From positions 744,001-808,000 of the forward strand of contig NZ_OW235315.1 in NCBI RefSeq assembly GCF_934924865.1: a DNA stretch of 64,000 nucleotides, written 5' to 3'. This document shows, piece by piece, positions 1 through 64,000 of the stretch (position 1 is its first letter; each line of letters starts with the position of its first letter). This stretch comes from Tepidibacter aestuarii. GTDB lineage: Bacteria; Bacillota; Clostridia; Peptostreptococcales; Peptostreptococcaceae. The notes under the pieces are model-generated. The model saw only the letters and a list, made by a program, of their open reading frames with translations, was not told the origin of the DNA and did not search any database. Position numbers and translations under genes: made by a program.

Positions 1-560
1 CTATTAGTTAGAGCTTCATCAATTATATTCCCATCTAAGATTACTGTTTGAGATTCACTTTGTGGTGATACTTGTTTTCCTAAATCATGTGGTGTAATAG
101 GATTTTTGTCTGATTTTAACAACATATTAATTTCACCTGTTGTTTCCATTAGAGCAAATTCAACATCCATTAAATTAAATACATTTTTAGATCGTAACTC
201 TCTTAATAATTCTTCTCCTGTAAATCTTACTTGACTTAAATTTTCTTCCATAACTTTTCCATCTTTTATTAAAATTGTTTCTTTCCCATACACCCAATCA
301 TGAATTAATTTGCTTGCTAAACATAAATAATCTAGTCCTATAGTAAATAAGATCCAAACGCCTAAAGCAACAAATCCAAATGCTAAGTTTTTAATTATAT
401 TTGCTGAAATTAAAGCAACTAAAATTGCAATAACAGTGTAACTAACAAAATTAAACGATGTCATTCTAGCTAATTGTCTTTTTCCCATAATTCTAATAAA
501 TAGTAAAGTTAAAAAAAACAAACCTACTGATCTTATTAATATTTCAATCCAAGTATTCAT
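1..560 (-). CDS. DUF421 (YetF-like) membrane protein, 3' end beyond window
   Basis: The reading frame runs leftward from ATG at 560 off the window edge, so only the N-terminal ~186 residues are visible. It has about three hydrophobic N-terminal segments, then a soluble part with the family signatures YGKETILIKDG and LRSKNVFNLMDVEFALMETTG. DUF421 (YetF/YrbG) proteins are small membrane proteins of uncertain function. In Bacillales and Clostridia they often sit with DUF1657 in spoVA-type sporulation operons. Here DUF1657 lies directly upstream on the same strand, 11 bp away, so the two are probably cotranscribed. The missing part should lie just left of the window. Confidence 0.85.
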   Translation of the reverse strand, partial: MNTWIEILIRSVGLFFLTLLFIRIMGKRQLARMTSFNFVSYTVIAILVALISANIIKNLAFGFVALGVWILFTIGLDYLCLASKLIHDWVYGKETILIKDGKVMEENLSQVRFTGEELLRELRSKNVFNLMDVEFALMETTGEINMLLKSDKNPITPHDLGKQVSPQSESQTVILDGNIIDEALTN

Positions 561-571
561 ATTTACATCAC

Positions 572-778
572 CTAATAACCTTTATATTGTGGTTCTTCAA
601 ACTCTAAAGCTTTTATCCTTTCTTCTAAATCATTAATTATTTCATTAGTTATATCTAGTGCTTCTTTATATGTGTTTTTTGTTTCTTTATCTTGAGATTG
701 TATTGAATATAGCCTTAAAGTACTTTGAGTACCTTTTAAACTAGCTAAAGTTTGCTTTACTTTAGCACCAATAGTCAT
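572..778 (-). CDS. DUF1657 small protein
   Basis: A 68-residue, largely helical, charged protein that starts MTIGAKVKQTLASLKG and ends in the EEPQYKGY-type tail typical of DUF1657. I chose the ATG at 778, because the AAAGGATG ribosome site directly abuts the upstream in-frame ATG at 787. DUF1657 proteins have no known reaction. They recur as small partners of DUF421 and SpoVA proteins in spore-former operons, and one is followed here by a DUF421 gene. A spore-related role is inferred from that association only. Confidence 0.8.
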   Translation of the reverse strand: MTIGAKVKQTLASLKGTQSTLRLYSIQSQDKETKNTYKEALDITNEIINDLEERIKALEFEEPQYKGY

Positions 779-954
779 GATTATCATCCTTTCTAATGTA
801 TAACTTACTTTATATCTATTTTTTGCAATTATTCTTTATTCATTCACAATACGAATTTTTAAAACATTGTAATAATTTCCATATCATGCTTATGAAAAAG
901 GTATATATTAATTTTTATCAGTAAATAATACAAAATAGAATTGAGGTGAAATGA

Positions 955-1647
955 TTGAACATATCACATATATTAAATTTAACTATTGAATTAGTCGTTG
1001 GTTTTTTTGCATTACTTATGATTACTAAAATTTTAGGAAAAACTCAAATAAGTCAGATTACTCCTTTTGAATTTATATCTGCATTAGTATTAGGAGAATT
1101 AGTAGGTAATGCTATTTATGATAAAGATATTAATATATTCTATATTTTATATGCAGTTTCTTTATGGGCGTCATTATTATATATAATTGAAGTAGCAACA
1201 CAAAAATTTAAAGCAACAAGAAGCTTTTTCGAAGGTAAGCCTTCTATTCTAATTAGAAATGGACAAATTGATTTTAAAGAATTAAAAAAAGAAAAACTAG
1301 ATATAAATGAATTACAAAGTTTATTAAGATCAAAAGATATATTTTCTATTCGAGAAATTCAATATGCCATTTTAGAAACAAATGGCTCAATCAGTGTTCT
1401 AAAAAAATCAAAGTATGATAATCCTACAAATGAAGATTTGAATTTATCAGAAAAACCTGTATACTTGCCTATCACTCTGATACTAGATGGAGAAGTTTTA
1501 TGGGATAATGTTCAAGCTTGTGGATTTGATGAAAAATGGCTTGAAAAACAGCTTCATACAAATAAAATAAGTAAAATAAAAGAAATTTTTTATGCTGAAT
1601 GGAAGAAAGATGAAGGACTTCATATTGTAAAAAAGAAAAAAAGGTAA
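955..1647 (+). CDS. DUF421 (YetF-like) membrane protein
   Basis: 230 residues from a TTG start that is preceded by GAGGTGA. Three N-terminal hydrophobic segments (about residues 8-28, 38-60 and 62-80) are followed by a soluble domain. That domain contains FFEGKPSILIRNGQIDF and LRSKDIFSIREIQYAILETNGS, the same signatures as the partial gene at 1-560. It is transcribed divergently from the DUF1657/DUF421 pair and is a second, diverged family copy. The biochemical role is unknown. In spore formers this family is linked to spoVA operons and spore properties, which is inference here. Confidence 0.85.
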   Translation: MNISHILNLTIELVVGFFALLMITKILGKTQISQITPFEFISALVLGELVGNAIYDKDINIFYILYAVSLWASLLYIIEVATQKFKATRSFFEGKPSILIRNGQIDFKELKKEKLDINELQSLLRSKDIFSIREIQYAILETNGSISVLKKSKYDNPTNEDLNLSEKPVYLPITLILDGEVLWDNVQACGFDEKWLEKQLHTNKISKIKEIFYAEWKKDEGLHIVKKKKR

Positions 1648-1827
1648 ATACCTTCTTTCTTTATACTATAAAGTATTTATTAAATTTAGAAAATGATAAA
1701 TATATAGTTTTATAAATGAATGAAAAATTTAAAAAAACTAGTAAAAAAATCATTTTTTAAAATTTATAAATAAAACTTTCTAAAAAAGAGAAACTAATAT
1801 TGATTCAAAAAAGAGGAGGTTTTAATT

Positions 1828-2256
1828 TTGAAAGTAAGAGATATAATGACAAGCGAAGTATCATGTGTAACTACAAATTCTAATATAGCAGAAGCAGCAA
1901 ATATTATGAAATCTCTAAATGTTGGAGTAGTTCCTGTTTGTGATGAAAATAAAAATCCTGTTGGAGTAATAACAGACAGAGATATAGTTTTAAGAAGTGT
2001 TACTGAGAATAATAATGCTAATCAAAATGTAGGAAATGTAATGAGTTCAAATATTGTAAGTGCGACTCCTGATACAGATGCTCATGAAGCAGCTGCATTA
2101 ATGGCTCAAAATCAGATAAGAAGACTACCAATAGTTGAAAACAACAAGATTGTTGGAATTCTTTCGCTAGGTGATTTAGCAAATGTAAATATACATGTAA
2201 ATGAAGCTGGTGAAGCCTTAAGTTCAATCTCAAAACCAGGTAATGAAATGAAATAA
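1828..2256 (+). CDS. CBS-domain pair protein
   Basis: 142 residues made of two tandem CBS motifs (about residues 1-60 and 68-128) with the repeated pattern DIMTSEVSCVTTNSNIAEAA / NVMSSNIVSATPDTDAHEAA and the turns GVITDRDIV and GILSLGDLA. Stand-alone CBS pairs bind adenine nucleotides or related ligands as cytosolic sensors; the ligand is not readable from sequence. The start is a TTG at 1828, seven bases after an AGGAGGT ribosome site. It is monocistronic, ending in a strong terminator at 2272. Confidence 0.9.
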   Translation: MKVRDIMTSEVSCVTTNSNIAEAANIMKSLNVGVVPVCDENKNPVGVITDRDIVLRSVTENNNANQNVGNVMSSNIVSATPDTDAHEAAALMAQNQIRRLPIVENNKIVGILSLGDLANVNIHVNEAGEALSSISKPGNEMK

Positions 2257-2271
2257 AAAACTATAAAAGTC

Positions 2272-2300
2272 AAAAAAGAGAGCATATGCTCTCTTTTTTG
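2272..2300 (+). terminator. Rho-independent terminator of CBS gene
   Basis: A perfect inverted repeat (AAAAAAGAGAGCAT / ATGCTCTCTTTTTT) ends in a T-run 15 bp after the CBS stop codon. The stem is symmetric and would also work on the minus strand. Confidence 0.85.
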
Positions 2301-2354
2301 ATTTCTATATATTTAATACGAGGTTTAATCTATTGATAATATAGATTAAACAAA

Positions 2355-2380
2355 AGTCAGTGTGTAGCGGCTAAATGAAC
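2355..2380. repeat. Intergenic motif shared with 45444-45469
   Basis: The 26 bases here match a second intergenic site at 45444 at 21 positions, and all five differences are transitions. The core is GTCAGTGYGTAGCGRCTA. In both copies the AGTC and GRCT arms can still pair (A-U/G-U swaps), which suggests a small conserved RNA or DNA hairpin. No coding frame is apparent. Confidence 0.45.
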
Positions 2381-2455
2381 TTTTTATTCATTTTATAAAA
2401 ATTACATTAATATAATTAACTATGTGAGTGTGATTTTTAAGGAGTTGAATCTATT

Positions 2456-4195
2456 ATGAAAACAGTGTCTTTACCTACACAACCTGATAACCCTACTAGT
2501 TTAGAAAGACATAAATTAATTAGATATGCATTAAAAAGAGTTAATCGTTTAGAAGATTTTAATAACATTATAGAATTATTAAATCCTCCACCTGATATTA
2601 CAACCATAGCATCACCAGGAAGGTTTAAGGGAGTCAAAGTAGGTATAATAGGAGGAGGATTAGCAGGTCTATCATCAGCATTTGAACTTAGAAAGATTGG
2701 GTTTGATACTACTATATTTGAAGCTTTAGAAGATCGTGTAGGAGGAAGAGTTTATACTTATTACTTTGATGAAGATAAAAAACTTTATGGAGAGCTTGGT
2801 GCTATGCGTATTCCAGTAAGTCATGAAACTACTTGGCATTACATAAATCTTTTTAACTTAAATACGAGGCCTTTTGTTCAAACTAACAAAAATGCTTTTT
2901 TATATGTAAGAGATATAAGAGTTAGAAATGATCCTGAAGGAAAGAATGTAATGGAGAAAATTTATCCACAATTTAATTTGAAATTATGGGAAAGAAATAC
3001 TCCGTGGCAAGAGCTTATAGAATATGGGCTAGGGACTCCTTTAGCAAGTATTAATCCATGCCTAAGAAGAGAAATTTTAGAAGTTAAGCCTAAATACAGT
3101 TTACCGATTCAATATTGGACATATTATAATATCCGTCAAGTTTTTGAATTAATGAAACTAAGCCAAGGTGCTTTAAATCTTTTAGGAAGTATTTCTCCTT
3201 TTATAGGTTCTTTTTATTACAACAGCTATTCTGAAATCTTACAAGAAGAGTATCCTGTAGATTTTTCATTCTTATATGAAATTATGGGTGGAATGGCCAA
3301 TCTTCCTCTTTCTTTTTATAAATCTTTAATATCTCAAAATCCTAATAATTATGAAAATATATCAAATAATGATTTGGGAAAAGTAATGTGGAAAAGTGGA
3401 AATCTAGTTACAGGAATTCACAAATCGGAAAAAGGAAACCAAGTTGTATTAAAATATAAAAATAAGAATTCAACAGAAACTTTACAAGAAACATTTGATT
3501 ACGTTATTTGTACTATACCATTTTCAAGCCTTAGAAATGTTAATATTAATCCTTTGTTTAGCACGAGAAAAATGCAATCAATAAAAGAAGTTAACTATTC
3601 AAATTCTCAAAAAACATTATTTCTTTGTGATAAACGATTTTGGGAAGAACAAGGAATTATAGGAGGAGGCTCATATACAGACTTACCTATTACAAGCATT
3701 TGGTATCCTTCAGATCATGCAAAATGTGTTGCTGATGATAATAGAATAGCTTGTTTTGGTGAATCTGTATTTGACAATTGGGAACCTAGAAAAAATTGTT
3801 CACCTGATGATCCAGGAGTTCTTTTAGCATCATACAATTTTTCTTTAGATTCAGTAAGACTAGGAAATTTAAATAAGAATCTAAAGTTTACAGAAATAAA
3901 AGAACAAGTAGAAGCTGTTCATGGACTTAAAAAAGAATATCTTGATTCAGTAATAAAAGATTATAAAACTGTACAATGGGATGAAGAAGAAGGGTTTTAT
4001 GGAGCTTTTGCTTATTTTTTCCCAGAACAGAAAAGAGTTTTTTCATATGCTATGATAAAACCTGAATATAATGATAGAGTATTTTTTGCAGGTGAACATA
4101 CATCTACTACACATGCTTGGCAGCAAGGTGCTTTAAATAGTGGAATGAAGGCAGCAAATTCTTTGGTAAAATATTGTAAGATTCATAAAGGTTAA
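2456..4195 (+). CDS. Flavin-containing amine / L-amino-acid oxidase family
   Basis: 579 residues. The FAD-binding Rossmann motif GIIGGGLAGLSSAFEL lies near residues 63-78, followed by EALEDRVGGRVYTY. The C-terminal FAD signature FFAGEHTSTTHAWQQGAL is near residue 545. This order is diagnostic of the amine oxidase superfamily (monoamine oxidase, L-amino-acid oxidase, tryptophan 2-monooxygenase), and the length is closest to the amino-acid oxidase and monooxygenase members. Such enzymes oxidise an amine or amino acid to the imine, with O2 as usual acceptor, which is notable in a presumed anaerobe. The ~60-residue N-terminal extension before the FAD motif has no signal peptide. Substrate unknown. 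ATG with GGAG 11 bases upstream. Confidence 0.85.
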   Translation: MKTVSLPTQPDNPTSLERHKLIRYALKRVNRLEDFNNIIELLNPPPDITTIASPGRFKGVKVGIIGGGLAGLSSAFELRKIGFDTTIFEALEDRVGGRVYTYYFDEDKKLYGELGAMRIPVSHETTWHYINLFNLNTRPFVQTNKNAFLYVRDIRVRNDPEGKNVMEKIYPQFNLKLWERNTPWQELIEYGLGTPLASINPCLRREILEVKPKYSLPIQYWTYYNIRQVFELMKLSQGALNLLGSISPFIGSFYYNSYSEILQEEYPVDFSFLYEIMGGMANLPLSFYKSLISQNPNNYENISNNDLGKVMWKSGNLVTGIHKSEKGNQVVLKYKNKNSTETLQETFDYVICTIPFSSLRNVNINPLFSTRKMQSIKEVNYSNSQKTLFLCDKRFWEEQGIIGGGSYTDLPITSIWYPSDHAKCVADDNRIACFGESVFDNWEPRKNCSPDDPGVLLASYNFSLDSVRLGNLNKNLKFTEIKEQVEAVHGLKKEYLDSVIKDYKTVQWDEEEGFYGAFAYFFPEQKRVFSYAMIKPEYNDRVFFAGEHTSTTHAWQQGALNSGMKAANSLVKYCKIHKG

Positions 4196-4430
4196 AAGCT
4201 ATATAGGTTATACGTTTCTTTACACAATATATTAGTATCCTTAATTTGTAAAATATCTATATAGTGTTGAAATATTTAAGAATAAATGAATTTATTACTA
4301 AAAAAATTATAAAATCTTTATGAAATTAGTATATAATATTTATATAAATATAGAAAAATTAAGAAAAGATTAACATATATAGTTTCATATAGATAACACA
4401 TTAGATGACTTTATAACTACAATTTATATC

Positions 4431-4470
4431 AAAAGGATTGTTCTGTTAATAATAGGGCAGTCTTTTTTAT
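4431..4470 (+). terminator. Terminator-like hairpin in the 4196-4622 gap
   Basis: AAAAGGATTGTTCT pairs with AGGGCAGTCTTTTT through canonical and G-U pairs and runs into a T-tract. It is 235 bp after the amine oxidase stop and about 150 bp before the GGDEF-EAL gene. It may end the oxidase transcript or attenuate the downstream gene. The rest of the 426-bp gap is AT-rich and I recognise nothing else in it. Confidence 0.6.
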
Positions 4471-4622
4471 TACATATAAAATATTTTACTATAAATTATC
4501 AAGGCATTGTAAAAATATAAAGGACTATATATAAAAATGTAGAATGATTTAATAGGACATTAAATGATAGAATTGATTATTTTATTTACAATAATCATGG
4601 ACTAAAACTAGGAGTTGAACAT

Positions 4623-6275
4623 ATGAAAAAATACATAAAGGTGGTTACAATATTAATATCATTTTTGATGTTTTTTCTGATGACATCATTTACATATGCT
4701 GAATATAAAAAGAAAGTATTACTTATAAATTCGTACAATTCAAGTTTTCCAACCTTTTTTAATCAAATCGAAGGAATAAAATCAAATAATAATGTTTTAT
4801 TAAAGTATGGCATTAGATCAAATTATTTATCCAAATACAGTATTTTAATTCATAAAAACCTTACTTTTTATGAAAAGTATAAATTATTAGTATGGATTCT
4901 TATTGGAATGTTTATTATAATGAGTTCTTTAATTGTTTTACTGATTATGAATATCGAAAAAAGAAAAATTCAAGAGAGTAAAATAAAGAGGCTTGCATAT
5001 TATGATATATTAACGGGATTACCTAATAGAACATATTTAAATGAAAAACTAAGAGATGAATTAGAAGTAGCGAAGACTTCTGGAGCTAAAGGTGTGGTTT
5101 TCTTTATTGATGTTGATAATTTTAAAATATTAAATGATACTTTTGGTCATGGATTTGGGGATGAAATTTTAATAGATATTGGAAAAAGAATTAAAGAATT
5201 AATTGGAAATGATAAATTTATAGCGAGGCTTGGTGGAGATGAATTTATTATTCTTCTAAAGAATGTAAATAATAGAACAATAATAGATAACATAGTTAAT
5301 GAAGTTATAAGCATTTTTGAAAAGCCATTTTATATTCAAGAAAAGGAATTTTACTTAACTATAAGTATAGGAATAACACTTTATCCGAAAGATGGAGATA
5401 ATTTAGATGAATTATTAAAAAATGCTGATACTGCAATGTATAAAGCAAAGGATTCAGGTAGGGCTAGATATGTATACTTTGAAAAAGATATGAATGAAAA
5501 ATCTTTTGAAAAAATGCAAATGCAAAATAAATTAAGAAATGCTATAGAAAATGATGAACTTGTACTGTATTATCAACCTAAGGTTGATCTGAAAAATAAT
5601 GAAATTATAGAATATGAAGCTCTAATCCGTTGGATTAGTCCAGATTATGGCTTTGTTCCTCCTGATAGATTTATTGGTATAGCTGAAGAAAGTGGATTAA
5701 TATCTAAACTTGGTATATGGGTATTCGAAAAAGCATGTGAGTTTAGTAAAAAAATAAATAAGAGTTCTAAAAAGAATATAATTGTATCTGTAAATGTATC
5801 AGTAGTAGAGTTAATGAATGCAAATTACATGTCTACTATAAAAAAAATTCTTGAAAAAATCGAAGTTAATCCAAAGTTGATTGGAATTGAAATAACTGAA
5901 ACCGCTTTAATGGAATCTTTTGAAACAAATGAGGCAATTTTAAATCAATTAATTGAACTTGGAATACAAGTATCATTGGATGACTTTGGAACGGGGTATT
6001 CATCACTCAATTATTTGAAAAAAATACCTACTAATATACTAAAGATTGATAAGTCTTTTGTTGATGATATAAGAAATGATGAAATAGATGAGACAATAAT
6101 AAAATCAATAATCGAAATAGCTCATAAGCTTAACTTAGAAGTTGTAGCTGAGGGTGTAGAAACAGAAGCACAAAAAGATAAGCTTAAAGAATATAAGTGC
6201 GACCAAATACAGGGCTATTTGATAAGTAAGCCGCTACCTGAAGAGGATATATTTAAAGGTGATTTGCTTATTTGA
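4623..6275 (+). CDS. GGDEF-EAL cyclic-di-GMP protein with truncated sensor
   Basis: 550 residues: signal peptide/TM (about 5-26), a short extracytoplasmic stub (27-86), TM (88-110), GGDEF domain (~122-285, intact GGDEF at 204-208) and EAL domain (~300-545, EAL at 332-334, later DDFGTGYSSL and QGYLISKP). The allosteric I-site RxxD before GGDEF is absent (GNDK). By family knowledge it can make and/or break c-di-GMP. The stub begins KKVLLINSYNSSFPTFFNQIEGIKS and ends KYGI..SILIHKNLTFYEKYK. As I recall the family, these are the first and last parts of an ABC-substrate-binding-like sensor of roughly 280 residues, so the middle appears lost in frame. A terminator follows at 6313. Confidence 0.9.
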   Translation: MKKYIKVVTILISFLMFFLMTSFTYAEYKKKVLLINSYNSSFPTFFNQIEGIKSNNNVLLKYGIRSNYLSKYSILIHKNLTFYEKYKLLVWILIGMFIIMSSLIVLLIMNIEKRKIQESKIKRLAYYDILTGLPNRTYLNEKLRDELEVAKTSGAKGVVFFIDVDNFKILNDTFGHGFGDEILIDIGKRIKELIGNDKFIARLGGDEFIILLKNVNNRTIIDNIVNEVISIFEKPFYIQEKEFYLTISIGITLYPKDGDNLDELLKNADTAMYKAKDSGRARYVYFEKDMNEKSFEKMQMQNKLRNAIENDELVLYYQPKVDLKNNEIIEYEALIRWISPDYGFVPPDRFIGIAEESGLISKLGIWVFEKACEFSKKINKSSKKNIIVSVNVSVVELMNANYMSTIKKILEKIEVNPKLIGIEITETALMESFETNEAILNQLIELGIQVSLDDFGTGYSSLNYLKKIPTNILKIDKSFVDDIRNDEIDETIIKSIIEIAHKLNLEVVAEGVETEAQKDKLKEYKCDQIQGYLISKPLPEEDIFKGDLLI

Positions 6276-6312
6276 TAAGGGATTGAATAAATACATAATA
6301 GAAAGTTAAACT

Positions 6313-6343
6313 GAAGCTACCTTTAAATTAAAGGTAGCTTTTT
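6313..6343 (+). terminator. Terminator of the GGDEF-EAL gene
   Basis: AAGCTACCTTTAA and TTAAAGGTAGCTT form a near-perfect hairpin followed by T5, 38 bp after the stop codon. Confidence 0.85.
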
Positions 6344-6503
6344 AGTATGTAGACATGAAAATAGCATAGCAGTTAACAAAATGAAACAATTGTGTTTATA
6401 TTCTGATTTTTTTAAAAAAAATCATTTTATAATAAAAATCATATGATATAATTACATGAATTCCATTATGTGTAAAAAATAAAAAGTTATAGGGGGGAGT
6501 AGT

Positions 6504-7880
6504 TTGTATAATTTAAGAAGATTTAAAGGATTTTATGTTGGGGTAGCCATGTTTACTATGTTAAGTTCTTTTTCTTATGCACAGCCTACACTTAAAGATT
6601 CACCTTATCCTGCTGATGACAGAGTATATGAACATCTAAATGTGCTTGCAAGCGTAGATAATGCTAGAGTAACAGGATTTGAGGGAGAGCACAAAGCTGC
6701 TGACTACATAGCGCAACAATTTGAAGATTATGACTTAATTATAGATAGACAAGAATTCCCAGTAACTGCTTTTTTAGATGAAGGATCTAAACTAATTATA
6801 GATTCTCTTGATGGGAAAGAAATAGAGACTAAAAATTTTACTTATACGCCTGCGACGCCGAGTGAAGGAATTTCAGCCGATATAGTCTTTGCAAATTTAG
6901 GTTCAGAAGAAGATTTTACAAACATTGATGTGAAAGGGAAAATTGCTTTAATTAAAAGAGGTGCCTATACTTTCTATGATAAAGTCCAAAATGCAGCAAA
7001 AGCTGGAGCTATAGGCGTTATTATTTTTAATAATAGTGAGGGAATGATTAGTGGAACTTTAGGTCAGATATCAGATATTCCAGCATTAGCTATAATGCAA
7101 GAAGATGGTGAGGCTTTAAAAGCTATACTAGATAAAGGAGAATTAATAAAAGTTTGTATGAAAATAGATACACAGGTGAAGGATAGTTATTCTGAAAATG
7201 TTATAGGGACTTTATATGCTCAAAAAAATGCTAGAAATGCTAAAACAGTAATAATTGGAGCACATATGGACTGTGTTGATACACCTGGAGCTAATGACAA
7301 TTGCTCGGGAGTAACAGGATTATTAGAACTTGCTAGAGCTTCTCAGATGTTAAAATTAAACTACAATGTTAAGTTTGTTGCATTTGGAGCAGAAGAAATA
7401 GGTTTAGTTGGTTCACAAAAATATGTAGAATCCTTAAGCCAAGAAGAAAAAGACAATATTGCATGTATGATTAATATGGATATGATAGGGGTTGGAGAAA
7501 CCTTAGGAATTATGACAGCTACAGATAATTCTAATACGTACATGGCTGATTTAGCAGAAAAATGTACTAAAGAGCTTGGTTATAATTATGATCGTAGTGT
7601 TGAAGACAGAAGTGATCATACATCATTTGATACAGTTGGTATACCATCTGTACATTTTGACTATCATATAGATCAAAACTATCATACAGATGAAGATTCA
7701 ATAGATAAGATTGATTCAATGAATGTTTTAAATGTATACTCTGTAGTACTAAATATGCTTAGAGATTTAGAGAAAGAGATGCCTACAGATCAAAAAGATA
7801 AAGTAATTAAGACTATGAAATCTTTCAATAGATTTGACTTAGGAAACAAATCAAAGAATGGTGAATTTTATATTAAATAA
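6504..7880 (+). CDS. Secreted M28 zinc aminopeptidase with PA domain
   Basis: 458 residues from a TTG start after an AGGGGGGAG ribosome site. The signal peptide ends near SFSYA|QP (residue ~26). A PA insert (about 125-200, with GKIALIKRGAYTF and AAKAGAIGVIIFNN) precedes the M28 catalytic part. Zinc ligands are visible in order: GAHMD, GANDN, GAEEIG, NMDMIG and YHTDED. Enzymes of this family are exported metallo-aminopeptidases that trim N-terminal residues from peptides. It has its own terminator at 7944 and no obvious operon partner. No cell-wall anchor or C-terminal extension is seen. Confidence 0.92.
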   Translation: MYNLRRFKGFYVGVAMFTMLSSFSYAQPTLKDSPYPADDRVYEHLNVLASVDNARVTGFEGEHKAADYIAQQFEDYDLIIDRQEFPVTAFLDEGSKLIIDSLDGKEIETKNFTYTPATPSEGISADIVFANLGSEEDFTNIDVKGKIALIKRGAYTFYDKVQNAAKAGAIGVIIFNNSEGMISGTLGQISDIPALAIMQEDGEALKAILDKGELIKVCMKIDTQVKDSYSENVIGTLYAQKNARNAKTVIIGAHMDCVDTPGANDNCSGVTGLLELARASQMLKLNYNVKFVAFGAEEIGLVGSQKYVESLSQEEKDNIACMINMDMIGVGETLGIMTATDNSNTYMADLAEKCTKELGYNYDRSVEDRSDHTSFDTVGIPSVHFDYHIDQNYHTDEDSIDKIDSMNVLNVYSVVLNMLRDLEKEMPTDQKDKVIKTMKSFNRFDLGNKSKNGEFYIK

Positions 7881-7943
7881 TAATTGAAAAAACTATTTTT
7901 AAAGTAAATTTATAAATGGAAAGTTAGTCTGAAATTAGTCTAG

Positions 7944-7974
7944 AAAAAGAAGAGCATAAGCTCTTCTTTTTAAT
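7944..7974 (+). terminator. Terminator of the M28 peptidase gene
   Basis: AAAAAGAAGAGC and GCTCTTCTTTTT flank a four-base loop, 60 bp after the stop. It is symmetric, so it can also serve the convergent rhodanese remnant. Confidence 0.8.
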
Positions 7975-7996
7975 GTAATTGATGAAGAATACAAAT

Positions 7997-8692
7997 TTAC
8001 AGTTTAGCAACTGGGTTTTCTTTATAGCTAATCCAAATCCTTTTTTAAGGACTCTTTTTCTTTGAAAAAATTATTTTTTATATTATTTTGCCATGGGTAG
8101 TTCGTAGCACTAGGAATATGCCCAGCTGTAGCATATAAAGGCTCATTTTCTCCTAGATATCTTTCATAGGCCCTAGAGTCGATTAATACGATATTATCGT
8201 CGGCTTTTCTTGATTTTACATAATCTATATAACAATAAATATCTTTATTTATTTTTATACTGTATTTTCCTTGTTTTTCTACTTTATGTATTTCTTTTGT
8301 TATAGGATAACCTTGCTTTTTCCATTCTTGTGTACCACCATTCAGTACATAGGTTTTATCGTATCCTAAATATTTTAATAACCACCAAAGCCTAGGAGCA
8401 CCATCTAAATATTCATCATATATGACAATGGTTGTATGATTATTAACTCCTATATTTTCTAATTTTTCTTTAAATAGATTCAAATCTGGAATAGGCCTGA
8501 ATCCTCCATGTTTTTTTCTTTCCCCTGATAAATCATTATTCATGTCAAGGTAAAATGCATTTTTAATATGATCTTCTTCATATATTTTTTCCATAAGTTG
8601 GATAAAAATAAATTAAATCTACAATCCAAAACTACCATACTATTATTATCTAAATGATTAAATAGCCAAGAAGCAGTAACAAAATTTTTCAA
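7997..8692 (-). pseudogene. Broken SseA-type sulfurtransferase (rhodanese)
   Basis: The longest open stretch (8594-8028) reads as a two-domain thiosulfate/3-mercaptopyruvate sulfurtransferase (DLSGERKKHGGFRPIPD, APRLWWLLKYLGYDKTYVLNGG) but lacks both ends. A plausible N-terminus, MKNFVTASWLFNHL..VVLDCRFNL, lies upstream in another frame from TTG at 8692. Two shifts in A/T runs near 8590-8620 separate it. At the 3' end, KKDLD is followed at once, in another frame, by WISYKENPVAKL, the family's usual C-terminus. The ~40 residues between them, which hold the catalytic Cys loop, are missing. I judge it non-functional. Homopolymer sequencing errors could explain the shifts but not the deletion. 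Confidence 0.8.
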
Positions 8693-8785
8693 CTAAATCA
8701 TCTTCTACAACATTATTTTGCTATTACTATACTTTCATTTTACTCTTGGTAAATCTAGTGTTCAACATTTTGTACAAAATATATA

Positions 8786-8814
8786 TTGACCTTAACTTTA
8801 TATGAATGTATAAT
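8786..8814 (+). promoter_or_regulatory. Sigma-A-like promoter of flavoprotein gene
   Basis: TTGACC (8786-8791), 17-base spacer, TATAAT (8809-8814), about 57 bases before the ATG at 8872. Confidence 0.6.
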
Positions 8815-8871
8815 CGAATATGTTGCAAAAATAGTTTGACATAAAACTAATCACATTTAGGAGGAACAATT

Positions 8872-10590
8872 ATGCAGTATAAAGACGGAAAATATATAGG
8901 CATAGGAAATGGGTATGGAGGAAATATAGAGCTTGAAGTTGAGATATTAAAAAGTAAAATAAATGATATAGTAGTAATAAGTCATAATGAAACAAAAATT
9001 ATATCAGACCCAGCATTTGAGTATATTATTAAAAATATAATAGAGAAAAATACTATTTTAGTTCCTAATGTATCGGGGTGTTCAATGAGTTCTAGAGGAA
9101 TTAGAGAAGCGGTAAAGAATGCTTTAATAGAAGCTAATGGGGATAGAAAAGAACTAGAAACACTAATATTACAATCGGAAAATCTTGAGAAAATTAATGC
9201 AAAGAAAAGAATTCTAAACTCTGTAGAAAAATTTGATGTAGTAGTTGTCGGAGGTGGAGGAGCTGGTCTTTCAGCTGCAATATCGGCTGCTGATAACGGG
9301 GCAAAAGTTGTATTGCTAGAAAAAATGAATAACTTAGGGGGAAATACACTAGTATCTATGGGTGGAGTTAATATTCCTGAAAATGATGAACAAAAGGAAA
9401 ATGAAATAATAGATAGTAAAGAAAGCTTTTATAATGATATACTTCAAGGTGGAGATCAAGAGAATTACTTAGATCAAGTGGATATTCTTGTACAAAACGC
9501 TTTAGATACATATAGATGGTTAAAAGACGTTGTAGAAGTAGAGTTTAAACCAAAGAAACTTATACATTTTGGAGGACACAAAGTTCCGAGGGCCTCTGTA
9601 TTTAATGGAAAATATGCAATAGAGCTTATATCTAAATTAAAAGCTAAAGCTTTATCACTGGGAGTAGAAATTCTAACCGGAGTAGATTGTAAAAATTTAA
9701 TTTGTGATGATAAAGGAAGAGTAGTTGGGGTTAAATCTAGAGTAGCTGAAAAAGAAATTACTTTTAGTGCTGAGTATGGAGTTATACTTGCAACTGGAGG
9801 ATTTAGTGGAAATATTGAGATGAGAAAGAAATATAATTCTAAGCTTGATGATAGATATAAGACGACTAATGTTAGTGGTGTAACGGGCCATGGCCACATC
9901 ATGAGTGAGCGAGTTGGAGCTAAATTTGTTCATATGAACTACATCCAAACTTTTCCTATTTGCAATCCAAACACAGGAGAACTTTCTCATGTAGGAGGAT
10001 CTAGATTTGATGGAGCTATACTAGTAAATAAATCTGGAAAAAGATTTGTAGAAGAGTTAGAGAGAAGAGATGTTGTTTCGGAAAATATATTAGCTCAAGA
10101 AGGACAAGTTGCTTATTTGATTTGGGGAAAAGAAATTGAGACTATAGGAAATGGAACAATAAATCATAAGGCAGAAGCAAAAAGACTTATGAAAGATAAC
10201 CTATTTGGAGAGTTCAAGACTATAGAAGATGGAGCGCAGTTCTTCAAACTAGATAAAGATACTTTGAGAAAGACTATAGAAGATTATAATAATTATGTGA
10301 AAATTGGTAAGGATGAAGAGTTTAATAGAAGAGGAAATTTAGTATCAATAAGTGAAGGTCCTTATTATATTCAAGTAGTAGCTCCTGCAGTTCATCACAC
10401 AATGGGTGGCGTAAAAATCAATAATAAAAATCAAGTAGAAAAAGCAGATAAAACTATAATTCAGGGATTATATGCTGCTGGAGAAATAGTAGGAGGAACT
10501 CATGGTACAAATAGGCTTGGAGGAAATGCTATAACAGAGGTTTTAGTATTTGGTAAAAGAGCTGGAGAAAGTATTGTAATTAACAAATAA
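8872..10590 (+). CDS. FMN-binding/FAD flavoprotein reductase (fumarate/urocanate reductase-like)
   Basis: 572 residues. An N-terminal FMN-binding domain (about 1-85) contains SGCSMSSRGIREAV, with serine at the place where related proteins carry the FMN-linked threonine. A linker leads to an FAD_binding_2 domain opening with VVVVGGGGAGLSAAISAAD (~residue 122). The substrate-loop motifs APAVHHTMGGVKIN and AAGEIVGGTHGTNRLGGNA are conserved. Family members reduce double bonds of fumarate, urocanate, methacrylate or related acids. There is no signal peptide and no heme motif, so it is cytosolic. The acceptor cannot be named from sequence. Monocistronic, between a promoter and the terminator at 10608. 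Confidence 0.88.
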   Translation: MQYKDGKYIGIGNGYGGNIELEVEILKSKINDIVVISHNETKIISDPAFEYIIKNIIEKNTILVPNVSGCSMSSRGIREAVKNALIEANGDRKELETLILQSENLEKINAKKRILNSVEKFDVVVVGGGGAGLSAAISAADNGAKVVLLEKMNNLGGNTLVSMGGVNIPENDEQKENEIIDSKESFYNDILQGGDQENYLDQVDILVQNALDTYRWLKDVVEVEFKPKKLIHFGGHKVPRASVFNGKYAIELISKLKAKALSLGVEILTGVDCKNLICDDKGRVVGVKSRVAEKEITFSAEYGVILATGGFSGNIEMRKKYNSKLDDRYKTTNVSGVTGHGHIMSERVGAKFVHMNYIQTFPICNPNTGELSHVGGSRFDGAILVNKSGKRFVEELERRDVVSENILAQEGQVAYLIWGKEIETIGNGTINHKAEAKRLMKDNLFGEFKTIEDGAQFFKLDKDTLRKTIEDYNNYVKIGKDEEFNRRGNLVSISEGPYYIQVVAPAVHHTMGGVKINNKNQVEKADKTIIQGLYAAGEIVGGTHGTNRLGGNAITEVLVFGKRAGESIVINK

Positions 10591-10607
10591 ATATAGTTAA
10601 ATATACT

Positions 10608-10642
10608 ACAGTCATATTTTAATTAATATGGCTGTTTTTTTA
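10608..10642 (+). terminator. Terminator of flavoprotein gene
   Basis: ACAGTCATATT pairs with AATATGGCTGT and is followed by T7, shortly after the stop codon at 10590. Confidence 0.8.
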
Positions 10643-10751
10643 TTTAAGGAAATTATAAATAATTTAAAAGTTTTTGTATACTTTTTTGTTCTTAATTAGT
10701 TATATATATGTAATTTACTTTGTTAATAATTAATAAATGAAAGGAGGAATC

Positions 10752-10895
10752 ATGGATTTAGAATACTACTTTAAAGAAAAAATGAATCTTTTATATAAAT
10801 ATCTTTAAAAAATAGGAGCAAATGAATAGGATGCGCAAGATATAGTTCAAGAAACATTTTATAAATACGCAAATAGTAGCAATTATAGATTCTAA
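10752..10895 (+). pseudogene. Remnant of an ECF sigma factor (N-terminal region)
   Basis: An ATG behind a good AAAGGAGG site opens a frame reading MDLEYYFKEKMNLLYKYL, TAA, KIGANE, TAG, DAQDIVQETFYKYANSS. The 'DAQDIVQETFYKY' stretch is the region 2 signature of ECF sigma factors (usual form ANEEDAQDIVQETF). Two in-frame stops (TAA and TAG, so not selenocysteine) and loss of regions 3 and 4 show that the gene is dead. It runs directly into a fragment of a different protein at 10870. Confidence 0.75.
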
Positions 10896-11124
10896 TCAAA
10901 GTAAGTTTTTGCAAAGCTATTATAAACTAAGAAGACCTAATGAATATATAGGAGCGATAAAATGTACAAATGGTGTATTAGAAAATACACTGGAATATAC
11001 AACTTATAAAATAATAGATAATAAACCTGTATATAATGGAACTTACACTTTAGAAATTAATATATTTGATAAAAAAGTTGGAGGCCTAGGTTATGACGAG
11101 GGATATGTGAGAAATTATAAGTAG
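10870..11124 (+). pseudogene. C-terminal fragment of an unidentified protein
   Basis: An open frame with no credible start reads QIVAIIDSNQSKFLQSYYKL and ends GYDEGYVRNYK. It contains a beta-rich stretch around VYNGTYTLEINIF. It overlaps the dead ECF sigma fragment in a different frame and looks like the tail of a secreted or anti-sigma-like partner fused to it by deletion. A TTG at 10909 is possible but has no ribosome site. Family not recognised. Confidence 0.45.
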
Positions 11125-11360
11125 TTTCTGTTTACCTTATTCTATTAGTTATTTTAATCTTAAATTAAGCTATCAACAAGAAACATATATGAAAACTAAT
11201 ATGAGATTATTTCAATAAACTCCTTGCATAGGTAAATAAATATAAATATGTTATTGAATGGAAGAGAGATTTTGTTATATACTTATCTGGTATGATAAAA
11301 TTTAATAATTTAATAACCTAATAATATTTGGAATTCAAAATGAAAGCAGGGGTATAAACA

Positions 11361-13016
11361 ATGTTTGGATTAAAAAAAACTATACAAAATTTATTAAAAC
11401 AAAAATTAGGACTTCTTTTATTATTGCCAGTATTATCTATTAGTGTTACTTTTTTTGGTATTTCATATTTAGAAAAATTATCAACAATGCAGTCTTTAGA
11501 GAGAGATCATATTGGATTGGTATGGGAAAATAAATATTACTTGCAAAAGTATACTCAAACAAATGATCTAGATTATTTAAGAAAATTCTACGAAAAACAA
11601 AAAGAATTACAAACAAAACCTAAAGATTTCATAGATATGGTAACTAAACTAGATAGATTAATTTTACCGTCAGATATGGAAGAAGGCGATTATTGGTGTT
11701 ATAAAGATGTTGAAGATCAGGAAAATTGGGTATTAAATGTTAAGAATTATGAAGCAAAAAAAATAGATTTAGTAAAATTTATAGAGTCTGAAGAGAAGAT
11801 ATTTAAAGAAATTGAAAAGAATAGCCATGCATTCCATGACCTCTTTGCAAAAGTTCAAAGAAAAGTTCGATTAATAGTGATAAGTTGTATTATGTTAATA
11901 AATTTAATAACATTGATTATTATGTGTAGAACAATCATTCCATTGCGTAAAAAATTGAACATATTGAATCAAAAGGCTAACCAGATTGCTGAAGGAAATT
12001 TGAAAATTATAGAGGATGAGTTTGGTGAAGATGAGATAGGAGCCTTATCAAGTGCTTTTAATAAAATGACAATTAATTTAAGAAATCTTATTAAAGAAGT
12101 TGTAATTAATAGTAAAGAAGTTAGTTTTTCAAATAAGCAACTTAATGATATTGTTGAAGAAATTAATATTCAAATACAAAATATCAATGTAGGAACTCAA
12201 GAAATTACTTCAAGTATGGAGGAAACAAGTAACTCTGCTGAAGAGGTAAATAATTTTAGTAGAGAAATATATAATTTTGCAAAAAAACTGTCACAAAAAG
12301 CAGAGGAAGGAAATTGTTCAGCAAAAGAGATTGGAATACGTGCTGAAAAAATGAAAAACAGTGCAGAAGAATCAAGGAACGTTGCTACAGCTATATATAA
12401 AGAAAAACAAGATAGTATTTTAATATCGATAGAACAAGGAATGGTAGTAAAAGAAATTGAAAAAATGGCCGGTGAAATTTCTGCTATTGCTGAACAAACT
12501 AATTTATTAGCTTTAAATGCTGCTATAGAAGCAGCAAGAGCTGGAGAGCAAGGGATAGGATTTGCAGTTGTATCAGAAGAAATACGTAAATTATCTGAGC
12601 AAGTTTCAGATACAGTGTCAGATATTCAAACTGTAATTAACCAGGTTCAGGATGCATTTAGAAACTTAGTAGAAAATACAAATGGCATATTAAAATTTAT
12701 TGATGAAAAAGTTATTTTAGATTATCAAGTTTTGGTTGATACGGGAGTACAGTATTTAAAAGATGCAGAATTTGTAGGTGGGTTGTTAGGTGATTTTTTA
12801 GTTAGTTCAGATCAGATATCAACATATATAGAACAAGTTAATTTAGCCATAGAATCTGTTGGAAGTGCTGTAGAACAAGTTACTGCGAGTACTGAAGCGA
12901 TATCTGGGAATATTACTGAAACTACAAAAACTATTAAAGAAGTAAATGAAGTTACTCAAAATCAAACCTTATTATCACAAAGACTAAACAGCTTTGTATT
13001 GAAATTTAAAATTTAA
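11361..13016 (+). CDS. Methyl-accepting chemotaxis protein
   Basis: 551 residues. TM1 is near 16-36, followed by an extracytoplasmic helical region (~37-170), TM2 (~172-192), a HAMP linker (~195-245) and a long signalling coiled coil. The hairpin tip [35 protein letters not shown] is the conserved CheA/CheW contact region (given here as positions ~375-410). The ligand domain is a small four-helix type without a recognisable Cache or PAS motif. The protein should couple an external signal to the flagellar or pilus chemotaxis machinery. No CheR-tether pentapeptide at the C-terminus. Monocistronic. Confidence 0.93.
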
Positions 13017-13019
13017 AAT

Positions 13020-13077
13020 TAAATACCTATAATGTAAGAGGTTGTGGATTAAACCCCTTTCATTATAGGTATTTTTA
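13020..13077. terminator. Bidirectional terminator between MCP and SDR genes
   Basis: AAATACCTATAATG and CATTATAGGTATTT are complementary arms around a ~28-base loop, with T-rich flanks on both strands, between two convergent genes. Confidence 0.75.
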
Positions 13078-13797
13078 TTATGAATCTTGTCTTGTAGTAG
13101 CAATTACTATTTCTCTTATACATATATTTTGAGGCTGTGAATAAGCAAAACTGATAGTATTTGCAATATCTTCTGCTTGTAAACCTCCCCCTATTTCTTT
13201 TTTCCAATCTTTATAGGTGCTTTTTATATCATCTGAAGTTGTATGGCTTAAAAGGTTAGTTTCAACTACACCAGGAGCTATAGTTATCATTCTAACATTA
13301 TGATTAGATACTTCCTCTCTTATATTTTCAGTTATAGCATGTACAGCAAATTTTGTACCACAATAAGCTGAGTGATTAGGGAATGTTTTTCTTCCTGCTA
13401 TTGAACTTATATTTATAATTGTTCCTTCATTTCTCTTTATCATGTCATCTAATACAACATGAATTTCATTTAATACTCCCATAATATTTACATCTAGCAT
13501 TTTTTTCCATTCATCAGGATTTTGATTTTGAGCTTCTCCAAGCAACATGATTCCTGCACAATTCACTAAACAATCAACTTTACCGTACTTTTCTTCAGCT
13601 CCAGCCACCGCTTCTTTAATTGATTGAACATCTGTTACATCTACACTTTTACAAATTGTATTTGGAAGATTTAATTCCATTAATTTTTCTTTGTTTCTAG
13701 ATAATAATAATAAAGGATGATCTTCATTAGATAATTTAATAGCAGTTGCTCTTCCTATACCAGAGCTTGCGCCAGTGATAACGATTAATTTTTTCAT
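13078..13797 (-). CDS. Short-chain dehydrogenase/reductase (SDR)
   Basis: 239 residues with the classical SDR layout: cofactor motif TGASSGIGRA at ~9-18, NCAGI near residue 85, catalytic Ser in INISSIAG and YCGTKFA (YxxxK). The basic residue after the glycine motif (LLSRNKEKL) suggests NADP(H) preference. Substrate unknown. It is divergent from the HxlR regulator at 14008, across a 210-bp shared promoter region, which suggests that this regulator controls it. GGAGG ribosome site before the ATG at 13797. Confidence 0.9.
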   Translation of the reverse strand: MKKLIVITGASSGIGRATAIKLSNEDHPLLLLSRNKEKLMELNLPNTICKSVDVTDVQSIKEAVAGAEEKYGKVDCLVNCAGIMLLGEAQNQNPDEWKKMLDVNIMGVLNEIHVVLDDMIKRNEGTIINISSIAGRKTFPNHSAYCGTKFAVHAITENIREEVSNHNVRMITIAPGVVETNLLSHTTSDDIKSTYKDWKKEIGGGLQAEDIANTISFAYSQPQNICIREIVIATTRQDS

Positions 13798-14007
13798 AGT
13801 ATAACCTCCAGTTTTATTTTGATATTAAATATTGATATATTAATTGAAGTCTAGTATTCTAGAACAGTATTACTTATTAAGATTTGAACAGTTTGCAAAC
13901 TTCATGATTTGATTATAATAAATGAAAAAGATATTGTTAAGTATGCACTTTTTTTGAATATAGTAACAAGAAGGTAACTATTGAGTTGATTTTAGGAGGT
14001 AAAAACA

Positions 14008-14355
14008 TTGAAGTATAAAGAAGTAGTATGTGAAATGGAAGTGACTTTAGATATGATAAGTGGAAAATGGAAACCACTAATATTATATTTTTTAGGACAA
14101 GAGGGTACAAAACGATTCGGGCAGATAAAAATATTTATAGATAAAATTTCTCACAAATCTTTAACTAATCAGCTGAGAGAATTAGAAGAAGATGGATTGG
14201 TGGAAAGAGTAGTATATCCTGAGGTTCCACCAAAAGTAGAATATAGTTTGACAAAAAAGGGAAAAACACTATTACCTATTTTAGAATCAATGTGCGAATG
14301 GGGAGAAAAAAATATGGATAAAAGGTACAGGCTTATTAATCCTCTTTGTGATTAG
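14008..14355 (+). CDS. HxlR-family winged-helix regulator
   Basis: 115 residues: [22 protein letters not shown], then [19 protein letters not shown] and [19 protein letters not shown]. This is the standard HxlR (PF01638) winged-helix pattern, including the N-terminal Cys that some members use for redox or aldehyde sensing. TTG start eight bases after AGGAGGT. It is divergent from the SDR gene, a common arrangement in which the regulator controls the reductase; that target is inferred. Confidence 0.9.
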
Positions 14356-14443
14356 GTTGTTACCATAATATGGATTATTTGCAACGTGCTTGAATATATA
14401 AAACTGCTTGAGTATGTAAAATCTGTTAGAAAAGGAGTTATAT

Positions 14444-14881
14444 ATGAAAAAAATTTCTAGGATATTAAGTAGTATATTTTTAGTAATGTATATAAGCTAC
14501 CTATTGAATTTAGTCTTTTTTAGCACACATTATGGAAGAGGGTATTTTCATAGAAGCTATAACTTCATTCCTTTTAAAACAATTGTAGAGTACATATTTT
14601 TCTCACATAATTTAAATGCAACATTTGTAAATATAGCTGGAAACATATTAGCTTTTGTACCAATGGGATTTTTGACTCCAATTGCATTCAATAGAATTAA
14701 TAAATTTAAAGATATAGCTATACTCTCTTTGATTGCAACAATTTCTATTGAGATAATACAATGTATAATTGGAGTAGGTACTTGTGATATTGATGATGTG
14801 ATTTTAAACTGGATAGGTGGCATTATAGGATTTCACATATACATAGTTATATTAAAGAAGATTAAAAATAATCCCTATTAG
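14444..14881 (+). CDS. VanZ-like membrane protein
   Basis: 145 residues with four hydrophobic segments. It carries the VanZ-family signatures NFIPFKTI (residues ~42-49), NIAGNILAFVPMGF (~64-77) and CDIDDVILNWIGGIIGF near the C-terminus. VanZ-like proteins are membrane proteins of poorly defined function; the name comes from low-level teicoplanin resistance. No resistance genes are nearby, so no resistance role should be assumed. Ribosome site AAGGAG before the ATG. The stop codon lies inside an inverted repeat (14868-14892). Confidence 0.88.
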   Translation: MKKISRILSSIFLVMYISYLLNLVFFSTHYGRGYFHRSYNFIPFKTIVEYIFFSHNLNATFVNIAGNILAFVPMGFLTPIAFNRINKFKDIAILSLIATISIEIIQCIIGVGTCDIDDVILNWIGGIIGFHIYIVILKKIKNNPY

Positions 14882-14892
14882 TAGGGATTATC
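14868..14892. terminator. Hairpin between VanZ and isochorismatase genes
   Basis: TAATCCCTA and TAGGGATTA flank a four-base loop and include the VanZ stop codon. There is no U-run on the plus strand, so terminator function is uncertain. Confidence 0.45.
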
Positions 14893-14935
14893 TGATTTCT
14901 CGGGAAATAAAGAGTTATATTAAATCGGTTGGAAT

Positions 14936-15469
14936 TTATCTGAAATCTATTTCTTCAGTAGTCTTTAATTCTACAAATCTTCCACCTAAAATATTGTTGT
15001 GATGTTGGATGATTTGAGAAGCATCTAATACTTTACTATCGAAAGTACTATGAGCATCTTGTGCTAAAATATTCTTATACTTCATGCTGAATGCACTTCT
15101 ACAAGTAGTATCTATGCAGAATTCTGTTTGCATACCAGTAATAACTAATTTACTAATTTCTTGTTCTTGTAACACATCATTTAGAACTGTTTTATAGAAA
15201 GAATCCCATGTTTTTTTCTCTACAATGGTTTCTGTTTCTAATGGCTCGACTCGAGGATGTATCTTCCAAGTTGACTTTCCTTTACCAAATTCATCATCGT
15301 CTTTACCAGTATGTTGAATAAATATTACTGCTGTATTTGTTGAACGTGCCCTTTGCAATAACTTATAGATATTATCTAATACTTTCTCTCCATTGTACAA
15401 AGTAGCATCTTCATATGAAAACATTGCAACTTGTACATCTACAATTAATAACGCTGTTTTATTATTCAT
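14936..15469 (-). CDS. Isochorismatase-family cysteine hydrolase
   Basis: 177 residues. The catalytic Asp is in ALLIVDVQVAMF (residues ~6-17), the Lys in the VEKKTWDSF region and the Cys in VITGMQTEFCIDTTCRSAF, giving the D-K-C triad of the family. Members hydrolyse isochorismate, nicotinamide or small amides; the substrate here is unassigned and the protein most resembles the generic 'cysteine hydrolase' branch. I chose the ATG at 15469 because GAGGGTTG upstream is its ribosome site; the in-frame GTG at 15484 lies within that site. Confidence 0.88.
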   Translation of the reverse strand: MNNKTALLIVDVQVAMFSYEDATLYNGEKVLDNIYKLLQRARSTNTAVIFIQHTGKDDDEFGKGKSTWKIHPRVEPLETETIVEKKTWDSFYKTVLNDVLQEQEISKLVITGMQTEFCIDTTCRSAFSMKYKNILAQDAHSTFDSKVLDASQIIQHHNNILGGRFVELKTTEEIDFR

Positions 15470-15679
15470 TAAATCAACCCTCACTTTCTTTTTTGTATTT
15501 TATACAATGATTTTCAAATTATTCCATTTAAATAGTATACACTAAATATATACATTTGAAATATTTAGAATAAAAACTTTTTTATTTTAATACACCTTAG
15601 TATATGGTAAAATTTGAGAAATTAAAATTTAGAATATAATTAAATGTTTCGTAAATCAAAGTACCTATAGGGGGCGGTT

Positions 15680-16186
15680 ATGATGGTTGAATTTGAAACA
15701 GATAGATTGATATTAAGAACATTGAAAGTAGAAGATCTAGAATATGCAATGGATTTTTGGGGGAATTCAGAAGTTATGAGATATTGCGGTAAGTCAGGGA
15801 ATAGACAACGATTAACAGAAGTAATAGATTTTTATATAAGCCTTCAGAATGAAAAAAGATTTTCTCCTTATGCAGTAATCTTAAAAGAAAATAGGAAAAT
15901 AATAGGGGCTTGTGGCTTTAATCCTACAGGCAATGACTGTGAAATTGAACTTATATATCATTTTGCAAAAGAATATTGGGGTAAAGGCTATGCTACTGAA
16001 GCAGCACAGTCATGCGTTGATTATGCTTATAATAATCTAAAGATTAATAAAATTATTGCATCAATAGATCCAAGAAACAAAAATTCAAAAAAAATACTGG
16101 AAAAGCTGGGATTTGAATATAAATATATAAAGTGGTGTGAGGAAACAAAACAAGAAGATCAATATTTTGAATTAAGTAGATTATAA
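15680..16186 (+). CDS. GNAT acetyltransferase (RimJ/RimL type)
   Basis: 168 residues beginning FETDRLILRTLKVEDLEYAM, with the acetyl-CoA loop YWGKGYATEAAQSCVDYAYN and the late motif IDPRNKNSKKILEKLGFEY. These mark the RimJ/RimL-like GNAT subfamily, which acetylates N-termini of ribosomal proteins or small amines. Two adjacent ATGs (15680 and 15683) follow AGGGGGCGG; either could start. The serine hydrolase gene follows 30 bp downstream and may be cotranscribed. Confidence 0.88.
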   Translation: MMVEFETDRLILRTLKVEDLEYAMDFWGNSEVMRYCGKSGNRQRLTEVIDFYISLQNEKRFSPYAVILKENRKIIGACGFNPTGNDCEIELIYHFAKEYWGKGYATEAAQSCVDYAYNNLKINKIIASIDPRNKNSKKILEKLGFEYKYIKWCEETKQEDQYFELSRL

Positions 16187-16218
16187 TTTATTCAGTAAAA
16201 AATACAGGGGGTATGTTT

Positions 16219-17262
16219 ATGAGGATTGAATCATTAGATATAAAAAAAATAATAAAAAAAACAAAAGAGGACAGAAATTTTCATGGAGTAGTTTCGGTAT
16301 CGCAAGACAATCAACTTATATTTGGAAAAGGATATGGATATGCAAATAGGAATCAAAAAAATAATAACACTCTAAATACAAGATTTGGGATAGCTTCTGG
16401 TTGCAAAATATTTACGGCAGTAGCTATTTGTCAATTAGTTCAAAAAGGTTTAATTTCTTTTGATACCATGTTGAATGACTGCTTAGATATTAGTTTTCCA
16501 AATTTTGATTCTGATATTACAATAAACCATTTACTTACACATACTTCAGGAATATTAGATTATTTTGATGAATCTGTTATGGATAATTATGAAGCTTTGT
16601 GGGACGACATACCTATGTATAAAATGAAAAACTGCAACGATTTTTTACCATTATTCCAAAATAATAAAATGAAATTTTCTCCAGGTGAAAAATTCGATTA
16701 TAATAATGCAGGATACATATTATTAGGCTTGATAATTGAACAACAAACAGGAATGAAATTTCAAGATTATATACAAAAAAATATATTTGATGTATGTAAT
16801 ATGGATGATTCAGGTTATTTTTCATTGGATAAGTTACCTGAAAGATGTGCACATGGTTATATTGAAAACGAAGAAAATAATATATGGAGAACAAATGTAT
16901 ATTCTATACCTATAATTGGAGGTCCTGACGGAGGGGCATTTGTTACAGCTTTAGATATTACAAAGTTTTGGAAGGCTTTATTTGATAACAGATTATTAGA
17001 TAAGAATACTACTGAAAAACTATTAACACCACAGGCAGAATCTGGAGATGATTGCTACTATGGTTTTGGTGTATGGGTTACAAAAAAGGAAGGAAAAATC
17101 TATAAGTATTGTATAATGGGCAGGGATCCAGGGGTAAGCTTTAGATCATCAATATATATAGATAACAATATTCAGGTTAATGTTTTAGGGAATACTAATT
17201 GGGGGGGATATGCTATTACAAACAGAATAGAAGAAGAACTTATAAAAACAATCTATTATTAA
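16219..17262 (+). CDS. Beta-lactamase-family serine hydrolase (class C-like fold)
   Basis: 347 residues. The active-site SxxK is SGCK in FGIASGCKIFTAVA, and YNNAG supplies the Tyr-x-Asn motif (PGEKFDYNNAGYILLG). This is the class C beta-lactamase/D,D-peptidase/esterase fold. No signal peptide is visible, so it is probably cytosolic and closer to esterase or aminopeptidase members than to secreted beta-lactamases; drug resistance should not be assumed. ATG at 16219 was chosen, because GGGGG at 16207-16211 abuts the earlier in-frame ATG at 16213. Confidence 0.85.
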   Translation: MRIESLDIKKIIKKTKEDRNFHGVVSVSQDNQLIFGKGYGYANRNQKNNNTLNTRFGIASGCKIFTAVAICQLVQKGLISFDTMLNDCLDISFPNFDSDITINHLLTHTSGILDYFDESVMDNYEALWDDIPMYKMKNCNDFLPLFQNNKMKFSPGEKFDYNNAGYILLGLIIEQQTGMKFQDYIQKNIFDVCNMDDSGYFSLDKLPERCAHGYIENEENNIWRTNVYSIPIIGGPDGGAFVTALDITKFWKALFDNRLLDKNTTEKLLTPQAESGDDCYYGFGVWVTKKEGKIYKYCIMGRDPGVSFRSSIYIDNNIQVNVLGNTNWGGYAITNRIEEELIKTIYY

Positions 17263-17356
17263 AGGCTACAGTATAAAATAATACAATTGGACTAAAACCT
17301 TGGTAAATATTAGAATTATAAAGTGTAATCATAATATTTATAAGGGGGCTCAAAAG

Positions 17357-17911
17357 ATGTATAAAACAAGAAATCTAACTTTTGTTGCTATGGGTATAGT
17401 TATAAATATAGTATTTGGAACAGTAGTAAGTATGATAAAAATCCCTTTATTATTTTTAGATACTATAGGAACCGTATTTATAGCAGCTATACTTGGACCA
17501 TGGTATGGTGCTGTAGCTGGAGGGCTTACTAATATTATTCAAGGGATAATAACTAATCCTAAATCTATGCCTTTTGCTTTGGTTAACATAGCTATTGGCT
17601 TGATTGTGGGATATATATGCAAAAAAAGACAATTTAACTTTCAAACTGCACTTATAGCAGGGATGATATTAGCTATAGTAGCTCCACTAATAGGAACTCC
17701 AATTGCTATTTATGTATTTGGAGGTATTACAGGAGATGGAAATGATGTAATATTTACATGGCTTTTAACATCTGGAAAAACTATATTTTCAGCGGCATTC
17801 ATACCTAGAATAACAGGGAATATACTAGACAAAATTGCAACATGTTTATTTGTATCATTTTTATTGAAAAGATTACCAAAAAAATATACAAGAAAACAAG
17901 GTAACATTTAA
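17357..17911 (+). CDS. ECF transporter S component
   Basis: 184 residues with about five to six hydrophobic segments. GPWYGAVAGGLTNIIQGI is the family's typical small-residue-rich stretch for contact with the ECF energising module, and the order of helices fits PF12822-like S components. S components bind a vitamin or other micronutrient and share a separate EcfAAT module, which is not encoded in this window. Ligand unknown. ATG at 17357 follows AAGGGGG. The TudS-like gene starts 12 bp after its stop, so the two are likely cotranscribed. Confidence 0.8.
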   Translation: MYKTRNLTFVAMGIVINIVFGTVVSMIKIPLLFLDTIGTVFIAAILGPWYGAVAGGLTNIIQGIITNPKSMPFALVNIAIGLIVGYICKKRQFNFQTALIAGMILAIVAPLIGTPIAIYVFGGITGDGNDVIFTWLLTSGKTIFSAAFIPRITGNILDKIATCLFVSFLLKRLPKKYTRKQGNI

Positions 17912-17923
17912 GGGGATGACATA

Positions 17924-18421
17924 GTGTACCGACAAGGAAAAGTAGTATTTTTATCACATTGTATTTTAAATCAAAACTCAGTCGTAAAGCCTTTAGCTAG
18001 AGCTAAGGGAGGCTACAATAAGATAGTTGAAGAAATAATAAAAAGAGATATAGGAATATATCAAATAATGTGTCCAGAAAATAAATATCTAGGACTTGAT
18101 AGACTACCTAAAACTAAAGAAGAGTATGATAATGAAGATTATAGAGATATATGCAAAGGGATAGCTTATGAAGTTGTTACGGATATTGAAAAATACATAA
18201 ATAATTCAAATAAAGTATTAGGAATAATAGGTATAAGTGAAAGCCCTACTTGTAGCTATAATAAAAACAAAGGTATATTATTTGAAGAAATATTTTATTT
18301 ATTAAATAAGAAAAGTATTTATATACCTGTATTAAATGTATCAACAAATTATGTAGAAGAAAAAGAAAATAAAAAATTAATAGATGAATTAATAGAGTTT
18401 TTAGATAATAATAAAAAATAA
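17924..18421 (+). CDS. TudS-related putative desulfidase (CD3072-like)
   Basis: 165 residues from GTG after AAGGGGATG. Conserved cysteines occur in FLSHCILNQNSVVKP (residues ~8-22), QIMCPENKYLGLDRLP and ISESPTCSY. This spacing of three cysteines and the SxCxxN start match the DUF523/TudS group, whose characterised member binds a [4Fe-4S] cluster and desulfurates 2-thiouracil. The specific subgroup is the short version I recall from C. difficile. Activity on a thiolated nucleobase or related compound is inference. Its ECF S-component neighbour hints at salvage of a small heterocycle. Confidence 0.7.
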   Translation: MYRQGKVVFLSHCILNQNSVVKPLARAKGGYNKIVEEIIKRDIGIYQIMCPENKYLGLDRLPKTKEEYDNEDYRDICKGIAYEVVTDIEKYINNSNKVLGIIGISESPTCSYNKNKGILFEEIFYLLNKKSIYIPVLNVSTNYVEEKENKKLIDELIEFLDNNKK

Positions 18422-18469
18422 GTTTTATTGACAAAATAATAATAAATATATTTATAAACAGGGAATTAG

Positions 18470-18622
18470 GATAAATGGAGTGATATTAAGGGATGGGAGT
18501 TTAAAAGTTCTTTAATTAATGAAGTCTTGTTTGAATTAGATGAAAAGAATATAAGTTTCATCATATATGAAAAGTACAATAGTGAAGTCGAAAAATTATT
18601 AAATAAATATATTCAAGTATAA
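18470..18622 (+). pseudogene. Possible C-terminal gene remnant
   Basis: A 50-codon open stretch without an acceptable start codon reads DKWSDIKGWEFKSSLINEVL and continues FELDEKNISFIIYEKYNSEV to a TAA. Codon use is like that of its neighbours. It sits in the 299-bp gap between the TudS-like gene and the FAD oxidase and may be the tail of a lost gene. Family not recognised. Confidence 0.3.
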
Positions 18623-18720
18623 AATATCTACTTAAATTGATAGATACTTTTTTAGAATTGAAATTAATTTATAAGGTTAAACTAAACACATATTAAAATT
18701 GAGAATTAGAGGTGTAATTC

Positions 18721-19932
18721 ATGCAAGGATATGTGAAAGGTAAACCTATATTTACCAGTATAAATAGTACCAACAATCAATATGCGTATTTAACTGAAGA
18801 TGTAGAAACCGATGTAGTAATTGTAGGTGGTGGAGTTACTGGAAGTATATGTTCTTACTATATGTCTAAAAATAATATAAAATCTGTGCTAATTGAAAAG
18901 GGAAGAATAGCTCATGGTAGTACAAGTATTACAACATCTCTTTTACAGTATGAATTAGATGAAAATGCATCTGAACTTAAAGAAGTTATAGAGAGTAAAA
19001 ATATAGTAAGATCATATGAACTTGGATTGTGTGCACTGAAAGAAATAGAAAAATTTGTAGAGGAATATGGTAATAAATGTGACTACATAAAGAGAGATAC
19101 ATTACTTTATACAGCTAAAAACCTTGAAAAAAACAGCATTAAGGAAGAATACAAATTTAGAAAAGAAAATGGGTTTAATGTTGAATATATAGACGAATTA
19201 GATAATCCTTATGGCTTTGACTTAAAAGCTGGACTTTTATCAAAAGAAGGAGGAGCCGAGATTGATCCATATAAATTTACCAATCACCTTCTTGAAGTAA
19301 GTATTAAAAAAGGTGCACTTGTGTATGAAAATACCGAGGCTAAAAAAATAGAGTATTTAGATAAAGGAGTAATTATTTACACATCTTACGGATATAAAGT
19401 TAAGGCAAAAAAAGTAATTGTCGCTACAGGATATAATACTAGTTTGTTCACGAATAAAAATTTTGGAACTAAAAATAATACATTTAATATAGCTACTAAA
19501 CCAGTTAAAGAAATTCGAGGTTGGAAAGAAGGTGTATTGATTAGGGATAATTCTGATCCATATAACTATCTTAGAACTACAAAAGACAATAGATTAATTA
19601 TAGGTGGAGAAGATGTAGATTTTAAAGAAATAGAGAATGAGGATATAGCTTTTGAAAAATACTCTATTTTAGAACAAAGACTTAAATCTATGTTCAAATA
19701 TATAGATGATATAGAAATAGAGTATAAATATTGTGGATGCATTGAGTCTACTAAAGATAACTTAGGATATATTGGACCTGATAAAAAACATGAGAATCTA
19801 TGGTACTGTCTAGGATATGGAGGTAATGGTATATTATTTGCTATATTAGGAGGAATTATGTTGAGTAAACTATATCATGAAGAAAAAGATGAGGATATGA
19901 GATTGTTTAAAGTAAATAGATTTGATAATTGA
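18721..19932 (+). CDS. DAO-type FAD-dependent oxidoreductase
   Basis: 403 residues. FAD motif DVVIVGGGVTGSICSYYMS is near residues 31-49. GSTSITTSLLQYELDE is the flavin-contact turn of the glycine/D-amino-acid oxidase (DAO) family, and the C-terminal LWYCLGYGGNGILFA completes the binding site. No Rieske domain follows, unlike the longer C-terminally extended members. Probably oxidises an amine or amino acid, substrate unknown. ATG after GAGGTG; terminator at 19953. Confidence 0.85.
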   Translation: MQGYVKGKPIFTSINSTNNQYAYLTEDVETDVVIVGGGVTGSICSYYMSKNNIKSVLIEKGRIAHGSTSITTSLLQYELDENASELKEVIESKNIVRSYELGLCALKEIEKFVEEYGNKCDYIKRDTLLYTAKNLEKNSIKEEYKFRKENGFNVEYIDELDNPYGFDLKAGLLSKEGGAEIDPYKFTNHLLEVSIKKGALVYENTEAKKIEYLDKGVIIYTSYGYKVKAKKVIVATGYNTSLFTNKNFGTKNNTFNIATKPVKEIRGWKEGVLIRDNSDPYNYLRTTKDNRLIIGGEDVDFKEIENEDIAFEKYSILEQRLKSMFKYIDDIEIEYKYCGCIESTKDNLGYIGPDKKHENLWYCLGYGGNGILFAILGGIMLSKLYHEEKDEDMRLFKVNRFDN

Positions 19933-19952
19933 TATTTAGAAACAAATTATTG

Positions 19953-19997
19953 TGAAAAAACAGTTTTTTTAGAAATAAAAAAGCTGTTTTTTTTTAT
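19953..19997 (+). terminator. Terminator of the DAO-type gene
   Basis: AAAAAACAG pairs with CTGTTTTTT (internal A/T-rich arms extend it) and runs into a T-tract, 20 bp after the stop. Confidence 0.7.
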
Positions 19998-20328
19998 AAT
20001 TTTCTTTACGAATCTTAAAAAAATCTGGAATTAAAATTTAAAAAGTGAGACTTTTTTATTTAAATTGATAAGTCTGAAAATTGAATGATTTCGAAAAAAT
20101 AATAATTTAATGTAAAATTCAATTTTAAAAAAACAAAATAGATATTAAATTAACGAATGAAAAACACGTATTTTATTAAAAATACAAAGAAATATACAGA
20201 AAATCACTTCTAAACGACAAAAAACGACGTAAATGCATGGGGAAAATGAAAATAAAATTATAAATAAAATAAGAGTAATCTAATCATGATTACTAAAATG
20301 TATTACAAAAAAACAAATTGTTATATTA

Positions 20329-20357
20329 TTGACAATCTAAAATGGAAATACTATACT
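20329..20357 (+). promoter_or_regulatory. Promoter of the glycine riboswitch transcript
   Basis: TTGACA (20329-20334), 17-base spacer, TATACT (20352-20357); transcription would begin ~25 bases before the aptamer. The stretch 19998-20328 upstream is very AT-rich and I see nothing else in it. Confidence 0.7.
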
Positions 20358-20392
20358 CTGATTAGAAACATCATTAATGTTTTGGATGAAGA

Positions 20393-20541
20393 TAGCGGGA
20401 GAGCATAGCACCGAAGAAGTAAAGCTTTCAGGTATAAAGACCGCTATTGGACAAATCTCTGGAGAGACTCTATAGAGCACCGAAGGAGCAAACTGCATTT
20501 GATCATGCATGCGAAACTCTCAGGTAAAAGGACAGGGAAAT
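20393..20541 (+). ncRNA. Tandem glycine riboswitch
   Basis: Two successive glycine aptamers are readable. The first runs from GCGGGAGAGC through GCACCGAAG to CTTTCAGGTATAAAGACCGC. The second runs from CTCTGGAGAG through GAGCACCGAAGGAGCAA to AACTCTCAGGTAAAAGGACAG. The repeated GCACCGAAG and CTCAGGTAAAAGGAC blocks are the glycine-binding consensus. The short linker between them favours the cooperative tandem type. It precedes an alanine/glycine symporter gene, so it tunes glycine transport. Confidence 0.95.
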
Positions 20542-20560
20542 TTTCCCGGCTTTTTTTATC
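20534..20560 (+). terminator. Expression-platform terminator of the glycine riboswitch
   Basis: GGGAAA and TTTCCC directly after aptamer 2 are followed by GGC and T7. The hairpin abuts the aptamer's 3' strand, so glycine binding could compete with it and allow read-through. Confidence 0.6.
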
Positions 20561-20593
20561 AATTCGAAATAATAAAAGCAGGAGGTAAACAGT

Positions 20594-21973
20594 ATGGAAC
20601 AAATTAATCAAATTGCACAATCTATCAATTCTTTGGTATGGGGACCACCACTTCTCATATTACTTGTTGGTACAGGTATCTTTTTATCATTTAAATTAGG
20701 TTTTTTACAAATATTCAGACTTCCATTAGCACTTAAGTATCTTTTCTCAGAAGATCCTGAGGCAAAAGATATGAAGGCAGAAGGTGACGTATCTGCGTTT
20801 GCAGCTGTTTGTACAGCATTATCAGCTACTATAGGTACAGGTAATATAGTTGGAGTTGCAACAGCAATAAGAATGGGAGGACCTGGAGCATTATTTTGGA
20901 TGTGGGTAGCTGCATTCTTCGGAATGGCAACAAAATATGCAGAAGCACTTTTAGCAGTTAAATATAGGGTTGTAGATGATAATGGACAAATGTCTGGGGG
21001 CCCTATGTATTATATTGAGAAAGGATTCAAAAATAAGTTTCTTGCGAAATGCTTTGCTATATTTGGGATAGGAGTTTCTTTCTTTGGTATAGGAACATTT
21101 GCACAAGTAAACTCTATAACATCAGCTGTGAATATAGCGTTTAATGTTCCCGTTATAGTAACAGGAGTAATACTTACTATATGTGTTGCTATGGTTAGTC
21201 TTGGAGGAATAAAGAGTATATCAAAGGTTTCAGAGATTATAGTTCCTTTTATGGCGGCATCATACGTAATTTGTACATTAATAATACTTTTATTAAATGC
21301 AGGTCAAATTCCTGAGACAATGAGCTTTATAATAAAGAGTGCATTTACTCCAACTGCTGCAGCAGGTGGATTCGCAGGATCAACAGTTGCACTTGCACTA
21401 AAGAGTGGTATATCAAGAGGTGTATTCTCTAATGAATCAGGACTTGGTTCTGCTCCTATAGCGGCGGCTGCGGCTAAGACTAATTCTTGTGTAAGACAAG
21501 GTTTAGTTCAAATGACAGGTACGTTCTTTGATACTATTCTAGTATGTACAATGACAGGTTTAACTTTAGTTCTTACTGGTATGTGGAATAATCCAAATGT
21601 TGAAGGTGCTGCAGCTACGACTGCTGCATTTAGAGCTGGACTTCCTTCTATGCCTATTGTTGGAGAGTTAATAGTTACTGTAGGACTTATATTCTTTGCT
21701 TTTACTACTATACTTGGTTGGAATTATTATGGAGAGAGATGTACTGAGTATTTATTCGGAGTTAAAGGAATAAAACCTTTTAAATACATATTTATATTCC
21801 TTGTTGCAATAGGACCTTTCTTAAAGCTTAGCTTGATATGGACAATAGCTGATATAGTTAATGGACTTATGGCTATTCCAAATCTTATTGCTATAATAGG
21901 ACTTAGTGGAGTTATATCAACAGAAACGAAGATGTATTTTGATGAATTGAGAAAACAAAAACAAGCATCTTAA
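20594..21973 (+). CDS. Alanine/glycine:cation symporter (AGCS family)
   Basis: 459 residues, about ten transmembrane helices, with the AGCS signatures FAAVCTALSATIGTGNIVGVA (positions ~70-90), GGPMYYIEKGF and FSNESGLGSAPIAAAAAKT. Na+ (or H+) coupled uptake of alanine and glycine across the cytoplasmic membrane is the known family role. The glycine riboswitch upstream points to glycine as the relevant substrate, either for import or for export at excess. Good AGGAGGT site 7 bases before the ATG. Confidence 0.93.
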   Translation: MEQINQIAQSINSLVWGPPLLILLVGTGIFLSFKLGFLQIFRLPLALKYLFSEDPEAKDMKAEGDVSAFAAVCTALSATIGTGNIVGVATAIRMGGPGALFWMWVAAFFGMATKYAEALLAVKYRVVDDNGQMSGGPMYYIEKGFKNKFLAKCFAIFGIGVSFFGIGTFAQVNSITSAVNIAFNVPVIVTGVILTICVAMVSLGGIKSISKVSEIIVPFMAASYVICTLIILLLNAGQIPETMSFIIKSAFTPTAAAGGFAGSTVALALKSGISRGVFSNESGLGSAPIAAAAAKTNSCVRQGLVQMTGTFFDTILVCTMTGLTLVLTGMWNNPNVEGAAATTAAFRAGLPSMPIVGELIVTVGLIFFAFTTILGWNYYGERCTEYLFGVKGIKPFKYIFIFLVAIGPFLKLSLIWTIADIVNGLMAIPNLIAIIGLSGVISTETKMYFDELRKQKQAS

Positions 21974-21978
21974 AAATA

Positions 21979-22011
21979 AAACTCGATGGATTAAATCCAT
22001 CGAGTTTACTT
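21979..22011. terminator. Bidirectional terminator between symporter and thrB
   Basis: AAACTCGATGGATT and its complement form a perfect stem with T-rich flanks on both strands, ending at the last base before the thrB stop. Confidence 0.85.
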
Positions 22012-22890
22012 TTATACATCTATACCTTTATTGTCTATATTAAGTTCTTTTATACTCCACTTATTATCTAAAGTAGAAGTATATTTTTGAATTTTATTAT
22101 AAAAATTTATGTCATTTTCTTTAAGCATTACCATTATAGTTGGACCAGCACCGCTTAAGAATACTCCTATGCTATCTAAATCTTTACATTTCTTTATTAT
22201 ATTATCATAGTCTTTAATTAAGCTTCCTCTGTACTTTTGATGGAGGCTGTCTTTACATGCAAGTTTAATTAAATCGAATTGACCGTTTATTAAAGCTGAT
22301 ACCATAAGAGAGACTCTTCCTACATTAAAAACACCGTCTTTATAAGGTATTTCACTTGGCAAAACTGCTCTTGATTTTTCTGTAGATAACTTAAAGTCTG
22401 GTATTAGTGCACAGAACTTTAATCCTTTTGGAATGTTTATTTTGCTGCAATATATATCATCGCCTTCTTTAATAGAAGTAACCATTCCTCCAAGAAGAGC
22501 AGGTGCAACATTATCTGGATGACCTTCAATTTCTGAAGAAATTTTTAAAATTTCATCTTTACTTAGTTTGTTACCAGCTATTTTATTAGCTGCAATTACT
22601 CCTCCTAATACACAAGATGCACTGCTTCCAAGACCTCTAGATATAGGAATATCATTTTCAATTTTTATTCTTATACCTTTATGTTTGTATCCGATTCTTT
22701 GAAAGCATTTTTTCATGGATTTGTATATTAAATTATCTTCATTGCAGTATTCATCGTCACAACCTTCTATTACAAGACCATCTTCTATTTCTTCAACAAA
22801 AAAATTATTGTATATATCAAGGGCTATTCCTAGACAATCAAATCCAGGGCCGACATTAGCAGTCGTTGCTGGTATTTTTACACTTATCAT
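22012..22890 (-). CDS. thrB: Homoserine kinase
   Basis: 292 residues of the GHMP kinase fold. N-terminal [20 protein letters not shown] and the ATP loop [16 protein letters not shown] are classical ThrB motifs, with [13 protein letters not shown] near the C-terminus. It phosphorylates L-homoserine to O-phosphohomoserine, the substrate of threonine synthase. ATG at 22890 chosen over the in-frame GTG at 22899, because AGGTG upstream is the ribosome site. It starts 9 bp after thrC ends, so the two form a thrC-thrB operon. Confidence 0.95.
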
Positions 22891-22899
22891 ATTAATCAC

Positions 22900-24387
22900 C
22901 TACACATTCAATATATTATTAATCATAGATTTCATCTTATCTTTTTTGCAAATACTACCATGAATTACTCTTTTATTTTCCAGTGCCTTTATAGGATTAG
23001 GAATTTCTAAATTTGATATATTTGATAATTTATCAATTAATCTAAAATCTGATAATATATCATAGTTGTTATCTATTGATTCTATAACACTTTCTGGGAA
23101 CTTAAACGGGCTAGCCGTTGATGCGATTATAGTCTTAGTAGAATCATTAGTTTTTTGTCTGTATTTTTGATAAACACAGTAAGCTACACTTGTATGTGTA
23201 TCCATTAGATAGTTAAAATCCCTGTAAACTTCATTTATAGTTGATGACGTTTCTTCTTGAGTTGCAAAGTCAGCGTAAAAGTCACCTAGCTTGCTTTTCA
23301 TATCCTCATCGATTTCGTATATTCCATTAGTTTTCAGTTCTTCCATAAGATTATTTACTAAGTATGGATTTTTATTACTTATCTCATATAGTAGTCTTTC
23401 GAGATTACTAGATATTAAAATATCCATAGAAGGAGATGAGGTAAGCTTGAATTCTCGCCTTATATCATAAATCCCTGTATTTATGAAGTCGCATAAAACA
23501 TTATTTTCGTTAGATGCACATATTAATTTGTTTATAGGAAGACCCATATTTTTAGCGTAAAAAGAAGCTAGTATGTTCCCAAAGTTCCCAGTTGGAACTA
23601 CTATATTTATTTTTTCCTTTTCTTGGACATCTCCATTTTTTAGTAGTTGAACGTATGAATTGACGTAGTATACTATCTGAGGAACTAATCTTCCTATATT
23701 TATGGAGTTAGCGGATGAAAGCATATAATTTTTATTAGATAATAGATCATTAAATTCTTTGTCTGAAAAAATTTCTTTAACACCTCTTTGTGCATCATCA
23801 AAGTTACCATCTATGCCTATTACATGAGTATTTTTCCCGTCTTGAGTAATCATCTGTCTTTCTTGAATTGAGCTTACTCCTTTTTTAGGATAAAAAACTA
23901 TTATTTGAGTATTATCTACATTATTAAAACCCTCAAGTGCCGCTTTTCCTGTATCTCCAGATGTAGCTGTTAGTATAACTATTTCTTTTTGTATATTTAA
24001 ATTTTTACAAGAAGCTTTTAAAAGATGGGGAAGAATAGATAAAGCCATGTCTTTAAAAGCGAGAGTAGGTCCATGATAAAGTTCTAAAAAATAGCTGTTA
24101 TCTACCTTTTTTAGTGGTGCTATTAAATTATTACTAAATTTATCATTATAAGCATTATCTATACAGTTTTTCAAAGTCAGTTCATCAAAATCGCTAAAGA
24201 ATTTATTTATTATATAAAAAGCGATTTCATTATAAGTCATATTTATCATATTTTTAAAAGATATATCTATATAGGGGAACTCTGTAGGTACATATAAGCC
24301 ACCATCGTTTGCCAAGCCTTTCAATATAGCATTTGAAGAGGTGACCTTACTAATATCTCCCCTTGTACTTTTGTATAAAATATTCAT
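22900..24387 (-). CDS. thrC: Threonine synthase
   Basis: 495 residues, PLP-dependent. N-terminal YKSTRGDISKVTSSNAILKG and LANDGGLYVP are typical of the longer bacterial/yeast-type ThrC. The PLP lysine is in GPTLAFKDMALSILP and the phosphate cup in TSGDTGKAAL. It converts O-phosphohomoserine to threonine. ATG at 24387 preceded by AAGAGGTGG; an earlier in-frame TTG (24408) overlaps no ribosome site. I see no T-box or riboswitch in the 268-bp upstream gap; a plausible promoter TTGTAT-17-TATTAT precedes it. Confidence 0.95.
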   Translation of the reverse strand: MNILYKSTRGDISKVTSSNAILKGLANDGGLYVPTEFPYIDISFKNMINMTYNEIAFYIINKFFSDFDELTLKNCIDNAYNDKFSNNLIAPLKKVDNSYFLELYHGPTLAFKDMALSILPHLLKASCKNLNIQKEIVILTATSGDTGKAALEGFNNVDNTQIIVFYPKKGVSSIQERQMITQDGKNTHVIGIDGNFDDAQRGVKEIFSDKEFNDLLSNKNYMLSSANSINIGRLVPQIVYYVNSYVQLLKNGDVQEKEKINIVVPTGNFGNILASFYAKNMGLPINKLICASNENNVLCDFINTGIYDIRREFKLTSSPSMDILISSNLERLLYEISNKNPYLVNNLMEELKTNGIYEIDEDMKSKLGDFYADFATQEETSSTINEVYRDFNYLMDTHTSVAYCVYQKYRQKTNDSTKTIIASTASPFKFPESVIESIDNNYDILSDFRLIDKLSNISNLEIPNPIKALENKRVIHGSICKKDKMKSMINNILNV

Positions 24388-24655
24388 ATAATACCACCTC
24401 TTAAACAAATTTTAAATTAATAATATAATACAATGTATATTACAAAAATACAAGTGTTTTTTACACATAAACAAAAAAATAAAGACTCGCTTGGTTGTAG
24501 AGTGTAAGTTTTTAGTTATATTCTTTACGATCTTATAATTTAATTACAAAAATACGTATACTTAAAAGGATAATTAAAAGATCTATTGTATTATGATAAG
24601 TAAATGATTAATATAGTATTTAGGATGCACTATATAATGGAAAGGACGTGAAAAT

Positions 24656-25801
24656 ATGTTGTATAGAAAATTTGGAAAGACTAATGAGGAGGTATCTGCA
24701 CTGGGATTTGGTTGTATGAGATTCCAAGTTATAGATGGTAAGAATGATCAGATAAATGAAGAGGAAGCTATTAAGCAAATAAGACATGCTATAGATAATG
24801 GTGTTAACTATATTGATACGGCATACCCTTATCATGAAGGTATGAGTGAAATTGTTACAGGTAAGGCACTTAAGGATGGGTATAGAGAAAAAGTATTTGT
24901 GGCTACTAAGCTACCTTCTTGGCTTATAAAAAGTAGAGAGGATATGGATAAGTACTTAAATGAACAGCTTGAAAAGTTAGGAACAGATTATATAGATTTT
25001 TATTTGGTACATACATTGACTCAAAAGCTATGGAGTAATTTAAAAGAGAATGATTTATTCGACTTTTTAGATACTATAGTCAAGGATGGAAGAGTTAAGC
25101 ATGTTGGATTCTCTTTTCATGATGAACTTCCTCTTTTTAAAGAGATAGTTGATGCTTACGATTGGGAGTTTTGTCAGATACAATACAATTTTATGGATGA
25201 GAACTATCAAGCTGGAAGAGAAGGCCTTAAATATGCAAGTGACAAGGGCTTAGGGGTTGTTATAATGGAACCTTTAAGAGGAGGAAGTCTTGCAAGAAAT
25301 ACTCCTAAGGATATTCAAGATGTATGGGATAGAGCTGATGTTAAGAGAAGCCCTGCTGAGTGGGCATTGAGATTTTTATTGGATCAGCCTGAGGTAAGCG
25401 TAGTACTTAGTGGTATGAATGATATGAATCATATAGACGAGAATATAAAGACTGCAAGTGATACTCATGAAAATTCACTTACTGAAGAAGAGAAAGCATT
25501 AATAGATGAGGCTAAAAATATATATTTAAATAGGATGGTTGTAAACTGTACTGATTGTAAGTATTGTATGCCGTGTCCAGCTGGAGTTAATATACCTAGA
25601 AATTTTGAAATTCTAAATGGTTCTTCTATGTACAATGATGTTGAACATTTTAAATGGATGTACAATAATTTCGTTGGTTATAAAGAAAAAGCTATGCATT
25701 GTGTAGAATGTGGTAAATGTGAAGAAGCATGTCCGCAGCATATAAAGATAATAGATAATCTTAAGAAAGTTAGTGAATTATTTGAACAAGAAAATAAATA
25801 A
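24656..25801 (+). CDS. Aldo/keto reductase with C-terminal Fe-S cluster domain
   Basis: 381 residues. The AKR barrel occupies ~1-285 (VSALGFGCMRF, catalytic YIDTAYPYHEGMSE, VHTLTQK, SPAEWALRFLLDQPEVSVVLSG spread over its C-terminal half). The C-terminal part has two cysteine groups, CTDCKYCMPCPAGVNIP and CVECGKCEEACPQHIKI, of [4Fe-4S] ferredoxin type. Such AKR-ferredoxin proteins are common in anaerobes and probably exchange electrons between a carbonyl substrate and an iron-sulfur carrier; the substrate is unknown. Monocistronic with a terminator at 25821. Confidence 0.9.
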   Translation: MLYRKFGKTNEEVSALGFGCMRFQVIDGKNDQINEEEAIKQIRHAIDNGVNYIDTAYPYHEGMSEIVTGKALKDGYREKVFVATKLPSWLIKSREDMDKYLNEQLEKLGTDYIDFYLVHTLTQKLWSNLKENDLFDFLDTIVKDGRVKHVGFSFHDELPLFKEIVDAYDWEFCQIQYNFMDENYQAGREGLKYASDKGLGVVIMEPLRGGSLARNTPKDIQDVWDRADVKRSPAEWALRFLLDQPEVSVVLSGMNDMNHIDENIKTASDTHENSLTEEEKALIDEAKNIYLNRMVVNCTDCKYCMPCPAGVNIPRNFEILNGSSMYNDVEHFKWMYNNFVGYKEKAMHCVECGKCEEACPQHIKIIDNLKKVSELFEQENK

Positions 25802-25820
25802 ATATAGTTGAATTTCGTAA

Positions 25821-25848
25821 ATAACCTGCCGTAAGGCAGGTTATTTTG
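25821..25848 (+). terminator. Terminator of the aldo/keto reductase gene
   Basis: AATAACCTGCC and GGCAGGTTATT form an 11-bp stem with a four-base loop, followed by a T-rich tract. Confidence 0.9.
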
Positions 25849-25921
25849 TTTTAATGAAATTATAAATGAATTCATTGGGAAATCTATTTTTAAGGAATTT
25901 TTGGACAAATCAAAAAATATA

Positions 25922-25977
25922 TTGACGAAACATGTACGTACAGGATATAATTATTTTGCAGACAACTTGTACGTACA
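25922..25977 (+). promoter_or_regulatory. tre promoter with two TreR-type operators
   Basis: -35 TTGACG (25922-25927), 18-base spacer, -10 TATAAT (25946-25951). The palindrome TGTACGTACA occurs at 25933-25942, inside the spacer, and again at 25968-25977, downstream of the start site. Centres are 35 bp apart. This geometry suits steric repression or looping. TreR, encoded at the operon's end, is the obvious ligand-responsive repressor; that link is inferred. Confidence 0.75.
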
Positions 25978-26050
25978 TGATAGGCTTAGAGAAAACGTTA
26001 TCTGGATTTAAACAGATTTGCAAAAATAGATTAAGAGGGAGGATTTATAG

Positions 26051-27481
26051 ATGTCTAAATTTTCGAATGATGTATCGCAATTACTAGAGTATATTGGTGG
26101 AAAAGAAAATATAGCAGCAGTGTCTCATTGTGTCACTCGTATGAGATTCGTGCTTAATGATCCTAATAAGGCTGATGTCAAAAAGATAGAAAGTATAAAA
26201 GCTGTAAAGGGAAGTTTTACTCAAGCTGGACAATTCCAAGTTATAATTGGAAATGAAGTAGCAACTTTTTATAATGAATTCACAGCAAAGGCTGGGGTTG
26301 AAGCTGTAAGTAAGGATGAGGCTAAAAAAGCTGGAAGACAGAACTTAACTTTACTTCAAAGGTTAATATCTCATTTAGGTGAAATTTTTTCACCACTTAT
26401 TCCAGCAATAGTTGTTGGAGGTTTGATTTTAGGATTTAGAAATATTATAGGAGATATTAAACTTTTTGAAGCTGGAACTAAGTCTCTAACAGAAATATCT
26501 CAGTTTTGGGCAGGGGTACATCACTTTTTATGGTTAATAGGTGAAGCGATATTCTTCTATTTGCCAGTTGGAATTACATGGTCTATATCTAAGAAAATGG
26601 GTACAACTCAAATCCTAGGTATTGTACTGGGAATTACATTAGTTTCACCTCAGCTGTTAAATGCTTACGCAGTAGCTGGTGGTGCTGAGACTCCCGTTTG
26701 GGATTTTGGATTTACTCAGATAAAGATGATTGGTTATCAAGCTCAGGTCATACCTGCAATATTAGCTGGATTTGTTTTAGCAAAATTGGAGCTTATCTTA
26801 AGAGATAGAGTTCCAGGATATATTTCTATGATAGTAGTACCGTTCCTTGCGTTAATACCTACTGTATTATTAGCACATACTGTTTTAGGACCTTTAGGAT
26901 GGAAGGTAGGTTCTATGATTTCAAGTATAGTATATACAGGATTAACTTCAACGTTTGGATGGTTATTTGCAGCTATATTTGGGTTTAGTTATGCACCACT
27001 TGTTATTACAGGATTACACCACATGACAAATGCTATAGATTTACAATTAATGAGTGAAATGGGTGGAACTAACTTATGGCCTATGATAGCTTTGTCTAAT
27101 ATAGCTCAAGGCTCTGCAGTTTTAGCAATGATTTACTTAAATAAAGATGATGAAGAAGAAAAACAAGTATCTATACCAGCTGCAATATCATGTTATCTTG
27201 GTGTAACAGAGCCTGCTATGTTTGGTATTAACTTAAAATATGTGTATCCATTTCTAGCAGCTATGATAGGTTCATCAATAGCTGCGGTAATATCTGTAGG
27301 TTCAGGAGTTATGGCTAACTCAATAGGAGTTGGAGGACTTCCAGGGATATTATCTATACAACCACAGTATATGGGAATGTTTGCAATAGCGATGATAATA
27401 GCTATAATAGTACCATTTGTATTAACAGTTATATTTGCAAAAAAGAAAATGACATTTAAAAAAGAAGAAAAGAGTATTTAA
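26051..27481 (+). CDS. treP: PTS trehalose-specific EIIBC
   Basis: 476 residues. The EIIB domain (~1-85) has the phospho-accepting Cys in AAVSHCVTRMRFVL, and the EIIC domain (~105-465) has about ten transmembrane segments, including the conserved substrate region GLHHMTNAID and LGVTEPAMFGINLKY. It imports trehalose and phosphorylates it to trehalose-6-phosphate. No EIIA domain is present, so it must borrow one, probably a glucose-type EIIA. Assignment to trehalose rests on the sequence type and the adjacent phosphotrehalase. Confidence 0.92.
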   Translation: MSKFSNDVSQLLEYIGGKENIAAVSHCVTRMRFVLNDPNKADVKKIESIKAVKGSFTQAGQFQVIIGNEVATFYNEFTAKAGVEAVSKDEAKKAGRQNLTLLQRLISHLGEIFSPLIPAIVVGGLILGFRNIIGDIKLFEAGTKSLTEISQFWAGVHHFLWLIGEAIFFYLPVGITWSISKKMGTTQILGIVLGITLVSPQLLNAYAVAGGAETPVWDFGFTQIKMIGYQAQVIPAILAGFVLAKLELILRDRVPGYISMIVVPFLALIPTVLLAHTVLGPLGWKVGSMISSIVYTGLTSTFGWLFAAIFGFSYAPLVITGLHHMTNAIDLQLMSEMGGTNLWPMIALSNIAQGSAVLAMIYLNKDDEEEKQVSIPAAISCYLGVTEPAMFGINLKYVYPFLAAMIGSSIAAVISVGSGVMANSIGVGGLPGILSIQPQYMGMFAIAMIIAIIVPFVLTVIFAKKKMTFKKEEKSI

Positions 27482-27548
27482 TAAAAAAGGAGGGAGTCAA
27501 TCTCCTTCCTTTTATTTATTATATAGCCAGCAGAAGGAGATAATTATA

Positions 27549-29213
27549 ATGAAGGATTTTAAAAATAGTGTAGTATATCAGATATATCCAAAGTCATTTA
27601 ACGACTCAAATAATGATGGATTTGGAGATTTAAACGGTGTAACTCGAAAATTGGATTACTTAAAGATGTTAGGAGTAGACTATATATGGTTGACTCCATT
27701 TTATGTTTCACCTCAAAATGATAATGGATATGATGTTGCAGATTACTGTAAGATAGATCCAAGGTTTGGAACCATTGAAGATTTTGAAAATATGGTTAAA
27801 CAAGCTCAAGAAAGAGGTATAGAAATAATGCTTGATATGGTTTTTAATCATACCTCTACAGAGCATGAATGGTTTAAAAAAGCTATTGATGGAGATGAAA
27901 AATATAAAAATTACTATATATTTAAAAAAACAAAGAATGAAAAAGAACCTACTAATTGGCAGTCAAAGTTTGGAGGTTCTGCTTGGGAGTACGTTAAGGA
28001 ATTCGATGAATATTATCTTCATTTATTTGATGTAACGCAGGCTGATCTTAACTGGGAAAATGAAGAAGTAAAAAAAGAAATATTTGATGTGGTTAATTTC
28101 TGGATAGATAAAGGAGTTAAAGGTTTCAGACTAGATGTTATTAACTTGATTTCAAAGCCTGATGTATATGAGGATGATCATGTAGGTGATGGAAGAAGAT
28201 TTTACACAGATGGAATTAGGATGCATGAGTATTTAAAAGAATTAAATAAGGAGACGTTTGGAAAGCATAAGGATATTATAACTGTTGGAGAAATGTCATC
28301 TACTAATATGGATAATTGTATAAAATATTCAAACCCTGATGAAAAAGAGTTATCTATGGTATTTAATTTTCATCATCTTAAGGTAGATTATGAAAATGGA
28401 GACAAATGGACTTTAATGGATTTTGACTTTATAAAGCTAAAAGAGATATTAAATTCTTGGCAAATAGGTATGGAAGAGGGGAATGGATGGAATGCTCTAT
28501 TTTGGAGCAATCATGACCAGCCTCGTATAGTTTCACGTTTTGGAGATGATAAAAAGTATCATAAAGAATCTGCAAAAATGCTAGCAACTTCTATTCATAT
28601 GTTAAGAGGGACTCCATATATATATCAAGGTGAAGAGTTTGGTATGACTAATCAGTATATTGGTATGATAGAAAACTATAAAGATGTTGAGTCTATTAAC
28701 TACTACAATATACTAAAAAGTGAAGGTAAGGATGAGAAGGAGATTATAAATATATTACAAGCTAAATCTCGTGATAATGCTCGTACACCTATGCAGTGGG
28801 ATGAAAGTGAAAATGGTGGATTTACAATGGGAGATCCATGGCTTAAACCAGGACAAACGCATAAACACATAAATGCAAAATCTGCGCTCGATGATAAAAA
28901 TTCAATATTTTATCACTATAAAAATCTTATTAAATTAAGAAAAGAGTATGAAGTTATCTCTAATGGAACATTTAGGCCAATACTTGAAGATGATAAATCA
29001 ATATTTGCATATATTAGAGAATATGAAGGAGATAAACTATTAGTTGTAAATAACTTTTATCCTAAAGAAGCTGTATTTGAGCTTCCGCAAAATATGGATC
29101 TAGACAATTCTAAAGCTAAGATATTAATTTCAAATTACAGTGACTCTTCAACTGAAATACAAAAAATTAATTTAAGAGCATATGAGTCTATAGTTTATTA
29201 TATTGAAAAATAA
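27549..29213 (+). CDS. treC: Alpha,alpha-phosphotrehalase (GH13)
   Basis: 554 residues of GH13. The (beta/alpha)8 motifs are visible in order: VVYQIYPKSFNDSNNDGFGD, LDMVFNHTS, GFRLDVINL (nucleophile Asp), TVGEMSS (acid/base Glu) and WSNHDQPRIVSRFG. This set, with GFRLDVIN, belongs to the oligo-1,6-glucosidase/phosphotrehalase branch. It hydrolyses imported trehalose-6-phosphate to glucose and glucose-6-phosphate in the cytosol. Second gene of the tre operon, AGAAGGAG site. Confidence 0.93.
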   Translation: MKDFKNSVVYQIYPKSFNDSNNDGFGDLNGVTRKLDYLKMLGVDYIWLTPFYVSPQNDNGYDVADYCKIDPRFGTIEDFENMVKQAQERGIEIMLDMVFNHTSTEHEWFKKAIDGDEKYKNYYIFKKTKNEKEPTNWQSKFGGSAWEYVKEFDEYYLHLFDVTQADLNWENEEVKKEIFDVVNFWIDKGVKGFRLDVINLISKPDVYEDDHVGDGRRFYTDGIRMHEYLKELNKETFGKHKDIITVGEMSSTNMDNCIKYSNPDEKELSMVFNFHHLKVDYENGDKWTLMDFDFIKLKEILNSWQIGMEEGNGWNALFWSNHDQPRIVSRFGDDKKYHKESAKMLATSIHMLRGTPYIYQGEEFGMTNQYIGMIENYKDVESINYYNILKSEGKDEKEIINILQAKSRDNARTPMQWDESENGGFTMGDPWLKPGQTHKHINAKSALDDKNSIFYHYKNLIKLRKEYEVISNGTFRPILEDDKSIFAYIREYEGDKLLVVNNFYPKEAVFELPQNMDLDNSKAKILISNYSDSSTEIQKINLRAYESIVYYIEK

Positions 29214-29249
29214 TTATTAAAAAGTTACAATATATTAAGGTGATAATAT

Positions 29250-29960
29250 ATGATAAGCAAATATCTAATTATTTATGATGAAATAAAAGAGAAAGTAGAA
29301 AGTGGCGATATGAAGCCAAATACAAAGCTTTCATCAGAAAGTGAATTGATGAAAAAGTACAGCGTATCTAGAGATACTATAAGAAAATCTTTAAATCTTT
29401 TAGAGCAAAATGGATATATCCAAAAAATAAAGGGTAAGGGATCATTCGTACTAGATATTAATAAGTTTGATTTTCCTATATCAGGACTTACAAGCTTTAA
29501 AGAATTATCAAATAAAATGGGAGTTAAATCAAATACTATTTTAGAGGAACTTGAACTTGTTAAACCAGATGAGTTTTTGATGAACCAGTTAAATGTATCT
29601 AAAAACAGTGATATATGGAAGGTTATAAGAGTTAGAGAGATAAAAGAGCAAAAAATTATACTAGACAAGGATTTCTTTAATAAAAAGCATGTTCCATCAC
29701 TTACCGAGGATATATGTAAGGACTCTGTATATGAGTATATAGAGGGAGAACTTGGTCTTAAAATAGGGTTTGCAAAAAAAGAAATAACAGTACAAAAAGC
29801 TACAGAAGAAGATAAAAAATATCTAGACTTAGAAGAATACGACATGATAGTTGTAGTTAAAAACTACACATATCTAGACGATATGAGCTTGTTTCAATAT
29901 ACAGAATCAAGACATAGACCTGATAAGTTTAGATTTGTAGATTTTGCAAGAAGAAACTAG
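29250..29960 (+). CDS. treR: GntR-family trehalose operon repressor
   Basis: 236 residues: N-terminal GntR winged helix (SSESELMKKYSVSRDTIRKSL, NGYIQKIKGKGSFVL split around residue 50) and a UTRA effector domain (~85-230) ending SLFQYTESRHRPDKFRFVDF. TreR proteins of Firmicutes sense trehalose-6-phosphate. Third gene of the tre operon, so autoregulation through the twin TGTACGTACA palindromes is likely. ATG after AAGGTG. Confidence 0.92.
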   Translation: MISKYLIIYDEIKEKVESGDMKPNTKLSSESELMKKYSVSRDTIRKSLNLLEQNGYIQKIKGKGSFVLDINKFDFPISGLTSFKELSNKMGVKSNTILEELELVKPDEFLMNQLNVSKNSDIWKVIRVREIKEQKIILDKDFFNKKHVPSLTEDICKDSVYEYIEGELGLKIGFAKKEITVQKATEEDKKYLDLEEYDMIVVVKNYTYLDDMSLFQYTESRHRPDKFRFVDFARRN

Positions 29961-29963
29961 AAG

Positions 29964-29992
29964 GTAACCTCTTATTAAGGGGTTATTTTCTT
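29964..29992 (+). terminator. Terminator of tre operon
   Basis: TAACCTCTT and AAGGGGTTA form a stem followed by TTTTCTT, four bases after the treR stop. The next 250 bp to the DUF2156 gene are AT-rich without visible features. Confidence 0.75.
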
Positions 29993-30249
29993 ATTTTATG
30001 GAAGTTATATGATAAAATAAGATTTGATTTGTTTAATTTGGTTAATATAGGTTGCAAGTAATAACAAATAATTCACATAAAAAACAAACTTATAGTTCAC
30101 AATTAATACCTATTCTAGTAGGAAAATAAAATATGGAGAATTTAAGAAAATTTTAAGATTCAATTAAGTATAAATCAAGATTTATGGATTATATTTAATT
30201 AGAGAGACTAGTCATCGGATAAATTGAATTTAGAATGGAGATATATCAC

Positions 30250-31509
30250 ATGAGCAGTTATAATTTAACTAGTAAATTAAAAAAAACATTTATTAAGAAT
30301 TCTATTTTTTTTATAGTATTATTAGGAATACTTAATATTATATTAGTGCTACCCAAAAATATTAAAATGTTACACTTGCAATCAATTTTGAATCATAAGA
30401 ACTTATATATTTTAAGCGGACTCATACTAATTTCCCTATGTAATAAGTATTATAAAAAAAAGACTTTTACAGAACAAATTGTATCAAGTGAAGATAGAAC
30501 TAAAGTAAGAAGATATCTAAAAAAGTACGGATATAATTCAATATCATATCTGGCCTTAGAGAAAGATAAAAAATATTTTTTTTCTAAAAATATAGATGGT
30601 GCTGTTATTTATGTTATAAGCTCAGGTGTTGCCGTTTGTTCAGGAGATCCAATATGTGATGAAGATGATGCTGTACAGCTTTTATCTGAATTTATTTCAT
30701 ATTGCAAAGAAAAAGAATTTCGTATTTGCTTTTGTCAAATAAGTGGAAAATTTATAAATGAATTTAATAAACTAGGATTTGGATTTATTAAATATGGAGA
30801 AGAAGCTATGTTTGATCTAGAAACATATACTACATGTGGGAAAAAAGCTGCAAAAATAAGACAGGCTATCAACAATGCCAATAGATTAGGGGTAGAGATA
30901 TTCGAGTATAAGCCTTTAGAAAATAAAGATACTACTATAGAAAAGGAAATACTAGAAGTTTCAAATGAATGGCTTTCTTTTAAAAAAAGCGGAGAATTAT
31001 CTTTTATGTTAGGAAGTATTAGCCTAGACAATCCTATGGATAGAAGATATTTTATAGCAGTTGATTCAGATAAAAAAATATTAGGATTTGTTGTTTTTGT
31101 ACCATTTTTAGGGGGAAAAGGATATTATGCAGATGTTACTAGAAGAAGAGCAGATGCTCCGATAGGAGTAATGGAAAAGATTATGATTAATGCTTTTAAT
31201 GAAATGAAAAACGAAGGAGTTAAGTGGGGAAGCTTAGGAGTTGCGCCTCTTGCTAATGTAAGAGAGGATAAAGAAAAAATACAAATAAGCTTGTTTATAA
31301 TGGAGTTTATTTATAAGAATATAAATAACTTTTATGGCTTTAAGAGTCTTCATCAATATAAGAAAAAGTATGGACCAACAAGGTGGGAATCTAGATTTCT
31401 AGCATATTACCCTAAGATTTTTACTCCTAAAATTGCATATTCTATAATAAAAGTAAAAAATCCTAATGGATTTAAGGATTTGATAATAAACCAAATAAAA
31501 AGAAAGTAA
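30250..31509 (+). CDS. DUF2156 (MprF catalytic-domain-like) membrane protein
   Basis: 419 residues. Two N-terminal hydrophobic segments (about 12-32 and 49-64) anchor a DUF2156 domain (~85-400). Family landmarks are VCSGDPICDEDDAVQLLSEF, the ESRF near the end, and GYYADVTRRRADAPIGVMEK, which corresponds to the DxxRR..P-GvmE region of lysyl-phosphatidylglycerol synthases. The large flippase domain of true MprF is missing. Aminoacyl transfer to a lipid or other acceptor is the family role; the acceptor is not known. ATG at 30250, with ATGGAG as ribosome site overlapping an earlier ATG. Confidence 0.8.
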   Translation: MSSYNLTSKLKKTFIKNSIFFIVLLGILNIILVLPKNIKMLHLQSILNHKNLYILSGLILISLCNKYYKKKTFTEQIVSSEDRTKVRRYLKKYGYNSISYLALEKDKKYFFSKNIDGAVIYVISSGVAVCSGDPICDEDDAVQLLSEFISYCKEKEFRICFCQISGKFINEFNKLGFGFIKYGEEAMFDLETYTTCGKKAAKIRQAINNANRLGVEIFEYKPLENKDTTIEKEILEVSNEWLSFKKSGELSFMLGSISLDNPMDRRYFIAVDSDKKILGFVVFVPFLGGKGYYADVTRRRADAPIGVMEKIMINAFNEMKNEGVKWGSLGVAPLANVREDKEKIQISLFIMEFIYKNINNFYGFKSLHQYKKKYGPTRWESRFLAYYPKIFTPKIAYSIIKVKNPNGFKDLIINQIKRK

Positions 31510-31546
31510 AACCTAGGTAATATAAATTTCAGATGGAGGAATTATA

Positions 31547-32209
31547 ATGAAAAAAATATTAGTAACAGGAGCTGGAAGTGGATTAGGAGCAGAACTTGCC
31601 AAATGTTATGCAGAAGAAAAAAATCATATTATACTAGTTGGGCGTACAATAGAAAAATTAGAAAAAGTATCGAGTATGATTGTTCAAAATGGTGCAAGTG
31701 CAGAATGTATGCTTTGTGATATCAGTGATATTGATTCTATAAAAAGATTAGTTAAAAAAATTTCTATAAATCATAAGAGTATAGATTACTTAATAAACAA
31801 TGCAGGAATAGGATTTTTTGGACCCATAGAAGATCTTACTATACATCAAATGAATATGATGATAGATGTAAATGTTAAGGGAACTATTATAATTACACAG
31901 GCATTATTACCTTATATAAATGAAAGAATATTGAATATAATATCAACAGCTGGTTTAAGGGGAAAGCCTAATGAAGCTGCATATTGTGCAAGTAAATTTG
32001 CAATCAGAGGATTTACAGAAAGTTTGCAAAAAGAATTAATAGATACAAAGTTAAAAATAACTGGAGTATATATGGGAGGAATGGACACGCCGTTTTGGGA
32101 TGAATCGACGCATATAAAAGATAAAAGTAGACTAAAATCTCCAGCCGACGTGGCTAAAATAATAAGAATGAAGGACGATGGTAGAGCAGAAATCATAATT
32201 GATAAATAG
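31547..32209 (+). CDS. Short-chain dehydrogenase/reductase
   Basis: 220 residues: VTGAGSGLGAELAKCY (cofactor loop), NNAGIGFFG, IISTAGLRG (catalytic Ser) and YCASKFA (YxxxK). The region GVYMGGMDTPFW follows. Substrate unknown. It starts 38 bp after the DUF2156 gene with a GGAGG site and is probably in the same transcript, which may mean that it modifies a lipid or lipid precursor; this is weak inference. Confidence 0.88.
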   Translation: MKKILVTGAGSGLGAELAKCYAEEKNHIILVGRTIEKLEKVSSMIVQNGASAECMLCDISDIDSIKRLVKKISINHKSIDYLINNAGIGFFGPIEDLTIHQMNMMIDVNVKGTIIITQALLPYINERILNIISTAGLRGKPNEAAYCASKFAIRGFTESLQKELIDTKLKITGVYMGGMDTPFWDESTHIKDKSRLKSPADVAKIIRMKDDGRAEIIIDK

Positions 32210-32339
32210 TAAATTGTTTTTAAGATAAATTATTATTTTAGTTATGGATATTTTTTCAAATACTACAAAAAATAAACATAGTTAAAATTCATTTTGTTGG
32301 GTAAAAGATATATAAGATAAGGTGAAAGGAATGATTTTA

Positions 32340-32969
32340 ATGAGAAGAGTTTTATATATTACTGGAAATCCAAAATATGAAGATAATTCATTTAGTTTAT
32401 CTGTTGGAGAAAAATTTATAAATTTATATAAAGAGAATAATACTGAGGATGAGATAATAGAGATAGATGTGTATAGTTCAGATATTCCACTAATAGATAA
32501 AGATGTATTGAGTGGGTGGAATAAGCTTCAAGGGGGAAGTGAATTTACAAACTTAACTAATGAAGAACAAAGAAAAGTTTCAAGAATAAATGAACTTACA
32601 GACGAATTTATAAACGCTGATAAGTATATTTTTGTAACTCCATTATGGAATTTTTCATTACCTCCTATGATGAAAGCATATATAGATACTATATGTATAG
32701 CTGGTAAAACTTTTGAATATACTGAAAATGGTCCAGTTGGTCTATTAAAGAATAAAAAAGCTTTGCATATACAAGCTATGGGCGGTATGTATGAACAAGC
32801 TGTTTCTAATAATGCTGAATTTGGAAATACTTATATGAAGGCTATAATGCCATTTATAGGAGTAGAAGATGTATCTTCTATATTAATAGATGGAACTAGT
32901 ATACTTTCTGAAGATCAGGTAAAATCTAGTTTATATGAAAAAATTGAACAAATAGCTAAATGTTTTTAA
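32340..32969 (+). CDS. FMN-dependent NADH:azoreductase-type flavoprotein
   Basis: 209 residues of the flavodoxin-like fold. N-terminal VLYITGNPKYEDNSFSLSVG is the phosphate-binding region, FVTPLWNFSLPPMMKAYIDT the classic AzoR/NQO2-type FMN and substrate loop, and IQAMGGMYE the second loop. Family members reduce quinones and azo compounds with NADH. Chosen start 32340, with AAAGGA spaced 9 bases; ATGs at 32322-32331 overlap the ribosome site. Strong terminator follows. Confidence 0.88.
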   Translation: MRRVLYITGNPKYEDNSFSLSVGEKFINLYKENNTEDEIIEIDVYSSDIPLIDKDVLSGWNKLQGGSEFTNLTNEEQRKVSRINELTDEFINADKYIFVTPLWNFSLPPMMKAYIDTICIAGKTFEYTENGPVGLLKNKKALHIQAMGGMYEQAVSNNAEFGNTYMKAIMPFIGVEDVSSILIDGTSILSEDQVKSSLYEKIEQIAKCF

Positions 32970-32973
32970 TTTA

Positions 32974-33014
32974 CAAGAGGAGTATCTTTAAATAAGATAC
33001 TCCTCTTGTTTTAA
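32974..33014 (+). terminator. Terminator of the azoreductase gene
   Basis: ACAAGAGGAGTATCTT and its exact complement form a 16-bp stem with a small loop and a T4 tail. Confidence 0.92.
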
Positions 33015-33152
33015 TTTTGAATAAATAAGTTTTTGTAATTAAGTAAATTTATCATATTTAGAAGCCAAATAGAATATAATTTATGGAAAAAAATTCTAAT
33101 ATAGTGTATAATGGGAGTATGTTAAAAAAATAACTATAAGGTGAGAAAAGAG

Positions 33153-33509
33153 GTGTTTATTATTTATACCATTATAACTATTTTGATTTTATGTGTTATT
33201 ATAGGTTATTTTATGGTTTTTTTAAACACAAGATATGAAATAGTAAATGATAAACTATTGATAAAATATGCATTCTCAAAATTAATAATACCAATAGAAG
33301 ATATAAAAGAGATTGCAGAATCTACTTATTATGCATGTGAAGATAATAATCAATACAGTATAGGAATGCAAAATGGTCAGCCTGATAGAATAATAATAAA
33401 AACAAAAGATAATAAATCCTATTTTATAAGTCTTAATGGCTCTCATATCTTAGTAAATAAAATAAGAAAGGTAAAACCAAATATTAATATAAAAGGAATG
33501 TTTATATAA
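33153..33509 (+). CDS. Membrane-anchored PH-like domain protein
   Basis: 118 residues with one N-terminal transmembrane helix (about 2-24) and a cytosolic beta-rich domain: TRYEIVNDKLLIKYAF, IPIEDIKEI and DRIIIKTKDNKSYFISL. This resembles bacterial PH domain proteins (bPH_6/YcxB types). Function unknown. Start uncertain: GTG at 33153 is spaced correctly from AAGGTGAG, whereas the in-frame GTG at 33141 lies inside it. Own terminator at 33513. Confidence 0.75.
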   Translation: MFIIYTIITILILCVIIGYFMVFLNTRYEIVNDKLLIKYAFSKLIIPIEDIKEIAESTYYACEDNNQYSIGMQNGQPDRIIIKTKDNKSYFISLNGSHILVNKIRKVKPNINIKGMFI

Positions 33510-33512
33510 AAG

Positions 33513-33550
33513 ATGCTTGGCTAATTTAAATTAGCTAAGCAGTTTTTTTT
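33513..33550 (+). terminator. Terminator of PH-like protein gene
   Basis: TGCTTGGCTAATTT and AAATTAGCTAAGCA pair (one G-U) and are followed by a long T-run. Confidence 0.9.
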
Positions 33551-33568
33551 ATTTTATAGAAATAATAC

Positions 33569-33616
33569 TTGCATTATCAATTTGATAATGCTAGAATAAA
33601 AAATATCAAATTGATA
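33569..33616 (+). promoter_or_regulatory. Promoter with paired TATCAA-TTGATA operators
   Basis: -35 TTGCAT (33569-33574), 17-base spacer, -10 TAGAAT (33592-33597). The palindrome TATCAATTTGATA (33575-33587) fills the spacer, and TATCAAATTGATA (33604-33616) covers the start site. Centres are 29 bp apart, about three helical turns. A dimeric repressor is implied. CymR, the known cysteine-metabolism regulator, is a candidate because of the downstream cystine carrier, but its consensus is not clearly matched. Confidence 0.7.
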
Positions 33617-33642
33617 AAAATAAAAAAAGGGGTTGTAACAGA

Positions 33643-35007
33643 ATGAGCACTATATTGCAAGTAATTATTAGTATTTTAGGTATGACTGGAATCATGTATT
33701 GTTTATACTTTATGAAGAATAAAAGATATTCATTTACTGCTAGAGTTTTAACGGGATTAGCGCTTGGAATAATTTATGGAGCAGTACTTCAATCTATTTA
33801 TGGCGTTGATTCAGTAGTAATCAAACAAGCTAACGGTTGGTTTGATATTATAAGCACTGGATATGTAAGATTATTAAAAATGATTGTAATACCTTTAGTA
33901 TTTGTATCTATAACGTCTTCAGTTATAAATCAAAACTCAAATAACTTAGGTAAGATGGCAGGGCTTATAATAGGTGTATTAATTGCAACTACTGCTATAT
34001 CTGCATTGGTTGGAGTAGGTTCAGCTAATTACTTTGATTTAAATGCAAAAGGAATGGAGATAGGAGAAAGTGAATCTCAAAGAAGCGAGTATCTAGAAAG
34101 TAAGCTTGAAGATTATAAATCTAAGCCTATACAAAAGCAAATAGTAGAGATTATTCCTACGAATCCTTTTTATTCAATGACAGGTCAGGGAAGTTCATCT
34201 ACATTATCAGTAGTTGTATTTGCAGCATTTATAGCTATTGCGGTTCTGGGACTTAAAAGAAAGAAACCAGAATCTGCGGAATTTTTTATCTCAATGATAA
34301 ATTCTTTACATGATGTTGTAATGAGATTGGTAACATTGATACTTAGACTTACTCCATATGGTGTAACGGCTTTAATGACAAAATTTATATCTACAAGTAA
34401 TTATTCAGAAATACTTAGATTATTGAATTTTGTTTTGGCTTCTTATATAGCTATAATAATAATGTTTATAATACATTTAATAATAATTACATTCATAGGA
34501 CTGAATCCTATAACTTATATAAAAAAAGTAATACATGTATTGATATTTGCGTTTACATCTAGAACTAGTGCAGGAACTCTTCCTTTAAATGTAGAAGCGC
34601 AAAAGGATAAACTGGGTGTAGATGAAGGTTATGCTAATCTATCAGCATCTCTTGGAACAAGTATTGGACAAAATGGATGTGCTGGTATATATCCTGCAAT
34701 GTTAGCTGTTATGATAGCTCCTGTTGTAGGTATAAATCCAATGGATCCTGTGTTTTTAATCAAATTAGTTATAGTTACAAGCCTTAGCTCGTTTGGTATA
34801 GCGGGAGTAGGTGGAGGAGCAACATTTGCAGCACTTACAGTATTATCTGCTATGGGTCTTCCTGTTGGACTTGTAGGATTATTAATAGCAATAGAGCCTT
34901 TAATAGATATGGCAAGAACAGCGTTAAATGTAAGTGGAAGTATGGTAGCGGGTCTTGTATCTAGTAAAATAATGAATAAAATAGATATGGATTTATATAA
35001 TTCATAA
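33643..35007 (+). CDS. tcyP: L-cystine:cation symporter, TcyP type
   Basis: 454 residues of the dicarboxylate/amino-acid:cation symporter (DAACS) fold. About eight transmembrane helices plus re-entrant loops are marked by SRTSAGTLPLNVEAQ and LSSFGIAGVGGGATFA. Placement in the TcyP/YdjN branch rests on the long loop FDLNAKGMEIGESESQRSEY with IIPTNPFYSMTGQ and on SLGTSIGQNGCAGIYPAMLA, as I remember them for TcyP. It would import cystine for sulfur supply. ATG after AAGGGG. Promoter carries twin palindromic operators. Confidence 0.8.
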   Translation: MSTILQVIISILGMTGIMYCLYFMKNKRYSFTARVLTGLALGIIYGAVLQSIYGVDSVVIKQANGWFDIISTGYVRLLKMIVIPLVFVSITSSVINQNSNNLGKMAGLIIGVLIATTAISALVGVGSANYFDLNAKGMEIGESESQRSEYLESKLEDYKSKPIQKQIVEIIPTNPFYSMTGQGSSSTLSVVVFAAFIAIAVLGLKRKKPESAEFFISMINSLHDVVMRLVTLILRLTPYGVTALMTKFISTSNYSEILRLLNFVLASYIAIIIMFIIHLIIITFIGLNPITYIKKVIHVLIFAFTSRTSAGTLPLNVEAQKDKLGVDEGYANLSASLGTSIGQNGCAGIYPAMLAVMIAPVVGINPMDPVFLIKLVIVTSLSSFGIAGVGGGATFAALTVLSAMGLPVGLVGLLIAIEPLIDMARTALNVSGSMVAGLVSSKIMNKIDMDLYNS

Positions 35008-35013
35008 AAAAAA

Positions 35014-35062
35014 GAACTGCCTGAAAATGATTTAATAAATCGTTTTAAAGGTAGTTTTTTTT
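35014..35062 (+). terminator. Terminator of tcyP
   Basis: AACTGCCT..GAAAATGATTT pairs with AAATCGTTTT..AGGTAGTT and is followed by T7. After it, ~300 bp lead to yqeC. Confidence 0.8.
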
Positions 35063-35251
35063 ATTTGAATTTAAAATTTTAATATATAGTTTTTATATAA
35101 TAATATAAAGTTTAGATAAAAGCATATATTAGTCTTGATTAATAGATTAATATTCGTTAAAATCGTGATATAATATAAATGAAAAATTACTTAAATCACC
35201 TAAATAAAGCAAAAAATATGTAATCAGTTTGATGTTTAGAGTGTTTGATTG

Positions 35252-35281
35252 TTCGTATAAATACGAATTTTGTTCACAAAA
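35252..35281 (+). promoter_or_regulatory. Two abutting palindromes upstream of yqeC
   Basis: TTCGTATAAATACGAA (35252-35267; 7-bp arms) is followed at once by TTTTGTTCACAAAA (35268-35281; 6-bp arms), 84 bp before the yqeC start. They look like operator half-sites for one or two regulators of the selenium/molybdenum genes. No clear -10 was identified next to them. Confidence 0.5.
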
Positions 35282-35364
35282 CAAGAATTCCGGAGTTTTA
35301 AAGTCGAATAGTTTGTAGGTTTATACTTAGAATGTAAATTATACAAATAGAAAGTAGGCAAACT

Positions 35365-36132
35365 ATGAAAATTTATGAATACTTTGATATAAATTTTTCT
35401 AAAAAAGAAATGATATCATTTGTAGGTGCAGGAGGAAAAACGACAATTATATTTAAGTTAGCAAAACAATTAAAAAGTATGAATAAAAAAGTATTGATCA
35501 CAACGTCAACAGCAATATACCACCCTGATAAAGAAGAGTATGATGAACTAATTGTGAATGATTCAATTGATATAGGGAATATAGATAAAATTAAAGAAGG
35601 AAGCATTACTGTTATAGGAAGAAGAGTTTCAAAAGAAAATAAGCTGTTAGGATTATCCAAGGAAGCAATAGATGAAATTTATAATCTTAAAATATTTGAT
35701 TATATTTTAGTTGAAGCGGATGGTTCTAAGAGAAAATCTATTAAATCACCTGATGATCATGAACCGGTTATACCTATTAATACGGATAAAGTAGTAGGGG
35801 TTATAGGGTTAGATTGTATTGGGAAAAAAATAAATATGGAAAATGTTCATAGACCAGAATTGTTTTGTAATATAACCAATAGTAAAGTAGAAGAAATAAT
35901 AGATGAAGAAAAAATATTTGAATTAATTATAAATGATAAAGGGTTGTTTAAAAATACTCCTAAAGAATGTAAAAAATATATTCTGCTGAACAAGGTAGAA
36001 TCTGAAAAAAGAAAAAAAGCAGCATCAGTAATTATAGAATTAGTAGTTGAAAGTAAATTTGATGTAGTGGATATTATTGCATCTAGTATTATTACTCAAA
36101 AAAATATCTTTAAGTGGAGTGATAAAATTTGA
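35365..36132 (+). CDS. yqeC: Selenium-dependent molybdenum hydroxylase accessory protein YqeC
   Basis: 255 residues. A P-loop-like ISFVGAGGKTTIIFKLA (residues ~17-33) is followed by KVLITTSTAIYHP and a VEADGSKRKSIKSPDDHEPV segment, the hallmarks of YqeC. YqeC is part of the accessory set found in organisms with selenium-dependent molybdenum hydroxylases and is thought to act in maturation of the Se-containing molybdenum cofactor. First gene of a tightly packed run yqeC-mocA-yqeB-coxI; its TGA overlaps the next start. Confidence 0.9.
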   Translation: MKIYEYFDINFSKKEMISFVGAGGKTTIIFKLAKQLKSMNKKVLITTSTAIYHPDKEEYDELIVNDSIDIGNIDKIKEGSITVIGRRVSKENKLLGLSKEAIDEIYNLKIFDYILVEADGSKRKSIKSPDDHEPVIPINTDKVVGVIGLDCIGKKINMENVHRPELFCNITNSKVEEIIDEEKIFELIINDKGLFKNTPKECKKYILLNKVESEKRKKAASVIIELVVESKFDVVDIIASSIITQKNIFKWSDKI

Positions 36133-36698
36133 TTACAGGTATTATTATGGCTTCAGGGTTTTCTAAAAGAATGAATAAAGACAAACTAACACTTGATTTT
36201 AAAGGAATCTCTATTGTTGAAAGAGTTATTAAAGCAGTAAAACAATCTAATATAGATGAAATAATATTGGTATATAGAGAAGAAAAAATAAAAGAAATAG
36301 CAATAAAAAATAGAATAAAAGCAGTGTATAATGATAAGGCTCAATTGGGACAAAGTGAGTCTATAAAGTTGGGTATTAATGCTTCGTCTATAGAAACAAA
36401 GGGATTTATGTTTTTTGTTGGAGATCAGCCTTTTTTAGAACCTTGTACTATAAATAAATTAATAGATACTTTCAATAAAAAAAATACTGACATAGTAGTA
36501 CCTATATATAAAGATAAAAGAGGAAATCCAGTAATTTTCTCTTTTAAGCTAAAAGACGAATTGCTTAAAATTGAAGGAGATAAAGGCGGTAAAAGCATTA
36601 TTACAAAAAAATATAATGATGTTGAGTTTGTTTTTTTTGATAATAATATTGCTAGATTAGATATAGATACATGGGATGAATATTTGAAATGGAGATGA
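36129..36698 (+). CDS. mocA: MocA-type molybdenum cofactor nucleotidyltransferase
   Basis: 189 residues of the NTP_transf_3 fold. N-terminal GIIMASGFSKRMNKDKLTL is the nucleotide-binding loop, FFVGDQPFLEP carries the metal-binding Asp, and VPIYKDKRGNPVIF the later core. MocA adds CMP to molybdopterin cofactor to give the cytosine dinucleotide form used by xanthine-oxidase-family enzymes. TTG start overlaps the yqeC stop (TTGA), GGAG upstream. Neighbours support cofactor supply for the dehydrogenase at 40966-44500. Confidence 0.85.
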   Translation: MITGIIMASGFSKRMNKDKLTLDFKGISIVERVIKAVKQSNIDEIILVYREEKIKEIAIKNRIKAVYNDKAQLGQSESIKLGINASSIETKGFMFFVGDQPFLEPCTINKLIDTFNKKNTDIVVPIYKDKRGNPVIFSFKLKDELLKIEGDKGGKSIITKKYNDVEFVFFDNNIARLDIDTWDEYLKWR

Positions 36699-36704
36699 AA
36701 CTAA

Positions 36705-37514
36705 ATGATTGATGATATTGTTGTAATAAGAGGTGGTGGAGATATTGCAACAGGGATTGCCCATAAGTTGTACAGAAGTGGATTTAAGATACTAATACTT
36801 GAAATAGAAAATCCAACTATGGTTAGAAGAACTGTTTCTTTTGCTAGTGCAGTATTTGATTGTGAGTCCGTGATTGAAGGTGTAAAATCAGTAAAAGCAT
36901 ATAACACAGAGGATGTGTATAAAGTATGGAATGATAATAATATACCTGTTATTGTAGATCCTAAGTGTAAAATAATAGATAAAATAAAAATAGATATTTT
37001 AGTAGATGCTACATTAGCAAAAAAAAATCTAGGCATGAATAGAAACATGGCTCCTATTACAATTGGTGTTGGACCGGGCTTTTATGCAGGTGAAGATGTA
37101 GATGTTGTTATTGAAACAATTAGAGGACATGATTTAGGAAAATTGATACTGAAAGGATATGCAAAAGCTGATACGGGTATACCTGGCAAAATATTAGGGT
37201 ATGGCAAAGAAAGGGTATTAAGAGCCCCTTGCAATGGAATAATAAATAATTTATCAGATATAGGAGATATGATTAAAAAAGACCAAATAATTGCTTATGT
37301 AGATGATGAACCTGTAAAAGCTTCTATTGATGGTGTTTTAAGGGGAATCATTATGAATAATTCTAAGGTTAAAAAAGGTCTTAAAATAGCGGATGTTGAT
37401 CCTAGAGGAATAAAAGAATATTGTTTTACTATTTCAGATAAAGCTAGATCTGTTGCAGGAGGAGTTTTAGAAGCTATATTATATATGAAAAAGATAGGAA
37501 AGGAGTGTGAATAA
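36705..37514 (+). CDS. yqeB: Selenium-dependent molybdenum hydroxylase accessory protein YqeB
   Basis: 269 residues. N-terminal Rossmann-like VVIRGGGDIATGIAHKLYRS, then FDCESVIEGVKSVKAYN and GFYAGEDVDVVIETIRGHDLG, and a C-terminal biotinyl/barrel-like part (GVLRGIIMNNSKVKKGLKIA). This is the YqeB (EF2563) family, a marker gene for selenium-dependent molybdenum hydroxylases. Its exact chemistry is unknown; it presumably handles labile selenium or cofactor. Sits between mocA (6 bp) and the XdhC/CoxI gene (1 bp). Confidence 0.9.
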   Translation: MIDDIVVIRGGGDIATGIAHKLYRSGFKILILEIENPTMVRRTVSFASAVFDCESVIEGVKSVKAYNTEDVYKVWNDNNIPVIVDPKCKIIDKIKIDILVDATLAKKNLGMNRNMAPITIGVGPGFYAGEDVDVVIETIRGHDLGKLILKGYAKADTGIPGKILGYGKERVLRAPCNGIINNLSDIGDMIKKDQIIAYVDDEPVKASIDGVLRGIIMNNSKVKKGLKIADVDPRGIKEYCFTISDKARSVAGGVLEAILYMKKIGKECE

Positions 37515-37515
37515 G

Positions 37516-38319
37516 ATGGAATATAAAGTTTTGGACCAAATATCGGATGAAATAAAGTTAAATAAAAAAGTGGCATTGGCTACTATAACTAGGGTAGAAG
37601 GTTCTACACCTAGGAAAGAAGGTTCCATGATGGGAATTAAGGAAGACGGAAGTATTTTTGGAACTATAGGTGGAGGGAAATTAGAATTAGTTGTAATGGA
37701 GCATGCTAAAAAATGCATTATAAATGGAGAGAGCAAAAGATTTAATTTTAAATTAACGGATGATAAAGGAAGTTTGCATATGCAGTGTGGTGGTGAAGCA
37801 GAGGTTTTTATTAAAGTTTTCAATACCTTTGATAAACTATTTATTATTGGAGGCGGTCATATTGCACTTGAATTATACGAATTAGGTAAGATGCTAGATT
37901 TTTATACTATTATAGTTGAAGATAGAGAGGAATTTTGTAATATAAATAGATTCCCAAAAGCTGATGAGCTAAAAGTTGGGAATATACAACAAGTTATAGA
38001 TGAATATAACATAGATGATAGTAGTTATATAGTTATTGTAACGAGAGGACATAAGCATGATGAGATAGCTTTAAAAGCTATTATAGATAGCGAGGCTAAA
38101 TATATAGGCATGATTGGAAGTAAAAACAAAACAAAATATATAATGGATAATCTGAAAAATGAAGGAGTATCTCAACAAAAATTAGATAAAGTATATGCTC
38201 CTATTGGAATTTCTTTAGGTGGTGAAACACCTAAAGAAATTGCTTTTAGTATTATGGCAGAAATGCTGATGGTAAAAAATAACGGAAGTCTTAATCACTT
38301 AAAAGATATCAAAAAATAG
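37516..38319 (+). CDS. XdhC/CoxI-family molybdenum enzyme maturation protein
   Basis: 267 residues in two domains. The N-terminal XdhC_CoxI domain has ITRVEGSTPRKEGSMMGIK and GTIGGGKLE, and the C-terminal Rossmann domain has LFIIGGGHIALELYEL, VIVTRGHKHDEIALKAI and YIGMIGSKNKT. Such proteins bind molybdenum cofactor, promote its sulfuration (or selenation here) and insert it into xanthine-dehydrogenase-family apoenzymes. ATG at 37516 chosen, because AGGAG is 10 bases upstream; GTG at 37507 is too close. Confidence 0.9.
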   Translation: MEYKVLDQISDEIKLNKKVALATITRVEGSTPRKEGSMMGIKEDGSIFGTIGGGKLELVVMEHAKKCIINGESKRFNFKLTDDKGSLHMQCGGEAEVFIKVFNTFDKLFIIGGGHIALELYELGKMLDFYTIIVEDREEFCNINRFPKADELKVGNIQQVIDEYNIDDSSYIVIVTRGHKHDEIALKAIIDSEAKYIGMIGSKNKTKYIMDNLKNEGVSQQKLDKVYAPIGISLGGETPKEIAFSIMAEMLMVKNNGSLNHLKDIKK

Positions 38320-38357
38320 TATGATTAGGGAAAAAATAGGAATGCATAAAAAATTTG

Positions 38358-38386
38358 TTGATTTTTGCATAAAATTAAGTTAGAAT
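38358..38386 (+). promoter_or_regulatory. Promoter of the xpt leader
   Basis: TTGATT (38358-38363), 17-base spacer, TAGAAT (38381-38386). The transcript would start near 38393 and carry about 120 nt of leader before the purine aptamer. Confidence 0.55.
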
Positions 38387-38392
38387 TAACTT

Positions 38393-38490
38393 TATCCGAA
38401 AGCTAAAACTTTTAGACTCCATCCTCTTAAGGTTGGAGATGAGAACTTAACAGCTTGTGAATTAAGTTTCGCTTTATAAAATTAATGGTA
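38393..38490 (+). other. Structured leader segment upstream of purine aptamer, unidentified
   Basis: Two local hairpins are evident. CTCCATCC...GGTTGGAG is centred near 38421. AACTTAA(N11)TTAAGTT spans ~38446-38468. CGAAA at 38387-38392 and TTTCG at 38467-38471 could close the unit. It lies between the predicted promoter and the purine riboswitch. I cannot assign it to a riboswitch class by eye; it may be a second aptamer or simply leader structure. Confidence 0.4.
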
Positions 38491-38510
38491 ATATGAAAAT
38501 AGAATAGTAT

Positions 38511-38581
38511 CACTCATATAATCAGGGAAATATGGTCCCAGAGTTTCTACAGAGTAACCGTAAATTATTCAACTATGGGTG
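38511..38581 (+). ncRNA. Purine (guanine-type) riboswitch
   Basis: P1 arms CACTCAT and ATGGGTG enclose TATAATCAGGGAAATATGG, the P2 loop, GTTTCTAC, CCGTAAA in L3 and AACTATGG in J3/1. The C at the specificity position (ACTATGG) indicates guanine/hypoxanthine/xanthine-type recognition rather than adenine. The C-G pair at the base of P3 is replaced by A and A, a departure from consensus. It controls xpt and possibly the permease. The matching terminator is at 38691. Confidence 0.88.
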
Positions 38582-38690
38582 TTTAGGCATGCATTGAGAG
38601 CATACGATTAGAGTATAATTATACGTGTTTTTGTAATACAAATAATATACTTGAAATTTTATGCTATTGATAGACATGAAGTAATATACT

Positions 38691-38726
38691 AAACCCCCAT
38701 TTTAAAAAAATGGGGGTTTTTATTTT
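38691..38726 (+). terminator. Riboswitch-controlled terminator before xpt
   Basis: AAACCCCCATTT and AAATGGGGGTTT form a perfect G/C-cored hairpin with a T-tract, 14 bp before the xpt start. The 110 nt between aptamer and hairpin contain the presumed antiterminator strand. Ligand binding should favour this terminator. Confidence 0.85.
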
Positions 38727-38739
38727 AGGGAGGATAAGA

Positions 38740-39312
38740 ATGAAATTATTAAAAGACGTTATAGTGAAAAAAGGTAAAGTTAGAGGTGAAGATGTTTTAA
38801 AAGTTGATAGTTTTTTAAATCATCAATTAGATATAAATTTATTAAATGAAATGGGAAAAGAATTTAAAAATCGTTTTAAAGATGATAATATAACTAAAAT
38901 TTTGACTATAGAAGCTTCTGGGATTGCAATAGCAGCAATAGCAGCTCAATATTTTAATGTTCCTGTAGTATTTGCTAAGAAAGCAGAAAGTAAAAATGTA
39001 GATAATGATAATGCATATGAGAGCCAGGTTTATTCATTTACTAAAGATAAAACTTATTCAGTTAGGGTTTGTAAAGACTATCTAAATTCTTCAGACAATG
39101 TATTAGTATTAGATGATTTTTTAGCTAACGCGCAGGCTGCATTAGGATTAAAAGACTTAGTAAATCAATCAGGGGCTAATTTGGCTGGAATTGGGATTGT
39201 TATCGAAAAAGGATTTCAAGGTGGAGGAAAACTTTTGAGAGATAGTGGAGTAAGGGTAGAATCTTTAGCTATTATTAATTCTATGAATAGTGATGGTATT
39301 GATTTTGATTAA
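38740..39312 (+). CDS. xpt: Xanthine phosphoribosyltransferase
   Basis: 190 residues of the type I phosphoribosyltransferase fold. [19 protein letters not shown] and the PRPP loop [17 protein letters not shown] match Xpt, with [11 protein letters not shown] as flexible loop. It converts xanthine and PRPP to XMP. ATG at 38740 follows GGGAGG; an upstream in-frame ATG at 38710 lies inside the riboswitch terminator and is rejected. The purine riboswitch upstream confirms guanine-family control. Confidence 0.93.
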
Positions 39313-39514
39313 ATAAAATGATACATATTGATAAAATCGAACTATAAATATGCATTAACACAGAAAGGATCGCAATAATAGGAATTATATGTAGAAATAA
39401 TGATAAAATAGTACGTAAAAATGTTTTTTTGTGTTATAATGATTTTAGAAAAAAGGTATTTTAATTATTATGTTTAAAAAATATTTTAGAATAAAAGCAT
39501 TAGGGGGAAAAAAT

Positions 39515-40855
39515 ATGAATAAAGATAATGAAATATATGATTTAGATGGGATTCCACCGTTACATAGAGCAATACCATTAGGATTACAACATATACTTTC
39601 GATGTTTGCAGGAAATGTAGCTCCTTTAATTATTATTGCCAATGCTATGAATTTACCTGTTGATGAAAAAACATTCTTGATTCAATGTGCTATGTTTATA
39701 GCTGGGGTAACTACTTTAATTCAACTGTATCCTATTGGACCAATAGGAGCAAAACTTCCTATTGTTATGGGTACAAGTTTTGGATTCTTACCTGTAGGTA
39801 TAAGTATATCTGCACAATACGGGCTTGCTGGAGTGCTAGGAGCATCTTTTGTTGGTGGTTTTTTTGAAATTATAATGGGTGCATTTTTAAAACCATTAAG
39901 AAAATATTTTCCACCTGTTGTAACAGGAACAGTGCTACTATCTATAGGATTATCTCTTTTACCAGTGGGAATAAAATACTTTGCAGGTGGGGTTGGTGCA
40001 AAAGATTTTGGATCACCATCAAATCTTCTTTTAGGAACAATTGTTTTAGTAACTGTATTGTTTTTTAATCAATATACAAAAGGAATTACAAGTATGTCGT
40101 CTATATTAATTGGTATTATAGTAGGATATATCGTAGCTATCCCAATGGGGAAAATTGATTTTTCTGCTGTATCACAAGCTAAATGGGTATCTTTCCCAGT
40201 ACCATTTAAATACGGAATGACATTTCATTTAGATGCAATTGTTGGAATGCTTTTAATGTACATTTTAACAACAGTAGAAACTGTTGGAGATATTTCAGGA
40301 ATTACAATGGGCGGAGCCAATCGTGAAGCTACTGATAAAGAACTTTCAGGAGGAGTTATGGCAGATGGGTTAGGAAGTTGTTTAGCTGCTATCTTCAATG
40401 TGTTACCAAATACATCTTTTAGCCAAAATGTTGGATTAGTTGCGTTAACTGGTATTATGAGTAGATTTGTAGTTGCTGTAGGAGCAGTATTCTTAATTAT
40501 AACAGGATTATTCCCAAAGGTTGGAACTGTTGTTGCTTTAATGCCACAAAGTGTATTAGGTGGAGCTACTATTGTTATGTTCTCGATGATAGCTATTAGT
40601 GGAATTAACCTTATTACAAAAGAACCTCTTGCTGGAAAAAATAGTATGATTGTTGCTGTTGCAATGGGACTAGGATTTGGACTTGGTTCTGTACCAGAAG
40701 CAATTGCATATTTACCAGAATCAGTAAAAATGATCTTTGGAGGATCAGGAATGGTTGTTACAGGAACTATTGCAATTATATTAAATATTATTTTACCAGA
40801 AAATCAAGAGAAAAAAGTAGAACATAATACTGATAAATCTCTTTCTGGAGCATAA
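39515..40855 (+). CDS. pbuX: Xanthine permease (NCS2 family)
   Basis: 446 residues, about 12-14 transmembrane segments. IPLGLQHILSMFAGNVAPLIII at the N-terminus (positions ~20-41), VMGTSFGFLPVGISI, TTVETVGDISGIT (substrate-site Glu region) and NTSFSQNVGLVALTG are NCS2 purine permease signatures; the xanthine/urate branch fits best. It imports xanthine by cation symport. ATG at 39515 preceded by AGGGGG. It follows xpt by ~200 bp and precedes xanthine dehydrogenase, which supports xanthine as substrate. Confidence 0.88.
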   Translation: MNKDNEIYDLDGIPPLHRAIPLGLQHILSMFAGNVAPLIIIANAMNLPVDEKTFLIQCAMFIAGVTTLIQLYPIGPIGAKLPIVMGTSFGFLPVGISISAQYGLAGVLGASFVGGFFEIIMGAFLKPLRKYFPPVVTGTVLLSIGLSLLPVGIKYFAGGVGAKDFGSPSNLLLGTIVLVTVLFFNQYTKGITSMSSILIGIIVGYIVAIPMGKIDFSAVSQAKWVSFPVPFKYGMTFHLDAIVGMLLMYILTTVETVGDISGITMGGANREATDKELSGGVMADGLGSCLAAIFNVLPNTSFSQNVGLVALTGIMSRFVVAVGAVFLIITGLFPKVGTVVALMPQSVLGGATIVMFSMIAISGINLITKEPLAGKNSMIVAVAMGLGFGLGSVPEAIAYLPESVKMIFGGSGMVVTGTIAIILNIILPENQEKKVEHNTDKSLSGA

Positions 40856-40871
40856 AAGAATTTGTATAAAT

Positions 40872-40908
40872 AAAGGCATATATTGAAAAACAATATTATG
40901 CCTTTTAT
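40872..40908 (+). terminator. Terminator of pbuX
   Basis: AAAGGCATA and TATGCCTTT with complementary inner arms (ATATTG/CAATAT) and T-rich tail. Confidence 0.8.
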
Positions 40909-40965
40909 CTATGTATAAGAGAATTATACAATATTTAAATTTAAAAATTTGGGGGAGGAATACAA

Positions 40966-41754
40966 TTGATTTCTATACAAAACTATGTATTTCCTGAAAC
41001 ATTGGAAGAAGCATATAATATTTTAAAATCTAAAAGAAATAATACTGTATTAGGAGGCTGTTCTTTTTTAAGAATGGGATCTAAAAATATTGGAACAGCT
41101 ATTGATTTATCTAAAATCAATTTAAATTATATAAAAGAATGTGATGAAATAATTGAAATTGGAGCCATGGCTACCTTTCGTGAAATAGAGACATGTCCTG
41201 TTTTAACAAAATACTTTAGTGGAGTATTATCGCAATCTGTAAAAAACATAGTAGGAGTTCAGCTTAGAAATAATGTAACAATAGGTGGAACTGTTTATTC
41301 AAAATACGGATTTTCAGATTTAATTACGGCTCTACTTTCTCTAGATACTGATGTAGTACTTTATAATGCAGGAAGAATATCTTTAGAGGAATTTTTAGAG
41401 AAGAGCTTTGAAAAAGATATTTTGACAAAAATTATTATTCCAAAAACAAATAAAAAATCAGTATTTAAATCAATGAGAAACTCAAGTAGTGATTATGCAG
41501 TATTAAATGTAGCTGTTTCAAAAGAAAATACAGACTTTAAGATAGTAGTTGGAGCAAGGCCTCAAAGGGCAAAAATTGCTAAAGAAGCGTCTATATACTT
41601 AGGAAAAAGTAAATTAACTGATGAAGATATTGAACTGGCTTCAAATATTGCTGTAAAGGAATTAAATTTTGGAAGTAATATGAGAGGTAGTAAAGAGTAT
41701 AGAGAGGCAATCTGTAAAGCTCTTATAAAAAGAGCAGTAATGGAGGTTTTATAA
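40966..41754 (+). CDS. xdhB: Xanthine dehydrogenase family FAD subunit
   Basis: 262 residues. FAD-binding motifs NTVLGGCSFLRMGSK (residues ~25-39) and QLRNNVTIGGTVYSKYGFSDL are the two diphosphate-binding loops of the xanthine oxidase medium subunit. A shorter C-terminal CO_deh_flav_C domain follows. It passes electrons from the iron-sulfur subunit to its acceptor. TTG start after GGGGGAGGAA. Last base of its stop is the first base of the next gene's ATG, so the subunits are translationally coupled. Confidence 0.92.
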   Translation: MISIQNYVFPETLEEAYNILKSKRNNTVLGGCSFLRMGSKNIGTAIDLSKINLNYIKECDEIIEIGAMATFREIETCPVLTKYFSGVLSQSVKNIVGVQLRNNVTIGGTVYSKYGFSDLITALLSLDTDVVLYNAGRISLEEFLEKSFEKDILTKIIIPKTNKKSVFKSMRNSSSDYAVLNVAVSKENTDFKIVVGARPQRAKIAKEASIYLGKSKLTDEDIELASNIAVKELNFGSNMRGSKEYREAICKALIKRAVMEVL

Positions 41755-42203
41755 TGAAGATAGAAGTCACAATTAATAATAAAAAAATGACTATGGAAAT
41801 AGAATGTGATGAATTCTTAGCAGATACACTGAGAAAAAATGGCTTCTTAAGTGTTAAAAAAGGCTGTGATACAGGGTCTTGCGGATTATGTACTGTATGG
41901 GTAGAAGATAAGCCTGTTCTTTCGTGTTCAGTTCTTTCTGCAAGGGTTAATGGAAAAGAAATTACAACTATTGAAGGAGTTCAAGAAGAGGCAAGAGAGT
42001 TCGCTGAGTTTTTAGTAAATGAAGGAGCAGAACAATGTGGATTTTGTAGTCCAGGATTTATTATGACTGTACTTGCAATGAAGAGAGAGCTTAAAAATCC
42101 TACAGAAGAAGATATCGTTCACTACTTAAGGGGAAATCTTTGCAGATGTACAGGGTATGTAGGTCAGTTAAGAGCAATAAAAAAATATATGGGGGTATTA
42201 TAA
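41754..42203 (+). CDS. xdhC: Xanthine dehydrogenase family [2Fe-2S] subunit
   Basis: 149 residues. The N-terminal plant-type ferredoxin domain has GCDTGSCGLCTVWVEDKPVLSC (split at positions ~39-60), and the C-terminal helical domain has CGFCSPGF and CRCTGY. All eight cysteines for two [2Fe-2S] clusters are present. It relays electrons from the molybdenum site to the FAD subunit. ATG overlaps the preceding stop by one base, with AGGAGG site in xdhB's end. Confidence 0.94.
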   Translation: MKIEVTINNKKMTMEIECDEFLADTLRKNGFLSVKKGCDTGSCGLCTVWVEDKPVLSCSVLSARVNGKEITTIEGVQEEAREFAEFLVNEGAEQCGFCSPGFIMTVLAMKRELKNPTEEDIVHYLRGNLCRCTGYVGQLRAIKKYMGVL

Positions 42204-42205
42204 GT

Positions 42206-44500
42206 ATGAAGGCTGTAAATAATGCAATTTCAAAAATTGACGGAATGGATATTGCAACAGGGAAACCTGTTTACACAGACGATTTAGATAATAATTCATT
42301 GGTTGTAAGAATTCTTAGAAGCCCTTATGCTTTTGCAAAAATTAAAAATATTGATATACAAAAAGCAGAAACATTAAATGGAGTTGAATGTATACTTACG
42401 TATAAAGATGTTCCGAATGTAAGATTTACAATGGCAGGTCAATCTTATCCTGAGCCATCTCCTTATGATAGATTAATTTTAGATGAATATGTTCGTTATG
42501 TAGGAGATGAGGTTGCAATTATAGCTGCAGTAGACGAAAAAACTGCATCAAAAGCTATGAAATTAATCAAGGTTGAATATGAGGTATATAAGCCTGTTTT
42601 AGACTTTGAAAAAGCACAAGAACATAAATCTACTATTCATCCAGAAGATGACTTACATGTGAATTTTGATATTGGCACAAATAAAGAAAAAAATATAGCA
42701 GCTTCTTATAAAACAGAAGTTGGAGATGTAGAAGCTGAGCTTAAAAATAGTGAAGTTGTGGTTGAAGAAACATATTACACTCAAGCTCAGGCTCATGGGA
42801 TGATGGAAACATATCGTGCATTTAGTTATATGGATCATAATGGAAGACTTACAATTGTAAGTGCTACACAAATTCCTTTTCATGTTAGAAGAATTGTTGC
42901 AAGAGCTTTACAAATTCCAAAGAGTAATATTCGTGTAATAAAACCTAGAATTGGAGGAGGGTTTGGTGGAAAGCAAACAGCATCTGTAGAAGTCTTTCCA
43001 GCAATTGTTACATTAAAAACGGGAAAGCCCGCAAAAATTGTTTATGATAGAAAAGAAACATTTAGCTGTACAACTAGTCGTCATGCTATGAAAATTAAAG
43101 TAAAGATAGGATCAGATAAAGAGGGAAATATTAGGGCTATAGATATGCAGGCATTATCTGATACGGGAGCATATGGTGAACATGCATGGACTGTATTTAG
43201 TGTTGCAGGACATAAAACACTTCCTCTATACAATCAAGCAAAAGCAGTGAGATATATGGGGAATGTAGTTTATACAAATAAAATGACAGCAGGAGCTTTA
43301 AGAGGATATGGAGTTACTCAGGGAATATTTGCATTAGAGTCAGCAATCAATGAGTTAGCAGCTAAGTTAAATATAGACCCTGCAAAGCTTAGAGAGAAAA
43401 ATATTATAAAACAAGGGGAGACTAACCCTATTTTAGGAGGTTCTAAAGAAGGAAATCCTGTTGCTTTAGCAAGTTGCACTCTTGATAAATGTATTGAAAA
43501 AGGAAAGAAACTTGTTGGATGGAATGAAAAGTATCCTAGAAAAGATATGGGTAATGGAAAAGTTAGAGCAGTTGGCATGGCAATAACAATGCAGGGTTCT
43601 GGTATACCAGGAATTGATACAGCTTCGGCAATAGTTAAATTAAATGATGATGGATTTTATACACTTTTATTAGGTGCTACAGATATGGGACAAGGATCAG
43701 ATACTATACTTGCACAAATGGCAGCAGATGTTTTAGAAACTACAATGGATAAAATAATTGTACATACTGCTGATACGGATATTTCTCCATATGATACAGG
43801 TTCATATGCTTCTAGTACAACTTATGTTACTGGAAATGCTGTTATAAAAGCGTGTGAAGATATAAAAAATAAGATATTAGAAAATGTAGCAAATCTATTA
43901 GATGCATCAATAGAAGAGTTAGTATTTGATGGATCATTTGTAAAAATAATAAACGAAGAAAATGTATTATCTCTTGATGAGATAGCACAGCGTTTAGCAG
44001 TAGGAGAAGGAAAAAATCAATTGATTGGAGTAGGTTCTTTTGGTGGAGAAACAAGCCCTCCTCCATTTATAGCAGGATTTGCTGAGGTAGAAGTTGATAA
44101 AGAAAGTGGAAAAATAGATTTAATTGATTATGTTGCAGTTGTTGACTGCGGAACAGTTATAAATCCAAAGCTTGCACGAATTCAAGTTGAAGGAGGATTG
44201 GTTCAGGGAATAGGAATGGCAATGTATGAGGATGTTAGGTATAGTGATACAGGAAAAATGCAAACAAATACATTCATGCAGTATAAAATTCCTTGTAGAA
44301 AAGATATAGGAAAGATAACTGTAGATTTTGAATCAAGTTATGAACCTACTGGTCCTTTTGGAGCAAAATCTATAGGTGAAGTAGTAATAAATACTCCACC
44401 ACCAGCAATTGCACATGCTGTCTATAATGCAGTTGGTGTTAATATTAGAAGTTTACCTATTACACCTGAAAAGGTTCTAATGAGAATATTAAAAAAATAA
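42206..44500 (+). CDS. xdhA: Xanthine dehydrogenase molybdenum subunit (probably Se-dependent)
   Basis: 764 residues. Molybdopterin-binding motifs: IGGGFGGKQTASVEVFPA, AGALRGYGVTQGIFALE, GATDMGQGSDTILAQ, DTGSYASSTTYVTGNAV, and the catalytic Glu in GPFGAKSIGEVVINTPP near the C-terminus. This is the large catalytic subunit of the xanthine oxidase family. The accessory genes yqeB, yqeC and mocA nearby strongly suggest the selenium-dependent type, in which Se is a cofactor ligand rather than selenocysteine. Xanthine as substrate is inferred from pbuX and xpt. ATG at 42206 chosen; upstream in-frame codons run inside xdhC. Confidence 0.92.
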   Translation: MKAVNNAISKIDGMDIATGKPVYTDDLDNNSLVVRILRSPYAFAKIKNIDIQKAETLNGVECILTYKDVPNVRFTMAGQSYPEPSPYDRLILDEYVRYVGDEVAIIAAVDEKTASKAMKLIKVEYEVYKPVLDFEKAQEHKSTIHPEDDLHVNFDIGTNKEKNIAASYKTEVGDVEAELKNSEVVVEETYYTQAQAHGMMETYRAFSYMDHNGRLTIVSATQIPFHVRRIVARALQIPKSNIRVIKPRIGGGFGGKQTASVEVFPAIVTLKTGKPAKIVYDRKETFSCTTSRHAMKIKVKIGSDKEGNIRAIDMQALSDTGAYGEHAWTVFSVAGHKTLPLYNQAKAVRYMGNVVYTNKMTAGALRGYGVTQGIFALESAINELAAKLNIDPAKLREKNIIKQGETNPILGGSKEGNPVALASCTLDKCIEKGKKLVGWNEKYPRKDMGNGKVRAVGMAITMQGSGIPGIDTASAIVKLNDDGFYTLLLGATDMGQGSDTILAQMAADVLETTMDKIIVHTADTDISPYDTGSYASSTTYVTGNAVIKACEDIKNKILENVANLLDASIEELVFDGSFVKIINEENVLSLDEIAQRLAVGEGKNQLIGVGSFGGETSPPPFIAGFAEVEVDKESGKIDLIDYVAVVDCGTVINPKLARIQVEGGLVQGIGMAMYEDVRYSDTGKMQTNTFMQYKIPCRKDIGKITVDFESSYEPTGPFGAKSIGEVVINTPPPAIAHAVYNAVGVNIRSLPITPEKVLMRILKK

Positions 44501-44577
44501 ATATAGTAATTTAGTGTAAATCACCTTCTGAATTTTTTTACGTATTATATAAGAGATGAAATTTGGGAGGTGATTTT

Positions 44578-45279
44578 ATGTTTTTTAATCCACTTATGAT
44601 ATTGAAAAATTATGAGAATTCATATAGACAAGATCAGGAAAATATAGATTATATAATTAAAGGAATAGAAAGTGACTTTCCTAATATTTATAATCAAGGA
44701 ATGAATAAGAATATTGTTACATCTTTACTTAGGTTTATTGTTAATTATGTACAAGACAATCGTTATAAATACAAAGGTACAAAAGAAGAAATAGCTGGTT
44801 ATCTATTAAATGACTTGAATAAAAAACATTCATGGATATTTTTAATATTGAGTATTTCTGGAATAGAATATCAAAGAATATATAGATTCTTAAAACGAAT
44901 AATAATATTTATTTTATTGTATATTGAAAAACCAACTCCTGTATACGACCTTCAAAAGGAAATTAGAAGAATAACAAATATAATTAGAGATACAACAAAT
45001 ATATTTAATAGATTAGAAAAGCTTGGAATACCAAGAAATGAAGTGAGGAGTATAGTAAGAAGAGTTGTTGCATTCACTTTAAGAAGTATTGACATATATA
45101 ATCCACCTTTAGATATACAACAAGCTTCTCAACAAATTTTAAGGAATTTAATAAGATCTAATACAAGTGTTATTAGAGATATAAGATATTATGGAATTAC
45201 AATTCCTGAAGTGAGACCTATTTTAAGAAGAATCATAAGAATAACATTAAGAAATGTTAGTTATAAAGATAAATATTAA
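44578..45279 (+). CDS. Unrecognised protein with three internal Arg-rich repeats
   Basis: 233 residues, no family recognised. It is made of roughly three ~60-residue units, each ending in the same helical motif: SGIEYQRIYRFLKRIIIFIL, then LGIPRNEVRSIVRRVVAFTL, then YGITIPEVRPILRRIIRITL. Before each lies a more variable helix (TKEEIAGYLL, DLQKEIRRIT, DIQQASQQIL). The protein is strongly basic and lacks a signal peptide. It is monocistronic behind GGGAGGTGA and ends in a terminator. Proximity to xdhA looks incidental. Nucleic-acid or spore-surface binding are possible guesses with no direct support. Confidence 0.75.
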   Translation: MFFNPLMILKNYENSYRQDQENIDYIIKGIESDFPNIYNQGMNKNIVTSLLRFIVNYVQDNRYKYKGTKEEIAGYLLNDLNKKHSWIFLILSISGIEYQRIYRFLKRIIIFILLYIEKPTPVYDLQKEIRRITNIIRDTTNIFNRLEKLGIPRNEVRSIVRRVVAFTLRSIDIYNPPLDIQQASQQILRNLIRSNTSVIRDIRYYGITIPEVRPILRRIIRITLRNVSYKDKY

Positions 45280-45283
45280 TTTT

Positions 45284-45336
45284 AAAAGGGATGTATTAGA
45301 ATGATTTTTCTATCATTTTAAAACATCCCTTTTTAT
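45284..45336 (+). terminator. Terminator of the repeat protein gene
   Basis: AAAAGGGATGT and ACATCCCTTTTT with further A/T pairing in the inner arms; T5 tail. Confidence 0.8.
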
Positions 45337-45409
45337 AATGAATAGGAAATTATAATCCTTTTGAAATGTGGATAACATTGATGGAAGGACTGCACTTTCA
45401 ATAATTTTG

Positions 45410-45468
45410 AGCAACGGAGCCCATCGGGATTGTTAACGACATGAGTCAGTGCGTAGCGACTAGACGAA
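45410..45468. repeat. GC-richer intergenic element sharing the 2355 motif
   Basis: Between the convergent repeat-protein and lipoprotein genes is a GC-richer island containing CAACGGAGCCCATCGGGATTG and, at 45444-45469, the copy of the 2355-2380 motif (AGTCAGTGCGTAGCGACT). AGTC and GACT can form a stem. It stands out in base composition from the AT-rich surroundings. No coding frame is evident. It may be the remnant of a mobile or RNA element. Confidence 0.4.
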
Positions 45469-45470
45469 TT

Positions 45471-46244
45471 TTAGTAAGTTGAAGCATCAAGCATATTGTT
45501 TAATTCATCTAAATTTAAGTAAGGTTCTCCAATTTTCATATTATTTACTTTTCCGTTTTTAGTTAATATGAAAAGTCCTTTAGCTTCAGGAGCAGCTTTA
45601 TCTCCTATTATATAAAAGTATATATTAGAGTTAGATGCTTTAGGTACGAGCTCGATAGTAGGTGTGTCTACATTTAAATTAGAGCTTAATTCAGATACAT
45701 CTGTACCTTTTAAAGAATTTTTTGTACTATCGAATGAAAAGTCACTAAGATCTATAATTTTTTGGCTAGAATATTGAATTATCTTGTAATCTGTATCAGC
45801 GTAATCTGCCTTAGTAGAACCAGTAAACTCGTCTATTTTAACATCACTAAGTTCACCATATTGAGAATATAGCTTTAATGCTGAACTTTCTGGGCTATCT
45901 TTAATAGGATATATAAACTCAAGAGTCATAGTTTCACCAGGTTCTTCACCTTCAAGATCTGCTTTGTCCACATAAATTACTGATAAATAAGGTTCCTTAC
46001 CTTCTAATAGACTATCTGTATCATCTAAAAAGTGGTAGTTGTTTTTGTTATCTGATATAGACTTTGCTACTTCCATTGTTATAGAGTTTTCATCAGAAAT
46101 GGTATACGCCATTGGAGCTTTTTCACTAGTTGTATGGGTTTCATCAGTAGATGCTTGGTTTTCCGCTGAGCAACCAACTAATAGAGTAAGAGCAATAACA
46201 GCTAATGATATTGTTTTTGAAAATTTTTTGTGATTTTTAATCAT
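45471..46244 (-). CDS. Putative lipoprotein, family not recognised
   Basis: 257 residues. Signal peptide with lipobox LVGC (residue ~23) after KKFSKTISLAVIALTL, so it is predicted to be lipid-anchored outside the membrane. A low-complexity Thr/Ser/Glu linker leads into a soluble domain rich in Asp, Lys and Ser, without a family I recognise. ATG at 46244 was chosen, because GGAGGG sits 5 bases upstream; longer in-frame extension has no ribosome site and would bury the signal peptide. Confidence 0.8.
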   Translation of the reverse strand: MIKNHKKFSKTISLAVIALTLLVGCSAENQASTDETHTTSEKAPMAYTISDENSITMEVAKSISDNKNNYHFLDDTDSLLEGKEPYLSVIYVDKADLEGEEPGETMTLEFIYPIKDSPESSALKLYSQYGELSDVKIDEFTGSTKADYADTDYKIIQYSSQKIIDLSDFSFDSTKNSLKGTDVSELSSNLNVDTPTIELVPKASNSNIYFYIIGDKAAPEAKGLFILTKNGKVNNMKIGEPYLNLDELNNMLDASTY

Positions 46245-46516
46245 AATAACCCTCCAATTAATTTCATCTGTTTGTGATTGCAATTTTAAAGTATAAATAC
46301 ATAATTCATTCGAAAGCAATAGTGCTAACGTTCAATATGAATTAAGTTTTGTTTTATAATAACTTAGTTATCTTAAATATATCATAAAAAAGTATTAAAT
46401 ATGAATTAAATTTATTTGATATAATGAGTAAAAATAATAAAAAAGTATGAAAATACGAATAATGTAACGTAAAAAAATATGGTATATACTATATAGAATA
46501 AGTTTCTATAATAACG

Positions 46517-46539
46517 TATAATAAATGGGACATATGTCC
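46517..46539 (+). promoter_or_regulatory. -10 element and palindrome before the Crp-type gene
   Basis: TATAAT (46517-46522) is followed by the perfect 12-bp palindrome GGACATATGTCC (46528-46539), at the expected transcription start and 49 bp before the TTG start. A repressor or autoregulatory site is likely. The rest of the 343-bp divergent gap is AT-rich; an ATAACTTAGTTAT near-palindrome lies near 46362. Confidence 0.5.
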
Positions 46540-46587
46540 TTTAAAAACGAAAAATGACAAATTATAATGAGGATAGGAGGAATTTAA

Positions 46588-47262
46588 TTGAGATCTATAT
46601 TGAATAGAGATTATCCAATATTTAAAATTATATTAAATTCACACAGCTCTACTTCAGAGAAATGGGAAGTTTTGAAATATGAGCAAGGAAGTGTAATATG
46701 CAAATTCAATGATGTGTACGAATATTTTTATGTAATAGTTAGTGGGAGTGTTAATGTATACCATACTTCGGAAAAAGGGAAAACGTATTCTCAGTCTATA
46801 TATAAAGAAGGAAGTTATTTTGGTGAATTAGAGATATTTGAAAGCCTACCTTATATATGCGAAATAAAAAGTATAACAGATGTTACATTAATTAGAATGA
46901 AAAAATCTCATTTTATCGAATGGATTGAAAATGATAATTATATAACTCTATATCTTTTGAAAAGTTTATGTAAAATAAGTTATGATCTATCTAAGAAAGC
47001 AATAGAAGATACCTTGTATTCTCTAAAATTTAGAATTTGCGACTATCTTATAACAGCTTATGAGAAAAGAGAAAAGAAGAATTTAAACAATTTTTATATA
47101 AGTAAGAATCAGTTAAGCGAGCAGTTTGTGGTTACAAAGAGGAGTATAAATAGAATACTTAAAGAATTAAGTGACAAAGGCTATATAAATGTAGATAGAT
47201 ATAAGATACAGATAATAGATATAGAATCGCTTATAGATGAAAGAGAAGAACAAAGATTTTAG
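46588..47262 (+). CDS. Crp/Fnr-family transcription regulator
   Basis: 224 residues. A cyclic-nucleotide-binding-type beta barrel (~20-120; GSVICKFNDVYEYFYVIVSG, GSYFGELEIFESLP) joins a C-terminal Crp-type helix-turn-helix (ISKNQLSEQFVVTKRSINRIL, ~170-190). No N-terminal cysteine cluster, so it is not an O2-sensing Fnr. The effector pocket lacks the standard cAMP arginine-serine pattern, so the ligand is unknown. TTG start after AGGAGG. It lies 33 bp before the nucleoside transport operon and probably controls it. Confidence 0.9.
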   Translation: MRSILNRDYPIFKIILNSHSSTSEKWEVLKYEQGSVICKFNDVYEYFYVIVSGSVNVYHTSEKGKTYSQSIYKEGSYFGELEIFESLPYICEIKSITDVTLIRMKKSHFIEWIENDNYITLYLLKSLCKISYDLSKKAIEDTLYSLKFRICDYLITAYEKREKKNLNNFYISKNQLSEQFVVTKRSINRILKELSDKGYINVDRYKIQIIDIESLIDEREEQRF

Positions 47263-47295
47263 GCCTAAGGGCTAATATAAAAGGAGGAAAATAAA

Positions 47296-48315
47296 TTGAA
47301 AAAGAAATTATTAGGAATTTTAAGTATGACTTTAGTGTTAGTAATGTTCTTAGTTGGTTGTGGATCAAAGGCGCCTCAAGAAAACAGTAATGAAAGTGGA
47401 ACAAGTGAAGATGGATTAAAGGTTGGATTAGTAGTTGCTGGTGGTCTTGGAGATAGATCATTCTATGACTCAAGTAATGAAGGATTAAACATGGCAATAG
47501 AAAAATTAGGAGCAACAGGTAAGGTATTAGAGTGTAAAAATGATGCAACATTATATACTGATCAATTAATTCAAGCTTCAAACATAAGTGATGTAGTAGT
47601 TGTTGTTGGATTTGAGTTTTATGATGTAATACAAGAAGTTGCAAAAGAATTCCCAAATAAGAAATATATATACATAGATAATGTAATAGAAGGTGTAGAC
47701 AATATAGCATGTATTGATTACAAAGAAAATGAGGGTTCTTTCTTAGCTGGAGCATTAGCTGCTATGAAGACTGAAACTGGAAAGATTGGAATGGTAGGAG
47801 GTATGGATATACCTGTTATAAGAAACTTCCAAGTTGGTTATGAAGCTGGAGCTAAGTATGTAAATAAGGATGTTCAAGTTGAAACTATATTTGCTGGAGA
47901 TTTCGAAGACCCTGCAAAAGGCAAGGAAAGTGCGCTTGCTCTTTATTCAAAGGGTGTTGATATAATATTCCAAGTTGCTGGTAAAACAGGAGAAGGAGTA
48001 TTTGAAGCTGCTAAGGACACAAATAAGTTTGCAATAGGTGTAGACGCAGACCAAAGATATATAAATCCAGATAATATAGTAGCTAGTATGGTTAAGGCTG
48101 TAGACTTATCTATATTTGAATCTTTAGAAAAAATTCAAAACAATGAGTTTGAAGCTGGTAAGGTATATGAGTATGGAGCTAAAGAAAATGGAGTATCTAT
48201 GGCTTATGGATCAGATGATATGGCTAAATTAGTAGATGATGAGACTAAGGCTAAGATAGACGAGTTAAGTAAGAAGATTATATCTGGAGAAATAGAAGTA
48301 CCAGAAGCTAAATAA
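47296..48315 (+). CDS. BMP-family nucleoside-binding lipoprotein (copy 1)
   Basis: 339 residues. Lipobox LVGC in LVLVMFLVGCGSKAP (residue ~22), then a periplasmic-binding fold of the BMP/Med/PnrA type: VGLVVAGGLGDRSFYDSSNEG, DYKENEGSFLAGALAAMKT, GMVGGMDIPVIRNFQVGY, GVDADQRYI. In this family the solute is a purine or pyrimidine nucleoside handed to an ABC importer. The importer genes follow directly. TTG start behind AAAGGAGG. A terminator-like hairpin separates it from the ATPase gene, and a close paralogue lies at 54145. Confidence 0.93.
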   Translation: MKKKLLGILSMTLVLVMFLVGCGSKAPQENSNESGTSEDGLKVGLVVAGGLGDRSFYDSSNEGLNMAIEKLGATGKVLECKNDATLYTDQLIQASNISDVVVVVGFEFYDVIQEVAKEFPNKKYIYIDNVIEGVDNIACIDYKENEGSFLAGALAAMKTETGKIGMVGGMDIPVIRNFQVGYEAGAKYVNKDVQVETIFAGDFEDPAKGKESALALYSKGVDIIFQVAGKTGEGVFEAAKDTNKFAIGVDADQRYINPDNIVASMVKAVDLSIFESLEKIQNNEFEAGKVYEYGAKENGVSMAYGSDDMAKLVDDETKAKIDELSKKIISGEIEVPEAK

Positions 48316-48334
48316 TTGAAAAGTTTTAAAGATA

Positions 48335-48366
48335 AAAAAGAAGAAGATTATCTTCTTCTTTTTTTA
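48335..48366 (+). terminator. Intra-operon terminator/attenuator after BMP copy 1
   Basis: AAAAAAGAAGAAGA and TCTTCTTCTTTTTT form a 14-bp stem with T-run between the binding-protein and ATPase genes. Partial read-through would give excess binding protein over importer, as is common in ABC operons. Confidence 0.8.
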
Positions 48367-48396
48367 GCTAATAAATAGAAAAGAGAGGCCAACGTA

Positions 48397-49917
48397 ATGA
48401 GTAATGAAATTATAAAACTTGTAGGAGTTACAAAGAGATTTCCTGGAGTTCTTGCAAATGATAATATATCTCTTGATGTTAAAAAAGGTGAGATATATGC
48501 ACTTGTAGGTGAAAATGGAGCTGGTAAATCAACTCTTATGAAAACTATGTATGGTCTTCATAGACCAACTGAAGGACAGGTTTTTATAAAGGGAGAAGAG
48601 ATAAAGGAATTTAGTCCATCGACAGCTATACAAAAAGGTATAGGGATGGTTCATCAACACTTTATGTTGATACCATCATTCACTATAGCGGAAAATATTG
48701 TTTTAGGTAATGAAATAAAAAAGAATAGTGTTTTTCTAGATAAAGAAAAGGCTAATCAAGTGATAAGAGATTTATCAAAGGAATATGGGCTGGAGGTAGA
48801 CCCTACTGTAAAAATTGAAGATTCATCGGTTGGGGTACAACAAAGAGTAGAGATATTAAAAACCTTATATAAGGGAGCGGATATTTTAATATTAGACGAA
48901 CCAACTGCTGTACTCACTCCTCAAGAAACCAAAGAGTTATTTATTGTTATAAAAAAGCTGGTTAAAGAAAAGGATATGACAGTTATAATAATAACTCATA
49001 AGTTAAATGAGGTTATAGAAATATCGGATAGAGTAGGAGTTATGAGAGCGGGAAAGTTAATCGGAGTAGAAGAGACTAAAAATGTAACTGAGAAAAAGCT
49101 AGCTGAGATGATGGTAGGAAGAGAAGTATTATTTGAGAATATAGAGAAGAAAGAATACTCTGGAGATACATTGATAAGTGTAGATAAATTATGGGTTAAG
49201 GATAACAGAGGATTTGATGCCTTAAAAGGAGTTAACCTTTCTATAAAAGCTGGAGAAATATTAGGAGTTGCTGGTATTGAAGGTAATGGGCAAAGTGAAC
49301 TTATAGAAGCTTTAGCTGGCATGAGAAAAGTAGAAAAAGGATGTGTAACTATAAATAATGTTGATGCTTCAAATTTATCTCCTAAGAAGATAAGGGATTT
49401 AGGAGTTGCGCATATTCCAGAGGATAGACTTACTACTGGTATGAGTAAGGATTCTTCTATAGAGGATAATATCCTAATGGGAAAACAGCATGATGAAGAG
49501 TTTGCAGCTAAAGGGATACATTTAAAAAGAGATAGAATAAAAGAATATGCAAAGAAATTAATAGAAAAATTTGATGTAAGAACGGCTTCAGAAGAAGTAA
49601 AGATAGGATCTTTATCTGGAGGGAATATGCAAAAAGTTGTAATTGCAAGAGAGTTTTCATTTGATACTCCTATACTTTTAATATCTCAGCCTACAAGAGG
49701 TGTAGATATAGGAGCTATAGAGTTTATACATGAACAAATTATAAAAAAGAGAAATGAAGGTTGTGCAATTATATTAGTGTCTGCAGAGTTAGATGAGATA
49801 TTTAGATTATCAGATAGAATAATAAGTATTTATGATGGGGAAATAACTGGAGAGTTTAAGAGTACAGAAATAACTAAGCAGGATATAGGATACTACATGA
49901 CAGGAAATAGAAATTAG
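48397..49917 (+). CDS. Nucleoside ABC importer ATPase (two ABC domains)
   Basis: 506 residues with two ABC cassettes. The first (~1-240) has Walker A GENGAGKS, a signature region SSVGVQQRVEIL and Walker B ILILDEPTAVL. The second (~255-500) has Walker A-like GIEGNGQSE, signature LSGGNMQKVVIARE and Walker B-like ILLISQPTRGVD. This is the RbsA/NupO-type sugar/nucleoside ATPase. The second Walker A is degenerate, and the Asp-Glu of the second Walker B is replaced by Ser-Gln, both normal for the family's weaker site. It energises the two permeases downstream. Confidence 0.93.
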   Translation: MSNEIIKLVGVTKRFPGVLANDNISLDVKKGEIYALVGENGAGKSTLMKTMYGLHRPTEGQVFIKGEEIKEFSPSTAIQKGIGMVHQHFMLIPSFTIAENIVLGNEIKKNSVFLDKEKANQVIRDLSKEYGLEVDPTVKIEDSSVGVQQRVEILKTLYKGADILILDEPTAVLTPQETKELFIVIKKLVKEKDMTVIIITHKLNEVIEISDRVGVMRAGKLIGVEETKNVTEKKLAEMMVGREVLFENIEKKEYSGDTLISVDKLWVKDNRGFDALKGVNLSIKAGEILGVAGIEGNGQSELIEALAGMRKVEKGCVTINNVDASNLSPKKIRDLGVAHIPEDRLTTGMSKDSSIEDNILMGKQHDEEFAAKGIHLKRDRIKEYAKKLIEKFDVRTASEEVKIGSLSGGNMQKVVIAREFSFDTPILLISQPTRGVDIGAIEFIHEQIIKKRNEGCAIILVSAELDEIFRLSDRIISIYDGEITGEFKSTEITKQDIGYYMTGNRN

Positions 49918-49930
49918 GAAGGTGTTAATT

Positions 49931-50992
49931 ATGAAAGGGAGAAAAAAGTTTGATTTTGAATACATAGGTTCTCTTTTACTTGCAATAACTCTGGCTTTAT
50001 TGCTTGGAGCATTCATAATGCTTTTAAATGGGAAGAATCCAGTGATGGGATATGTTGCTCTATTACAAGGAGCTTTTGGATCAAAATATGCCATTGCTAG
50101 CACACTAGCAAAGACTGTTCCATTAATACTTACAGGATTAGCTACAGCAATATCGTTTAGAAGTGGAATATTCAATATAGGTGGAGAAGGACAGCTTTAC
50201 TTAGGAGCATTTGCAGCAGCTTATGTAGGCTTTACATTTACTAATCTACCTGTGATTGTTGCTGTAATTGCAGCTATTATAGCGTCGGCTTTAGCTGGAG
50301 GGTTTTATGCTTATGTACCTGCACTACTTAAGGTGAAATACAATATAGATGAAGTTATAACTACAATAATGTTTAACAGCATAGCGATGCTTTTTACTAA
50401 TTATTTAGTTAACTATCCATTCCAAGCTAAACAAGGAAAAATGGGTGGAACAGATATGATTGCTGAGGCTTATAAATTTCCAAAACTTGTAGCTATGAGT
50501 AAGCTTAACACAAGTATATTCTACACTATGATAATAGCGATTTTGGTTTACTATATGGTAAAAAAGACTTCGTATGGATATAACTTTAAAATAGTTGGAG
50601 AAAACAGTGTGTTCTCTAAGTATTCTGGACTTAACAACAAAAAATATATGATTCTTGCTATGGTTTTATCAGGTGCTTTATGTGGTATTGCAGGAGCTTT
50701 TGAGGTATATGGGACTCATTATAGATTCTTACAGAATATATCAAAGGGGTTAGCTTTTGATGGAATGCTTGTATCTTTAATAGTTAAGAACAATCCAGTA
50801 GGGATAGTTATAATGTCAATATTCTTTGCAGTATTAAAGACAGGATCTAACACTATGGAACTTACAACAGGAGTACCATCGGAGCTTATACTAGTTATTC
50901 AGTCTGTTATCATACTGTTTATAGCAGGAGAAAATGGATTTAAACAAATTATAAAAAGAAGAAGTATGAATAAAGGAAAGTTGGTGAAATAA
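49931..50992 (+). CDS. Nucleoside ABC importer permease 1
   Basis: 353 residues, about 8-10 transmembrane helices. LGAFIMLLNGKNPVMGYVALL, TGLATAISFRSGIFNIGGEGQLYLGAF (residues ~63-89) and GIAGAFEVYGTHYRFL are BPD_transp_2 (NupP/YufP-type) signatures. It forms the heteromeric channel with the next gene. ATG at 49931 was chosen, because GGAAGGTG precedes it; the in-frame GTG at 49922 is part of that site. Its stop overlaps the next start by one base. Confidence 0.92.
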   Translation: MKGRKKFDFEYIGSLLLAITLALLLGAFIMLLNGKNPVMGYVALLQGAFGSKYAIASTLAKTVPLILTGLATAISFRSGIFNIGGEGQLYLGAFAAAYVGFTFTNLPVIVAVIAAIIASALAGGFYAYVPALLKVKYNIDEVITTIMFNSIAMLFTNYLVNYPFQAKQGKMGGTDMIAEAYKFPKLVAMSKLNTSIFYTMIIAILVYYMVKKTSYGYNFKIVGENSVFSKYSGLNNKKYMILAMVLSGALCGIAGAFEVYGTHYRFLQNISKGLAFDGMLVSLIVKNNPVGIVIMSIFFAVLKTGSNTMELTTGVPSELILVIQSVIILFIAGENGFKQIIKRRSMNKGKLVK

Positions 50993-51897
50993 TGAAGGAC
51001 ATATTTGACTTAGCACTTTTTCAAAATACTATAAGAACAGCCACACCTCTTATATTAGCAGCACTTGGAGGACTTCTTACAATGCATGCTGGAATACTTA
51101 ATATAGGAATGGAAGGTATGATTTTATTAGGTGCTTTCTTTGGAGTTTTGGGAAGTTACTTCTTTTCATCATCGTTAATGGGAGTAGTACTTGCTGTAAT
51201 ATCAGGAATAGCAATAGGTGCTTTATTTGGATTTTTCGTAATAGAGTTAAAATCAGATGAGTTCATAATAGGTATAGCTATAAATATATTTGCAGGAGGT
51301 CTTACTGTATTCTTATTAAGAAGTATATTTGGAGTTAAAGGAGCTTTTTCATCACCGGATATAGTACCTCTCCCAGATGTACACATTCCTTTTTTAGATA
51401 AAATAAATTTCTTAGATAAGATATTTAATAATCACTCTATACTAGTTTATGTTAGTTGGATATTGGTTGCACTTGTATATATACTGCTTTATAAAACTCC
51501 TTATGGTTATTGGATAAGAGGGGTTGGAGAGCATGAAGAAGCATTAGAAACAGCTGGTATAAACCCTAAAAAGGTAAAGTATGTATCTTCTATACTATGT
51601 GGAATGTTCTGTGGTCTAGCAGGAGCACACTTATCACTTGGATACTTAACTTTATTTACTGAGAATATGAGTGCTGGTAAAGGTTTTATAGCTCTTGCTG
51701 CTATAATATTTGGAAATTCAAATCCTATAAATGTATACGGGGCATCTTTATTATTCGGATTCTTTGATGCTTTAGGTATAAGAGTTCAGTCTCTTGGAAT
51801 ACCATCTCAATTTACACAAATGATACCGTATTTAGCTACTGTAATAGTATTATTTGGAGTTGCACAAAAGAAATTAGTTAAGGGAAAGGCTGATTAA
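50992..51897 (+). CDS. Nucleoside ABC importer permease 2
   Basis: 301 residues, about 8 transmembrane segments. TPLILAALGGLLTMHAGILNIGMEGMILLGAFFG (positions ~17-50) and CGLAGAHLSLGYLTLFTENMSAGKGFIALAA (~205-235) are classic for the NupQ/YufQ-type permease. It partners permease 1. ATG overlaps the preceding TAA (TAATG), showing translational coupling. The flavoprotein gene starts two bases after its stop. Confidence 0.93.
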   Translation: MKDIFDLALFQNTIRTATPLILAALGGLLTMHAGILNIGMEGMILLGAFFGVLGSYFFSSSLMGVVLAVISGIAIGALFGFFVIELKSDEFIIGIAINIFAGGLTVFLLRSIFGVKGAFSSPDIVPLPDVHIPFLDKINFLDKIFNNHSILVYVSWILVALVYILLYKTPYGYWIRGVGEHEEALETAGINPKKVKYVSSILCGMFCGLAGAHLSLGYLTLFTENMSAGKGFIALAAIIFGNSNPINVYGASLLFGFFDALGIRVQSLGIPSQFTQMIPYLATVIVLFGVAQKKLVKGKAD

Positions 51898-51898
51898 C

Positions 51899-53224
51899 AT
51901 GAGATATGATGCAGTAGTTATAGGTTCGGGAGCTGCTGGAATATACTTTTCATTAAGTTGTGCAAGAAAAGGAAAGAGAGTAGCTATAATAGAAAAAGAC
52001 GAATTAGGAGGAACTGCTTTTGCAACAGGATGCCTTCCAGTTAAAAGGTTCATGGATAAAATAAAAGATCTAAAAAAAGCTGAAAGTTTGCAAAACCAGA
52101 GTCTTATTACAATTAATAATGATAAAGAGTTATTATACAAGGCTTGTAAGGGCTCTATGGATAATATAGAAAGGTTTACACTTGATAAATTAGATAGTGA
52201 ATATATAGACGTTTATAGAGGTTGTGCAAGTATAGAAACTAAAAATACAGTTAAGGTAAATGAAGATATATTAGATACTGATAATATAATAATAGCTTCT
52301 GGAACTAGTGCTTGTAGCCTAAAAGGGTCGTGTGAAATAGATGAAAATATAATAATGAGTCACAAAGGGATACTTAGTATGAAAGATCTTTGTGATGAAG
52401 TAATTATAATAGGTGGTAATGTAGAAGGTATAGAATTTGCATCTTTATTTAGTGAGCTAGGCGCTAAGGTAACTGTTATAGAAAGAGAATCTGAGATATT
52501 AAATGGAAACGATTTTGATTTAATAAAAAATATAAAAGAAAGACTTATATCTAATAATGTAAAATTCATGCTAGATGAAGAAGTAGTAAGTATAGAAAAA
52601 GACGAAGAAATTGCATATATAGAGCTTAAAAGTGGAAAGAAAATAGAAACTTCTAAGGTGCTTGTAACAGGAATAAGAAAACCAAACACACCAATAGGAG
52701 CTTCTGAAATAGGAGTTACTACTGAATGTGGATATATTAAGGTAGATAACAATCTAAAAACTAGCGTTGATAATATATATGCAATAGGAGATATAAATGG
52801 ACTTCATGGAATGGCTCATATAGCTATACAACAAGGTATATTATTAGCTGATTATATATATGATGGTAAGAATATAAGCTTTGATTATAAGTCTTTACCT
52901 AGATGTATATTTACAATAAATGAACTTGCTGGAGCTGGATTTCAAGAAAGTCAATTAAGTGATTGTAGTGTAGATAAGATATACTTTAATGAAACTTTTA
53001 GAGGATTTGATAGTAACAATGATGGATTTATAAAAATAATAACAAAGGATAACTATATTAAAGGTGTTTGGATAAACAGCATTGATGCAGGTTCTTTGAT
53101 TGGAAATATAGGAATTTGGATTGATAAAAATATAAGTATTGATGATATAAAAAGAAGCTTGTTTATAAATCCTACACTTTCAGAGAGTTTTATAGAGTTA
53201 GCAGTAAAAGGGGTGAAAAAATGA
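51899..53224 (+). CDS. Flavin disulfide-reductase-like protein lacking the redox cysteine pair
   Basis: 441 residues with the pyridine nucleotide-disulfide reductase layout: FAD motif AVVIGSGAAGIYFSLS (4-19), NAD motif EVIIIGGNVEGIEFASLF (~165), IYAIGDINGLHGMAHIA (~300) and a C-terminal dimerisation domain. The usual GGTCxxxGCxPxK has become GGTAFATGCLPVK, so the first redox cysteine is Ala. The C-terminal His of HPTxxE is Asn (NPTLSE). Disulfide reduction by the standard mechanism is therefore unlikely. It is coupled to the importer upstream and the phosphorylase downstream (ATGA overlap). It may be an NAD(P)H-flavin reductase or a sensor; role unknown. Confidence 0.88.
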   Translation: MRYDAVVIGSGAAGIYFSLSCARKGKRVAIIEKDELGGTAFATGCLPVKRFMDKIKDLKKAESLQNQSLITINNDKELLYKACKGSMDNIERFTLDKLDSEYIDVYRGCASIETKNTVKVNEDILDTDNIIIASGTSACSLKGSCEIDENIIMSHKGILSMKDLCDEVIIIGGNVEGIEFASLFSELGAKVTVIERESEILNGNDFDLIKNIKERLISNNVKFMLDEEVVSIEKDEEIAYIELKSGKKIETSKVLVTGIRKPNTPIGASEIGVTTECGYIKVDNNLKTSVDNIYAIGDINGLHGMAHIAIQQGILLADYIYDGKNISFDYKSLPRCIFTINELAGAGFQESQLSDCSVDKIYFNETFRGFDSNNDGFIKIITKDNYIKGVWINSIDAGSLIGNIGIWIDKNISIDDIKRSLFINPTLSESFIELAVKGVKK

Positions 53225-53952
53225 TTCAACCGCATATACAATGTGAAAAAGTAAGCAAGATGGTATTATTACCTGGGGATCCAAAAAGAGTAGATAAGGT
53301 TATGAGTTTTTTAGATGATGCAAAGATTATAGCAAATAATAGAGAGTTTAAAAGTGCAATTGGAAAATATAAAGGAATGGATATAACTGTAACTTCAACA
53401 GGTATAGGTGGAGCATCAGCGTGTATTGCTATGGAAGAACTTATAAGCTGTGGAGCTGAGTACTTTGTTAGAATAGGAAGTGCAGGCGCTGCTCAAGAAA
53501 ATATAAAAATAGGTGATCTTATAATATCAATGGCATCTGTTAGAGAAGATGGAGCATCTAGTATGTATATAGATAAAAGCTACCCAGCGGTAGCAAATTA
53601 TGAAATATTAGAGGCTTTAAAGAAAAAAGCAGAAGAGCTTAAGTATGATTATCATGTAGGAATAACTAGAAGCCACGATTCTTTTTATATAGATAACGAA
53701 ATGGAATTAATGGAGTATTGGAATAAAAAGAATGTATTAGGCTCTGATATGGAAACAGCAACACTTTATGCAGTAGGAGCTTTAAGAGGTGTTAAGGTTG
53801 GTTCTATACTCAATAATGTTGTACTCTATAATAGTGATGTTAAAGATGGAGTTAATGAATATGTAAATGAACAGGACTTAGCTCAAAGAGGCGAGGAAAG
53901 AGAGATTATTTTAGCTCTTGAAGCTTTATATGAAATACAAAAAAAGATTTAG
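53221..53952 (+). CDS. Nucleoside phosphorylase (uridine-phosphorylase-like)
   Basis: 243 residues of the PNP_UDP_1 family. MVLLPGDPKRVDKVMSFLDD is the phosphate-site N-terminus, VTSTGIGGASACIAMEELI and RIGSAGAAQENIKIGDLII the core, and GSDMETATLYAVGALRGVKV the nucleoside/ribose site. It splits a nucleoside with phosphate to base and ribose-1-phosphate. The uridine phosphorylase branch fits slightly better than DeoD. ATGA overlap with the flavoprotein gene. Last gene of the import operon, so imported nucleosides are degraded at once. Confidence 0.9.
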   Translation: MIQPHIQCEKVSKMVLLPGDPKRVDKVMSFLDDAKIIANNREFKSAIGKYKGMDITVTSTGIGGASACIAMEELISCGAEYFVRIGSAGAAQENIKIGDLIISMASVREDGASSMYIDKSYPAVANYEILEALKKKAEELKYDYHVGITRSHDSFYIDNEMELMEYWNKKNVLGSDMETATLYAVGALRGVKVGSILNNVVLYNSDVKDGVNEYVNEQDLAQRGEEREIILALEALYEIQKKI

Positions 53953-53977
53953 CTGATTAGCTAAATCTATTTTTTGT
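53943..53977 (+). terminator. Terminator of the nucleoside operon
   Basis: GATTTAGCT and AGCTAAATC flank a four-base loop, followed by TATTTTTTG. The stem includes the phosphorylase stop codon. Confidence 0.85.
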
Positions 53978-54144
53978 AATAAAATACAAAAAATAGCAAA
54001 AAATATGAAAAATCTAGTATAATATATAATTGAATATTGCGATTATTATAATTGATTTGTTTTTAGAGATTCTCTAACGATGCTTATAGATGAAATAGAA
54101 GAAAAATTTTATAACTAAGGAATAATATAAAGGGGGAGTATAAA

Positions 54145-55146
54145 TTGAAAAAAAAATTATTCAAATGTTTAAGTATAGCTTTAGTATTAGTTACGTTCTT
54201 GGTTGGATGTGGATCAGTAACACCTCAAGAAAGTAATGAAGATGCACTAAAGGTTGGCTTAGTAGTTGCGGGTAGTCTTGGGGATAGATCCTTTTACGAT
54301 TCAAGCAATGAAGGATTAAACATGGCAATAGAAAAATTAGGAATAATAGGTAAGGTGTTAGAATGTAAAAAGGATATATCGGTATATAAGGATCAATTAA
54401 TTCAAGCATCAAATATAAGTGATGTAGTAGTTGTTATGGGGTTTGAGTTTTATGATGTAATACAAGAGGTTGCAAAAGAATTCCCAAATAAGAAATATAT
54501 ATATATAGACGATATAATAAAAGGCGTAGACAATATAGCTTGTATCGACTATAAAGAAAATGAAGGGTCTTTCTTAGCAGGAGCTTTAGCTGCTATGAAA
54601 ACTGAGACTGGAAAAATTGGAATGGTAGGAGGTAAGGATGTACCTGTTATAAGAAACTTCCAAATAGGATATGAAGCTGGAGCTAAATATATAAATAGTG
54701 ACATTAAAGTTGAAACGATATTTGCTGGAAATTTCAAAGAGCCTCAAAAAGGTAAAGAATGTGCACTTACTCTTTATTCTAAGGGAGTTGATATAATATT
54801 CCAAGCTGCTGGGAAAACAGGAAAAGGTGTGCTTGAAGCTGCTAAGGATGCAAATAAGCTTGCAATAGGTGTAGACGTAGACCAGAGATATATAAGTCCC
54901 CATAATATAGTGGCTAGTATGGTTAAAGCTGTAGACTTATCTATATTTGAATCTTTAGAAAAAATTCAAAACAATGGATTTGAAGCTGGCAAGGTATACG
55001 AGTATGGAATTAAAGAAAATGGAGTATATATGTCTTATGGATCAGATGATATGACTAAACTAGTAGACGATGAAACTAAGGCTAAGATAGATGATTTAAG
55101 TAAGAAGATTATATCTGGAGAAATAGAAGTACCAGAAGTTAAATAA
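54145..55146 (+). CDS. BMP-family nucleoside-binding lipoprotein (copy 2)
   Basis: 333 residues, lipobox LVGC, and the same motif set as the gene at 47296 (DRSFYDSSNEGLNMAIEKLG, DYKENEGSFLAGALAAMKTE, SYGSDDMTKLVDDETKAKID). The two proteins are near-identical over long stretches, with scattered changes (e.g. GMDIPVI to GKDVPVI, DADQRYINP to DVDQRYISP). It follows the operon terminator and has its own GGGGGAG site with a TTG start, but no importer genes of its own, so it probably feeds the same ABC complex with altered ligand preference. A phosphorylase remnant follows. Confidence 0.92.
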   Translation: MKKKLFKCLSIALVLVTFLVGCGSVTPQESNEDALKVGLVVAGSLGDRSFYDSSNEGLNMAIEKLGIIGKVLECKKDISVYKDQLIQASNISDVVVVMGFEFYDVIQEVAKEFPNKKYIYIDDIIKGVDNIACIDYKENEGSFLAGALAAMKTETGKIGMVGGKDVPVIRNFQIGYEAGAKYINSDIKVETIFAGNFKEPQKGKECALTLYSKGVDIIFQAAGKTGKGVLEAAKDANKLAIGVDVDQRYISPHNIVASMVKAVDLSIFESLEKIQNNGFEAGKVYEYGIKENGVYMSYGSDDMTKLVDDETKAKIDDLSKKIISGEIEVPEVK

Positions 55147-55171
55147 TTGAAACGCTTTAAAAATGAAAAGA

Positions 55172-55237
55172 AGAGGTGTTAAAGTTAGTTATATACTTAA
55201 TAACGTTGTGCTTTACAATTTAAAAAACGAAATTTAG
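55172..55237 (+). pseudogene. Remnant tail of a duplicated nucleoside phosphorylase
   Basis: The frame reads RGVKVSYILNNVVLYNLKNE, then stop, which matches residues RGVKVGSILNNVVLYNSDVK of the phosphorylase at 53221. DNA identity is also plain by eye (AGAGGTGTTAA in both). It sits 25 bp after BMP copy 2. The simplest reading is that a larger operon segment was duplicated and everything between the binding protein and this fragment was deleted. Confidence 0.8.
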
Positions 55238-55308
55238 GCTCTTTTTATGTTTTGTGGGTTATCAAAAACTTACTATAAAAATACCGTGAATACAACGAAA
55301 TTTTGAAT

Positions 55309-55412
55309 ACAACTAAGATTTTATCTTATCAATAATCCTGAAATTTATGAACTCCCTATGGTCAGACACATAAATTTCTCAATGGATTATTAAACGATAA
55401 AACCTAAGTTGT
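55309..55412. repeat. Large imperfect inverted repeat (MITE- or hairpin-like)
   Basis: ACAACTAAGATTTTATC (55309-55325) is mirrored by GATAAAACCTAAGTTGT (55396-55412). Further inward AATAATCC and GAAATTTATG pair with GGATTATT and CATAAATTTC. About 40-nt arms with small mismatches surround a ~20-nt centre. No transposase or U-run. The rest of 55238-55719 is AT-rich with no recognisable gene. Confidence 0.55.
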
Positions 55413-55719
55413 AGTAGTCAAAATATCTAAAAGTATTCACTAACATTTTTACAGAAAGTTTTAATGGGAATATACCTATATTACAAAGTTTCAATTTTAC
55501 CTCATATAATGCTAATGCATTGATTATATCTCTAACGAGTATTAAATCTATAGGATTTTCACGTCTATACTATGGATTAGATGGTATTTTATATTAAAAA
55601 GGTAATTACATTTGTATAATAAAAAAACAGGATATAACTATATCATTATAAGTTAGGGTCTAATTATAGGATAAAAAGGATAGATTCTTATAACAGAAGA
55701 GGTTATAGGGGGAGAATGA

Positions 55720-55882
55720 ATGGGCAAAGTAAAAAATGGATTTACATTAATAATTCTTATTACAGTTTTTTTGGTTTTCTTATATGGATAAATTAGGTGG
55801 AGACACATTTGAAATAATAGGTCTTACACCAAAAGGAAAAGAAATAGCAAAAATAAAAGAATATATATCTTCACAAAATTAA
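55720..55882 (+). CDS. Two overlapping small frames, possibly one frameshifted membrane peptide
   Basis: GGGGGAGA precedes ATG at 55720, whose frame ([20 protein letters not shown]) is a 23-residue membrane helix ending at 55791. A second frame from ATG at 55784 reads MDKLGGDTFEIIGLTPKGKE to 55882. Joined by a -1/+2 shift, they give a plausible single ~55-residue protein with one N-terminal TM helix. Either a broken gene, a frameshift error or an overlapping pair. Confidence 0.4.
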
Positions 55883-56006
55883 GCTGATAGAAAGAAAATA
55901 AGATGCTACTGGATATGCTAATTTAATGTTATTTAATAATGAGAGACTAAATTTGTATAATATAATTACTGAAATAAATTCTTTGATATGAAAGGATGTG
56001 TTGTTT

Positions 56007-56150
56007 ATGTCTATAGTACTTGTAGCTTTCTTTGCAATAATATTGATATCTATATTGTTTATGCTTATGGATTTAAAAAGAATAGGGATTGATATAGTAG
56101 ATACTAATAAGAGGATTGAAGAAAAGCTAAATAAAATAATGAAAAAATAA
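56007..56150 (+). CDS. Small single-pass membrane protein (47 aa)
   Basis: ATG behind AAAGGATG opens MSIVLVAFFAIILISILFML followed by a charged helical tail (DLKRIGIDIVDTNKRIEEKL) ending KKIM-KK type. One TM helix plus an amphipathic cytosolic helix. No family recognised. It lies between the small frames at 55720 and the ArsR operon and may belong with the former. Confidence 0.55.
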   Translation: MSIVLVAFFAIILISILFMLMDLKRIGIDIVDTNKRIEEKLNKIMKK

Positions 56151-56213
56151 AAAAGGGCAGATTGATGGTATAAATCGATATTCACTTTATGAAGTTAGAT
56201 CTGTCAATAAATT

Positions 56214-56255
56214 ATTCAGTAGGTGTATAAAGTGAAATTTATACACCTATTGAAT
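56214..56255. other. 18-bp stem hairpin in the gap before the ArsR operon
   Basis: ATTCAGTAGGTGTATAAA and TTTATACACCTATTGAAT pair over 18 bp (one G-U) around the loop GTGAAA. No U-run follows on either strand. A weaker stem, GGCAGAT/ATCTGTC, lies just upstream (56156-56195), so the segment could be a small structured RNA or an unusual terminator. Confidence 0.5.
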
Positions 56256-56317
56256 GTCGTAAAACTTTTTAACCTATATAGTCAGATAAAAAAGATTTAA
56301 AATAAAGCTAATTTTTA

Positions 56318-56376
56318 TTGACAAAATATAGATAATTGCATACTATATAAGTATATTAGAGAATCCTTATATAGTA
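56318..56376 (+). promoter_or_regulatory. Promoter and ArsR-type operator
   Basis: -35 TTGACA (56318-56323), 17-base spacer, -10 TACTAT (56341-56346). The perfect inverted repeat TACTATATAAG (56341-56351) / CTTATATAGTA (56366-56376) overlaps the -10 and start site, ideal for repression by the ArsR protein encoded 22 bp further on. Confidence 0.8.
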
Positions 56377-56398
56377 TATTTAAAAGAAAGGTGATTTT

Positions 56399-56710
56399 AT
56401 GGATTTGGAGGGTATGCAAGTTAGGGTGTTAAAGGCCATGGCTCATCCTATAAGGCTTAAGATAATAAAGAAATTAGGAGATCAAAAACTTTGTGTATGT
56501 GAATTAAATAAAGATGTAGAGTTTACTCAATCTAATTTATCTCAGCATCTTAAGATATTAAAGGAAGCTGGTATACTAGATAGCGAGAAAAAGGGTCTTT
56601 GGATGCACTATAGGGTTAGAAATAAAGAAGTACTTGATGTAATAAACATTGTAGAAAAAATTGTAAGTGATAATGTAAAAAATCTAAATAAAGAGTTAGG
56701 GGGACAATAA
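56399..56710 (+). CDS. ArsR/SmtB-family metalloregulator
   Basis: 103 residues: MAHPIRLKIIKKLGDQKLCVCELNK (residues ~14-38), DNA-recognition helix QSNLSQHLKILKEAGIL and wing GLWMHYRVRN. The KLCVCEL pair of cysteines corresponds to the alpha-3 CxC site of arsenic/antimony-sensing ArsR proteins. Metal(loid) release of the operator would turn on the permease downstream. ATG after AAAGGTG; two bases before the permease gene's start, hence same operon. Confidence 0.92.
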   Translation: MDLEGMQVRVLKAMAHPIRLKIIKKLGDQKLCVCELNKDVEFTQSNLSQHLKILKEAGILDSEKKGLWMHYRVRNKEVLDVINIVEKIVSDNVKNLNKELGGQ

Positions 56711-56711
56711 T

Positions 56712-57704
56712 ATGGATTTCATCAACAATATGCTTCAGTTTACTTGGCTTAATAATTTGGTAAGACTTTTAGTTGAGAATGTATTTGGTATTTCTATGGA
56801 AACTCACTTAGGAGGAAGTATTCATTTTTTCATATATGATACTATAAAGATAGTAATACTTCTTGGAATAATGATATTTATTATATCTTATATAAGAAGT
56901 TATTTTTCACCTGAGAAGACTAAGAAGATATTAGAAAAATTTGGAGGGATATCTGGAAATATAATGGCTTCCCTTTTAGGTATTGTAACTCCGTTTTGTT
57001 CTTGTTCATCGGTTCCTTTGTTTATAGGATTTGTTGAAGCTGGAATACCTATAGGTGTTACATTTTCTTTTTTAATAACATCTCCAATAGTAAATGAGGC
57101 AGCTTTTGCAATACTTTTAGCATCATTTGGATGGAAAATAGCGGTTGTATATGTTATAACAGGAGTTGTAGTTGGTGTAATTGGAGGGATACTAATAGGA
57201 AGCCTTCATTTAGAAGATCAAGTAGAAGAATATGTGTATCAGATAAAAATGGGAGAATCTGAGATAGAAGAATTAGATAGAAAGCAAAGAATAGATTTTG
57301 CAATTCAAAATGTAAAAGATATAATAAAGAGAGTGTGGATATACTTAATTATAGGAATAGGTATTGGGGCTGTAATACATGGATGGGCACCTGCCGAGAT
57401 ACTTAGTAAGTACGCAGGACCTAACAATCCTCTAGCTGTAATTGTAGCAGTTGTTGTTGCGATTCCTCTTTATTCTAATGCATTAGGGACTATACCTATA
57501 GCTGAGGCGCTAATAATTAAAGGAGTAGGTATTGGGACTGCACTAGCCTTTATGATGGCTACGACTGCCTTATCGCTTCCTGAGATGATACTTCTTAGAA
57601 AGGTTATAAAACCTAAACTTATAGCAGTATTTGTAGCTATAACAGGAGTTAGTATAATTTTAGTAGGTTATATGTTTAATGCTATATCGCATTTGCTTAT
57701 ATAA
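56712..57704 (+). CDS. YraQ/ArsP-type (DUF318) permease
   Basis: 330 residues, about eight transmembrane helices. The conserved TPFCSCSSVPLFIGFVEAG (residues ~95-113) and SPIVNEAAFAILLASFGW are YraQ/ArsP-family signatures, as is YSNALGTIPIAEALIIKG in the second half. ArsP members export organoarsenicals; other family members have unknown substrates, including possible sulfur or selenium compounds. The ArsR gene upstream suggests metalloid-linked control. Confidence 0.88.
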   Translation: MDFINNMLQFTWLNNLVRLLVENVFGISMETHLGGSIHFFIYDTIKIVILLGIMIFIISYIRSYFSPEKTKKILEKFGGISGNIMASLLGIVTPFCSCSSVPLFIGFVEAGIPIGVTFSFLITSPIVNEAAFAILLASFGWKIAVVYVITGVVVGVIGGILIGSLHLEDQVEEYVYQIKMGESEIEELDRKQRIDFAIQNVKDIIKRVWIYLIIGIGIGAVIHGWAPAEILSKYAGPNNPLAVIVAVVVAIPLYSNALGTIPIAEALIIKGVGIGTALAFMMATTALSLPEMILLRKVIKPKLIAVFVAITGVSIILVGYMFNAISHLLI

Positions 57705-57739
57705 TTATTTAAAATAAATATATTAAAGGAGGAGTTAAT

Positions 57740-57970
57740 ATGAACATTAAAATTTTAGGTGGGGGATGTAAAAACTGTGAGGTATTATATGAAAATACTA
57801 AGCAGGCTGTTGAAGAGTTAGGAATCGAGGCAACTATTGAGAAGGTAACTGATTTTGTTGAGATAGCTAAGTATGGAGTTATGAAAACGCCAGCTCTTGT
57901 TGTAGATGAAAAGGTTAAGATATCAGGAAGAGTTGTTAAGGCTGATGAGATAAAGAAGGTTCTTGCATAG
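57740..57970 (+). CDS. Thioredoxin-like small protein (CxxC)
   Basis: 76 residues: MNIKILGGGCKNCEVLYENT with redox motif CKNC, then VMKTPALVVDEKVKISG (cis-Pro TPAL). It matches the minimal TM0996/MTH895-type redox thioredoxins. These are encoded next to YraQ-type permeases so often that a functional pair is likely (e.g. reduction of a substrate or of the permease CSC motif); that is inference. GGAGG site before ATG; terminator follows. Confidence 0.9.
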   Translation: MNIKILGGGCKNCEVLYENTKQAVEELGIEATIEKVTDFVEIAKYGVMKTPALVVDEKVKISGRVVKADEIKKVLA

Positions 57971-57980
57971 AATTTATTAA

Positions 57981-58021
57981 TAACCTAGATTTCGTACAAA
58001 TGAAATCTAGGTTATTTTTTT
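57981..58021 (+). terminator. Terminator of the ArsR operon
   Basis: TAACCTAGATTTC and GAAATCTAGGTTA form a 13-bp stem with an eight-base loop and a T7 tail. Confidence 0.92.
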
Positions 58022-58131
58022 GTATAGAAATAATCTATAATAAGTACTTGAAATATAGAATTTATCAATTAGACAAAAATATACATATAATGATATCTTT
58101 TTATTATGAGAATATTAGGAGGATTAATATA

Positions 58132-58827
58132 ATGGAGTTTATAAAGAATAACAAAATAAAAATATCAGTTATATTATTAATTATATGTATGTATTTGTTT
58201 ATACCTTCAGTTAAAGTAAACGTAAATCAAGCTGTATTTATTTTAAGTAATGTGAATGTCGATATGGCTAGAGAGTATATATTGTCATTTGGGATATGGG
58301 CACCTATTGTATCTTTTTTACTTATGATTTTACAATCGGTTGCAGCACCTCTTCCTGCATTTATTATTACGTTTGCTAATGCTGGGTTGTTTGGGTGGAT
58401 TAAAGGAGCTATTCTATCTTGGTCTAGTGCCATGGCAGGAGCTGCACTTTGCTTTTATATAGCTAGATTTTTAGGAAGAAATGCAGTAGAAAAGCTTACA
58501 TCTAAAACTGCATTAAAAAGTGTAGATGAATTTTTTGAAAAATACGGTAAATATGCGATTTTAATTGCAAGATTACTTCCTTTTATATCATTTGATATTG
58601 TAAGTTATGCAGCGGGACTTACATCTATGAGTTTTTGGTCTTTCTTTATAGCTACAGGAATTGGACAACTTCCTGCTACAATTATTTATTCATATATAGG
58701 TGGTATGCTTACAGGAACTGCAAAGACTTTTGTATTTGGATTATTATGTTTATTTTCACTAAGTATATTAATAGCACTAATTAAGAAAATTTGGGATGAC
58801 AAAAAAAGACAAGGAGGGAAATTATAA
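58132..58827 (+). CDS. TVP38/TMEM64 (VTT-domain) membrane protein 1
   Basis: 231 residues, five to six hydrophobic segments. The VTT core is seen in APLPAFIITFANAGLFGWIKGA (residues ~75-96), SSAMAGAALCFYIARFLGR and ARLLPFISFDIVSYAAGLT. VTT/DedA-like proteins are scramblase- or transporter-related membrane proteins of unsettled function. ATG at 58132 after AGGAGG. The predicted selenoprotein rhodanese begins with the base after its stop, so the two are translationally coupled. Confidence 0.88.
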   Translation: MEFIKNNKIKISVILLIICMYLFIPSVKVNVNQAVFILSNVNVDMAREYILSFGIWAPIVSFLLMILQSVAAPLPAFIITFANAGLFGWIKGAILSWSSAMAGAALCFYIARFLGRNAVEKLTSKTALKSVDEFFEKYGKYAILIARLLPFISFDIVSYAAGLTSMSFWSFFIATGIGQLPATIIYSYIGGMLTGTAKTFVFGLLCLFSLSILIALIKKIWDDKKRQGGKL

Positions 58828-59769
58828 TTGAAATCTAAAAGAATAATTCTTTTATTAATGAGCATCTTGCTAATAACTGCTTTAGTTGGATGTTCTAAAA
58901 ACAACTCAACAGTAAAAGAACAAGAATTTGATGCTTCAATTTATGAAAATAATGATTTTTTAATTACTCCTAATGAATTAAAAGATTTATTAGGAAGTGA
59001 AGAACTAGTACTTCTTGATTGTAACAAACCTGATATTTATCAAAAGCAACATATTCCTGGTGCTGTAAGTATAGGTCTTCACGCATTTTCAGATAAAACA
59101 GGAAAACCGGGAGATCCAGGTTGGGGAACTATTGTAAACAAAGAGGAGTTAAAATCAAGATTGGAATCATTAGGAATAGATAATAATAAAACAGTAGTAT
59201 TTTACTCAGATGTATTTAAAGGACCAGGAGCTGATGGAAGAGCTGTTTGGCAGTTAAAACAAGCTGGTATGGATAATGTAAAACTATTAGTTGGAGGTCT
59301 TTCTTATTGGAAAGATATGGGTTATGATACAACTAATGAAGTATCAAATCCAATTCCAACTTCAGGTGTAGTTCTTAAAGATTATGATGAAAGTTATAGT
59401 GCTACAAAAGATTATATATATGAAAATCTAGGAAAACAAGTAGTAATAGATGTTAGAACAGATGCTGAATATAAAGGATCTCAAAAAGTAGGAGAACCAA
59501 GGGGAGGTCATATTAAAGGAGCCAAGCATATGCTATGGACAGATCTTTTAAATGAAAATGGAACACCTAAATCTCCAGACGAGATCAAAACTATTATGGC
59601 TGATATGGGAGTAACTCCTGAAGATGATTTCACAGTATACTGAACTATGGGTATAAGATCTGGATATACATCTATGATCCTCAGAGCCGTTGGCTTTGAT
59701 AAAGTTAGAAATTATGAAGCTTCAATATATGAGTGGAGCGGAGATTTCGATATGCCTATGGAAAAATAG
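58828..59769 (+). CDS. Two-domain rhodanese lipoprotein, predicted selenoprotein (in-frame UGA)
   Basis: 313 residues if UGA at 59641-59643 is read as selenocysteine 272. Signal peptide with lipobox LVGC (~22), an inactive first rhodanese domain (~47-180, no Cys in its loop YSDVFKGPGADGR), and a second domain (~185-313). UGA sits exactly where the catalytic Cys belongs: DDFTVY-U-TMGIRSGYTS, compare the family CxxGxRSG loop. The frame then continues in good register (ILRAVGFDKVRNYEASIYEW) to TAG at 59767, with no other stop. A SECIS-like hairpin follows the UGA. TTG start at 58828, AAGGAGGG upstream. Expected role: sulfur or selenium transfer outside the membrane; donor and acceptor unknown. 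Without Sec insertion it would end at residue 271, losing the active site. Confidence 0.85.
59649..59680 (+). promoter_or_regulatory. Candidate bacterial SECIS element
   Basis: Starting 5 nt after the UGA, GGGT (59649-59652), ATA and GAT pair with ATC, TAT and ATCC on the 3' side (to 59680), with single bulges at A59656 and G59676. The ten-nucleotide apical loop CTGGATATAC contains GG and begins 16 nt after the UGA. Bacterial SECIS hairpins sit within the coding region right after UGA, as here. The loop's first two bases are C and U, which deviates from the G-rich expectation. Confidence 0.6.
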
Positions 59770-59790
59770 AACATTGTAAAAATTCAACAT

Positions 59791-59820
59791 AAAGGATTGT
59801 TCTAGTTAGAGCAATCCTTT
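59791..59820 (+). terminator. Hairpin after the rhodanese gene
   Basis: AAAGGATTGTTCT and AGAGCAATCCTTT form a 13-bp stem (one G-U) with a four-base loop. The following T-run is absent, so termination may be partial and the next VTT gene could be reached. Confidence 0.55.
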
Positions 59821-59847
59821 AGCGTTGTTATAGGGAGCTGGTTTGGT

Positions 59848-60528
59848 TTGAATAAAGTGAGTATAGGTTCAAAAAAAAGAATAATAATAGGAGTTTTAAT
59901 GGTGAGCATAATTATTAGTATGAAGTTTTTAGGTGTATTTGAATATGTAAGCATAGATAATGCATATAAAATAAAAAATTACATACATAAATTAGGTATG
60001 TTAGGACCAATAATATATATTATATTCTTTGTTATAGGATGTGTTGCTTTCATACCAGCACCGCCAATGGCTATAATTGCTGGAATGGCATTTGGACCTA
60101 TTAATGGATCTATATACACTTGTATAGCTGCCCTTATAAGTGACGCATCTGCTTTTTTGATAGCAAGATACGTTGCTAAGGACATTGTCCAAAATAAAGT
60201 TAAGACTAATAAATCACTTGCTAAAATAGATAATTTAGTCAAAAATCACGGATGGAGAATATTGATTATAACAAGATTAGTTCCTGGATTTCCGTATATG
60301 CTACAAAGCTATGCTTACGGCATAACAAATATTAAATTTAAGTCATACATTTTAGCTTCTTGGATATTAACTATACCTGGAATAATAGCATTTACACTAG
60401 TAGGAGGATCTATAAATTCTTATCAAAATATGGATAAAATTTTTATTTGCCTTGGAGTATGTGCTGTATTAATTACTATTTTATCTTTGATTCCAAAAGT
60501 ATTAAAGAAAAAATATGATTTGATATAA
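59848..60528 (+). CDS. TVP38/TMEM64 (VTT-domain) membrane protein 2
   Basis: 226 residues, five to six hydrophobic segments, with IPAPPMAIIAGMAFGPINGSIYT (~residues 70-92) and TRLVPGFPYMLQSYAYGIT, the VTT signatures. It is a diverged relative of the protein at 58132 and is separated from it only by the rhodanese gene. TTG start after TAGGGAGCTGG. Function unknown; the repeated VTT-rhodanese pairing suggests a linked role. Confidence 0.87.
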   Translation: MNKVSIGSKKRIIIGVLMVSIIISMKFLGVFEYVSIDNAYKIKNYIHKLGMLGPIIYIIFFVIGCVAFIPAPPMAIIAGMAFGPINGSIYTCIAALISDASAFLIARYVAKDIVQNKVKTNKSLAKIDNLVKNHGWRILIITRLVPGFPYMLQSYAYGITNIKFKSYILASWILTIPGIIAFTLVGGSINSYQNMDKIFICLGVCAVLITILSLIPKVLKKKYDLI

Positions 60529-60600
60529 TGTGAAATATATTTACAATTTGAATTCTTAAAGATATAATCAAAATATTGATATATGAGAGGAGATTGTGAA

Positions 60601-60843
60601 ATGTCAAAAGAAAGAGTAGCATTTTTAGATGAACAAGGAAACAAGGTAGAGTTGGAAATAGTTGAGAAGATAAATATAGAAGAAGAAAAATATGTACTTC
60701 TTGCTAAAGAAGAAAATGAGGAAGATGCATACGTTTATAAAATAGTTGAAGAAGATGGAGCAGAACAATACGTTGCAGTAAACGATGATGATGAGTTTGA
60801 AAGAGTATTAGAAGAATATAATTCTTACTTTGACGAAGAATAA
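60601..60843 (+). CDS. DUF1292 small acidic protein
   Basis: 80 residues, highly acidic. FLDEQGNKVELEIVEKINIE and KYVLLAKEENEEDAYVYKIV are DUF1292 signatures. The family is widespread in Firmicutes, of unknown function, often near the ruvX/holliday-junction region or as free-standing genes. ATG at 60601 was chosen, because GAGAGGAG precedes it. The next gene starts 15 bp later and shares its transcript. Confidence 0.88.
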   Translation: MSKERVAFLDEQGNKVELEIVEKINIEEEKYVLLAKEENEEDAYVYKIVEEDGAEQYVAVNDDDEFERVLEEYNSYFDEE

Positions 60844-60858
60844 TAAAGAGGTGAGAAT

Positions 60859-61269
60859 ATGGAATCTTTTGCTTTAGTACTTATGCAAAAAAATAAAGAA
60901 ACACTCGAGATAGAAAAAGAAATAGGAAGCTATACTATAAGCAGCAACTTAGATTTAATAAACGGAATTTATATGGCATGTGAAGATGAAAAAAATATAG
61001 TTCATCTTAAACTAACTACTGAAAAAGATGTTGAAGACTGGGAGTTTTCAGCTATATTAGACTATTATGATGACGAAGTTTTAAATGACATTGTGTTATC
61101 TGTTAAAGAAATAGAAGATGCGTACAACCCAACTTGGGAGGTAACTTTTGAATTTGTAGATTCTAAAGATGGTATGCAATCTAAAATAGAAGCAATACTT
61201 GATAAGCATAAAAAAGAATTAGATGATGTTTATGCTGAAATAAAAGATAGAGAAGAAGAGTATAAATAA
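60859..61269 (+). CDS. Conserved-looking acidic hypothetical protein
   Basis: 136 residues, acidic, predicted mixed alpha/beta with a C-terminal coiled-coil-like helix (IEAILDKHKKELDDVYAEIK). It contains two near-identical acidic stretches, DWEFSAILDYYDDEVLND. No family recognised with certainty; it resembles proteins that accompany DUF1292 genes. It shares an operon with the DUF1292 gene and ends in a strong terminator. Confidence 0.7.
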   Translation: MESFALVLMQKNKETLEIEKEIGSYTISSNLDLINGIYMACEDEKNIVHLKLTTEKDVEDWEFSAILDYYDDEVLNDIVLSVKEIEDAYNPTWEVTFEFVDSKDGMQSKIEAILDKHKKELDDVYAEIKDREEEYK

Positions 61270-61298
61270 AGACTGTCCACTTGGACAGTCTTTTTTTT
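61270..61298 (+). terminator. Terminator of the DUF1292 operon
   Basis: AGACTGTCCA and TGGACAGTCT form a 10-bp stem with T8 tail, starting at the base after the stop codon. Confidence 0.93.
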
Positions 61299-61365
61299 GA
61301 TTAAACAAACACAAAACTCATTATATATGAATAGTATATAAATTAAAAGAAAGGGGGCCTTAAAA

Positions 61366-62736
61366 ATGTTAACAGGTGTTCATTATATTTATATGCTGTT
61401 TATATTAATTGTATTACTTACAATGTCATTAAAGAGGGATACACTTATTCCGTGTATAATAGGGATATTTTGTATAGCTTTATATGCTAGTAGTGATATT
61501 GTATTTTCAGTAGGAACTGTATTTAAATCATTTGTAGTAGCTACAAAAGAGCTATTAGGGATAATACTTATAATATCGATAATAGTATCACTTTCTAAGG
61601 TATTGGAAGAAATAAAGGCTACACACCTTTTGGTAACACCATTTGTCAAAGTAATAAAAAATAGAACTAGTGCATTCTTTTCAGCTGGAATTGTTATGTT
61701 GATTTTATCATGGTTCTTTTGGCCGTCTCCTGCTACAGCTTTAGTTGGGGCAATATTTTTACCAATTGCATTAGAAGCAGGTCTTCCTGCAATCGGTGTA
61801 GCTATGGCGATAAACTTATTTGGTCATGGACTTGCGCTATCAACTGATTTTGTAATACAAGGAGCTCCTACTATAACTGCATCAGCAGCAGGTGTTGGAG
61901 TATCCGAGATTATAAAAGATGGAATGATTTTATACTGGACTATGGCTATAGTTTCGATTTCAATAGCATATTTTATGTTAAATCGAGATATTAAAAAAGG
62001 AAAAATAGAAGTTAAACAAAATACAAATGAACATGAAGATGTTGTATATACAAAAGAGACTAAAATATCAGCTGTATTAGTAGCTATAGGATTTATATTA
62101 GATGTTATATGTATGTTCGTATTTGATTTAAAGGGAGGAGATGCTACTGCATTAGTTGGAGGAACTGCTGTATTGTTACTTGTAATCGTTACATTTATAA
62201 ACTACAAAAATAAATCTTTGGAAAAAGTAACAGAATATATTCAGGGAGGATTCGGATTTGGAATAGATATATTTGGGCCAATTATTCCAATCGCAGCATT
62301 TTTTTATCTAGGTCAAATGGGTGCATTTACAGAGGCAATAGGAGCAAATTTCTTACCAGCTTCATCTCAAGGAATATTGTCTGATATAGGCATTGCTTTA
62401 TCTAACTCTGTACCTATGAATAAGGTTATGGTATGTTCAATAGAGAGTAGTGTTGGAGCTATAACAGGACTTGATGGATCGGGATTTTCAGGAATATCTT
62501 TAGCAGGTTCTTTAGCTAAAGTATTTGCACAGGCTGCGTCTGTTAAAGCATCTTCTTTAGCAGCTCTAGGGCAGATTACTGCTATTTGGGTAGGAGGAGG
62601 AACGGTAGTTCCTTGGGGTCTAATACCAGCTGCTGCTATATGCGGAGTTTCTCCTATTGAGCTTGCTAGAAGAAATTTTGTACCTGTAATGATAGGTATA
62701 GTTGTAACTACAATTGTCGCTATGTTTGTTGTTTAA
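61366..62736 (+). CDS. Polytopic permease, substrate unknown
   Basis: 456 residues, about 11-12 transmembrane helices, with conserved-looking loops FFWPSPATALVGAIFLPIAL (residues ~116-135), NLFGHGLALSTDFVIQGAPT and GLDGSGFSGISLAGSLAKVF in the second half. The overall plan (two halves with re-entrant loops) resembles ion-transporter-superfamily carriers (GntP/NhaC/DctM-like), but I cannot assign it to one family with confidence. Monocistronic, AAGGGGG site. No substrate hint from neighbours. Confidence 0.75.
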   Translation: MLTGVHYIYMLFILIVLLTMSLKRDTLIPCIIGIFCIALYASSDIVFSVGTVFKSFVVATKELLGIILIISIIVSLSKVLEEIKATHLLVTPFVKVIKNRTSAFFSAGIVMLILSWFFWPSPATALVGAIFLPIALEAGLPAIGVAMAINLFGHGLALSTDFVIQGAPTITASAAGVGVSEIIKDGMILYWTMAIVSISIAYFMLNRDIKKGKIEVKQNTNEHEDVVYTKETKISAVLVAIGFILDVICMFVFDLKGGDATALVGGTAVLLLVIVTFINYKNKSLEKVTEYIQGGFGFGIDIFGPIIPIAAFFYLGQMGAFTEAIGANFLPASSQGILSDIGIALSNSVPMNKVMVCSIESSVGAITGLDGSGFSGISLAGSLAKVFAQAASVKASSLAALGQITAIWVGGGTVVPWGLIPAAAICGVSPIELARRNFVPVMIGIVVTTIVAMFVV

Positions 62737-62862
62737 TTTAAAAATAATTTAATATAACTTTAAGGTTGTTTTAAGAATTACAAGATATTATATAATTAAA
62801 CAGAAATACTAGAAATATAATAATATAGAAGTTTAAATATATAATATCGAGGAGAGGATCTT

Positions 62863-63186
62863 ATGATAATAGTAAGTACGACTAATACTGTAGAAGGAAA
62901 AAAAATCAAAGAATATAAGGGAATTGTATTTGGAGAGGTAATAACAGGAGTTAATATAGTTAAGGATTTCATGGCTGGGGTTAGAGATATATTTGGAGGA
63001 AGATCTCAATCTTATGAAAATGAGCTTGTAAAGGCTAGAGAAGGTGCATTAGCTGAAATGAAAAATAGAGCAAATCAAATGGGAGCAGATGCTGTAGTTG
63101 GAGTAGATGTAGACTATGAAGTATTAGGTCAAGCGGGAAGTATGATGATGGTTACTGTATCTGGAACAGCAGTTACATTTGAGTAA
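62863..63186 (+). CDS. YbjQ-family (DUF74) protein
   Basis: 107 residues. [20 protein letters not shown] at the N-terminus and [20 protein letters not shown] with VDYEVLGQ are the YbjQ/UPF0145 signatures. Family members form oligomers with a possible heavy-metal-binding site; function is unknown. ATG after GAGGAGAGG. The next gene starts 72 bp downstream behind an unusual hairpin. Confidence 0.92.
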
Positions 63187-63200
63187 AAGTAAATTTTAAT

Positions 63201-63257
63201 CCTCTTACATAGAATTGGTATTAAGTGGTACAATAACTATGTAAGGGGGTTTTTTAT
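63201..63257 (+). terminator. Hairpin with U-run carrying the GNAT gene's ribosome site
   Basis: CCTCTTACATAG (63201-63212) pairs with CTATGTAAGGGG (63237-63248 region, ending in GGGGG at 63249), followed by TTTTTT just before the ATG at 63258. The 3' arm is the Shine-Dalgarno sequence of the GNAT gene. It would act as terminator for the YbjQ gene and occlude translation of GNAT. Confidence 0.6.
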
Positions 63258-63851
63258 ATGGAAAAATTAATTTTAAAAGAAGATTATTCAAAGGAAAATT
63301 TAAAATATGTATACAATGATTTATACTCTCAGTTTGAGAAAAGTGAATTAAAGGATAAAGATCAGTTTGATATCTTATTTAAAAGTGATAACTACAAACT
63401 TTTATTATGTTATGATAAAAGTGATTTAATAGGATATATTATAGTTTATATAGATTTTGAAACTAATTTGATGTGGCTTGATTATCTAGCTGTATTAGAG
63501 GAGTATCACTCTAACGGATATGGTACAAAAATGATTAAGACATTGAAGGGTAAGTACGAGAATTTAGATGGATGTATGATAGAGGTTGAAAAGGAAGATG
63601 ATAAAGACATAAACACTTATAGAAGAATAAGGTTCTATGAGAATCTAGAATGTATAAAGCTTGATATTAACTACATGCTTCCAACTAAAGAATCAGGCCT
63701 TAGCATGCATTTATATTATCTGCCTTTTGGAAAAGCTTTGATACAAATGACTAAGGCCCTAAGTGTTATTAAATCAGCACATAATACTATTCATTCAGAC
63801 ATAACTCATGTGGCTGAGATATTTACTAAAATTGAGGAGTCACTATTATAG
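63258..63851 (+). CDS. GNAT-family N-acetyltransferase
   Basis: 197 residues. A GNAT core lies at ~45-150: LIGYIIVYIDFETNLMWLDY, LAVLEEYHSNGYGTKMIKTL (acetyl-CoA loop, slightly degenerate as HSNGYG) and YRRIRFYENLEC. A C-terminal ~50-residue extension (LSMHLYYLPFGK onward) is outside the core. Substrate unknown. Its ribosome site AAGGGGG lies in the 3' arm of a terminator-like hairpin. The 3' end overlaps the convergent gene on the minus strand by 26 bp. Confidence 0.85.
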   Translation: MEKLILKEDYSKENLKYVYNDLYSQFEKSELKDKDQFDILFKSDNYKLLLCYDKSDLIGYIIVYIDFETNLMWLDYLAVLEEYHSNGYGTKMIKTLKGKYENLDGCMIEVEKEDDKDINTYRRIRFYENLECIKLDINYMLPTKESGLSMHLYYLPFGKALIQMTKALSVIKSAHNTIHSDITHVAEIFTKIEESLL

Positions 63852-63999
63852 TTCTACTAGATTCGTGCCAAGTAGTTTTATAGTTAAAGCTTTCAAATAC
63901 ATATCTTAACGGGATATAAGTTCTGCCATCTTTTATTATAGCTTTTGTATCCATCTGAATTTTTTGTCCGTTTAAGTATATATATTCTTTGTCTATTGG
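63826..63999 (-). CDS. Copper-amine-oxidase-N-like domain protein, C-terminal end only
   Basis: The minus strand is open from the window's right edge to a TAG at 63826. It encodes 57 residues, including KDGRTYIPLRYVFESFNYKT and TIIVTPQF. The 'DGRTYIPLR..FE' pattern is the stalk/Cu_amine_oxidN1 repeat, common at the ends of secreted Clostridia proteins, where it serves as a surface or structural module. The rest of the gene is outside the window. It overlaps the 3' end of the GNAT gene, tail to tail. Confidence 0.75.
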   Translation of the reverse strand, partial: PIDKEYIYLNGQKIQMDTKAIIKDGRTYIPLRYVFESFNYKTTWHESSRTIIVTPQF

Positions 64000-64000
64000 A

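What the first reader, a model, noticed from the sequence alone, without database searches (positions are those of the whole stretch)
58828..59769. Predicted selenocysteine rhodanese: UGA at the catalytic cysteine codon
The frame of a two-domain rhodanese lipoprotein is interrupted once, by TGA, at exactly the residue that is the active-site Cys in the CxxGxRSG loop (DDFTVY-U-TMGIRSG). Translation then continues in family register for 41 more residues to a TAG. A random nonsense mutation would be unlikely to hit just that codon and leave all downstream sequence intact. A hairpin with a 10-nt loop begins 5 nt after the UGA, as expected of a bacterial SECIS. The first rhodanese domain lacks a catalytic Cys, so all activity would depend on Sec272. 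A membrane-anchored, extracytoplasmic selenoenzyme of this type is unusual.
Basis: partly seen in the sequence, partly recalled or inferred. Interest (0 to 1): 0.88.

Follow-up and report, generated by a model that had tools for sequence, protein, structure and literature searches.

The report
Selenocysteine rhodanese lipoprotein, mis-annotated as truncated
A surface-anchored sulfur-handling enzyme of a Tepidibacter bacterium very probably carries selenium at its catalytic position, encoded by a stop-like codon that is followed by a conserved two-hairpin RNA signal; most listed relatives are recorded in databases as truncated proteins.

Summary
In detail: 58828-59769 encodes a two-domain rhodanese lipoprotein with one in-frame TGA (59641-59643) at the catalytic Cys column. 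Sec is strongly supported. selC, selB, selA and selD are present. All 23 related DNA loci found read on from TGA into TMGIRSG, in Bacillota and Actinomycetota; the tail is 41 residues in 22 of 22 measured. An own-genome paralogue has Cys there. Of 120 listed homologues, 116 stop at the residue before UGA. Two other hairpins are conserved: HP I (59657-59679, covarying) and HP II (59680-59700, built with four of the rarest codons). HP II has the canonical loop G but lies 44 nt from UGA, beyond the published 16-37 nt; I propose HP I is a folded spacer. A VTT-domain membrane-protein gene abuts 17 of 20 assessable Sec loci and 5 of 23 Cys loci, suggesting an extracytoplasmic sulfane-sulfur or selenium unit (inferred). 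Two-domain Sec rhodaneses were predicted in 2005, so this is a new variant of a known kind. No biochemical evidence exists here.

The parts
58828..59769 (+). Sec-rhodanese lipoprotein gene (313 aa with UGA read as Sec; TTG start, TAG stop)
   Evidence: orthologous frame with one TGA in 23 of 23 DNA loci
59641..59643 (+). UGA codon for Sec272 at the catalytic Cys column
   Evidence: codon TGA in 15 of 15 loci of the codon alignment
58811..58817 (+). AAGGAGG ribosome-binding-site-like sequence, 10 nt before the TTG
   Evidence: read from the sequence
58891..58893 (+). codon of lipobox Cys22 (predicted lipidation site)
   Evidence: Cys in 118 of 121 aligned sequences
59657..59679 (+). Hairpin I: 9-bp stem with a 1-nt bulge and tetraloop, 13 nt after UGA, covarying; proposed folded spacer
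59680..59700 (+). Hairpin II: 7-9 bp stem with a CGUUG loop, sequence nearly frozen, built with rare codons; proposed SelB-binding SECIS hairpin
58132..58827 (+). VTT-domain membrane protein 1 (PF09335), directly upstream; its stop codon abuts the TTG start. The ATG at 58132 is my choice over the longer mechanical ORF from 58000, which begins inside a terminator-like hairpin
59848..60528 (+). VTT-domain membrane protein 2 (PF09335), downstream; seen downstream of the Sec gene only in Tepidibacter and its nearest relative among the loci examined
59790..59821 (+). 14-bp hairpin after the Sec-rhodanese gene, terminator-like but without a run of T directly behind it

Best explanation
The gene encodes an extracytoplasmic, lipid-anchored two-domain sulfurtransferase (rhodanese, COG2897/TST-like) whose catalytic residue is selenocysteine. 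SelB with Sec-tRNA decodes UGA 59641 with the help of a downstream SECIS made of two adjacent hairpins. Hairpin II (59680-59700, G in the second position of the loop) is the likely SelB target. Hairpin I (59657-59679) folds and brings hairpin II to the usual spatial distance from the UGA. The protein would be exported and lipidated at Cys22, and Sec272 would take a sulfane sulfur (or selenium) from a donor such as thiosulfate, polysulfide or a persulfide and pass it on, working with the co-encoded VTT-domain membrane protein. Shown by sequence: frame, UGA position, conserved RNA structure, sel genes, Cys paralogue, VTT linkage. Inferred: Sec insertion itself, the roles of hairpins I and II, lipidation, sulfur donor and acceptor, and what the VTT partner does.
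Against: No expression, selenium or protein data. Hairpin I loop has no G in its first two positions (0 of 20) and hairpin II lies 44 nt after UGA, so neither hairpin alone meets the published bSECIS model. Single-sequence folds lack the standard hairpin I in 4 of 21 distinct sequences (L080, L063, L019, L089) and shorten it in L061; the stem pair 21-34 is unpaired in 3 of 19 rows; hairpin II of L063 is weak, -5.9 kcal/mol. selB is also present in all 13 tested genomes that carry a Cys version, so it does not discriminate. The Sec version is rare: 12 of 71 genomes of the family, 17 of 393 of the order, only the own genome of 391 in a class sample. L062 has an upstream frame break. The VTT gene is missing beside L068, L074 and L073.
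Confidence: 0.9

Rival explanations
1. Pseudogene or sequencing error: the TGA is a nonsense change or read error, and the tail is a fossil.
For: The database annotation stops at the TGA (116 of 120 listed homologues).
Against: The same TGA occurs in 23 of 23 DNA loci from 22 genomes; tail of 41 aa in 22 of 22 with family-level identity; the RNA is under selection beyond the codons.
Confidence: 0.01
2. UGA is read as another amino acid (for example Trp, as under translation table 4) or by general read-through, not as Sec.
For: Two homologues (P0049, P0069) are recorded with Trp at the position, which I read as gene calls made under a TGA=Trp table.
Against: The position is the catalytic nucleophile, Cys in the paralogues; selABCD present; in-frame TGA also in selD and two of three grdB copies of this genome, known Sec genes.
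Confidence: 0.02
3. The functional product is the 271-aa truncated protein; Sec read-through is minor or depends on selenium supply.
For: UGA always allows some termination (established knowledge). The first domain is highly conserved too.
Against: The truncated form lacks the active-site loop and the last strand and helices of the second rhodanese domain; the tail is conserved more than, or as much as, the upstream part in 22 of 22 loci measured against the window.
Confidence: 0.05
4. The Sec reading is right, but hairpin I alone is the SECIS and hairpin II is conserved for another reason (a second SelB contact, mRNA stability, ribosome pausing).
For: Hairpin I starts 13 nt after UGA with its loop at 22 nt, inside the published 16-37 nt range; predicted hairpins of grdB and selD in this genome have loops 18 and 20 nt after UGA. 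Hairpin I covaries.
Against: [quoted passage not shown] 20 of 20 hairpin II loops do, and 14 of 20 fit the N1-G-U-N-N2 pattern with N1 pairing N2. Hairpin II is nearly frozen in sequence, as expected of a protein-binding site.
Confidence: 0.3

Closest known systems
Sec-containing rhodanese-related sulfurtransferase of the COG2897/cd01449 class (Sargasso Sea, GOS; 'rhodanese form 4, UxxG' in PMC13188914)
   Same: Two-domain SseA/TST-like rhodanese class with Sec predicted as the redox residue; UxxG matches U-TMG here (motif as listed in PMC13188914).
   Different: I could not fetch those sequences, so orthology is untested. The group here is a lipoprotein next to a VTT gene with a two-hairpin element; none of these traits was in the passages that I saw.
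Azotobacter vinelandii RhdA (1e0c) and Thermus rhodanese (1uar)
   Different: Cys instead of Sec; no lipobox extension in the aligned chains; active-site loop sequence differs (QTHHRSG and RIAERSS against TMGIRSG).
Cys-version lipoprotein rhodanese of the same family (L060 in the own genome; L021, L023, L025-L027 beside VTT)
   Same: About 35-40% identical over the whole length, same YC-x-x-GIRS motif; five have a 70-79% identical VTT neighbour.
   Different: Cys, no in-frame TGA; the VTT gene lies downstream instead of upstream; a separate clade in the tree.
Rhodanese selenoproteins of NCBIfam (NF041203 rhodanese_LYCAU, NF045694 TsoB)
   Same: Rhodanese domain and Sec.
   Different: Scores far under the cut-offs (33.2 against 115; 26.4 against 805), so not these families.

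Membership tests
Bacterial selenoprotein | selA, selB, selC and selD in the genome | tested here: met
Bacterial selenoprotein | In-frame UGA with conserved coding sequence on both sides across species | tested here: met
   23 of 23 loci; tail measured in 22 of 22
Bacterial selenoprotein | Cys/Sec pairs at the column | tested here: met
   L060, P0007, 16 Cys-motif loci in the tree
Bacterial selenoprotein | Sec found in the protein or 75Se label | not testable with these tools
   needs an experiment
bSECIS consensus model (as given in PMC13188914) | Stem of 4-16 bp, loop of 3-9 nt, G in the first two loop positions, MFE at most -7.5 kcal/mol | tested here: met
   Hairpin II: G at loop position 2 in 20 of 20; MFE at most -7.5 in 19 of 20 (L063 -5.9); hairpin I fails the G in 20 of 20
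bSECIS consensus model (as given in PMC13188914) | 16-37 nt between UGA and the apical loop | tested here: not met
   Hairpin II loop 44 nt after UGA; hairpin I loop at 22 nt but without the G
Two-domain thiosulfate/mercaptopyruvate sulfurtransferase fold | Two rhodanese domains, catalytic residue in the second | tested here: met
Two-domain thiosulfate/mercaptopyruvate sulfurtransferase fold | Sulfurtransferase activity and substrate | not testable with these tools
   needs an assay
Bacterial lipoprotein | N-terminal signal helix with lipobox Cys | tested here: met
   LVGC at residues 19-22; Cys in 118 of 121 sequences; lipidation itself untested
COG2897 Sec-rhodanese of marine metagenomes | Orthology with the published sequences | not testable with these tools
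   those sequences could not be fetched

The most novel reading that the evidence does not exclude
A distinct class of bacterial SECIS: a bipartite element in which a covarying spacer hairpin (HP I) folds away 23 nt so that a sequence-frozen SelB-binding hairpin (HP II), 44 nt from the UGA in sequence, comes to the normal spatial distance. It serves a clade of surface-anchored Sec rhodaneses that, with a VTT membrane protein, forms an extracytoplasmic sulfur or selenium acquisition unit in which Cys and Sec enzymes take turns beside the same partner.
Probability: 0.4. Interest if true: 0.65.

Novelty: new variant of a known kind. Interest (0 to 1): 0.52.

Why it matters
It would add a clade of selenoenzymes that most listed database entries record as truncated (116 of 120), and an extracytoplasmic sulfur enzyme with selenium at the nucleophile. 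The two-hairpin element fails the distance rule of the published bSECIS model, which the 2026 review says some genes do without a defined alternative class (PMC13188914, passage); here such an alternative is conserved and directly testable. The shared VTT neighbour of Sec and Cys versions gives a handle on what this poorly understood membrane protein does.

Tried and rejected
I rejected the pseudogene and the TGA=Trp code (see rivals). I first thought the ArsR (56399-56710), ArsP_1 permease (56712-57704) and Thioredoxin_3 (57740-57970) genes belonged to the unit; a 17-bp terminator-like hairpin with TTTTT at 57979-58016 separates them, and they are not beside the Sec gene in the more distant loci clustered. 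NCBIfam gave no model over its cut-off for the protein. The plasmid collection gave one 33% identical Enterococcus match that I did not follow. Literature searches for Sec rhodanese, TVP38/DedA with rhodanese, extracytoplasmic selenoproteins and two-hairpin bSECIS listed no paper on a VTT-linked Sec rhodanese or a two-hairpin bSECIS that I could see, but I read only passages. Two papers by Haft and co-workers, the likeliest to hold prior notice, are not held, so prior description is not excluded.

Full report
OBSERVATION. The frame 58828-59769 reads from TTG through one TGA (59641-59643) to TAG at 59767-59769: 313 residues with U at 272 and 41 after it. Pfam finds two rhodanese stretches. The N-terminus is a signal helix ending LVG-C22; Cys is at that column in 118 of 121 aligned sequences. 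The gene is preceded by AAGGAGG, and its TTG directly follows the stop codon of a VTT-domain gene.

ORGANISM AND MACHINERY. The nearest named loci are Tepidibacter (T. mesophilus 90% identical; T. hydrothermalis among the proteins). The genome has tRNA-Sec (72.2 bits, gathering score 47), SelA (624 bits, cut-off 268), SelB (383, cut-off 242) and SelD (389, cut-off 125), all on one strand between 2,274,525 and 2,282,218 of its contig C1. SelD has its own in-frame TGA (TSAG-U-AAKIGP), and two of three GrdB copies end in TGA followed by the open frame of the known Sec site. selB is over its cut-off in 19 of 19 further genomes with the Sec version and in 13 of 13 with a Cys version that I tested, so it is needed but not discriminating.

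RELATED LOCI. In all 23 the frame holds TGA followed by TMGIRSG. L063 is partial at a contig end, and L062 has a frame break further upstream. In the 22 measured, the tail is 41 aa in each, identical to the window in 29 to 41 of 41 positions, and ends in TAG (15) or TAA (7), never TGA. The species include Pelotomaculum (Bacillota) and Aquicultor (Actinomycetota) MAGs. Occurrence is patchy: 12 of 71 genomes of the family and 17 of 393 of the order at E 1e-80, only the own genome among 391 in a class sample, and 4 of 398 in a phylum sample with the RNA model.

DATABASE PROTEINS. The protein search found 398 homologues and listed 120. Of these 120, 116 end with the Tyr just before the UGA, one (P0101) ends otherwise, one (P0007, metagenomic) has Cys and reads on to the end, and two (P0049, P0069) have Trp, which I take as gene calls under a TGA=Trp table. 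So the family is mostly recorded as truncated proteins lacking the active-site loop.

RNA SIGNAL. In 15 loci the codons TAC-TGA, GTT and GGC are invariant, and CTC and TTT vary in one of 15, whereas other invariant residues vary freely in their codons. The window sequence after the UGA folds into two adjacent hairpins (-16.6 kcal/mol; z -2.39; 3 of 200 dinucleotide shuffles as stable). Resampling synonymous codons from 18 window genes gives as low an energy in 2 of 2000. Hairpin II uses GCC and GGC, and the stretch leading into it ATC and CTC; each is the rarest codon of its amino acid in that sample. On 21 of the 23 loci (19 distinct rows) 98.0% of cells pair; three pairs have changes on both sides (9 of 500 shuffles reach this); eight cells change on both sides (0 of 500); the covariation score is 0.174 against 0.109 (0 of 500). 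Related rows can exceed shuffles without structure, as the tool warns; sliding the partners by 1 to 3 columns gives at most 0.067. Against: hairpin I is not the single-sequence optimum in 4 of 21 distinct sequences and is shortened in one. The model built from 18 rows finds one site in the own genome at E up to 1 (150 of 1770 first-look candidates scored) and three more in 397 other genomes of the phylum sample, all three Sec rhodaneses.

HOW THE SECIS MAY WORK. The published bSECIS model asks for a G in the first two loop positions, 16-37 nt from UGA to loop, and an MFE of at most -7.5 kcal/mol (PMC13188914, passage and figure legend). Hairpin I has the distance (22 nt) but 0 of 20 loops have the G. 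Hairpin II has the G in 20 of 20 and the energy in 19 of 20, but lies 44 nt away. Hairpin I begins 13 nt after the UGA, like the predicted selD stem (13 nt) and near those of grdB (8 and 11 nt in the two predicted folds). If hairpin I is folded, only 13 unpaired nt, a helix and one nt separate UGA from hairpin II. I infer that hairpin I is a structural spacer and hairpin II the SelB target; the reverse or a joint role is not excluded.

NEIGHBOURHOOD AND FUNCTION. A VTT-domain gene (63-100% identical to the window's) lies directly upstream in 17 of 20 assessable Sec loci; three loci end too soon, and L068, L074 and L073 lack it. Of 23 Cys-version loci, 11 have some VTT gene within the fetched stretch, and in 5 (L021, L023, L025-L027) it is 70-79% identical to the window's and lies downstream. 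The same partner beside Sec and Cys versions points to one functional unit in which Cys and Sec are exchangeable. DedA/VTT proteins of the COG0398 type are of unproven function, possibly lipid scramblases, and rhodanese fusions are known for the COG0586 type with 'unclear' connection (PMC10127716, passages and section 7); a link of a DedA protein with selenite resistance is cited there by title only. I did not run a COG assignment. The most likely role is transfer of sulfane sulfur (or selenium) at the outer face of the membrane; donor and acceptor are not determined.

KNOWN OR NEW. Sec rhodanese of COG2897 was reported from the Sargasso Sea (3 sequences, PMC1088965) and GOS (cd01449, 8 sequences, PMC2398784), and reviews list it (PMC9312934, PMC13188914). 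New here, as far as the passages and searches show, are the lipoprotein clade with its VTT partner, its mostly truncated annotation, and the two-hairpin element. Two papers by Haft and co-workers are not held and could contain it.

Noticed in passing
window 56399-57970: ArsR-type regulator, ArsP_1 permease and a 76-aa Thioredoxin_3 protein with a CxxC motif, ended by a strong terminator-like hairpin at 57979-58016; a separate small redox or metalloid operon.
   Followed up: partly
window 8028-8594 (-): Another rhodanese-type ORF of 188 aa with two PF00581 stretches, the first matching only from profile position 25.
   Followed up: no
window 20386-20538: Tandem glycine riboswitch aptamers.
   Followed up: no
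window 38494-38595: Purine riboswitch aptamer.
   Followed up: no
window 59848-60528: Second VTT gene downstream of the Sec-rhodanese, present in the Tepidibacter loci and L061 (87-100% or 58% identical) but not seen as a VTT2 match downstream in the more distant Sec loci.
   Followed up: partly
L060, own genome C1:3128814-3129749: Cys paralogue of the Sec lipoprotein beside a gene that looks like a peptide-type ABC substrate-binding lipoprotein (label by eye, not searched).
   Followed up: no
L076 (G006:C23), L063: A second, partial Sec-rhodanese copy in the same genome at a contig end, with one change in the hairpin II stem.
   Followed up: no
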